A stretch of 29,074 nucleotides of DNA from positions 1 through 29,074 of the IMG/VR virus record IMGVR_UViG_3300023443_000483. One strand, 5' to 3'. The DNA comes from a virus. Shown here in pieces: positions 1 through 29,074 of the stretch (position 1 is its first letter; every line of letters starts with the position of its first letter). A program made the translations under genes and the position numbers. The notes below the pieces were generated by a model that was given only the letters and a program-made list of their open reading frames with translations, did no database searches and was not told where the DNA came from.

Positions 1-144
1 CTTTCAGCTCTGCAAGCTGGGTATAAATAATGCTCTTTTAAAATTCCCCCAGCGCCTACAGAAGTATAATCATCAGCCCTGACTTTATGCTCTAAATATA
101 TGTAATCCCTAAAAGTATTAACGGCTAAAGTAACACTACATTCA
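1..144. repeat. Inverted repeat, left arm (partner 388-531)
   Basis: Positions 1-144 are the exact reverse complement of 388-531, which lies inside the small terminase gene. Base i pairs with base 532-i, and the match stops at 145/387. The arms are 243 bp apart. The copied segment carries part of a conserved coding gene in reverse and reads as no gene of its own. A fold-back chimera at a contig end (amplification or assembly) is the simplest explanation. A real hairpin end or inverted duplication is possible but less likely. Confidence 0.95.
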
Positions 145-228
145 GCTTTAAGCTGGATAGAAGAACATAAACCACACCAAGTTGTCGCTATGAAATGCGG
201 TGTGCCAGCCAGACATTTTAATGTCTGA
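145..228 (+). CDS. C-terminal fragment of the gene before the small terminase
   Basis: From the end of the inverted repeat a frame stays open for 27 codons and stops at TGA 226-228. The encoded tail contains WIEEHKPHQVV and ends VPARHFNV. Its stop overlaps the small terminase start in an ATGTCTGA arrangement (8 nt), the same kind of junction as the one at 27120-27127, which supports a real upstream gene. The 5' part is missing because the sequence switches to the inverted repeat at 144. Function is not recognisable. An HNH endonuclease is common at this place in HK97-like phages, but no HNH motif is visible here. Confidence 0.4.
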   Translation, partial: ALSWIEEHKPHQVVAMKCGVPARHFNV

Positions 229-646
229 AGATTTAGATAAAGAGCTTATACAATTTGCTAATAGCTTACATTCTGAAAGTTTAAATCTGCCTGAAAAAAC
301 CAGTGCATACTGGGATTTAAAAGCTAAAGAATTCCGGGAAGGAATAACGGCAATGCTTTTGCAGGCTGATTTAATTACTGATCTAGATGAATGTAGTGTT
401 ACTTTAGCCGTTAATACTTTTAGGGATTACATATATTTAGAGCATAAAGTCAGGGCTGATGATTATACTTCTGTAGGCGCTGGGGGAATTTTAAAAGAGC
501 ATTATTTATACCCAGCTTGCAGAGCTGAAAGTAAATATCTTACGGCGCTTGGAGCAACTCCAATGTCCCGGAAAAATAAACATATCAATACTTCACCAGT
601 AGCACACGGTAACAAGAAAGAATCAAAATTACCTTGGGATACATAA
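221..646 (+). CDS. terS: Phage terminase small subunit, P27-like
   Basis: Encodes 141 aa. Family members bind phage DNA and recruit the large subunit and procapsid to start packaging. The call rests on length, the position directly before the large terminase, and a helical body (residues about 10-95) with the pattern SAYWDLKAKEF followed by a helix containing TFRDYIYLEHKV, typical of P27-type subunits. The ATG at 221 is preferred over an upstream GTG at 200, because 221 overlaps the upstream stop and the GTG would add seven residues with no ribosome site. The stop overlaps the large subunit ATG by one base (TAATG), so the two are translationally coupled. Bases 388-531 of this gene are duplicated in reverse at 1-144. 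Confidence 0.75.
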   Translation: MSEDLDKELIQFANSLHSESLNLPEKTSAYWDLKAKEFREGITAMLLQADLITDLDECSVTLAVNTFRDYIYLEHKVRADDYTSVGAGGILKEHYLYPACRAESKYLTALGATPMSRKNKHINTSPVAHGNKKESKLPWDT

Positions 647-2301
647 TGCATGATTACGGATATAAATTTAATTTCCCTTGTGGTTATGATCCGGGGATTT
701 CAAAAGTAGCAACGGATTATTATTTTTGTCAGAAGACTTTTGATGATTACATAAACGTTATTCAAAGTTGTGTCTATCATGTGAAAGGCCCGTTAACCGG
801 TCAAACATTAATTTTATCTCCTTGGCAACGTGATGTTGTTGCGGCCATTTTTTGTCTCTTGCATAAAGTTACCGGTAGAAGACGATACCGGGAAGCATTT
901 ATATATTTACCTCGGAAGAATGGTAAGAGTATGTTTTGTTCTGCTCTTGTTATTGCATATCTTGTATTAGACCCGGAACAAGGAAAGCAGGTAATCAGTG
1001 CAGCTGGTTCTGCTGATCAGGCCAGCCTGATTTATAAACCAATTCGCGTGAGTCTATTTAATAAAAACAATCCTTTGAACAGTAGGGAAAATGTTGACCC
1101 GAATAGAAGGTTTAAAGTACTTGCTTCACCACGTCGGATTATATCTGAAAATGAATTGAATGAGTACTTCCCAATAACGGCAGACGGTGAACGAAATCAC
1201 GGCTTAAATGCTTCGTTCTCTGTAATGGATGAATTGCACGTATGGAAAGAGAAACAAGGCTTAGAACTTTATGAAGCTATTGAAACTTCTATGTCTGCCA
1301 GAAAAAGCCCGCTTAACGTTATTATAACTACTGCCGGAAATATTGGTGACTCAATGTGTAACCGGAAATTTGAAGCGGCAAAGCGTGTGTGTGAGAATAG
1401 CGACGATGATGAAACCTTTTTACCGGTATTGTATTTTTTAACTGATAAAGATGATTGGGAGGATGAAGCGAATTGGTATAAGGCAAATCCCCAGCTCGGT
1501 AAATCTGTTTCTATTGAGTACTACCGGGAGAAATATAAAAAGGCTAAGAAAGATGCTACTTTTTTAAACTCATTTAAAAAGCTGCATTTAAATATTCAAA
1601 CTGACGCGGCAAACAAGTTTCTTGATTATCAAAAATGGTCAAGCTTAAATGGATTGGTTGAAAGTGAGCTTCATGGTTTAGACGCTTGCGGCGGTTTGGA
1701 TATGTCTTATAAACACGACTTATGCGCCTTCGTTTTGGAGATTCCGCACAATGGTATATATCATATAATTACTTTACTATGGATTCCCGAAGGTCATAAA
1801 TTTATTGATTTCTATAGGAAAATGGGCTGGATTGAAAGAGGTGAAATTATTGTAACTGATGGAAATGGTATTGATTTTTCTAGAGTTAGAAGAGATATAG
1901 TAGCGATATGTGAATTTTTTAATATAATCGAGATTGCTTTTGACCCGCGTTTTGCCGTTGAGCTTTGTCAAGTCCTATACAATGAGCATAATTTACCAAT
2001 GGTCGAGCAGCATCAAAGCCCAAACTATTTAAGTGAGTCATTGAAAGATATAGCCGCCGGTATTCTTGATGAGAAATTTAAACATGATGGAAATACATGT
2101 GCTTCTTGGCAAGTTTCAAATGCAACAGCAAAGCACCTTGAAAACAATCTGATTAAACTTATAAAGCCAAAAGGTGATGACAACACTTTAAGAAAAGTTG
2201 ATTTTGTCGCGGCTCTCTCGATGGCTCATAGTCGGGTTATGTTTAATGAACAAGAACATATTGGTGATCTTTTAAACTCCGGCAATTATTCAATGTTTTA
2301 A
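646..2301 (+). CDS. terL: Phage terminase large subunit (packaging ATPase/nuclease)
   Basis: Encodes 551 aa, a normal length for the Terminase_1 (P27/HK97-like) family. It is the motor that pumps DNA into the procapsid and cuts the concatemer. The N-terminal ATPase has a Walker A variant RKNGKS (90-95), Walker B VMDE (193-196, D195 and E196) and a coupling segment IITTAGN (226-232). The C-terminal RNase H-like nuclease has acidic positions D352 in GGLDMS, D405 in VTDG and D519 in KVDF, matching the usual metal triad. ATG 646 is chosen over an in-frame TTG at 634 because it overlaps the small subunit stop. The 3' end runs 12 nt into the convergent gene on the other strand, so there is no room for a terminator between them. 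Confidence 0.95.
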   Translation: MHDYGYKFNFPCGYDPGISKVATDYYFCQKTFDDYINVIQSCVYHVKGPLTGQTLILSPWQRDVVAAIFCLLHKVTGRRRYREAFIYLPRKNGKSMFCSALVIAYLVLDPEQGKQVISAAGSADQASLIYKPIRVSLFNKNNPLNSRENVDPNRRFKVLASPRRIISENELNEYFPITADGERNHGLNASFSVMDELHVWKEKQGLELYEAIETSMSARKSPLNVIITTAGNIGDSMCNRKFEAAKRVCENSDDDETFLPVLYFLTDKDDWEDEANWYKANPQLGKSVSIEYYREKYKKAKKDATFLNSFKKLHLNIQTDAANKFLDYQKWSSLNGLVESELHGLDACGGLDMSYKHDLCAFVLEIPHNGIYHIITLLWIPEGHKFIDFYRKMGWIERGEIIVTDGNGIDFSRVRRDIVAICEFFNIIEIAFDPRFAVELCQVLYNEHNLPMVEQHQSPNYLSESLKDIAAGILDEKFKHDGNTCASWQVSNATAKHLENNLIKLIKPKGDDNTLRKVDFVAALSMAHSRVMFNEQEHIGDLLNSGNYSMF

Positions 2302-2562
2302 ATCAGGATTTTTAGACCTTCCGCAATCGTATAAACCGCAATATTCACAATATCCAGCTAATGAGCAATTATCTTTTTTGTTTTTTTTCTTCACTTTAGG
2401 CTTAAATTTCATTAGTTTTTTTATTAGATTTGTGTTTGCTAAGTTTGCTCTATTTAGATCCTCAGCTAGCGTTCTATTGTGAATGCAAATAGAACATAAA
2501 ACTGAAAAACCTGTCTGTTTCTTACACTCATTGCATTCCAAGAATTCTCTATGATTATTCAA
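2290..2562 (-). CDS. Small Cys-rich, probable zinc-binding protein
   Basis: Encodes 90 aa of unrecognised function. Two cysteine clusters are visible: CNECKKQTGFSVLCSIC near the N-terminus (about residues 10-26) and CSLAGYCEYCGLYDC near the C-terminus. They are separated by a very basic stretch (KFKPKVKKKNKKD). This suggests two zinc knuckles joined by a nucleic-acid-binding linker; that is inference from composition. The start is TTG with AAAGG about seven bases upstream. It overlaps the previous gene of the cassette by 8 nt and is the last of five coupled genes on this strand. Its 3' end overlaps the large terminase gene. Confidence 0.65.
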   Translation of the reverse strand: MNNHREFLECNECKKQTGFSVLCSICIHNRTLAEDLNRANLANTNLIKKLMKFKPKVKKKNKKDNCSLAGYCEYCGLYDCGRSKNPDLKH

Positions 2563-2857
2563 TTTTTTGACCTTTAATGATTAAATAATGACGATGTTCT
2601 GTGAGTTCTTTTTCTCTTTTTCTCCTCTGCTTAACACTCAAATGTATAGTGAGCATAAAGATTATATTAAGAATGAAATGTATTATTGTGGCTGGCCATA
2701 TGTCAAACTGAACATATGAAAAAGAAGCGGCACTGATAACTAAAATGAAAGTGATGATCATATTTTTTTTCTCATTTTTACAAAACGATTCATATGATTC
2801 AAACATTCGTTTGAGTTCTTCAAATTCAGCTTTGGTAACTCCAACCGGCTTTCTCAT
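2555..2857 (-). CDS. Small two-helix membrane protein
   Basis: Encodes 100 aa. A charged N-terminal helix (residues 1-31, ending KNEKKN) is followed by two hydrophobic segments, about 33-52 (IITFILVISAASF) and 57-75 (PATIIHFILNIIFMLTIHL), then a strongly basic tail starting KQRRKREKE. Most likely a two-pass inner-membrane protein with a short outer loop. No family recognised. ATG overlaps the preceding stop as ATGA, so it is coupled to its neighbour. In phage cassettes small membrane proteins like this often act in superinfection exclusion or as holins. Nothing here decides between them, but the position away from the lysis block argues against a holin. Confidence 0.7.
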   Translation of the reverse strand: MRKPVGVTKAEFEELKRMFESYESFCKNEKKNMIITFILVISAASFSYVQFDIWPATIIHFILNIIFMLTIHLSVKQRRKREKELTEHRHYLIIKGQKIE

Positions 2858-3150
2858 TGTTTCAACTTTATTTCAATCTTCTCTAGAATATCTTTTTCTA
2901 CTTGCAAACTCCCATCACATATCTGTTTGATTATAATATGAGTTCCGGTCAGTTCTTCTTTTGTTGCAACCTCTAGAAAATCTTTCTTAGTTAGTATCAT
3001 TTTTTCTGAGATTTCTTTAATTTTATCTAACTGATACAAGGCAACTTTATTTGCTTGAGAATTTTCTTCATATAAAACTTTTAACATGAGTATAGAATAG
3101 TCTAAATATATTTGTATTAGAAAGCTTTCTTCTTGTTGATTTAAGCTCAT
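2854..3150 (-). CDS. Unknown small soluble helical protein
   Basis: Encodes 98 aa. The sequence is almost entirely helix-forming and charged, with heptad-like stretches (LDYSILMLKVLYEEN near residues 16-30, and the C-terminal VEKDILEKIEIKLKQ). No signal peptide or membrane segment and no recognised family. The start has AAAAGG six bases upstream, and the ATG overlaps the stop of a 35-aa membrane gene as ATGA. Fourth of five genes in this cassette counted from its 3' end upward; probably made together with two membrane proteins and perhaps their cytoplasmic partner. Confidence 0.65.
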   Translation of the reverse strand: MSLNQQEESFLIQIYLDYSILMLKVLYEENSQANKVALYQLDKIKEISEKMILTKKDFLEVATKEELTGTHIIIKQICDGSLQVEKDILEKIEIKLKQ

Positions 3151-3254
3151 TTTTTGCCTTTTCTAAATTTTGAAAAAATCCAACAGCAAAGTTGTGGTAT
3201 ATAAAATGAAAACAGAACAATAAAAAAGATACCTAAATAGTAAGCCCAATTCAT
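3147..3254 (-). CDS. 35-aa single-span membrane microprotein
   Basis: A small gene fitting exactly between two larger ones: its ATG overlaps the upstream stop (ATGA at 3251-3254) and its TGA overlaps the downstream ATG (ATGA at 3147-3150). The product starts MNWAYYLGIFFIVLFSFYIP, one hydrophobic span of about 17 residues, and ends with a basic tail KFRKGKK. This is a classic single-pass, positive-inside microprotein. The double 4-nt junction is hard to explain by chance and is the main evidence that it is translated. Function unknown; its context with another membrane protein (2555-2857) suggests a shared membrane role. Confidence 0.65.
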   Translation of the reverse strand: MNWAYYLGIFFIVLFSFYIPQLCCWIFSKFRKGKK

Positions 3255-3502
3255 TGCTTGAAATGTTTTTTGGTTGTATAAAATTCTTCGGTCTCTGTCA
3301 AGAGTCCTTCAAGAATTGCGAAGCTTTCAGCTTCCGGCAAACTTCCAGCTTTCATAAGATAGGCAAGAATTACAGAAGCACCGGCGTAGAAGGTACATTT
3401 TAAATCATTTATTTGATGCTCTGATGCATTTGGGGGGACACACTTTTTTTTATATATTCCCCATTCTTTCTCTAAAACTCCTTTGCTTCTTTTACCTACC
3501 AT
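3251..3502 (-). CDS. Unknown small protein, first gene of reverse cassette 1
   Basis: Encodes 83 aa beginning MVGKRSKGVLEKEWG. The frame is open further upstream to 3580, but ATG 3502 has a clear GGAG eight bases before it and lies downstream of a plausible promoter (3530-3558), so the shorter start is preferred. The basic N-terminus is followed by a helical domain with the segment FYAGASVILAYLMKAG and a conserved-looking C-terminal helix (EAESFAILEGLLTETEEFY). This resembles small phage proteins of unknown function that carry a C-P-N-A-S-type segment (KKCVPPNAS). Probably cytoplasmic. First of five overlapping genes. Confidence 0.65.
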   Translation of the reverse strand: MVGKRSKGVLEKEWGIYKKKCVPPNASEHQINDLKCTFYAGASVILAYLMKAGSLPEAESFAILEGLLTETEEFYTTKKHFKQ

Positions 3503-3529
3503 TTGACAAACTCCAATTTGTTTTGTTTT

Positions 3530-3558
3530 TAAATATCCATGTTTCAACCCTTTTACAA
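3530..3558 (-). promoter_or_regulatory. Putative sigma70-type promoter for reverse cassette 1
   Basis: On the reverse strand TTGTAA (3553-3558) and TATTTA (3530-3535) are 17 bp apart and point at the gene starting at 3502. They are only moderate matches to the consensus in an A+T-rich region, so chance is possible. The position 28 bp before the start of a five-gene cassette supports it. Confidence 0.4.
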
Positions 3559-3614
3559 CCCCAGCATAAAACAAACACAAATTTATCTTATTTATTGAAT
3601 ATCATGTATTTACT

Positions 3615-3659
3615 AAATTTTCAATATCAATTGAAAATAGTGAATTATGCATCTATAAT
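3615..3659 (+). promoter_or_regulatory. Late promoter with dyad, copy 1 (before portal)
   Basis: TTGAAA (3631-3636) and a perfect TATAAT (3654-3659) are spaced 17 bp and would start transcription about 20 nt before the portal ATG. The -35 box lies in an inverted repeat, ATTTTCAAT / ATTGAAAAT with a 4-bp centre, followed by ATAGTGAA. The same 24-bp dyad and ATAGTGAA tail recur before the capsid gene (11223) and before 21057. Presumably a site where a phage or host regulator contacts a late promoter. Confidence 0.75.
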
Positions 3660-3686
3660 TCAAAAAAGATTAATTATAGGATAAGT

Positions 3687-5492
3687 ATGAGTTTCTTGAA
3701 TGGGTTTTTTAATTTTTTTGGAGGTGGTGGAACTTCACAAGCCACTAGTAACTCAAGTTCAGCTATTCCCAGTATAACCCGGTTCTTTACTTCTTTTTTC
3801 AATCCTACAAATTCCGGTATCAAAATTGAGCCTGAAGATTCTTTACAATTATCGCCGGTCTGGTTGGCAGTCAGGGCAATTTCTGAAGACATAGCCAAGT
3901 TACCCATTAAAATTGTTATCAAAGAAGATAATGAAGTTTCCGAGATTAAAGATAATCCGTTAGGTGAGATCTTAACAAAGGGGTTTAACCCAAACGTTGA
4001 TTCCATGACCGGTATTGAAACCCTTGTAAGATGGCTTTTAATGTATGGCAATGCTTATTGTGAAATTGTTACTAGTACCACGGGGAAAATGCAATGGGAG
4101 CTAATACACCCAACAAGGGTTGACCCTATACGACAAGAAGACGGTTCTTTTAAATATAGAGTCATCATTGTTAAGAACACATCTCAGACAATAACAAGAA
4201 TCTTTACAGCGGCACAAATGTTGCATTTAAAAGGGCCGGGCGATGGTCATCTTGGTTTTGTTCTAGGTAACATATCAGCTGAATCTATGGGTATAGGGAT
4301 TGCGGCGCAAAATTTCACCGGTTCATTTTTTGGAAACAACCTTTCAATTGGTGCGGCGCTAGAAACTGATAAATCTCTAGATGCGGAAACAAAAGCAGCT
4401 GTTAGAAAAGAATGGAAAGAAAAATTTGGCGGTTCAAATAAAGCTTATGAAATGGCTATACTTGACAGGGGTTTCAAGTTCAACAGATTGCAAATGAACT
4501 CAACTGATGCCGAATTATTAGCAACAAGAAAATTTCAAGTTGAAGAAGTATCCCGCTGGTTCAGAATTCCTTTGCACAAATTAATGGATATGAGCAAGAG
4601 CACATTTAACAATGTTGAGCAGTCAGATATTAATTATGCAACTGATACCATTGCACCATGGTTAGCACGTTTAGAGAAACAGTTGACTTTCAGGTTTTTA
4701 AGCGGCAATAAATTAGTTGATATAGATGAAAAATTCTTAAGTCGGGGTGATACGAAAGCAAGGGTACTGCTTTACAAAGAACTGTTTGCCATGGGTGTTA
4801 TTGATGCAAACCAAATTGCTTTTCTTGAAGGGTTTCCGGTATTTGAAGGCGGCGATAAAAAATACATTCCTTTAAACTTAGCGCCTCAAGATTTGTCAGT
4901 CGAAAGCTTAGAATTGGATATTGAAATCAAAAGAAAGCAGCTAGAAGAGCCTGAAAATGAACCAGAAACAACAGAAACTGAGACTGAAGAGACAGAGGAT
5001 GAATCAGAGACAGAAGAAACTGAGACGGAAGAGGAACAGCCACAAGAAAACAATTCTGAAAATATAAGTCAGGATGGGGCAATTTCAGCTTTTATTCCGG
5101 TGATGCGGGAAAGGTTAGAGGTACTTGTCAAGAAAGAAAAGTATTCCCTTGAAGCGGCAAATAAAAAAAATACTCAGACTGAAAAGGATGAACATAAGCA
5201 GAGATTTTATATACGTTTTGAAACTGAATTACAAGAATTTTTAATTGTTCAATTTAGTTACCTATGTAAAGTCGCTGACAAACGTTCACAGACAAAAGCG
5301 GAATGTTTAAAATTGGCGCAAGAGATATGCGGTAATAAGACTGAAAAAAACCGCGCTGATATGATACTTAAAAAGATTCTAAATAAAGTCACGTTATCTG
5401 AAACTGCACCAAAAATTGGCGATATACAAAAGTGTGAAGATGGCAAGTATTACAAATGGACTCTTAATGGTTGGAGGCCGATCAATGAATAA
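3687..5492 (+). CDS. HK97-type portal protein with acidic C-terminal extension
   Basis: Encodes 601 aa. Portals form the dodecameric ring at the head vertex through which DNA passes. Residues about 45-410 match the HK97 portal core: SPVWLAVRAISEDIAKLPIK (56-75), the GNAYCEI and LIHPTRVDP region (121-147), MLHLKG (178-183), and STFNNVEQ (305-312) before the clip/stem region. Typical HK97-family portals are about 400-450 aa. Here residues 420-455 are a Glu/Thr low-complexity linker and 465-601 form an extra charged helical domain ending YKWTLNGWRP. ATG follows AGGA at five bases. It is the first gene behind the copy 1 dyad promoter, and its stop overlaps the next ATG by 8 nt. Confidence 0.92.
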   Translation: MSFLNGFFNFFGGGGTSQATSNSSSAIPSITRFFTSFFNPTNSGIKIEPEDSLQLSPVWLAVRAISEDIAKLPIKIVIKEDNEVSEIKDNPLGEILTKGFNPNVDSMTGIETLVRWLLMYGNAYCEIVTSTTGKMQWELIHPTRVDPIRQEDGSFKYRVIIVKNTSQTITRIFTAAQMLHLKGPGDGHLGFVLGNISAESMGIGIAAQNFTGSFFGNNLSIGAALETDKSLDAETKAAVRKEWKEKFGGSNKAYEMAILDRGFKFNRLQMNSTDAELLATRKFQVEEVSRWFRIPLHKLMDMSKSTFNNVEQSDINYATDTIAPWLARLEKQLTFRFLSGNKLVDIDEKFLSRGDTKARVLLYKELFAMGVIDANQIAFLEGFPVFEGGDKKYIPLNLAPQDLSVESLELDIEIKRKQLEEPENEPETTETETEETEDESETEETETEEEQPQENNSENISQDGAISAFIPVMRERLEVLVKKEKYSLEAANKKNTQTEKDEHKQRFYIRFETELQEFLIVQFSYLCKVADKRSQTKAECLKLAQEICGNKTEKNRADMILKKILNKVTLSETAPKIGDIQKCEDGKYYKWTLNGWRPINE

Positions 5493-6033
5493 TTTATTAA
5501 GCATTGATCAAGTTGAATCTGATGTAGGTGAAACAGGCCAAACAGGCTCACGCGGCGCGCAAGGGAAACAGGGTCTTAAAGGTGATCAGGGTGTTAAGGG
5601 TGAACGCGGGCAGCGTGGCGAAACTGGTTTAACTGGCTCAACGGGTAAGATTGGCCCGCAAGGAAAGTCAGGCGTTAAGGGTAACACCGGTTTAATAGGT
5701 ACACCGGGTAACGATGGCGGTACTGGAGTTAGTATTGATACAATGGAAATTCAAGGGCTTAATCTCGTTGCCTTCTTCACAGACGGAACAATGCAAGTTG
5801 TCGGGCGCGTTGTTGGTGAAACTGGTGAACAAGGTGAAAGAGGTATACAGGGAAGAGCTGGTTCAGGGTTTAGAATTGGTGGAGGTAGTTTAAGGGAAAA
5901 TAGCGGTTTACCATTCTTTTTTATCCGTAAAAATAAAACAGTCACTATACCGGAAAACAGACAGTCTTTAATATCTGGTGAAAGAATAGTTGAAGGTGAT
6001 TTAATTGTCTTAGGTGAAGCGGTGGAAATATGA
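5485..6033 (+). CDS. Collagen-like virion protein
   Basis: Encodes 182 aa from ATG 5485, chosen because GGAGG lies eight bases upstream and the ATG overlaps the portal stop; a longer frame back to 5416 runs through portal code. Residues 15-80 are 22 uninterrupted Gly-X-Y triplets (for example GDQGVKGERGQRGETG), and a second run GETGEQGERGIQG begins at 111. Between and after them are beta-rich segments such as GLNLVAFFTDGTMQVVG. Gly-X-Y runs in phage proteins form stiff trimeric stalks in fibres. Being placed straight after the portal, it may be a head or neck fibre rather than a tail fibre; this is inference. The stop overlaps the next ATG. Confidence 0.8.
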   Translation: MNNLLSIDQVESDVGETGQTGSRGAQGKQGLKGDQGVKGERGQRGETGLTGSTGKIGPQGKSGVKGNTGLIGTPGNDGGTGVSIDTMEIQGLNLVAFFTDGTMQVVGRVVGETGEQGERGIQGRAGSGFRIGGGSLRENSGLPFFFIRKNKTVTIPENRQSLISGERIVEGDLIVLGEAVEI

Positions 6034-6467
6034 GTACTAGAAACGGAACAATTCAGTTATTGGATAATCAAGACCCCTCTAATGCAGATCAGCAAAAAGG
6101 GCGCTTATATTGGAATGATACAACTAAGACATTTTTCCAAATTGATGATCAAGGTGTAAAGACTGAACTGATACAGGTCGGCGCATTGCAGACAAATGCA
6201 ACCACACAGTCAACAGATACAAGTTACACTATAACAACTGAGACGAGTATCTTTGCGAATACTATTGATAATGGTCAAGTAATCAATCTTCCGGCAGCTT
6301 CATCTATCAGAACACATAATATAAAAAAGATTGCACAGGCTAATAAAATGTCAATAACCCCTGCTGGCTCGGATAAAATAGACGGCTCAAGTGTCCTTGA
6401 AGTATTTGATAAAAATGAAAGTATAACAGTCCAGAGTGATGGCGTAACAAATTGGTATATAATATGA
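6030..6467 (+). CDS. Putative beta-rich virion protein
   Basis: Encodes 145 aa. The N-terminus carries GRLYWNDTTKTFFQIDD, a pattern seen in phage fibre and head-decoration proteins that display a repeated beta module. The rest is alternating polar/hydrophobic strand-like sequence, such as QVINLPAASSIRTHNIKK and KMSITPAGSDKIDGSS. No cysteine, membrane segment or signal. ATG overlaps the collagen-like gene by 4 nt (ATGA) and its end overlaps the next gene by 4 nt. A structural role is inferred from context and composition; no specific family is claimed. Confidence 0.6.
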   Translation: MSTRNGTIQLLDNQDPSNADQQKGRLYWNDTTKTFFQIDDQGVKTELIQVGALQTNATTQSTDTSYTITTETSIFANTIDNGQVINLPAASSIRTHNIKKIAQANKMSITPAGSDKIDGSSVLEVFDKNESITVQSDGVTNWYII

Positions 6468-7384
6468 CCTATCAACCTAGATTTGAAAATTTATCAACGG
6501 GCAAAATTACAGGTTGCATTCCTACATTAAACGCTGATCCAACCAAATACGATGTAAGCTCTGGTACTATTACTATTGAGGATTGGTCTAACCCAAGTCA
6601 GCCACGTTTAAAACGACTCACTTTTGCTGGTGTTACTGGTCAGACTCCACCTAATCCGATACTAAGCCCATTTACTACAGTTTTATTAGAAGAGTCTAGC
6701 ACTGAAGGTGTTGCTCAGCTATTAGAAGAAGAAGATGGAGGATCAGGATTTACGGCTATAACAAGGCGCTCACAAGTGGCATTAACCGCATTGATCCATG
6801 CTGCGGGGGATGGTGTAATTTCTAACATCTCGAAAGATTCTCAATTAGCTTATGAGATGCACCAGGCCAATCTTGATATGAACGCAATTAGACCAGCAGT
6901 TAATGTGAACAATGCAATAACTGCAAATGGCGTTAATCTAAGCATGGATAGGTCGGCTGGAACTACTTCAAAACCATTCTTTAATTCTGTCAATGATGCA
7001 CAAACACCATCAACTGTGTCAAATATACTTGACACCACTTTTGATTTTATTTATCAAACTCAACCTGACGTAACCTTCTTAACATTTGGCAATATAGTCG
7101 ATCCAGATAACTATGATGCTGCTGGAACATTGACGGCTGTTCCAAATAATAATTGGACTATTCAGCGGATTTACTTCTTTGGTCAAACTCCGGCTACAGC
7201 AATTATGTATGGCCAGAATCTATATGCAAGTATGGCAGCAGCGCAAGTTGCAATTGAGACTGAAAGCTTTGTAGTTCCATCAAATACCGCTGATGCTGTA
7301 TGGATTGCAAGCGCAGTTGTCAAAAAGGGAACTTCAGACCTTAGTAATGCGGAAAACATTATTGTTAACAAGGCGACATCGTGA
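6464..7384 (+). CDS. Unknown virion-associated protein
   Basis: Encodes 306 aa from ATG 6464, preferred over an in-frame TTG at 6452 because it overlaps the previous stop (ATGA). The N-terminal part (TYQPRFENLSTGKITGC) and the middle DGVISNISKDSQLAYEMHQA look like an extended, beta-rich phage structural protein with a central helix. The C-terminal half has strand-rich segments (NNNWTIQRIYFFGQTP, VWIASAVVKKGTSDLS). Family not recognised. It sits inside a block of four fibre-like genes between portal and protease, where most HK97-like phages have none. Ends in a GTGA overlap with the next start. Confidence 0.6.
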   Translation: MTYQPRFENLSTGKITGCIPTLNADPTKYDVSSGTITIEDWSNPSQPRLKRLTFAGVTGQTPPNPILSPFTTVLLEESSTEGVAQLLEEEDGGSGFTAITRRSQVALTALIHAAGDGVISNISKDSQLAYEMHQANLDMNAIRPAVNVNNAITANGVNLSMDRSAGTTSKPFFNSVNDAQTPSTVSNILDTTFDFIYQTQPDVTFLTFGNIVDPDNYDAAGTLTAVPNNNWTIQRIYFFGQTPATAIMYGQNLYASMAAAQVAIETESFVVPSNTADAVWIASAVVKKGTSDLSNAENIIVNKATS

Positions 7385-7563
7385 GTAAAAAATTCTTTAT
7401 ATGTTTAGATTTAAGTGACTGGGGTTGTAGGGAGGTTAGATTCTGGAACTCGACACTTGTTAAATGGACAGGTAAGGAATTAGCAACACAATACGATACT
7501 TTGGGTGCGGCAGATAACGCTAAGACTAGCGACAAATATATAATAATTAATTTAGAGGCTTAA
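7381..7563 (+). CDS. Small unknown protein, GTG start
   Basis: Encodes 60 aa starting at GTG 7381, which overlaps the preceding TGA as GTGA. The product begins SKKFFICLDLSDWGCREVRF and is probably a small beta-type domain with several aromatic residues (DWGCREVRFWNSTLVKW). No family recognised. Expression is coupled to the 306-aa gene, and the next gene follows after 3 nt, so it belongs to the same late operon and may be a small virion component. Confidence 0.6.
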   Translation: MSKKFFICLDLSDWGCREVRFWNSTLVKWTGKELATQYDTLGAADNAKTSDKYIIINLEA

Positions 7564-7566
7564 CAA

Positions 7567-8448
7567 ATGGCACTTAAAACATGGATAGGTACGGCAACCG
7601 GCTTTGTTGGTGACTGGGGTGTAGCTGCTAATTGGTCACCTTCAGGCGTTCCGGTTAGTACTGATGACGTTATTCTTGCTAACAGCAGTCAGGATGTTTT
7701 ATCTAATTTAGATCAGTCAGCAGTCGCTTTAAATAGTCTTACAATTGATCAGAGCTATACGGGTTTGCTTGCTCCAACACAGTCACAGTTTTTAGAAATT
7801 GGTGCTGTTATCTGTGAGCTTGGACAAGTCCGGGCAACGTCAGGAACTCAAACAGGTTCAAAACGTTTGAATTTGGATCTTGGTAGTACTACTGCCTCAA
7901 CTATACGAGTGTTTAACACAGCTTCTCAAAGTATTGATACAAATAGACAGCCAACCAGATTAAGGGCTGTTAATGCTTCAACGACTTTAAGTGTGTTTAG
8001 CGGTGCTATGGCTTTGTCTGAAGATTCTGAAAATTCCAGTACTGTTGGAACTATCACTGTTAATGGCGGCTCAATGAATGGCGGCTCAAATATTACGCTG
8101 ACAAATTTGTTAATGAATGGTGGTTCTCTTACACTTACCTCCAGTATTACGGGTACGGCAACAATAAAAGGTGGAACGCTTAATTTACTGGACTCTATTA
8201 CAGCAAGTACTATTGGAACTTTAATAGTTGAGGATGGCGGCACAGTGAATCATAATGCAAGTGGAACAATAACCACTTTTAATATGCTTGGAGGTACAAC
8301 GGATTTAACACCAAACCAAGTCACTAAAACAGTGACAAATTTTACTCCAACTGGTGGAACTTTGATTACTGATTCAAGTTTAATTACTTTTACAAATATT
8401 ACTTTTCCGGCTACCACTCGACAAACCCAAACTTATCAGAGGGATTAG
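7567..8448 (+). CDS. Beta-helix/adhesin-like virion protein
   Basis: Encodes 293 aa. The N-terminus has WIGTATGFVGDWGVAANW followed by SPSGVPVSTDDVILANSS, the motif that opens many autotransporter-like and phage beta-solenoid domains. From about residue 130 on it is a regular ladder of short strands rich in Thr, Ser, Asn and Gly (GTITVNGGSMNGGSNITL, LTNLLMNGGSLTLTSS), compatible with a right-handed beta-helix. Likely exposed on the virion and perhaps glycan-binding; that is inference. GAGG is eight bases before the ATG. Confidence 0.65.
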   Translation: MALKTWIGTATGFVGDWGVAANWSPSGVPVSTDDVILANSSQDVLSNLDQSAVALNSLTIDQSYTGLLAPTQSQFLEIGAVICELGQVRATSGTQTGSKRLNLDLGSTTASTIRVFNTASQSIDTNRQPTRLRAVNASTTLSVFSGAMALSEDSENSSTVGTITVNGGSMNGGSNITLTNLLMNGGSLTLTSSITGTATIKGGTLNLLDSITASTIGTLIVEDGGTVNHNASGTITTFNMLGGTTDLTPNQVTKTVTNFTPTGGTLITDSSLITFTNITFPATTRQTQTYQRD

Positions 8449-8450
8449 AA

Positions 8451-9311
8451 ATGTTTAACTACGAATACTTACAAATTTGTGAAATGAGCCTTTCAAGGAT
8501 ATTGCAACGTTTTGAATGCATTCACCATATTGAGTTTAACGGTGAGTCTATACAAGCCATACAAGCCAATGGTGATGCGTTTACAGCGGCTTCAAGACCG
8601 GTTTTAACTAAGGATGGGAAAAGGGCATTGATCAATGTAGATGGGCCTATGTCGGCAAATCCTTCATTTTTTGAAAAGGTGTTCTTTGGTGCTGTTGATA
8701 CTATGGAAGTTTTAGAGGCTATTAAGGATGTTAGAAAAGATGACAATATAAAGTCAACTGCTTTGGCTTTTAACTCTCCCGGTGGAAGTGCTGAAAAAAT
8801 ACACATAGTTGCAAATGAACTTTTTCAACTGAGTCAGGAAAAGCCAACAGCTTCTTTGAATGTTGGTAATATGTCAAGTGCTGCTTTCTTTGTCGGTTCT
8901 CAGGCTCGTAAAATATTTGTTGATGATGAAATGAATATGACCGGGTCAATTGGAACGCGTGTTATGGTCAAAGACACCAGCGAAGCTTTTAAAAAGGCTG
9001 GAGTAAAAGTTATACCAATTGTGACCGGGCCATTAAAAGCAATGGGTGTGCTCGGTACTGAGGTTACACCAGAGATGGTTGATTTTATAAAGAAGCAAGT
9101 TGATAGATTGCAGGAAAACTTTAACAATGCTGTAGAACGTACCCGGAAAGACTCTGATATGTCTGACGGCTCAGAAGCCCGAAGCGGTGCAAGTTTCTTT
9201 TTTAAGGATGCTAAACGTTTAGGACTTGTAGACGGTGTGAAAAATTTGAAGCAGGTTTTTAGAATGCTGGATAATATGACTCTGGAAAATGAGCTTAGAC
9301 AAAGTATATAA
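8451..9311 (+). CDS. S49-family (SppA-like) head maturation protease
   Basis: Encodes 286 aa. Such proteases cleave scaffold and the capsid N-terminal segment during HK97-type head maturation. Visible motifs are FNSPGGSA (107-114, oxyanion loop), NMSSAAFF (140-147, nucleophile likely S143), TGSIGT (164-169), and GPLKAMG (193-199) with K197 in the place of the general-base lysine of short SppA proteins. The capsid gene normally follows directly, but here a 1.8-kb reverse-strand cassette lies between. The start has GAGGG before it. It is the last gene of the portal-protease transcript. Confidence 0.88.
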   Translation: MFNYEYLQICEMSLSRILQRFECIHHIEFNGESIQAIQANGDAFTAASRPVLTKDGKRALINVDGPMSANPSFFEKVFFGAVDTMEVLEAIKDVRKDDNIKSTALAFNSPGGSAEKIHIVANELFQLSQEKPTASLNVGNMSSAAFFVGSQARKIFVDDEMNMTGSIGTRVMVKDTSEAFKKAGVKVIPIVTGPLKAMGVLGTEVTPEMVDFIKKQVDRLQENFNNAVERTRKDSDMSDGSEARSGASFFFKDAKRLGLVDGVKNLKQVFRMLDNMTLENELRQSI

Positions 9312-9338
9312 AAAAGGCACCATTAAACGGGTGCCTTA
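9308..9338 (-). terminator. Intrinsic terminator of reverse cassette 2
   Basis: Reading the reverse strand, AAGGCACC (9337-9330) pairs with GGTGCCTT (9321-9314), an 8-bp stem with an 8-nt loop, followed by TTTTTT. On the forward strand the stem is followed by ATAAG, so it acts mainly against reverse transcription. The TAA of the 59-aa gene lies in the loop, so the stem encodes its last residues. Confidence 0.8.
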
Positions 9339-9502
9339 TAAGTCTGTAAAATGAGTTTATTATCCCCGCGAACCCATATTCTTTTTAGCCTGTATTCCAA
9401 GCCATTGACTGAAACCAGAATTTCTTGAGGTTCAAGAGTTCCGGCTTCGGTTTCAATGTCTGGACTTTCAGCAATCCAAATTATAAATTCACGGGTATTC
9501 AC
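9323..9502 (-). CDS. 59-aa unknown protein, end of reverse cassette 2
   Basis: A short gene of 59 codons starting at GTG 9502, three bases after the stop of the ParB-domain gene. The product starts MNTREFIIWIAESPDIETEA and continues with a beta-like stretch (EILVSVNGLEYRLKRIW), which looks like a small folded protein, not random translation. Function unknown. The stop lies in the loop of the cassette's terminator, and the upstream gene directly abuts it, both supporting it as the last gene of the transcript. The GTG start and weak ribosome site (GAAG) reduce certainty. Confidence 0.6.
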   Translation of the reverse strand: MNTREFIIWIAESPDIETEAGTLEPQEILVSVNGLEYRLKRIWVRGDNKLILQTYKAPV

Positions 9503-9505
9503 ATT

Positions 9506-10315
9506 TTATTTTCTTCGTTTCATTTTGGAAAATGGCTGATAAATTTGGAGACCATGATTATAAAGTTCTTCCATTATACGACGCACTTTCACAGAGTCAG
9601 AAGGCATCCCCCTTATGACGTGATGGTTTTTAATACATCGTTGTTTAAGTCTTTCCCACATAATATCTATATCGTTATTATACATATAATTAACAAATCT
9701 TAAAAAGTGCGTTTTCGTTATTAAGCATTCGTCAATTTCTTTAAAGTCTTGAACAATGTCATTTATAAAAGTCGCTCTCTCTCTGTCATTTTCAGAAATT
9801 TCAAAACCGCCGTGTTTAAAGTCATCCGATCTACCACCACCAGTAAACATTCCTATAGCTGTTGACGTGCTGTAATGTCCTCCGCTATCGGCCATATATT
9901 TTTTTAATTCTATATAGTGTTTATTTCCTAGTTCTACATAAGAATTCATGAAATCCTTAAGACTCCAGTTTATACCAACTACATTAATATGTTTTGTTGT
10001 CTCAAGATCAGCTTCTTTAATTATCATGTAATAAATTGTCAACTTCAATATTTTGGCAACTTTGAGACGGTGTTGCCCGTCAATTACTTCAAGTTTTTCA
10101 TTAACAAGAATTGGGTGATATTGTAAAAGGTCTATTTCTTCAATCTTTCTTTGAAGGGTCTTTAAGTCCTTATTTAAAACAGGTCTGTTACCCTTTTGAT
10201 TTTTAAAGATTTTGTGGTTGGCCGATTTATAAATGACCATATCAGACTTATTATGTCTTACCCTTTTGGGTTTGGTCTTGTCTTTTTTTGCTACTTTTGT
10301 TTTAACAGCAGTCAT
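9506..10315 (-). CDS. ParB/sulfiredoxin-fold domain protein
   Basis: Encodes 269 aa. ATG 10315 is used since GGAG sits five bases upstream; a GTG six bases earlier would overlap that site. A Lys/Arg-rich N-terminus (1-25) precedes a ParB-type nuclease/CTPase domain at about 45-100, with LQYHPILVNEKLEVIDGQHR (residues 64-83), the GQHR corresponding to the G-x-H-R box of ParB N-terminal domains. The C-terminal 170 residues are helical with a Gly-rich GMFTGGGRSDDF segment and no clear family. Phage ParB-domain proteins may be nucleases, segregation factors or regulators; no partitioning ATPase (ParA) is next to it, so segregation is unlikely. It lies behind a structured, terminator-like leader. 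Confidence 0.7.
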   Translation of the reverse strand: MTAVKTKVAKKDKTKPKRVRHNKSDMVIYKSANHKIFKNQKGNRPVLNKDLKTLQRKIEEIDLLQYHPILVNEKLEVIDGQHRLKVAKILKLTIYYMIIKEADLETTKHINVVGINWSLKDFMNSYVELGNKHYIELKKYMADSGGHYSTSTAIGMFTGGGRSDDFKHGGFEISENDRERATFINDIVQDFKEIDECLITKTHFLRFVNYMYNNDIDIMWERLKQRCIKNHHVIRGMPSDSVKVRRIMEELYNHGLQIYQPFSKMKRRK

Positions 10316-10326
10316 ATTCACTCCAA

Positions 10327-10386
10327 TAAAAAAACCGCCTTTTTAGGTCGAACATGCCCGATACAAGGCATCCTAAAAGAGACGGT
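10327..10386 (-). terminator. Long hairpin with U-run directly before the ParB-domain gene
   Basis: On the reverse strand an outer stem pairs ACCGTCTCTTTTAGG (10386-10372) with CCTAAAAAGGCGGT (10347-10334). An inner stem pairs ATGCC with GGCAT. Seven T residues follow at once (10334-10328), giving the shape of an intrinsic terminator. The ribosome site of the ParB-domain gene begins only 4 nt later. It may end transcripts of the three upstream small genes, or act as an attenuator controlling the ParB gene. A second small hairpin (ACGG/CCGT) lies at 10411-10426. Confidence 0.65.
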
Positions 10387-10476
10387 AAAATATTGTCTAT
10401 TATTTTAATGACGGTTCGAGCGCCGTAATAATTTTAACCCAGTTTTAACCCTTTACAAATGACAACTATATATAAA

Positions 10477-10677
10477 TCAAAAATATGGTTTTATTTCGTC
10501 TAGTCGTTTAAGATGATTAATAAACAAATCGTCGGTCACTTCAAGGTTAAACAGTTGACACTCTATTCTGAAATGTTCCAAAGCCAATCTGATGACCTTT
10601 GATTGGTCACCAGTAAGTTTTGAGCCGTTGATAAATATTTCGGCTTCTTTTGTTTCGGTGTATAAATAACTTCCCAT
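10477..10677 (-). CDS. Unknown 66-aa protein
   Basis: Encodes 66 aa with the sequence MGSYLYTETKEAEIFINGSK at its start, then a helical half (QSKVIRLALEHFRIE). The first half looks like a short beta-hairpin. No family recognised. GAGGG precedes the ATG by four bases, and the gene follows 9 nt after its upstream neighbour. It is the last of three small genes before the hairpin at 10327-10386, and roughly 90 bases of hairpin-rich non-coding DNA follow it. Confidence 0.6.
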   Translation of the reverse strand: MGSYLYTETKEAEIFINGSKLTGDQSKVIRLALEHFRIECQLFNLEVTDDLFINHLKRLDEIKPYF

Positions 10678-10686
10678 ATTGCCCTC

Positions 10687-10875
10687 TTATTTATTTATTT
10701 CCTTATTGAATTTATTTGCCGCTTTTGTGAGTTCATAAACAGTATGTCCTACGGCAACAGGCTTTCCATTTTTTAGCAACTCATAATCAAAAAGTATATT
10801 GATACTTGGCTGTATAGTATAAACTCTGTCTAGTGAGTGGTATTTTTCAGTTTCGTCGTTTAGGTGAAAGTGCAT
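10687..10875 (-). CDS. Unknown 62-aa protein
   Basis: Encodes 62 aa, beginning MHFHLNDETEKYHSLDRVYT and ending in a lysine-rich helix (ELTKAANKFNKEINK). Centre contains INILFDYELLKNGKPVAVGH, typical of a small beta-hairpin protein. A strong ribosome site (AAGGAG, eight bases before ATG) supports translation. Just upstream, a perfect GCCC-TTCG-GGGC stem-loop lies in the 33-nt gap to the previous gene and may affect mRNA stability. No function can be assigned. Confidence 0.65.
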   Translation of the reverse strand: MHFHLNDETEKYHSLDRVYTIQPSINILFDYELLKNGKPVAVGHTVYELTKAANKFNKEINK

Positions 10876-10908
10876 CTTAATATCTCCTTTAAGCCCCGAA
10901 GGGCAGGT

Positions 10909-11127
10909 TTATTTTAATAACCATTGGCCGTATGCAATTTGTCTAGTTTCAGCGGCTTTTTTTGAAGCTCTATTCTTGCGAATAGTTGCGGCATCTTTCC
11001 GGCGCATATCAAGAATTCTGATTGCTGAGTCAACTGTCTTGAAGCCTTCCCGTTTCAAAGTCTTTTTGATTTGAGCTTTTGAATACTGGTCTAAATTTTG
11101 AGATTTTCTGATTTCTTGTTTAGTCAT
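10909..11127 (-). CDS. Small very basic protein, first gene of reverse cassette 2
   Basis: Encodes 72 aa, rich in Lys and Arg (for example KAQIKKTLKREGF and MRRKDAATIRKNRASKKAAE), mostly helical, without membrane segments. Charge and size suggest a nucleic-acid-binding protein; this is inference. AAGGA is eight bases upstream of the ATG. It is directly downstream of a near-consensus promoter with a palindromic operator (11153-11197) shared with the regulator gene at 23868, so it may be expressed under the same control. Confidence 0.65.
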   Translation of the reverse strand: MTKQEIRKSQNLDQYSKAQIKKTLKREGFKTVDSAIRILDMRRKDAATIRKNRASKKAAETRQIAYGQWLLK

Positions 11128-11152
11128 TTTGTTTTCCTTTTGTCTTTAATAT

Positions 11153-11197
11153 AATATACACCCATGTATTACAAAAGTCAAGCTTTCTGTAATACAT
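11153..11197 (-). promoter_or_regulatory. Promoter and palindromic operator A (reverse cassette 2)
   Basis: On the reverse strand TTGACT (11181-11176) and TATATT (11158-11153) are spaced by exactly 17 bp, a near-consensus sigma70 promoter pointing at the cassette start. It is bracketed by a perfect 10-bp inverted repeat, ATGTATTACA (11164-11173) and TGTAATACAT (11188-11197), enclosing the -35 box. Over 33 bp (11165-11197) it matches 26 positions of 23924-23956, the promoter of the helix-turn-helix regulator gene. Expected to be a repressor-binding site. Confidence 0.8.
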
Positions 11198-11216
11198 AAA
11201 TAAAGAAGGCATTAAC

Positions 11217-11266
11217 GTTTTTTATTTTCAGAATATATTGAAAATAGTGAAAATGACATTTATACT
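11217..11266 (+). promoter_or_regulatory. Late promoter with dyad, copy 2 (before capsid)
   Basis: An 8-bp inverted repeat TATTTTCA (11223-11230) / TGAAAATA (11239-11246) overlaps TTGAAA (11238-11243); TATACT (11261-11266) follows after a 17-bp spacer. Transcription would start near 11273. The 37 bp from 11217 to 11253 are identical to 20972-21008, and the core resembles 3615-3644. It lies divergently from the cassette 2 promoter. Confidence 0.75.
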
Positions 11267-11272
11267 TTGGTT

Positions 11273-11366
11273 ATAGCTGTTGTCGTCACTCCCGTGTGCG
11301 AGCAATGGCAACTAAGCAAATACTCAAAGTTGAGGCAACACCCTTTTAAGGGTTGTTGCCTTTTTT
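11273..11366 (+). terminator. Structured leader with intrinsic terminator before capsid
   Basis: A strong terminator is formed by GGCAACaCCC and GGGTTGTTGCC (11334-11360, one bulge) followed by T6 (11361-11366). The capsid ribosome site GGAG begins at 11370. Upstream segments GTTGTC (11279-11284) and GGCAAC (11307-11312) can pair with each other, or GTTGTC can pair with the identical GGCAAC of the terminator's own 5' arm (11334-11339). These are alternative structures as in attenuators. A small hairpin TCGTCAC/GTGTGCGA (11283-11302) lies between. Either an attenuated leader or a short stable RNA with the promoter at 11238-11266. Confidence 0.7.
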
Positions 11367-11382
11367 ATTGGAGAAATGAGAC

Positions 11383-12675
11383 ATGAATTTAGAACAGAAA
11401 CAAGACGCTCTTAAAGCATTAATGACTGAAATAGAATCACTTGGTGCTGATTCAGAGCAGTACGGTGTAAAGCTCACTGAGGCTAAAGAACTCAAAGAAG
11501 AAATTGAAACTATGCAAGCAAATCTAATTTCTTTTAATGAGTTGAAAGAACAAGCTGATGCAATGCCGTTGGCACAATCTATTCAAGCTGGAAAGACTCA
11601 ACAGATTACAGTTGGAAAGCCGGGATTTACGCAAGATCCCAAAAAGGGTTTTCAGAATGTTGGTGAAATGCTTTCTGTTATTGCGAGCAATACTCAAGGG
11701 AAATCACTTAATCTTTTAGGTGATGTAAGACTTGAACACCTTGCTGATATTCAAATGACAAGCGGTCAAAGTAACACTACTTCTGACGGCCTCATGATTC
11801 CCGCTGAACTATTGCCGGAGATCAACACACTTGGTAAAGACGCTAGCGATAATTGGCTCTCTCGCTTTACCATTAACAGAACAAACAGAAATGCGGTTGA
11901 AATTCGCAGAGACGCGGCAACAACTCGCGGTGGTTCTGTTGGTCTTGTTGTTGGACGTGCAAACGAACTTCAACAACTGACAAGCACTAGACAAGTGTTT
12001 GAAAAGACTACTGTAAAAGTTGACAAGATTTTTGTCTATACTGAAGTTTCTGAAGAAGATTTGAGCGACTTTGCTTTGCTTCAATCTAATATCATGCAAA
12101 CGGCGCCGGAACTTCTCGACATCAAAAAAGGTGAGGAAGTTCTTTTTGGTACTGGAGCGGGTGAAGCACTTGGATTTAAAAACGGCGGTGACACTGCAAC
12201 TGTTACAAGAAATACAGCCGGAAAAGTTAAGGCTGAAGATGTAGTTAATATGCGGGCTCGCTTTTTGAGAACTCGCGGAACTGCTGGTGCTTTCTGGCTT
12301 GTTAATCAGGCGGTATGGTCGCAACTACCTTTGATGACTATTGGTGACCAACCAGTATTTGTAAATGACCTCAACGGCTCTTCTGATGGTTTCCTTTTGG
12401 GAATGCCTGTTTTCACTACTGAAGACTGTGAAGCTCTTGGCTCAGTTGGTGACGTTTATCTTGTAAATCCAGATGCTTATTTTGCTTTGGAAAAAGAAGG
12501 CGGTGATCGTTTCGCAACTTCAATGCACGTCAAATTTGATTTTGATCTAATGGCGTTCCGTTGGACTTCTCGATTTGGCGGCGCTCCAAAATTCAACAGC
12601 CCATATATTCCACGCGACAAAAACAGCACTACAAAAGCTACTTTGTCCAATTTTGTCATCTTAGGCTCAGCATAA
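11383..12675 (+). CDS. HK97-type major capsid protein
   Basis: Encodes 430 aa, the usual size. Residues 1-60 are a helical, Glu/Lys-rich delta domain (KALMTEIESLGADSEQ, LKEEIETMQANLISFNEL) that acts as internal scaffold, likely removed by the S49 protease. The rest has the HK97 fold signature pattern: DGLMIPAELLPEI, the RTNRNAVEIRRDAATT region, FVYTEVSEEDLSD (about residues 220-232), GEEVLFGTGAGEALG and FWLVNQAVWSQLP with GMPVFTTEDC near the end. SD GGAG is nine bases upstream. It is separated from its protease by a reverse-strand cassette and lies behind its own promoter and terminator-like leader. Confidence 0.92.
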   Translation: MNLEQKQDALKALMTEIESLGADSEQYGVKLTEAKELKEEIETMQANLISFNELKEQADAMPLAQSIQAGKTQQITVGKPGFTQDPKKGFQNVGEMLSVIASNTQGKSLNLLGDVRLEHLADIQMTSGQSNTTSDGLMIPAELLPEINTLGKDASDNWLSRFTINRTNRNAVEIRRDAATTRGGSVGLVVGRANELQQLTSTRQVFEKTTVKVDKIFVYTEVSEEDLSDFALLQSNIMQTAPELLDIKKGEEVLFGTGAGEALGFKNGGDTATVTRNTAGKVKAEDVVNMRARFLRTRGTAGAFWLVNQAVWSQLPLMTIGDQPVFVNDLNGSSDGFLLGMPVFTTEDCEALGSVGDVYLVNPDAYFALEKEGGDRFATSMHVKFDFDLMAFRWTSRFGGAPKFNSPYIPRDKNSTTKATLSNFVILGSA

Positions 12676-12689
12676 AAGGAGATTGAAAA

Positions 12690-13124
12690 ATGTCTACATA
12701 CGTAAAACAAGAAGCATCAGAAAAAGTATCGTTTCAAGATGACATCCCACCATTAGTCGGAGCGGGTACACCGTCAACGGCTTGGATCGACATTAAAACG
12801 GCTTGCAACTGGCTTGGTATTGCTCAAGCTGGAGCGGTGGTTACTACTTCCATAGATGGCAAATTTGAACAGGCTACAGATGGTTCAGGAACTGGCGCTA
12901 AAGACGTGACCGGTAAGGCTATCACTCAGTTGACGGCAGGGCCAGCAGTGGCGCTAGTAAACTTGAATGCCGGTGATTTGGATTTGGCTAATGGATTTCA
13001 GTTTATTCGCTGGTCAATGGTTTCAGTTGGTGCATCCACAGAATTTGCCGGCCTTCTAACAGCTCAAGATCCACGTTATGAGCCACTTGCACAAGGTGCG
13101 ATTGTTGTTGAAGTAATCGCCTAA
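12690..13124 (+). CDS. Unknown virion protein next to capsid
   Basis: Encodes 144 aa, beta-rich (TAWIDIKTACNWLGIAQAGA, then strand-turn repeats and AIVVEVIA at the end). Placed between capsid and connector genes, where decoration or head-stabilising proteins are often found; a decoration role is inference, as I do not recognise a family. Strong ribosome site AAGGAG eight bases before ATG, and 14 nt after the capsid stop, so the same transcript as the capsid. Confidence 0.55.
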   Translation: MSTYVKQEASEKVSFQDDIPPLVGAGTPSTAWIDIKTACNWLGIAQAGAVVTTSIDGKFEQATDGSGTGAKDVTGKAITQLTAGPAVALVNLNAGDLDLANGFQFIRWSMVSVGASTEFAGLLTAQDPRYEPLAQGAIVVEVIA

Positions 13125-13139
13125 TAAGGACTTGTTTAG

Positions 13140-13703
13140 ATGGGGTTGAAAGTAATAGCAGTGACTGGAGCTGAACCTGTTTCTTTATCTGATGTTACAA
13201 ATTGGATACGGTACACAGGAACTTTGCAAAATTCTGTTATTACTTCCCTCATCACAGCAGCCATTGCAGAGGTTGAAAACTGGACAAATAAGACGGTAGT
13301 CGAAAAAGATTACCAACTTACTCAGCAGCAATTTACCTCTATTATAAATTTCCCCGTGTCAACAGTTCAGTCAATAACAAGCATTCAATATTTGGATAGT
13401 GCAGATAATTTACAGACCGTTGCAAGTACGATTTATGGTCTTGATAATATTAGCGAAATTAATCAGGTATTTCAAAAGAATACTGGTACTGGTTTTCCGT
13501 TTTCGAACGGTGAGCCAAACTCGGTACAAATTAATTTTACTTCATCCTTTAATGGTGATGTAGTCCCGGAAGATACAAAGACAGCGATCAAAATAATAGT
13601 TGCACATATGTATGAAGAAAGGGAAGCATACAGCACTGAAGCAATGCGGGTTAATCCAGCAATAGAAAATCTGCTCAATATTCAAGCAGTTTACAGGTTT
13701 TGA
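13140..13703 (+). CDS. Head-tail connector, gp6-like
   Basis: Encodes 187 aa. The gp6-like family forms a ring on the portal that joins head and tail. Typical signs are an N-terminal VTGAEPVSLSDVTNWIRYTG, the helix SVITSLITAAIAEVENWTNK (33-52), and the C-terminal helix IKIIVAHMYEEREAYS with VNPAIENLLNIQAVYRF at the very end. AAGGA precedes the ATG by nine bases. Its stop overlaps no ATG but the next start is within 3 bases, consistent with continuous late translation. Confidence 0.85.
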   Translation: MGLKVIAVTGAEPVSLSDVTNWIRYTGTLQNSVITSLITAAIAEVENWTNKTVVEKDYQLTQQQFTSIINFPVSTVQSITSIQYLDSADNLQTVASTIYGLDNISEINQVFQKNTGTGFPFSNGEPNSVQINFTSSFNGDVVPEDTKTAIKIIVAHMYEEREAYSTEAMRVNPAIENLLNIQAVYRF

Positions 13704-13705
13704 TC

Positions 13706-14062
13706 ATGGGTGTTAAAGCAGGGAAACTATGGCAGGAAATTACGATTCAACAAAGGGATGAAACCATAAATGACTTTGGTGAATCAGAGCCTGTTTATGT
13801 GACTTTTAAAGCTATGTATGCGAAGCAATTAAATACCACAGGTAATGAGGTAATTCAGGGTGATCAGGTTGAAGCTATTTTCGATACTGTGTTTGAAATA
13901 AGAGCAGAGGAAACAAACGGCATTCGTGCAAATATGCGCGTTAAAAGTGACATGACAGGTGCCAGTAGGTTTTACAATATTGTTCATGATGTTGACCCGG
14001 ATCAAAGAGGCATAAAGCAGAAATTATTTTGTAAGCGGTTGGAGAATATAACAAATGGCTAA
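13706..14062 (+). CDS. Head-closure (head-tail adaptor) protein
   Basis: Encodes 118 aa from ATG 13706; an in-frame TTG two codons upstream has no support. The pattern is that of SPP1 gp16/HK97 closure proteins: GKLWQEITIQQRDETINDFG near the N-terminus, then a small beta-barrel with VYVTFKAMYAKQLNTTG and a strand FEIRAEETNGIRANMRV, ending SRFYNIVHDVDPDQRGIKQK. These proteins seal the filled head and dock the tail. Order (connector, closure, gp10-like, tail completion) is the standard HK97-like one. Confidence 0.8.
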   Translation: MGVKAGKLWQEITIQQRDETINDFGESEPVYVTFKAMYAKQLNTTGNEVIQGDQVEAIFDTVFEIRAEETNGIRANMRVKSDMTGASRFYNIVHDVDPDQRGIKQKLFCKRLENITNG

Positions 14063-14477
14063 TGGTGGATCTATTGAGGTTTTTGGTGCAAAAGAACTTG
14101 CTAAAACATTTGGTGATTTAAGTAAAAATTTCACCGGTGAGATGACGCCAGCACTTAAAAAAGCGGAAAACGTAATTCTTTCAGAAGCTATACGTTTAGC
14201 GCCTCATGAAGACGGATATTTGCGGGCTAATATTAAAGCAAAAATTTTTACGAGTCCTGACGCTATTACAGTAAGAGTAGGGATTTTAGACACTAATGCT
14301 GTAGATGAAACTGGTAGAAAAGTGGCTAAGTATGGCGGTGTTCAAAATGCTACCCATCACTTTTTAAATCGAGCTATTTTTCAGAGAAAAGATATGGCGA
14401 TAGCTGAGATGATTAAAGCATCTCAAAAAATCCTTAATAATTTCTTTACTGCCGGTGGCAATCCGGGTAAAATATGA
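14055..14477 (+). CDS. HK97 gp10-like protein
   Basis: Encodes 140 aa of the HK97 gp10 family, a neck or tail-completion protein. Visible elements: GAKELAKTFGDLSKNF, the helix LKKAENVILSEAIRLAPHED (35-54) followed by G-Y-L-R-A-N-I, and the C-terminal THHFLNRAIFQRKD, a conserved feature of the family. The ATG overlaps the end of the preceding gene by 8 nt. SD is distant (GGAG 12 bases away), so coupling probably helps initiation. Confidence 0.8.
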   Translation: MANGGSIEVFGAKELAKTFGDLSKNFTGEMTPALKKAENVILSEAIRLAPHEDGYLRANIKAKIFTSPDAITVRVGILDTNAVDETGRKVAKYGGVQNATHHFLNRAIFQRKDMAIAEMIKASQKILNNFFTAGGNPGKI

Positions 14478-14884
14478 GACAAGCAATTCAATTTTATTTG
14501 TTAAGTGTAGCAGCTTTAACCAGTCTTGTAGGTACTCGGATTTTTCCGCAAAGAGCTCCAACAGGAACGGCGTTGCCTTATTTAACTTACATAGTCACGG
14601 CTCAAGATCCTGACTATGATCAAGGCGGCTTTAATGGTTATATACATAACTCTTTTGAGTTTAATTCCAACGGTGCCACGCTCAAAGATTCGATCAATGT
14701 AAACCAAGCCCTTTTTGATGCACTCGCGATACAAAATACTGTGATTGGTGATACAGGCAAAACTCAATTTTTACGATCTACAACTCAAATAAGTTTATTT
14801 GATAATTTTGACCTTTTTGACGGTTCTCAAGAAGGCACAAGAATTATTACTTCAACATTCGACATAACAAACTTGGAGGATTAA
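14474..14884 (+). CDS. Tail completion/terminator protein, DUF3168-like
   Basis: Encodes 136 aa. Typical N-terminus for this family: MRQAIQFYLLSVAALTSLVG followed by T-R-I-F-P-Q-R-A-P and the strand LPYLTYIVTAQDPDYDQ, then a helix KDSINVNQALFDALAI and strand FEFNSNG. It caps the tail end facing the head. Overlaps the gp10-like stop as ATGA and precedes the tail-tube gene by 3 nt, the expected order. Confidence 0.8.
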   Translation: MRQAIQFYLLSVAALTSLVGTRIFPQRAPTGTALPYLTYIVTAQDPDYDQGGFNGYIHNSFEFNSNGATLKDSINVNQALFDALAIQNTVIGDTGKTQFLRSTTQISLFDNFDLFDGSQEGTRIITSTFDITNLED

Positions 14885-14887
14885 AAA

Positions 14888-15319
14888 ATGGCTAGCGGAC
14901 AAGGAAAAACAGAAGGACAAGGATTTACGGTTTCATTTGCAGTTTTAGCGGTAATTTTAAATTTACTCGACGTCAATATAACCGGGCCTTCAGTTACTTC
15001 TATAAATTGCTCTGATCAATCCACAGTTGGCTTTGAAGAGTATATAGCAAGTACTTTAAAAGAAGGCGGTAATTACTCTTTTAATATTCAATGGAATTTA
15101 AAAGATCAAGTTGCCTTATATGCTGCAATTGGTGTTGCTGACACAATGACTGTTACTTGGCCGCTTGCAACATCTACAGATACAGTTTTCGCCTCAGACG
15201 GTGTGCCGGGATATATTGAATCTCTTACAAAAGTAGCTGAAAAAGGAATTGTAATTAACGGCGTTTTGGTTTGGAAAGTTGCTGATGATATTGTTGTTGT
15301 TGATGAGGCTGTAAGCTAA
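14888..15319 (+). CDS. Major tail tube protein
   Basis: Encodes 143 aa, beta-rich, between tail completion and tail chaperone genes, the expected position of the tube protein. Sequence shows GFEEYIASTLKEGGNYSFNI and QWNLKDQVALYAAIGVADTM near the centre, a common feature of small siphovirus tube proteins that have a two-sheet fold with an alpha helix. The final third contains GYIESLTKVAEKGIVINGVL. Strong ribosome site GGAGG. This product would stack in hexameric rings; the short tape measure suggests a short tail. Confidence 0.75.
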   Translation: MASGQGKTEGQGFTVSFAVLAVILNLLDVNITGPSVTSINCSDQSTVGFEEYIASTLKEGGNYSFNIQWNLKDQVALYAAIGVADTMTVTWPLATSTDTVFASDGVPGYIESLTKVAEKGIVINGVLVWKVADDIVVVDEAVS

Positions 15320-15651
15320 TGGATTTTAATGACTATACTGAACTTGTAAAAGGGCACATTATAAAACTTGATGTTCCCGGCGAAAAAAGTCATTTTATGA
15401 TTGTTCCTTCAGGGTTGAGTTCCGATTTTATGAAGCTGATGAATGATGACTCTATTGATGAATCAAACAGGCTTCTTAGAGTTATAGCTCATGCTTTATG
15501 CGATGAAAACGGCAAAAGGGTTTTTGACCCTGAAAATGAAGAACATTTGAAAATTATCATAAATATTCCGACTGAGATTCAAATATGCCTTATTGAAACA
15601 ATGGCTGAAATTATGTTCCCTAAAAAAAAACAATTGAAGGGACAGAAATAG
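15319..15651 (+). CDS. Tail assembly chaperone G (zero-frame product)
   Basis: Encodes 110 aa. G-type chaperones coat the tape measure during tail assembly. The ATG overlaps the tail-tube stop by one base. It has a compact alpha-beta domain (ELVKGHIIKLDVPGEKSHFM) with an acidic helix IDESNRLLRVIAHALCDENG. At its end lies an A9 run where -1 frameshifting produces a longer G-T fusion (see 15622-15630). Without slipping it ends KKKQLKGQK. Confidence 0.8.
   Translation: MDFNDYTELVKGHIIKLDVPGEKSHFMIVPSGLSSDFMKLMNDDSIDESNRLLRVIAHALCDENGKRVFDPENEEHLKIIINIPTEIQICLIETMAEIMFPKKKQLKGQK
15622..15630 (+). other. -1 ribosomal frameshift site (A9)
   Basis: Nine A residues are read AAA AAA AAA in the zero frame, containing the classic A-AAA-AAA slippery heptamer at 15624-15630. 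A -1 slip continues as T-I-E-G-T-E-I-E-F without a stop until 15941. A weak stem (GAAGG with CCTTTTTC, from about 15635 to 15662) may stimulate it. This is the standard lambda G/GT arrangement. Confidence 0.85.
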
Positions 15652-15941
15652 AATTCCTTTTTCTGCTTGCAAAAGAGCTTGGTAAAACAATAAAAGAGCT
15701 GGTGACTGACATGAACCCCGTAGAATGGTTGTGGTGGAAACAATATTATAATTATAGACCTTTTGGAGATATGCGCGACGATTTGCGGACAGCATTATCT
15801 ACTAAGCTTTTATTGACTCCTTACATTAAAAAAAGTACAAGCATTCCTTTGAGTGAATTCATGTTACAACCGCCGGAAGACTTAATGCCGTCGGCTAATG
15901 AATTGACTGATAAACTTACAGCTTTATTTGGAGGTTCTTAA
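15630..15941 (+). CDS. Tail assembly chaperone T extension (frameshift product)
   Basis: Reached by a -1 shift at 15630; the fusion from 15319 would be 207 aa (104 from G plus 103 here). The extension reads TEIEFLFLLAKELGKTIKEL followed by VTDMNPVEWLWWKQYYN, with the E-W-x-W-W helix common in T-domain proteins, which contact the tail tube. An ATG at 15702 in this frame has no good ribosome site, and the frame is open well upstream of it, so an independent start is unlikely. Ends one base before the tape measure ATG. Confidence 0.85.
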   Translation, partial: TIEGTEIEFLFLLAKELGKTIKELVTDMNPVEWLWWKQYYNYRPFGDMRDDLRTALSTKLLLTPYIKKSTSIPLSEFMLQPPEDLMPSANELTDKLTALFGGS

Positions 15942-15942
15942 A

Positions 15943-16698
15943 ATGGCTGGTGTAGTACGAACTGTGTCTGTTGTGTTTAATGCTTTTACAGGTAATTTTA
16001 ATAAAAATACCTTGACTGCTGGTGACACAATGTTGGGTTTTGCAAGCAAAGCGGAGCAAGCAAAAGGATTAATTAAAGCCGCATTCCAAGTAATCAAAAA
16101 AGTCGCTGATGCATTTGCTGACAGTTTTGAAAGAATTGGTAAATTAAAAGCTCCAACTGATAAAATTGGGGTTGGTGCTATTCAAGACATCAGAAAAATG
16201 AATAAAGCGATTAAAGACATGGGCACAGCTTGGACTGATATCATTGACAAGTTAGCAGTTTTCATGGCTCCTGTAATAACACTAATAGCTGATCTGTTGA
16301 CTGGTATGTTAACTATAGTTTTGAAGATTGGCGCCTTTATTCAAAAGTTCATTATCGAACCTTTTCAGGAATTCCTAGAAAGCGGCATTTTAAACCTGCT
16401 CAATATCATAGGGCTTTTAACTGATGAAGAACTAGAAATGGCTTTAAAAATTAAATTAACGCCTATCCCTCTAGATGATGATAAGAAGCCAGTGAAAACA
16501 CAAATAATTAATATTAAGTCTTTTTCTGATGCTGTTGAAGGGGGATCGTCAAAAGCTTTTGATATCCTTAATCCTGATAGACCGGGCTCAATTGCTCAAG
16601 AGCAACTTGCTGCTAATAAAGAGACCGCAGAAAATACGGCTAAGATAGCGGCTAAATTAGATGAAGAGGGCGTGCGCTTTGTAGAGGTGCCTTTATAA
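15943..16698 (+). CDS. Putative (unusually short) tape measure protein
   Basis: Encodes 251 aa from ATG 15943 (GGAGG eight bases upstream; a TTG at 15928 lies inside the chaperone gene). It directly follows the chaperone pair, the invariant place of the tape measure. Typical tape-measure features are present: a helical N-terminal part with KAEQAKGLIKAAFQVIKKVA, a hydrophobic segment about 104-138 (LAVFMAPVITLIADLL, MLTIVLKIGAFIQKF), then more helices. Siphovirus tape measures are usually over 600 aa, with tail length roughly 0.15 nm per residue; 251 aa would mean a tail under 40 nm. A tail protein of another kind cannot be excluded. Confidence 0.65.
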   Translation: MAGVVRTVSVVFNAFTGNFNKNTLTAGDTMLGFASKAEQAKGLIKAAFQVIKKVADAFADSFERIGKLKAPTDKIGVGAIQDIRKMNKAIKDMGTAWTDIIDKLAVFMAPVITLIADLLTGMLTIVLKIGAFIQKFIIEPFQEFLESGILNLLNIIGLLTDEELEMALKIKLTPIPLDDDKKPVKTQIINIKSFSDAVEGGSSKAFDILNPDRPGSIAQEQLAANKETAENTAKIAAKLDEEGVRFVEVPL

Positions 16699-17678
16699 TG
16701 GGAATTGTAAGTGTAAAACGTACTGATAAAAAAATGGGTTCTGAAAAGACAAATTCCAGAACTCTAACAGATGAATATTGGGTTACTACAAATTCACCTA
16801 ATGATGAACCGTCAACGATTTATGATTCTAATTTTAACGGCATCCCGCAAATTGGAGACCCGCACCCAACAGACCCATTAGTAACTGTTATTGGCCGCGA
16901 TGTTTCACCGACAAAAAACCGTCTTAAATATTTGTTGAAAGTAAGCTATTCAAATGAAGTCTCAAGCGACCAAGGCGGCGGCGGCGGTGGTGGTGGTGGA
17001 TCTATCGAAGCGCTTAAGGTTACAGTAGATTCATGGACTGAAAGTATTGTGTTAGAAAGTGACTATTCAAAAACGCCAAAAGTTTTTAAAGATAAAGCTG
17101 GTAGTAAGCTCAAATATCAGCAAAATATTTATCACACCATGATTACTATAACGGCTCAAACAAAAGACCCGGATTTTAGAGGTTTCCAAAATCTTGAGGG
17201 CTTGGTTAATTCATCTCCTGTACGTTGGCTTGGATTGGATTTTCTAAGAGATCAAATGCTTTTTAAAAAGTATCGTGCATCCTCAATCGGTAATAATACT
17301 TGGGCAGAAACCTTTGTTTTTTTGGGTCGAAAGATGCCTTCTTTAGAAAGCGTTACTGTTGATGAGGATCGTACAGCAGGATGGCAACCACAGATATTAA
17401 ATGCGGGTTTATGGGAGCTTGTTGAAAAGGGCGGAGAGAAAAAAAGGGAGCCTATTAAAACCGTCACCAAAAAAGGGGATAAGATTAATAATAGACCTGT
17501 AACATCTCCTTGGCCCTTAGATCTTGAGGGTGTTCATATCCCACTAGATGACATTGATAAAGATAGAGTATTTTTACAATTTCAGACTTATTTTCGTTCA
17601 AATTTTAGTTTGGCTTTTGATTTTGATTTTACTAAGATCCTAACTGGTGATGTACAAAATCAATTAGGGATTCAGTAA
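16698..17678 (+). CDS. Tail/baseplate protein with Gly9 linker
   Basis: Encodes 326 aa. ATG overlaps the tape measure stop by one base. The N-terminal 90 residues (with WVTTNSPNDEPSTIYDSNFN and VSPTKNRLKYLLKVSYS) are separated from the rest by a run of nine Gly (about 93-101). The C-terminal domain has NIYHTMITITAQTKDPDFRG and a long strand-rich end (PLDLEGVHIPLDD...). Position right after the tape measure suggests a distal tail or baseplate role; no known family identified. The Gly run in DNA is mostly GGC then GGT codons (16975-17001). Confidence 0.6.
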   Translation: MGIVSVKRTDKKMGSEKTNSRTLTDEYWVTTNSPNDEPSTIYDSNFNGIPQIGDPHPTDPLVTVIGRDVSPTKNRLKYLLKVSYSNEVSSDQGGGGGGGGGSIEALKVTVDSWTESIVLESDYSKTPKVFKDKAGSKLKYQQNIYHTMITITAQTKDPDFRGFQNLEGLVNSSPVRWLGLDFLRDQMLFKKYRASSIGNNTWAETFVFLGRKMPSLESVTVDEDRTAGWQPQILNAGLWELVEKGGEKKREPIKTVTKKGDKINNRPVTSPWPLDLEGVHIPLDDIDKDRVFLQFQTYFRSNFSLAFDFDFTKILTGDVQNQLGIQ

Positions 17679-20048
17679 ATGGCTGCTGATATTTCATTCT
17701 TTAATAAATCAAATTCTGAAAGAATTGTTACAGACGTTATATGGGGGGAAGAACAGCGAGATGCGGGTGTTTCACTGATTTCAAATGACGACACTATGAC
17801 AAGTCAAACTATATACGCAAAAGTTACAGAGTTAGACGCAGGCGACTCCGGTTTTCATAAATTGGATGAAGTAACAAAACAAGGTGTTCTTTGGACGATT
17901 GTTGAAGACGGTTATAAATGGGATGGGAGCCAGTATGATTTTGCAAGACATATTACCTTTGGATCTGTTGAAATAGGTCAAATAGTTAAAATGCAATTGA
18001 TTGTGAATGTAGAACCTGATGACGGTGGTGAAGAATGGGTTTTTAGCACAGAAACAACAAACCCCGAAGTTTTCATTTTATATGCAGAGGAAAACGGCGA
18101 TACCGGACAAGCCTCAAAAGACAGCCCTTGGACTATGAAAAAGGCCGGTGTAGTTGCAACAAATGTTGGTGAGTTTCCATTGCCAGAAACTACCATTCTT
18201 GGACCCTCATATTTAGGAGTTCAAATTGAATTTCAGGACGTTGGTTACGGCTTACAGCTTGTAGGTGCTTCTTATACTTTCACTCGTGGGCCTTATTGGG
18301 TTTCAGATGATACTGAAAAAACAATAAGTGTTAACTGGCCAATTTGTGATGTTGATGTTTTCGGGGATATTTCAAGACTCACACAACACCACGCCGGGGA
18401 TATTCATTTGGAGGTTTATGAACAAGACCCAAACAGCGATGAGTTTTATATTGTTGGTGACAATATTTGGATCAAAGTTACAAAGATAGGTAACGGTTAC
18501 ACGGTTTCTCATATAGGCCCGGATGACGTTGTTTGGTTTCCTTTTAAGGCAATCGATGACGCGTTCCCGTGTGACCTCGTAAACCTTACAAGCTTCACAG
18601 AAGTTACTGACTTTGTTAATAGTTTATTAGAGGCTTTAATACAAGTCAGAGTTGACAGAAGAGGACATATAATAAATAGCTATCCTTGCGACGGCAGCGG
18701 CTCGGGTAATAATACCCCTGAAAACCCTGAAAACCCTGAAAACCCTTATACATATTTATCACTTTCATCCACATTATTAACTCAATCAATATTAGCTAGT
18801 GGAATAACAGCATTAGTTCCAAATGATGTTGAATCTTCTGTCGGAATTTTCGGAAAATATCAAGTTTTCAATAATGGGAATAATTATTTAGGTCTGATCG
18901 AAAATGGTGAATCAGTCAGGGTTTCCGTTTTTAACGGCCTTGGTGAAATAATCAGAATAGATACAGTCCTTCCGGGGGATGGCCTCGGGGAAGTAGATAC
19001 AAGCACAGTAGCTGCACGAAATATTAATAATACCAGCGGAAGAGATGAAGGTAATGAAGGTGCTGACGCTGGTGTTCTTTTAGGAACTTTTCGTTTCCGT
19101 TTTAATGATACTTTGAAAATAACTTATGCTGCTGTAAATCCCGGTGGTCTTGCAAAGACTAATGAACATGAGACTGAATCTTGTAGTGCTTCAATAAATT
19201 TACCTAGCACAACAGTGCGTGATAGAGATGACCCCTTAGTTGAAGCTTTTCAATTTGAGGTTGAATACGATATTTTAAATCTCGGCCCCGACCCATATAA
19301 GTGTACGGCCAATTTTGTTTATCAAGATGGCTCAGATGTATCTTATTCAAGAGCTCAAGGCGGCCCGTATATAAACGGGAAATTTTTACTTTCATTAAGC
19401 GCCAATAGTGAAACAGACCCAAATGAAACAAACAATTTTTATTTTGATTTAGACCCAACAAAAGTTGAGACGGCAGGAACTATAAGACTTTGTACAGAAC
19501 TCGTTACTACTGATGAGTTATACAATGCAAATTGTGATTTTTGCCAAGATCTAAATGTACAGAGTCAAGATGAATGTGTTGTTGACTCAGACGGCGTGCG
19601 CGTTACTGATGAATCTGGCGATTGTATTACTGATGGTGTATTACTTGAATGGGATACCACAAGTAACTTAAGTACACCGATAAATTGCAGTGTTGCATTA
19701 ACCTCTAACACAAATTTCTCAACCACTAGAACAGGAAGATTGGGATTCAGTACTACTGGTAGTTCCATTGGTGAAATATCAGGATTAATTCCAAACCAAT
19801 TATATAACATAGAGTTGACAACCGGTACAGATGAATCAAATGATTCACCTGATAACAGCTTAACGGTGGTTATCGGTTCTATAAATGCAACAATTTCTCA
19901 AACTTTAGGAACGTCAGTGCCTCAAGTAAGTAATGGCACTGCTACAAGCGATTCAAGCGGCAAAATAATTTATACTTGTTCAGGTTCCGATCCGCTAGGT
20001 AATCCAGAAGGCGCGCACTGTTTAATAAACTCAATAAAAGGAAGTTAA
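17679..20048 (+). CDS. Large tail tip/fibre protein
   Basis: Encodes 789 aa, no family recognised from end to end. The N-terminal about 330 residues are aromatic and acidic, beta-rich (RDAGVSLISNDDTMTSQTIY, GPYWVSDDTEKTISVNWPIC). A PENPENPENP tract (18714-18747) links it to beta-sandwich-like modules, including a CARDB-like stretch NSETDPNETNNFYFD (about 587-601). The C-terminal part is rich in Ser/Thr/Asn with several Cys (CQDLNVQSQDECVVDSDGV). Probably a tail-tip protein with receptor-facing C-terminal domains. The start overlaps nothing, with AGGG nine bases upstream. Confidence 0.65.
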   Translation: MAADISFFNKSNSERIVTDVIWGEEQRDAGVSLISNDDTMTSQTIYAKVTELDAGDSGFHKLDEVTKQGVLWTIVEDGYKWDGSQYDFARHITFGSVEIGQIVKMQLIVNVEPDDGGEEWVFSTETTNPEVFILYAEENGDTGQASKDSPWTMKKAGVVATNVGEFPLPETTILGPSYLGVQIEFQDVGYGLQLVGASYTFTRGPYWVSDDTEKTISVNWPICDVDVFGDISRLTQHHAGDIHLEVYEQDPNSDEFYIVGDNIWIKVTKIGNGYTVSHIGPDDVVWFPFKAIDDAFPCDLVNLTSFTEVTDFVNSLLEALIQVRVDRRGHIINSYPCDGSGSGNNTPENPENPENPYTYLSLSSTLLTQSILASGITALVPNDVESSVGIFGKYQVFNNGNNYLGLIENGESVRVSVFNGLGEIIRIDTVLPGDGLGEVDTSTVAARNINNTSGRDEGNEGADAGVLLGTFRFRFNDTLKITYAAVNPGGLAKTNEHETESCSASINLPSTTVRDRDDPLVEAFQFEVEYDILNLGPDPYKCTANFVYQDGSDVSYSRAQGGPYINGKFLLSLSANSETDPNETNNFYFDLDPTKVETAGTIRLCTELVTTDELYNANCDFCQDLNVQSQDECVVDSDGVRVTDESGDCITDGVLLEWDTTSNLSTPINCSVALTSNTNFSTTRTGRLGFSTTGSSIGEISGLIPNQLYNIELTTGTDESNDSPDNSLTVVIGSINATISQTLGTSVPQVSNGTATSDSSGKIIYTCSGSDPLGNPEGAHCLINSIKGS
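18714..18747 (+). repeat. 9-bp direct repeats encoding Pro-Glu-Asn
   Basis: Three tandem copies of CCCTGAAAA plus a partial fourth encode PENPENPENP, joining the N-terminal and C-terminal halves of the 789-aa tail protein. Such repeats can expand or contract by slippage and would alter linker length. Confidence 0.85.
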
Positions 20049-20051
20049 AAA

Positions 20052-20966
20052 ATGGCTAGGCAATACTTTTTTTTAGGGACTACGACCCCTTCATTTACGC
20101 CTCAATTTGCCGGAAGTATTTTTGTTGATACTACAGGCGGTCTCATTTACTTTGCAACGGGTACCACTTCAAGTGCCGATTGGGACGTATTACCACAACT
20201 ATTAAGTCAATTAACTGTTGATGCTGATCTTGATTTATTGGGAGTTTTCAAGCTTCTAAATGTTCAGGGGATTGATTATCAAGCCAGCGCTGAACTTACA
20301 ATTGCCACCGGTGTAATCACTGCAACTCAGACTTTGCATAGTGTCGATACTCAAAGCGAGGGCCCATCAGATGATCTTGACACAATAACGCCAGACACAG
20401 ACTTAAATATTTTATATCTGAAATCTGAGAATGTTTCACGTGTTGTTACTCTTAAACATGGCATTGGAAATCTTTTATTGCCTGATGGTAATGACATTGT
20501 GATGACTTTCAATATCAACTATCCTTTCATTTTTGACGGTTCAAACTGGATACTTACATTTGATAATGCCGGTGCAACAGCGCTACAAAATGTAGTAGAT
20601 GACACAACCCCACAGTTAGGCGGTTTTCTCGATGCTCAAGATAATCGCATTAGCTCATTACTCGGCCTTGGCGCAAAGACTACAACTGTCTTGGACATTG
20701 TAACAGGCGCTATTACTCAGACACAGTTAATTCATAATATCGGCACAGAAGCAGCTGCAGCAACAGATGATCTTGACTCAATAGTTCCGGCCACTGGTCA
20801 AACTGAAATAATAATCACTATGAATGACGCTGCTGAAGTTCCAACGATTAAACATGCAACAGGCACAAATACATTTTTGTTAGCTGGCGATGCTGATTTA
20901 GTTATGGTCATGAATACCTTTTATCATTTTCATCATGACGGCACAAATTGGAAGCTTATTGGTTAA
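20052..20966 (+). CDS. Tail-fibre-like protein with duplicated domain
   Basis: Encodes 304 aa. It carries NVVDDTTPQLGGFLDAQDN (about 180-198), a motif typical of phage fibre proteins. Two related domains of about 90 residues, approximately 80-170 and 214-304, both go from I-x-T-G-x-I-T-x-T-Q through D-D-L-D-(T/S)-I to a Phe/Tyr-rich end with D-G-(S/T)-N-W. This indicates an internal tandem duplication followed by divergence. Probably a fibre head or receptor-contact module. Ribosome site AAGGAA nine bases before the ATG; no other regulatory signal in front. Confidence 0.75.
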   Translation: MARQYFFLGTTTPSFTPQFAGSIFVDTTGGLIYFATGTTSSADWDVLPQLLSQLTVDADLDLLGVFKLLNVQGIDYQASAELTIATGVITATQTLHSVDTQSEGPSDDLDTITPDTDLNILYLKSENVSRVVTLKHGIGNLLLPDGNDIVMTFNINYPFIFDGSNWILTFDNAGATALQNVVDDTTPQLGGFLDAQDNRISSLLGLGAKTTTVLDIVTGAITQTQLIHNIGTEAAAATDDLDSIVPATGQTEIIITMNDAAEVPTIKHATGTNTFLLAGDADLVMVMNTFYHFHHDGTNWKLIG

Positions 20967-20971
20967 TTAAT

Positions 20972-21008
20972 GTTTTTTATTTTCAGAATATATTGAAAAT
21001 AGTGAAAA
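20972..21008 (+). promoter_or_regulatory. Dyad element, copy 3 (before 21057)
   Basis: Identical over 37 bp to 11217-11253, including the TATTTTCA/TGAAAATA dyad and ATAGTGAA tail. Unlike copies 1 and 2, no -10 box sits 17 bp after TTGAAA: the shared ATACTTTGG follows 5 bp closer than in copy 2, leaving a 12-bp spacer to AATACT. The site may still bind the regulator, but promoter activity is doubtful without help. Confidence 0.75.
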
Positions 21009-21018
21009 GAAATACTTT

Positions 21019-21050
21019 GGAGTTTGACGGCTCCTCATATAAAACAGGAG
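21019..21050 (+). promoter_or_regulatory. Possible ribosome-site hairpin before 21057
   Basis: CTCCT (21031-21035) can pair with the ribosome site AGGAG (21046-21050) of the gene at 21057, or CTCC with GGAG at 21019-21022. The two pairings exclude each other, so the leader could switch access to the site. The stems are short (4-5 bp), so this may be chance. Confidence 0.35.
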
Positions 21051-21056
21051 AATAAA

Positions 21057-21335
21057 ATGGTACTCGGAAAAAAAACACAGTCAACAGACATTAATAATCT
21101 TGAACGTGGCAGCGTTCATGAGCTCTGGCAAGGTGGAGATGCCACTAGAGTCTTTACAGCGGCTGAAGGTTTCCCGCGAGCTATTCGAGTTGATGTTGCT
21201 GGAACAATAATTATGAAAGATCAACAAAGTTCACCTGTTCAAGTTACATACAATTTTTTGCAGGGTGAAATCATTCCTTTTGCTGTTTCTGAGATAGATA
21301 CAACCAGCACAGCCAATGTGCAAATATGGTGGTGA
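21057..21335 (+). CDS. Small beta protein, spike-base-like
   Basis: Encodes 92 aa from ATG 21057 (AGGAG six bases upstream; an in-frame TTG at 21024 lies in the leader). The layout FPRAIRVDVAGTIIMKDQ followed by TYNFLQGEIIPFAVSEIDTT resembles small phage spike-base proteins, where a G-T and an L/I-P-x-x-V/I box alternate; this match is by eye only and weak. First gene behind the third dyad element, with a fibre-type gene next, consistent with a tail-end component. Confidence 0.5.
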   Translation: MVLGKKTQSTDINNLERGSVHELWQGGDATRVFTAAEGFPRAIRVDVAGTIIMKDQQSSPVQVTYNFLQGEIIPFAVSEIDTTSTANVQIWW

Positions 21336-21338
21336 AAA

Positions 21339-22301
21339 ATGCTTTGGTTAAACAATGGATTAAGTCTCGGGCTAAACTCGGGCGGGTTAAATTTATTAGA
21401 GGAAGAAGAGATGGCTATTAAATTACTAAATATTGACGGACAATTTAATTTTTGGGATGATGGTACAAGCTTTACGGCTGATGGTTACGGCCCGACAATG
21501 TGGCGACTTTCAGAAGGTGGCGGTGCTGCGACAATTACCAAAGTGGCTTTCACATTTGGTCAAACTGATGTGGCTGGTAATCCTACAAATCATTTAAACT
21601 TTGACCAGTCAACGGGCGGCACTGATGTTGAGTTATCACACCGGATAGAAAATGCAGGAACTTGCGCAGGATCTAGTTTGAGTGTCTCATTTTATGCGAA
21701 GGTGGCAAGTGGAACACTTTCTGTGACTCCAGAGTTTAGGCAGAATTTTGGAACAGGTGGAAGTCCATCAACGGAAGTTGCAACAGCAGGGAGCGCGGTT
21801 ACGGTCACAACTTCATTTACTAAGTTTACACAGTCAATAGTGTTGCCTTCTGTTTCTGGTAAGACTTTAGGCACTGGCGGGGATGATTATCTTGAATTAG
21901 TCTTAAAGTTTCCTGACTCAACAGTATTTGATTGCGATGTGGCAAATGTGGCAACAAAAGAAGGCGCGGCATTTACTGGTAAATGGCCTACTGTTAATGA
22001 TGAAAGATTGTTGGTACACAGATACTGGCAGGTTATCGGCGATTACGTAGAAGGTGTACCAGGAGGTCAAGTTATACCTACTTTCCCTACAGAAGCAGAT
22101 ACCCCAGACACAACCCGAAAGACTCTTATTGTACTACATACGTGCATGCGGGCAGCGCCTTCTGCGACTTTAGGCACGGCTGGTGCAGGAACATTGGATT
22201 CTGCCACAACTAGGAATAATTTTCTACGGGTTAATGCTACCGCTGCGACTGCTGCGTCATCCCAAGTTTTTGACTATGTTTTATTAGACGCGAGGTTATA
22301 A
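21339..22301 (+). CDS. Fibre/spike protein with jelly-roll carbohydrate-binding domain
   Basis: Encodes 320 aa. From residue 25 on it matches a module common at the ends of phage fibres: LLNIDGQFNFWDDGTSFTAD, GYGPTMWRLSEGGGAATITK, FGQTDVAGNPTNHLNFDQST, FGTGGSPSTEVATAGS, SGKTLGTGGDDYLELVLKFP and the end-block ERLLVHRYWQVIGDY. These jelly-roll domains likely bind glycans on the host surface or on other fibres. The true start could be 21411 (MAIKLLN, with AGAGG upstream) rather than 21339, which is only 3 nt behind the previous stop; the extra 24 residues look like a short hydrophobic leader. Confidence 0.8.
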   Translation: MLWLNNGLSLGLNSGGLNLLEEEEMAIKLLNIDGQFNFWDDGTSFTADGYGPTMWRLSEGGGAATITKVAFTFGQTDVAGNPTNHLNFDQSTGGTDVELSHRIENAGTCAGSSLSVSFYAKVASGTLSVTPEFRQNFGTGGSPSTEVATAGSAVTVTTSFTKFTQSIVLPSVSGKTLGTGGDDYLELVLKFPDSTVFDCDVANVATKEGAAFTGKWPTVNDERLLVHRYWQVIGDYVEGVPGGQVIPTFPTEADTPDTTRKTLIVLHTCMRAAPSATLGTAGAGTLDSATTRNNFLRVNATAATAASSQVFDYVLLDARL

Positions 22302-22303
22302 CC

Positions 22304-22648
22304 ATGTTTACCCTTGCTCAATTGTCACCGGTGCCGGAGGTAGCTTTGCCAGCTGAGTGGGGTTTTTGGCTGGTTGGTTTTCTGGTTTTTATTATTCTAA
22401 CACTGGCAGGATTTATTTTTCTCATTTTCAAACTTGCTCAAAAAGGACTGGGTACAGCTTGGGACGATGCCAAAAAAATTCATGGTGAAGCAATTGAGGA
22501 ATTAACCTATATAAGAAAAGAACAGGTTAAGCAGGGTAAATCAATTGTGCTGATTGAGGCAGACCTAAAAGAAACTAAATATAGCGTTCAAACTTTAACT
22601 CGGAAAATTCGGTGTAAAGAACTAGATACTATGACAGGTATTGAATAA
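22304..22648 (+). CDS. Putative holin
   Basis: Encodes 114 aa with one strong hydrophobic segment (about 22-45, GFWLVGFLVFIILTLAGFIF) and a long charged coiled-coil-like tail (EAIEELTYIRKEQVKQGKS). The size, single span and position at the start of the lysis block, straight before a phospholipase-like and a lipoprotein gene, suggest a holin or other pore former. No holin family is recognised by sequence. An alternative is a membrane anchor like an i-spanin, though its tail is shorter than usual. Confidence 0.5.
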   Translation: MFTLAQLSPVPEVALPAEWGFWLVGFLVFIILTLAGFIFLIFKLAQKGLGTAWDDAKKIHGEAIEELTYIRKEQVKQGKSIVLIEADLKETKYSVQTLTRKIRCKELDTMTGIE

Positions 22649-23004
22649 TGAAAGCATACAATCCAGAGAAACGGTACTTAGGCCCGGATGGACACTGGTT
22701 AACACCACTTATCCCGCCAAACCCGCCAAACGTCCCACAGCTATACTTATATTGGAATAGAGCAGCATATAATCATGATGTTGGTTACACTGGGAAAAAG
22801 AAAACCGGTTTATTTGGGTGGCTTTCAAATATGATAACTCGTAAAAAAATTGATGATCAGTTTCATGATGAACTTTTTACAGGTATACGAGATATTGAAA
22901 ACACTTTATCTGATCAAGAATTACAAGAGGCTATGATATATGCAGACATTGTTTATAAAGCGGTTCGTTTTGGTGGTTGGACTTTTTATCGTAACGGGGT
23001 GTAG
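22648..23004 (+). CDS. Phospholipase A2-like protein of the lysis block
   Basis: Encodes 118 aa. The region about 36-75 reads AAYNHDVGYTGKKK followed by KKIDDQFHDELF. A His-Asp-x-x-Tyr box (HDVGY) is the active-site signature of secreted phospholipases A2, where the His and Asp bind and activate water, and the downstream D-x-x-F-x-D helix fits parvovirus/bacterial PLA2-like domains. An N-terminal proline stretch (TPLIPPNPPNVP) precedes it. The ATG overlaps the holin candidate stop by one base. A lipase in the lysis block could weaken the membrane at release. The lipoprotein gene starts inside its 3' end. Confidence 0.6.
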   Translation: MKAYNPEKRYLGPDGHWLTPLIPPNPPNVPQLYLYWNRAAYNHDVGYTGKKKTGLFGWLSNMITRKKIDDQFHDELFTGIRDIENTLSDQELQEAMIYADIVYKAVRFGGWTFYRNGV

Positions 23005-23140
23005 TGTGACGATTGTTTATGCCCCTAAATCAGTTTGTAATCATGGTGACAACAACAAAACAGAAATTCAGGGCAGCGATTTAAAAGATAATCAAGCCAC
23101 TCAAGAGAGTAGCTTGCGCTTTAAGATTCCTTGGAAATAA
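22940..23140 (+). CDS. Small lipoprotein, candidate outer-membrane spanin
   Basis: Encodes 66 aa. A signal peptide with Lys-Arg (7-8), hydrophobic core VLVVGLFIV and lipobox V-T-G-C (18-21) is clear; the mature protein is about 46 aa, starting at C21. GAGG is nine bases upstream. It starts 65 nt inside the phospholipase-like gene in a different frame, the arrangement used by Rz/Rz1-type spanin pairs. It is not notably Pro-rich, unlike many Rz1 proteins. Its 3' end overlaps the convergent regulator gene by 20 nt. Confidence 0.65.
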   Translation: MQTLFIKRFVLVVGLFIVTGCSVTIVYAPKSVCNHGDNNKTEIQGSDLKDNQATQESSLRFKIPWK

Positions 23141-23411
23141 TAATTTCTAATACACCGTCAAGCGCACGGGTGATTATATCAATCTCCTTTTCAGATAATT
23201 TAGTAAGTGCTTGATATACCTGTAAAGCTCTCATATTTATATTGGGCTCATTATTAAATATTGCATTATAGCCGATATCATTAAGCCCATCAGAGAAATT
23301 GCCCTTTCCTTTTTCAGTAATAAAATCAGATAATTCTTGAGTAAGGCGCACAGTTTTAGAAACAGTACGATTTTTTGTTGCCGGTCTCCCCATATTTTTA
23401 TTTGAACTCAT
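23121..23411 (-). CDS. Putative ribbon-helix-helix-type regulator
   Basis: Encodes 96 aa from ATG 23411 (AAAGG eight bases upstream). The frame extends further up to 23540, but that stretch contains two hairpins and overlaps the neighbouring gene, so the short form is preferred. A basic start MSSNKNMGRPATKNRTVS followed by KTVRLTQELSDFITEKG fits the strand-helix of Arc/MetJ-type repressors, and the second half is a long helix (EKEIDIITRALDGVLEII). Likely a DNA-binding dimer. Downstream of the HTH regulator on the same strand, so probably part of the same control operon. Confidence 0.55.
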   Translation of the reverse strand: MSSNKNMGRPATKNRTVSKTVRLTQELSDFITEKGKGNFSDGLNDIGYNAIFNNEPNINMRALQVYQALTKLSEKEIDIITRALDGVLEIIISKES

Positions 23412-23452
23412 ATCATTAACCTTTATGTTATTATTGTTGAGTTGGCTTTGTT

Positions 23453-23471
23453 CCCGGTTTAAAACACCGGG
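23453..23471. other. Small inverted repeat
   Basis: CCCGGT (23453-23458) and ACCGGG (23466-23471) can form a 6-bp stem with a 7-nt loop on either strand. On the forward strand it is followed by TTTCAAAC, a poor U-run. It lies between the two regulator genes and may be a minor processing or pausing site. Confidence 0.4.
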
Positions 23472-23496
23472 TTTCAAACTCCAGTCAGCTTTACAC

Positions 23497-23530
23497 GTTG
23501 CGGGGGTTGTAGCCCCTGCAACATTATTTT
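23497..23530 (+). terminator. Terminator of the late (+) transcript
   Basis: GTTGCGGGGG (23497-23506) pairs with CCCCTGCAAC (23513-23522), a 10-bp stem (one G-U pair) with a 6-nt loop; ATTATTTTTT follows on the forward strand. It lies about 360 bp past the last late gene, within the antisense regulator region, so it would stop late transcripts before they run into the HTH gene. The reverse-strand side lacks a U-run. Confidence 0.7.
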
Positions 23531-23868
23531 TTATATTCATTAAAAGCTTTCAAGAAATTACTGAAGAGTTTTATATCTTCGTTGCTAAAGTCTTTAAGCA
23601 TATCAAAGATTTGAAATAGCTGTTCATTCTTTTCTATCGTTCTAGAAACAATGCTTATACTATTTGCAGTGTTTGGTTTTACATATTTTTTTATGTAAGG
23701 ATCAAACTTCTCTCTTATTCTTTCCGGGGAAGCTCCACCACCGTTAAGTATTCTTTTTAGTGATGACTTGTCAGAATATCCAAGCAGCTTAGCGGCTTGT
23801 TCCAAAGTATATTTTTCTGTGACAATCCAAAGTTTGATAGCGTCCCTGTATTCTTTTGTTATATTCAT
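23524..23868 (-). CDS. Helix-turn-helix regulator
   Basis: Encodes 114 aa. ATG 23868 (GGAG six bases upstream) is chosen over a TTG at 23880 that coincides with this ribosome site. Residues 20-43 have the helix-turn-helix pattern TLEQAAKLLGYSDKSSLKRI, and a helical domain follows (GGGASPERIREKFDPYI). The C-terminal 50 residues are helical and could dimerise. Its promoter carries a palindromic operator (23912-23956) that is repeated at reverse cassette 2, so the protein may bind both sites and repress itself; that is inference. A late terminator overlaps its 3' end. Confidence 0.7.
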   Translation of the reverse strand: MNITKEYRDAIKLWIVTEKYTLEQAAKLLGYSDKSSLKRILNGGGASPERIREKFDPYIKKYVKPNTANSISIVSRTIEKNEQLFQIFDMLKDFSNEDIKLFSNFLKAFNEYKK

Positions 23869-23911
23869 TTTATACTCCAATTGTTTTTAATAGCGTTGTA
23901 GCGCTATAAAT

Positions 23912-23956
23912 ACATTAATGCGGTGTATTACTTTAGTCAAGCTTCTTGTAGTACAA
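23912..23956 (-). promoter_or_regulatory. Promoter and operator B of the HTH regulator
   Basis: On the reverse strand TTGACT (23940-23935) is followed after 17 bp by TAATGT (23917-23912). The -35 box lies between TGTATTAC (23924-23931) and TGTAGTACA (23947-23955), an imperfect inverted repeat. It matches operator A at 26 of 33 positions (11165-11197 vs 23924-23956). Further down, TAGCG/CGCTA (23891-23906) forms another small palindrome near the expected transcript start. Confidence 0.7.
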
Positions 23957-23966
23957 ATATGATTTG

Positions 23967-23996
23967 TTGACATGTTTTGAAATATAAAAATAATAC
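23967..23996 (+). promoter_or_regulatory. Divergent forward promoter for 24042-24670
   Basis: A perfect TTGACA (23967-23972) is followed after 18 bp by TAATAC (23991-23996), a moderate -10 match. It is positioned to serve the two genes at 24042-24670. It is divergent from and close to operator B, so the same regulator may affect both. Confidence 0.5.
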
Positions 23997-24041
23997 ATTA
24001 CTGTGAATGCCATCGATGTTTTAATTTTTTTGGAGTGAAAA

Positions 24042-24245
24042 TTGAATATTAGAGCTGAGTCTATAGCCGGTATATTTGGAGCAGTCTTAATAATAGCCTG
24101 TTTATGTTCTATTCCCGTTTGTACAATTATCTTTGCACCTCATTTAATTGAATCATTTTTTTTATTCTGTACTGAAGCAGTTAAATATTGTTTTTATTTT
24201 TGTGTTATTATGCTTCTTGTATTTCTTTTTGAGATCAATAAATGA
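24042..24245 (+). CDS. Small membrane protein, TTG start
   Basis: Encodes 67 aa with two hydrophobic segments, about 8-32 (AGIFGAVLIIACLCSIPVCT) and 46-64 (VKYCFYFCVIMLLVFLFEI). TTG start with GGAG six bases before. Its stop overlaps the next ATG (ATGA), so the pair is coupled. Function unknown; as a divergent neighbour of the regulator, it could be one of the genes controlled by it. Confidence 0.65.
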   Translation: MNIRAESIAGIFGAVLIIACLCSIPVCTIIFAPHLIESFFLFCTEAVKYCFYFCVIMLLVFLFEINK

Positions 24246-24670
24246 CTGAAAAGAAATATACTACAAAGCCTTTTGAATCTATTGTTGAAATGATGATTTC
24301 TCACAAGAAAAAAGAGAATGTTATTTTTACTTATAAAAAACAAAAGTCAAAAAATGATAAACCTAAAATAATGAACGGGAAAAACGAAATGAAACTTATG
24401 ATTGATAATACTTTTAAAGAAGCTCTAAAGCTTTGGTTTTATAATGGAATTTATCCGGGCAGTTGGACAATAGCTTTAATTATAAAGGATTATGAAACTT
24501 GCATTTTTAATGCACATCCTTTAATATTACCTCATTTAAAAGATCATTTAATATATGTTGATGAGTATTTACCTATAGAAGCAAAAGATATACAAAAATG
24601 GGAAGGCTTCAACAGACTATCAGAAGATGAAAAAATTAAAATTAAAAAACCAAATCCGGCTTTGTGTTAA
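24242..24670 (+). CDS. Unknown 142-aa protein
   Basis: Encodes 142 aa, Lys-rich in the first half (KKKENVIFTYKKQKSKNDKP) and ending with a domain containing FKEALKLWFYNGIYPGSWTI and AHPLILPHLKDHLIYVDEYL. No family recognised; the pattern of a C-terminal small alpha/beta domain after a basic arm suggests nucleic-acid or protein binding, but this is inference. It follows a membrane gene by ATGA overlap and is followed by an intrinsic terminator. Confidence 0.6.
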   Translation: MTEKKYTTKPFESIVEMMISHKKKENVIFTYKKQKSKNDKPKIMNGKNEMKLMIDNTFKEALKLWFYNGIYPGSWTIALIIKDYETCIFNAHPLILPHLKDHLIYVDEYLPIEAKDIQKWEGFNRLSEDEKIKIKKPNPALC

Positions 24671-24701
24671 CCATATTGCGGACTTGCTCGATATGGTTTT
24701 T
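24669..24701 (+). terminator. Intrinsic terminator after 24670
   Basis: AACCATAT (24669-24676) pairs with ATATGGTT (24691-24698), followed by a T-run (24697-24701). It overlaps the stop codon of the 142-aa gene, as often seen for compact phage operons. The 14-nt loop is somewhat large. Confidence 0.65.
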
Positions 24702-24703
24702 CC

Positions 24704-24915
24704 GGGGTTTATGTATAGTCTGGTCGGGGTTTTTCTGTCGGGGTCAATATTTTAGTATCGGCCCATTTTACATAAGTTGTTGATTACAAACGACTGAGTA
24801 CACCGGCATTATCTCTGTTTGAATAAGTCCTTCAGACTGATATTTGAGCACGAATGAGTCGGGATTTTAGGTGTTTTGGTCGGGTTTTTGGGGGTTTTTC
24901 TGGTCGGTGTTTTGG
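24704..24915 (+). repeat. G/T-rich non-coding stretch with repeated motifs
   Basis: Between the terminator and the reverse operon end (24702-24866) no gene is seen. GGGG runs occur at 24704, 24726 and 24740, and GGTCGGGGTTTTTCTG is echoed past 24866 in the 3' end of the reverse gene (GGTCGGGTTTTTGGGGG). On the reverse strand it encodes the Gln/Asn/Pro tail of that gene (KNPQKPDQNT). Possible recombination remnant or G-rich structure. Confidence 0.4.
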
Positions 24916-25433
24916 CTTCTCTGCTTCGCTCGAAATTCTTTTAAAGTTTGACACAAGCCTTTATAATTTTTATCCTTTGTTTGTTTTGGGGTTTTCTTTT
25001 CGGGATTTAAAGCGTTCCACTTTCTCTTGAATTGCCTGAGTTTTGTTATTTCATCACGAAGGTCATCCAACTTCTTTGATGTATTATTGATAATGTCTTT
25101 ACTCTCTTGATCAAGAAATGCATTCTCAGCCTCAAGCTTATCAACCTTGTTTTGAAGTATCACAACCCTGTCTTTCAGCTTATGATTTTGTATAACAATT
25201 TCATCAAATGTCAGCATTCGAAATTCATTCTTAATTAGTGCCGCGTTATCATTTTCAAACCCTCCTATGACTCTGCAACAATTGTTTACAAAACCTGTGC
25301 AGCGGCTATCTTCATAACAAGATGAATGTTCAAACCATTCACCATCTTTATAATAGAAATTAACAATATGTGAATTGGTTGAATGTTTAAGGTTTGTTGC
25401 ATTATACATCGTAATGTACCAACCATTTTTCAT
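24867..25433 (-). CDS. Unknown coiled-coil protein, end of early operon
   Basis: Encodes 188 aa. The N-terminal domain (about 1-70) is Cys-rich with NFYYKDGEWFEHSSC and CTGFVNNCC; residues about 80-135 form a coiled coil (LQNKVDKLEAENAFLDQES), followed by a Lys/Gln-rich tail with KNPQKPDQNT. The N-terminal domain resembles the gene at 27506 (IFYKENGSWF), suggesting paralogy. It shares a DNAAL(I/V)K segment with 25654-26031, encoded by nearly identical DNA (22 of 24 bases, 25237-25260 vs 25838-25861). Overlaps the upstream gene by 4 nt. Function unknown. Confidence 0.65.
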   Translation of the reverse strand: MKNGWYITMYNATNLKHSTNSHIVNFYYKDGEWFEHSSCYEDSRCTGFVNNCCRVIGGFENDNAALIKNEFRMLTFDEIVIQNHKLKDRVVILQNKVDKLEAENAFLDQESKDIINNTSKKLDDLRDEITKLRQFKRKWNALNPEKKTPKQTKDKNYKGLCQTLKEFRAKQRSQNTDQKNPQKPDQNT

Positions 25434-25657
25434 TCTATACTTTCCTTATTCTCGATCATTGAGGCTTCAAAATAAATACCGTCAAAAGCTTCACACTTTT
25501 CGCACCACTGTGCACTTAAATAAACATTTTCTGATATCCCTTCATGCTCTTCATATACTAGTGATTCATACGGCTCTTGGTCTGCTTGCCATTCTGACAC
25601 ATACGAGGTTAAAGTTATTAATTTATTATTGCATTGCTTACACGGACTGATACTCAT
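25430..25657 (-). CDS. Small zinc-binding-type protein
   Basis: Encodes 75 aa starting MSISPCKQCNNKLITLTSYV. A CKQC and a C-terminal-side WCEKCEAFD give two C-x-x-C pairs, the pattern of a zinc ribbon. Acidic middle (EEHEGISENVYLS). No specific family recognised. Coupled by 4-nt overlaps (ATGA) on both sides in the early operon. Confidence 0.65.
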   Translation of the reverse strand: MSISPCKQCNNKLITLTSYVSEWQADQEPYESLVYEEHEGISENVYLSAQWCEKCEAFDGIYFEASMIENKESIE

Positions 25658-26031
25658 CCTTTACCGCCTTTATATTCATCACATTCAAAATTTTTATTTA
25701 ACAGATTACATATCAACGTTTCTCTTTCTGAAAGGTCGTCATTCACACAGAATATTAGGACGGCTTTTGAATGGCTTTTTCTGAATTCGATAACCTCCTT
25801 TTTTAACTCCGCGTTTTCCTTTTCGAGTTTCTTAACCAGTGCCGCGTTATCCTTATCAAACGATTTTTCTTTAAGCTGGACATACTTAGATTCTAAATCT
25901 CCGACATCTTCAGACTTACAAAAAGATCCTTTTTTTGGGCCAAATGACATCTTTCTAGGAGGGCTATAATAAGAATCGTATCTGTCTAACTCAATATCCT
26001 TAAACTCTTGCATCCTATTAAACTCACTCAT
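25654..26031 (-). CDS. Unknown protein with central coiled coil
   Basis: Encodes 125 aa. Starts with MSEFNRMQEFKDIELDRYD, then a coiled coil (about 45-85) with the DNAALVKKLEKENAELKKEV segment, and ends in a small alpha/beta domain (AVLIFCVNDDLSERETLICN). The DNAAL segment repeats one in the gene at 24867-25433. Overlaps its neighbours by 4 nt. No assigned role. Confidence 0.65.
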   Translation of the reverse strand: MSEFNRMQEFKDIELDRYDSYYSPPRKMSFGPKKGSFCKSEDVGDLESKYVQLKEKSFDKDNAALVKKLEKENAELKKEVIEFRKSHSKAVLIFCVNDDLSERETLICNLLNKNFECDEYKGGKG

Positions 26032-26330
26032 TCTTTACCGCCTTCTATTGCCTTAAGTACTGCTTTACATATCGCTTCAGGGAGTTTGCCAGATCCCACA
26101 TTAGCGGTAGTAAGGGATACACAATAATCACCTCCATTATACGACGATCTAACCCTGATAAAAGCCTCATTTTCAATGTCAAGTTTTCGCCAACCTTCCA
26201 ACACTTCAAAAGCCTGCGCAATATCCTTGTGTGGATTCCAATTCAATACCTCAAATTCAGCATCCATTAAATTCACTATAAAATCATGCCCTGCAATTTT
26301 CGCCAGTTTTATTAAGTCTTGTTTATTCAT
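26028..26330 (-). CDS. Phage ABA-sandwich-domain-like protein
   Basis: Encodes 100 aa from ATG 26330, chosen because it overlaps the stop of the 56-aa gene (ATGA) rather than a TTG at 26351. Pattern LNWNPHKDIAQAFEVLEGW followed by strands and the C-terminal LPEAICKAVLKAIEGG is that of the small phage ABA-sandwich family, widely present in early regions; function unknown. Cysteine-poor and probably soluble. Confidence 0.65.
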   Translation of the reverse strand: MNKQDLIKLAKIAGHDFIVNLMDAEFEVLNWNPHKDIAQAFEVLEGWRKLDIENEAFIRVRSSYNGGDYCVSLTTANVGSGKLPEAICKAVLKAIEGGKE

Positions 26331-26497
26331 CTCCTCATCACTTGTTGCCAATCTCTAATTTTAGCCGCATCATAGAATCGCCCGTCCTCAATTGCCTTAG
26401 TCTTCAGGCTGTCCAAATCTGACATCTTGCATAGATGCCATTTATCAATCTTTTTTATCTGGCACTTATGACAAATTATTTCTTCACCGTCATTCAT
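26327..26497 (-). CDS. 56-aa Cys/His protein between two early genes
   Basis: A short gene fitting between 26494 and 26330: its ATG overlaps the upstream stop as ATGA (26494-26497) and its TGA overlaps the next ATG (26327-26330). Ribosome site AAGGAG nine bases upstream. The product starts MNDGEEIICHKCQIKKIDKW and has C-H-K-C and H-L-C ligand-like residues, suggesting a small zinc-binding protein. Without it there would be a 160-nt gap in an otherwise fully overlapping operon, which supports it. Confidence 0.65.
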   Translation of the reverse strand: MNDGEEIICHKCQIKKIDKWHLCKMSDLDSLKTKAIEDGRFYDAAKIRDWQQVMRR

Positions 26498-26937
26498 TTT
26501 ATGCTCTCCTTATTCATAATGAATACTGTCTCACAATCCCATCCATATAGGTTATACTCTTGTCCAAATCTTGTTCTGATCTCACCGTCATCGGTTAAGT
26601 ATATTGCGTCAAAACCCCGGCTAATTAAATCTTCAAAATCAGGAACTTTTAGAAAGTCCCAACCACGATAAGCAGTCCATTTTATTTTGGTCAAATCTTT
26701 TAAAGAATCAATCACTAGAGTGTTACCACTATATATGAAATTGAATGATGTTTTAAGATCTTCTATGCCCATTGAAGTACTCGCACGGCTCCAACTATGC
26801 AAAGAGTCATGAGGGGAAGACCAGAGGCCGCCAGTAGGCTTATTTAAAGAACCGCGTCTGTTTTTAACTGGTTGAAATTTTTCTGTCTCAAATGAGTTGC
26901 CACAACCATAGGTAATACATTTAATTGTCTTAATCAT
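26494..26937 (-). CDS. Conserved phage protein with KPxGGLWxSP motif
   Basis: Encodes 147 aa. The motif NKPTGGLWSSPHDSLHSW (residues about 32-49) occurs in a family of small phage proteins of unknown function; the GGLW-S-P segment is their hallmark. Downstream are segments FIYSGNTLVIDSLKDL and FEDLISRGFDAIYLTDDGEI, with a C-terminal YGWDCETVFIMNKESIK. A nucleotide-binding or ADP-ribosyl-type role is conceivable because similar G-L-W loops occur there, but I see no catalytic set. Overlaps its neighbours by 8 nt and 4 nt. Confidence 0.6.
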   Translation of the reverse strand: MIKTIKCITYGCGNSFETEKFQPVKNRRGSLNKPTGGLWSSPHDSLHSWSRASTSMGIEDLKTSFNFIYSGNTLVIDSLKDLTKIKWTAYRGWDFLKVPDFEDLISRGFDAIYLTDDGEIRTRFGQEYNLYGWDCETVFIMNKESIK

Positions 26938-27127
26938 TTTTAGATTCTTTTATGATTCTCTTACATTCTGCCATATCAAAACCCGTGTCATTGTCTAGTT
27001 CATTATCCAATACGTCAAAGATAATTTTGAGTATTGTCATAAACGTTGCTTTGCTGATTTTACCCTCCATATGATCACAAGACATATTATATAAAAGCTG
27101 TGCACAGCGTATTGATTCTTCAGACAT
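26930..27127 (-). CDS. Unknown 65-aa protein
   Basis: Encodes 65 aa from ATG 27127; the longer frame to 27202 runs through the upstream gene. The start overlaps the previous stop in the ATGTCTGA style (8 nt), like the terminase small subunit. Acidic, helical (FDVLDNELDNDTGFDMAECK). No family recognised. Confidence 0.6.
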   Translation of the reverse strand: MSEESIRCAQLLYNMSCDHMEGKISKATFMTILKIIFDVLDNELDNDTGFDMAECKRIIKESKND

Positions 27128-27509
27128 AACTGATATCCGGTATGGGAAATTCTTTGTTAATTTGCTTCCATAAATGCAAGGTGAAAGGGTGACAGTCAAC
27201 ATATTGACTTTTTGATGGGTGATACTGGATTACACATTCTTCAGGCTTCCAAAATACAGATTTTACAAAACACATTTCAGCCCATGTTGGAACCACTTCT
27301 TTAACCTTTTTGTTTTTGCGCTCTATAACGTGCGCGCTGACATGTTCCCAGCCTGTATAATTATCAGTGCCGCTTGAGACAATAAATATACGTCTCTGAG
27401 GTATTGTAGTCGGAATTAAAAAGGCACCGGTTAACCCTTGTTCATCAGTAGAGGACATTAAACCGTCGACGATTCTGTGTGTATTAAGATGAAGGCTGTT
27501 TTCTTTCAT
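27120..27509 (-). CDS. DUF7694-like conserved phage protein
   Basis: Encodes 129 aa. The central GWEHVSAHVIERKNKKVKEV and then PTWAEMCFVKSVFWKPEECV and IQYHPSKSQYVDCHPFTLHL fit a widespread small phage protein family (domain DUF7694), whose members lie in early regions and have no known role. The motif string W-x-E-M-C...F-W-x-P-E...Q-Y-H-P is well preserved. Overlap of 4 nt with the upstream gene. Confidence 0.75.
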   Translation of the reverse strand: MKENSLHLNTHRIVDGLMSSTDEQGLTGAFLIPTTIPQRRIFIVSSGTDNYTGWEHVSAHVIERKNKKVKEVVPTWAEMCFVKSVFWKPEECVIQYHPSKSQYVDCHPFTLHLWKQINKEFPIPDISYV

Positions 27510-27856
27510 TCTACCCAGTCCCCGTTTGATTCAAATATATCCAGTGAATGATCTTTTGATGCATTACATGATAAGAACCAACTACCATTTTCTTTATAAA
27601 ATATATGTAAATTATACATACCACATTTTGATCTTTTTAAACCTTCATAATATATAATTACTTTTGGGTCATTTGGTTCATTGTGATCATCATATAAATA
27701 TTGCTTATTTTCAATGTAAGTATTTATTATATTGCTACTAATTAAATCTTTCTTGCCGCTGGATAATACTGTAAAAGTGCCATCCTCATTAACTCTCACA
27801 TCATGAGGATGGCGTTCTACAATAAAATTAACTATATGGAAGCTGTCAGTTCTCAT
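27506..27856 (-). CDS. Unknown 116-aa protein
   Basis: Encodes 116 aa, beta-rich, beginning MRTDSFHIVNFIVERHPHDV. The part YNLHIFYKENGSWFLSCNAS resembles NFYYKDGEWFEHSSC of the gene at 24867-25433, so the two may share a domain by duplication. Start and stop overlap neighbours by ATGA. Function not recognised. Confidence 0.6.
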   Translation of the reverse strand: MRTDSFHIVNFIVERHPHDVRVNEDGTFTVLSSGKKDLISSNIINTYIENKQYLYDDHNEPNDPKVIIYYEGLKRSKCGMYNLHIFYKENGSWFLSCNASKDHSLDIFESNGDWVE

Positions 27857-28119
27857 TCCTTATCCAAGGATTCAACCATCTTTGTTATTAGTTCTTTATA
27901 ATCTTCAGCGATTTCTAAAGACTGGGTTAGTTTTAAATCTTCTTCTGAAAGAGCTGTTAAAATCTTTTCATTAAGTTCAACAATATCACTATTAGAAACC
28001 TGTAAATGAGCTAAAATCTTAAGAGATTCTTTTAATAATGACCGGTAACTTATAATGATTCCCATATTATAACCGAGTTTAAAAATCAGTTCTTGTCTGT
28101 CCACATTTTCTAAATTCAT
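27853..28119 (-). CDS. Unknown helical protein
   Basis: Encodes 88 aa from ATG 28119 (overlapping the methyltransferase stop as ATGA; a longer frame to 28143 is not needed). Almost wholly helical, with LLKESLKILAHLQVSNSDIV and KLTQSLEIAEDYKELI. No signal, membrane part or known family. Being coupled directly behind the methyltransferase it may be its partner; that is inference. Confidence 0.6.
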   Translation of the reverse strand: MNLENVDRQELIFKLGYNMGIIISYRSLLKESLKILAHLQVSNSDIVELNEKILTALSEEDLKLTQSLEIAEDYKELITKMVESLDKE

Positions 28120-28826
28120 TTTAGCTCTTTCCTTCCATTCCAAATCTGTAAAACCGGGTTTTGTCTAGCACTTCTTGAATACATAAATTTATTATAAATA
28201 CTATCATGTGAATATTTTAAGATTTTCTTTTCGCCGTGAACAGCAGTATGCCCATAATGAATATAAGTTTCACAGTTATCAAGAATCCATTCTTCATCAC
28301 ATCCGAACACATTTTTATCATTTTGAGTTACCCATGATGCAACTACCACTTGAGGCTTGTATTTTAAAATGGCTTTTTTGTAATCTATCTTTTTTACGTC
28401 GTTTGGGTAAAAAATAGTAGGACAGTTACCCTCTTTATATTTCTTTTTTATTTCCGGCCATTCCTGCATTTTGTTATCTGTTCTATGAATTCCGAGCGCA
28501 CGGCCTAAACAGCCGTTGCCTGAACCTATTTCAATAGCCGTACGGCCATCAATGAGAAAATGTACAGTTGAGATAAGCTCAAGAGTTGGAAGGCCATAGA
28601 ATCCGTATATATGGCAAAATAAAGAAAGTTGATCCTGATTAAACTTTTTATAGAAATCTGTAGACATTGGCTGGAGTATACGCCCGTCTAATGCTTCTAT
28701 TTCCAGCTGTGAAATATCATGATTATATGAAAGTTCTCTTGCGCCTCCATTCAAAAATTGATCTAAGATCATTTTGTGACCGTTTGGTAGTGTTTTATTT
28801 ATTTCTCTAATCTGTTGTTTTTTCAT
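28116..28826 (-). CDS. SAM-dependent methyltransferase
   Basis: Encodes 236 aa of Rossmann class I type. The SAM-binding loop (motif I) is AIEIGSGNGCLG (97-108), followed by HRTDNKM (114-120, D117 as the second acidic site) and a strand VVVASWVTQND (160-170) in the motif IV position. The N-terminal 90 residues are helical and have no clear family. The target (DNA, RNA or protein) cannot be told from sequence: no DPPY/NPPY box typical of DNA adenine enzymes is present; SWVTQND occupies that place. Overlaps both neighbours as ATGA. Could modify phage DNA or a host molecule. Confidence 0.7.
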   Translation of the reverse strand: MKKQQIREINKTLPNGHKMILDQFLNGGARELSYNHDISQLEIEALDGRILQPMSTDFYKKFNQDQLSLFCHIYGFYGLPTLELISTVHFLIDGRTAIEIGSGNGCLGRALGIHRTDNKMQEWPEIKKKYKEGNCPTIFYPNDVKKIDYKKAILKYKPQVVVASWVTQNDKNVFGCDEEWILDNCETYIHYGHTAVHGEKKILKYSHDSIYNKFMYSRSARQNPVLQIWNGRKELK

Positions 28827-29014
28827 TTTTTTATTTCTTCGTTAATTGTAGCCAGAAATTCGTTAAATATTTTAACACTGCCGAAAAGCTTAAGATCCTC
28901 AAAAAACTTTATTAAGCCCAATTTGGTTATGATTCTTGTTAAGTCTTCCGGCGACAATTCATGGGCTTTGGCAAGTTCTTCTATTAATTCTTTATCTCTG
29001 TCAATTTTGCTCAT
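28823..29014 (-). CDS. Unknown 63-aa helical protein
   Basis: Encodes 63 aa, predicted wholly helical and acidic (KELIEELAKAHELSPEDL) with hydrophobic spacing suggesting a helical hairpin. A strong ribosome site (GAGG, eight bases upstream) supports the start, which overlaps the end of a further upstream gene (ATGA). No function visible. Confidence 0.65.
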   Translation of the reverse strand: MSKIDRDKELIEELAKAHELSPEDLTRIITKLGLIKFFEDLKLFGSVKIFNEFLATINEEIKK

Positions 29015-29074
29015 TTAAATTGCCTCCCCTGTCCATCAGTTCTTACACTTATGATATCACTTAAGGCCCATAAT
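29011..29074 (-). CDS. C-terminal fragment of a further early gene
   Basis: The reverse strand from the window edge is open in the frame LWALSDIISVRTDGQGRQFK and stops at TGA 29013-29011, overlapping the next ATG as ATGA. It continues the chain of overlapping genes beyond the window. The segment is too short to identify a family. Confidence 0.5.
   Translation of the reverse strand, partial: LWALSDIISVRTDGQGRQFK

Follow-up and report, generated by a model that had tools for sequence, protein, structure and literature searches.

A promoter, short leader and predicted terminator directly before the capsid gene of a few related uncultured phages

The major capsid protein (MCP) gene of a 29-kb phage contig is preceded by its own promoter, a short structured leader and a predicted intrinsic terminator, which ends 16 nt before the start codon. 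We refer to the whole stretch of DNA analysed, 29,074 nt, as the window. Two diverged relatives have the same plan, and the logic of the sequence thus gives good support to the proposal of a first-pass annotation that the MCP gene needs read-through or antitermination. No late product is needed more than the capsid protein, yet the sole transcription route to it in this group crosses a terminator. We give an even chance to the capsid unit being an autonomous and regulated one, with a terminator gate of the lambda pR'-tR' type and a putative antitermination factor.

The capsid gene and its promoter

The gene order in the window is terminase, portal, protease, MCP and tail. The features of the capsid unit and its surroundings are as follows (window coordinates).

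3618 to 3644: further copy of the 27-bp block, at the portal promoter
9506 to 11127, minus strand: cassette between the protease gene and the MCP promoter, with a ParB-like protein (9506-10321) and small ORFs
11225 to 11251, plus strand: 27-bp block TTTTCA-N7-TTGAAAATAGTGAA, a putative regulator site, in three copies in the window
11238 to 11266, plus strand: pMCP, sigma-70-like promoter (TTGAAA at 11238-11243, 17-bp spacer, TATACT at 11261-11266)
11273 to 11366, plus strand: predicted leader or terminated RNA, about 94 nt, its start placed from the -10 element
11276 to 11309, plus strand: 5' hairpin HP1, about -15 kcal/mol by RNA folding
11332 to 11366, plus strand: predicted intrinsic terminator, stem GAGGCAACACCC-TTTT-AAGGGTTGTTGCC and T6 tract
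11370 to 11373, plus strand: ribosome-binding site (Shine-Dalgarno) GGAG, a few nt past the U-tract
11383 to 12675, plus strand: MCP gene, HK97-type, PHROG 10 (E = 3.3e-18)
20980 to 21006: further copy of the 27-bp block, before a gene farther downstream

The opposite-strand cassette, about 2 kb long, splits transcription of the protease and upstream late genes from pMCP, so the MCP gene of the window needs its own promoter. The promoter that the first-pass annotation placed at 11238-11266 is indeed found there, TTGAAA-17-TATACT matching the consensus at 10/12 bases and ranking among the three best promoters in 9000-14000. Transcription is predicted to start near 11273, from the position of the -10 element.

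The 27-bp block is present at 3618, 11225 and 20980 in the window, three copies compared with 0.01 expected by chance. It contains the palindrome TTTTCA-N8-TGAAAA, which overlaps the -35 of pMCP; this position fits the site of a dimeric regulator and the palindrome is operator-like, a putative operator. The portal and MCP copies are followed by a good -10 at 17 bp and the 20980 copy is not. At that copy (window 20980-21024) the distance to the -10 departs from the usual one, being about 5 bp shorter than at the MCP copy, and a small GGAG...CTCC hairpin lies 3' of it, before the next gene. An energy-based terminator search of the window found no terminator 3' of the portal and 20980 copies.

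A second operator-like repeat, of the type TGTATTAC...GTAATACA, is present at window 11165-11201 and 23924-23960, the two copies being 78% alike. The former sits at the minus-strand promoter of a small gene (10909-11127), the latter precedes a likely HTH gene (23524-23880), and the repeat is probably the target of another regulator. Elsewhere in the window, the ORF at 5416-6033, 3' of the portal gene, has Gly-x-y-like (collagen-like) repeats, judged from DNA repeats only. At the contig start, window 1-147 and 385-531 form a 147-nt inverted repeat with 99% complementarity. This may be an artefact of amplification or assembly, and the first 0.5 kb of the window may thus be unreliable.

The leader and the predicted terminator

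The leader of about 94 nt and the strong terminator 16 nt 5' of the capsid ATG, both proposed in the first-pass annotation, are confirmed at the level of sequence. The terminator consists of a hairpin (11332-11362) and a T-tract (11361-11366), the end of which is 16 nt 5' of the ATG at 11383. At -18.6 kcal/mol it is the best of 28 plus-strand candidates in the energy-based search, which covered both strands of the whole window. It has the sequence characters of an intrinsic terminator: the hairpin is G+C-rich, the U-tract follows directly and it is unidirectional. The 110-nt window leader folds at z = -3.8, and no shuffled sequence folds as well. The U-tract and the ATG are only 16 nt apart, so no promoter fits 3' of the terminator, and every MCP mRNA must therefore read through it. 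A terminator serving the opposite-strand genes was considered and rejected; the U-tract is on the plus strand, and the relatives keep the terminator without those genes.

It had also been suggested that the leader adopts mutually exclusive folds, in which GTTGTC (11279-11284) pairs with GGCAAC at either 11307-11312 or 11334-11339. The motifs are at these positions, but the exclusive folds are not borne out. In the fold of 11273-11366, HP1 is the first to form and the terminator forms alongside it, while the pairing of GTTGTC with 11334 reaches -17.0 kcal/mol compared with a minimum free energy of -34.0 kcal/mol for the terminated RNA, about 17 kcal/mol worse. The probability of the 11334 pairing is about 0.0016 even before the 3' arm of the terminator is made. 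In the relatives the six-pair alternative is reduced, by eye, to about five AU-rich pairs in one and three in the other. The energy difference and the lack of conservation thus lead us to reject a two-state GTTGTC/GGCAAC switch or riboswitch.

Close relatives share the plan

Relatives were sought in IMG/VR with the terminase, portal and MCP, and genome contigs were also scanned. Two close relatives were found in these scans of viral and genome contigs:

G001, IMGVR_UViG_3300010392_000035: terminase 61% and MCP 53% identical to the window
G008, IMGVR_UViG_3300009136_000025: MCP 53% identical to the window and 87% to G001

Both relatives lack the opposite-strand cassette (9506-11127) of the window. 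The protease and MCP genes are 178-192 nt apart in them, and this stretch follows the same plan of promoter, hairpin, linker and terminator. Their pMCP reads TTGCAA or TTGCAT, 17 bp, TATACT, with the -10 and the spacing identical to those of the window. The 5' hairpin is in the same place as HP1, has a conserved loop and is built on a conserved stretch, CTGTTAAATTGCGG. The predicted terminators (-20.2 and -15.9 kcal/mol) are followed by T7 and GGAG, the U-tract and then GGAG being common to all three phages, and the distance from the end of the U-tract to the MCP start is 13-16 nt across the three. The leaders of the two relatives fold at z = -4.6 and -3.3. Among terminators on the late strand, the one before MCP ranks top in the window and in a 20-kb piece of G001, and third in G008. 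The energy-based search saw no terminator after other operator-bearing promoters; as predicted from sequence, the terminator is confined to MCP among them.

In both relatives a palindrome, CTGAACTARTTCAG, lies directly next to the -35 of pMCP and recurs in the early control region beside a CI-like HTH gene, in G008 also before the terminase gene. The operator GAACTARTTC of the relatives lies likewise at the early promoter beside the CI-like repressor gene, at pMCP and, in G008, upstream of terminase. In G008 the CI-type operator occurs at 864-901, 6345-6360 and 24310-24345, upstream of terminase, at pMCP and in two copies at the early promoter. The product of the CI-like gene (L030:8603-9022 in G008) is 139-140 aa long, is 73% identical between G001 and G008 and has weak repressor-type matches in Pfam and PHROG. 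The palindrome at the window pMCP differs from that of the relatives and occupies the same place. With the CI-type operator common to the early region and the late promoters, one would naturally infer that the late promoters are repressed directly in the lysogen; this coupling suggests that the lysogenic repressor may act on the late genes directly.

Conservation of the leader

Between G001 and G008, 93/166 four-fold sites (56%) are identical. Identity is 84% in the operator and promoter, 88% in HP1, 79% in the linker and 69% in the terminator stem, and the 3' part of the linker, TTACATATCACTTAAAAATTT running into AAGGCTATT, has zero changes. The first-pass annotation had proposed to look for compensatory changes in the leaders of related phages, and the terminator stem keeps nearly all of its pairs between the two, with one C-G to U-A double change. 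As read by hand from the folds, nearly all stem changes are in loops, are G-U/A-U exchanges or belong to the double change. The leader structure is thus kept by selection and not merely inherited.

The window leader has TTTATACT, AGCTGTT and GCCTTTTTT..TGGAG in common with the relatives and little more, so over the longer distance the plan is what is conserved; likeness in the sequence of HP1 and the linker is seen between G001 and G008 only. Judged from these comparisons, the promoter-leader-terminator plan is under purifying selection in the three phages, two of which are close and which are not three independent observations.

Distribution of the arrangement

The comparison set comprised 11 diverse phages taken from terminase matches with the MCP in range. 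The protease-MCP spacing is at most 28 nt in nine of them and 103 nt in one, and in one the protease is unannotated. None of the 11 sampled phages has a comparable terminator before MCP, which rules out the arrangement as a general phage property. In more distant relatives with about 25-30% MCP identity (phages of Bradyrhizobium, Caulobacter, Tritonibacter and Paraburkholderia, and contig G007), the gap is 86-128 nt long. These five have no U-tract terminator before MCP, so the terminator is not a property of the whole MCP family either. A significant hairpin before MCP (z = -2.8) is seen in just one of them, the Bradyrhizobium phage; it has no U-tract and is 26 nt from the MCP start.

On this sampling the predicted terminator before MCP is a feature of the clade of the window, G001 and G008. 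Its placement directly before the capsid gene is unusual, and no description of a terminator-gated capsid leader in phages was found in the open-access literature.

A gate and its alternatives

In a gated unit, the repressor would shut pMCP in the lysogen and the terminator would stop leaky transcription. During lytic growth, RNA polymerase starting from pMCP or passing from upstream would be made resistant to termination by a putative factor acting on the leader RNA or the promoter DNA, probably at HP1, the linker or the promoter spacer. This would be a late gate like lambda pR'-tR', but located at the capsid gene and not where the late operon begins.

The gate has to be weighed against a terminator that is always partly efficient, an attenuator or insulator which would keep the capsid gene off in the lysogen and scale MCP output with no antitermination factor. 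Constitutive partial read-through would give the same sequence picture as a gate, and a repressor-type operator combined with a terminator would give a tight off state. The leader has no RNA switch, and no antiterminator gene was recognised: no N- or Q-like family matched any of the 20 relative and about 20 window proteins scanned, many of which have no family at all. Permanent throttling of the most needed virion protein seems wasteful, however, and the conservation of HP1 and the linker, well above that of neutral sites, is left unexplained. It exceeds what a plain attenuator needs, and we therefore prefer the gate and consider constitutive attenuation rather unlikely. Attenuation by ribosomes translating a leader peptide is highly improbable. 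The window does contain an ORF (MATKQILKVEATPF, 11305-11349) that stops in the loop region of the terminator; its ribosome-binding site is weak, and linker indels of 1 nt and 4 nt break the frame in the relatives, which have no reading frame in common and of which G001 has a frame that stops at once. The leader peptide is accordingly rejected.

The hairpin could instead be a 5'-UTR element that protects or positions the capsid mRNA, with an incidental U-tract. In all three phages 18-20 nt separate its end from the MCP start, the linker can touch the Shine-Dalgarno region in folds, and the Bradyrhizobium phage has its hairpin before MCP without a U-tract. A stabiliser needs no U-tract, though, and T6-T7 directly follows the stem in all three phages and in none of the distant relatives, so we regard such a role as quite improbable. 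The stable short RNA raised by the first-pass annotation is possible. At 94-113 nt, with a hairpin, a single-stranded linker and a terminator ending in a U-tail, the terminated leader has an sRNA-like layout. The 3' part of its linker is identical between G001 and G008, and the leader could be a StxS-like regulatory sRNA of which MCP is the read-through product. Among ORF starts, its best pairing partner is the same small membrane-protein gene in G001 and G008, across the Shine-Dalgarno. This gene lies in the late tail/lysis region (G008 18683, L030:3683-3988; G001 29373, reverse-complement coordinates), and its Shine-Dalgarno (TATGTAAGGGGGAA) forms 14 contiguous pairs with the G008 linker. 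The pairing is not significant against shuffles, shuffled linkers pairing equally well in 25/200 trials for G008 and 124/200 for G001. The window linker is not conserved and has no good target, and an Rfam search of the leader gave sub-threshold matches only, with no family above the gathering score. A regulatory sRNA is thus an unlikely account of the leader.

Together, the 5' hairpin, conserved linker and terminator at the capsid gene might be a phage regulatory RNA of a new kind. Such an element could recruit an antitermination factor, so far undescribed, to release capsid synthesis late in infection, or it could be a dual RNA, the terminated form acting in trans on, for instance, a lysis gene and the read-through form serving as capsid mRNA. 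We offer this broader proposal tentatively and with considerable doubt. In phages that have no recognisable Q or N protein, the conserved leader would offer a way to find a new antitermination factor.

Comparison with known systems

Amino-acid operon attenuators of the trp type have a leader with a terminator before the first gene. The capsid leader resembles them in having a terminator 5' of the gene, and differs in that it contains neither a conserved leader peptide nor an antiterminator fold. By eye, a stretch of the G008 linker, CCTCTTTACA, could be taken as boxA/nut-like; G001 has a base inserted in its core and the window has nothing alike.

StxS is a phage sRNA, named in reviews, that ends at the early terminator of a late transcript (PMC7873438, PMC12197685). 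The predicted capsid leader RNA is likewise short and stops at a terminator early in a late phage transcript; the genes and phages differ, and the leader gave no significant antisense target. The HK022 put RNA, about 70 nt with two stem-loops, mediates antitermination over kilobases (PMC9378689). The capsid leader also has a hairpin at the transcript start, upstream of the terminator, but this is one stable hairpin in all three leaders and not two adjacent ones.

In the lambdoid pR'-tR' system with Q antitermination, a late promoter and short leader are followed by an early intrinsic terminator that gates the downstream late mRNA (PMC6606751). By eye, neither a direct-repeat QBE nor a clear -10-like pause element was identified in the capsid promoters and leaders; the promoter spacer of G001 and G008 is conserved (AAAAAGGGCG.T) and without direct repeats. 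Unlike the lambdoid system, the capsid promoter carries a palindromic operator, and no Q gene was recognised among the scanned proteins. As in pR'-tR', the capsid unit has a promoter, a short leader and a predicted intrinsic terminator gating a late mRNA, but it serves MCP inside the late operon and is not at the operon head. Were it gated, the late operon would contain a second checkpoint, specific to the capsid and separate from the control of the packaging genes.
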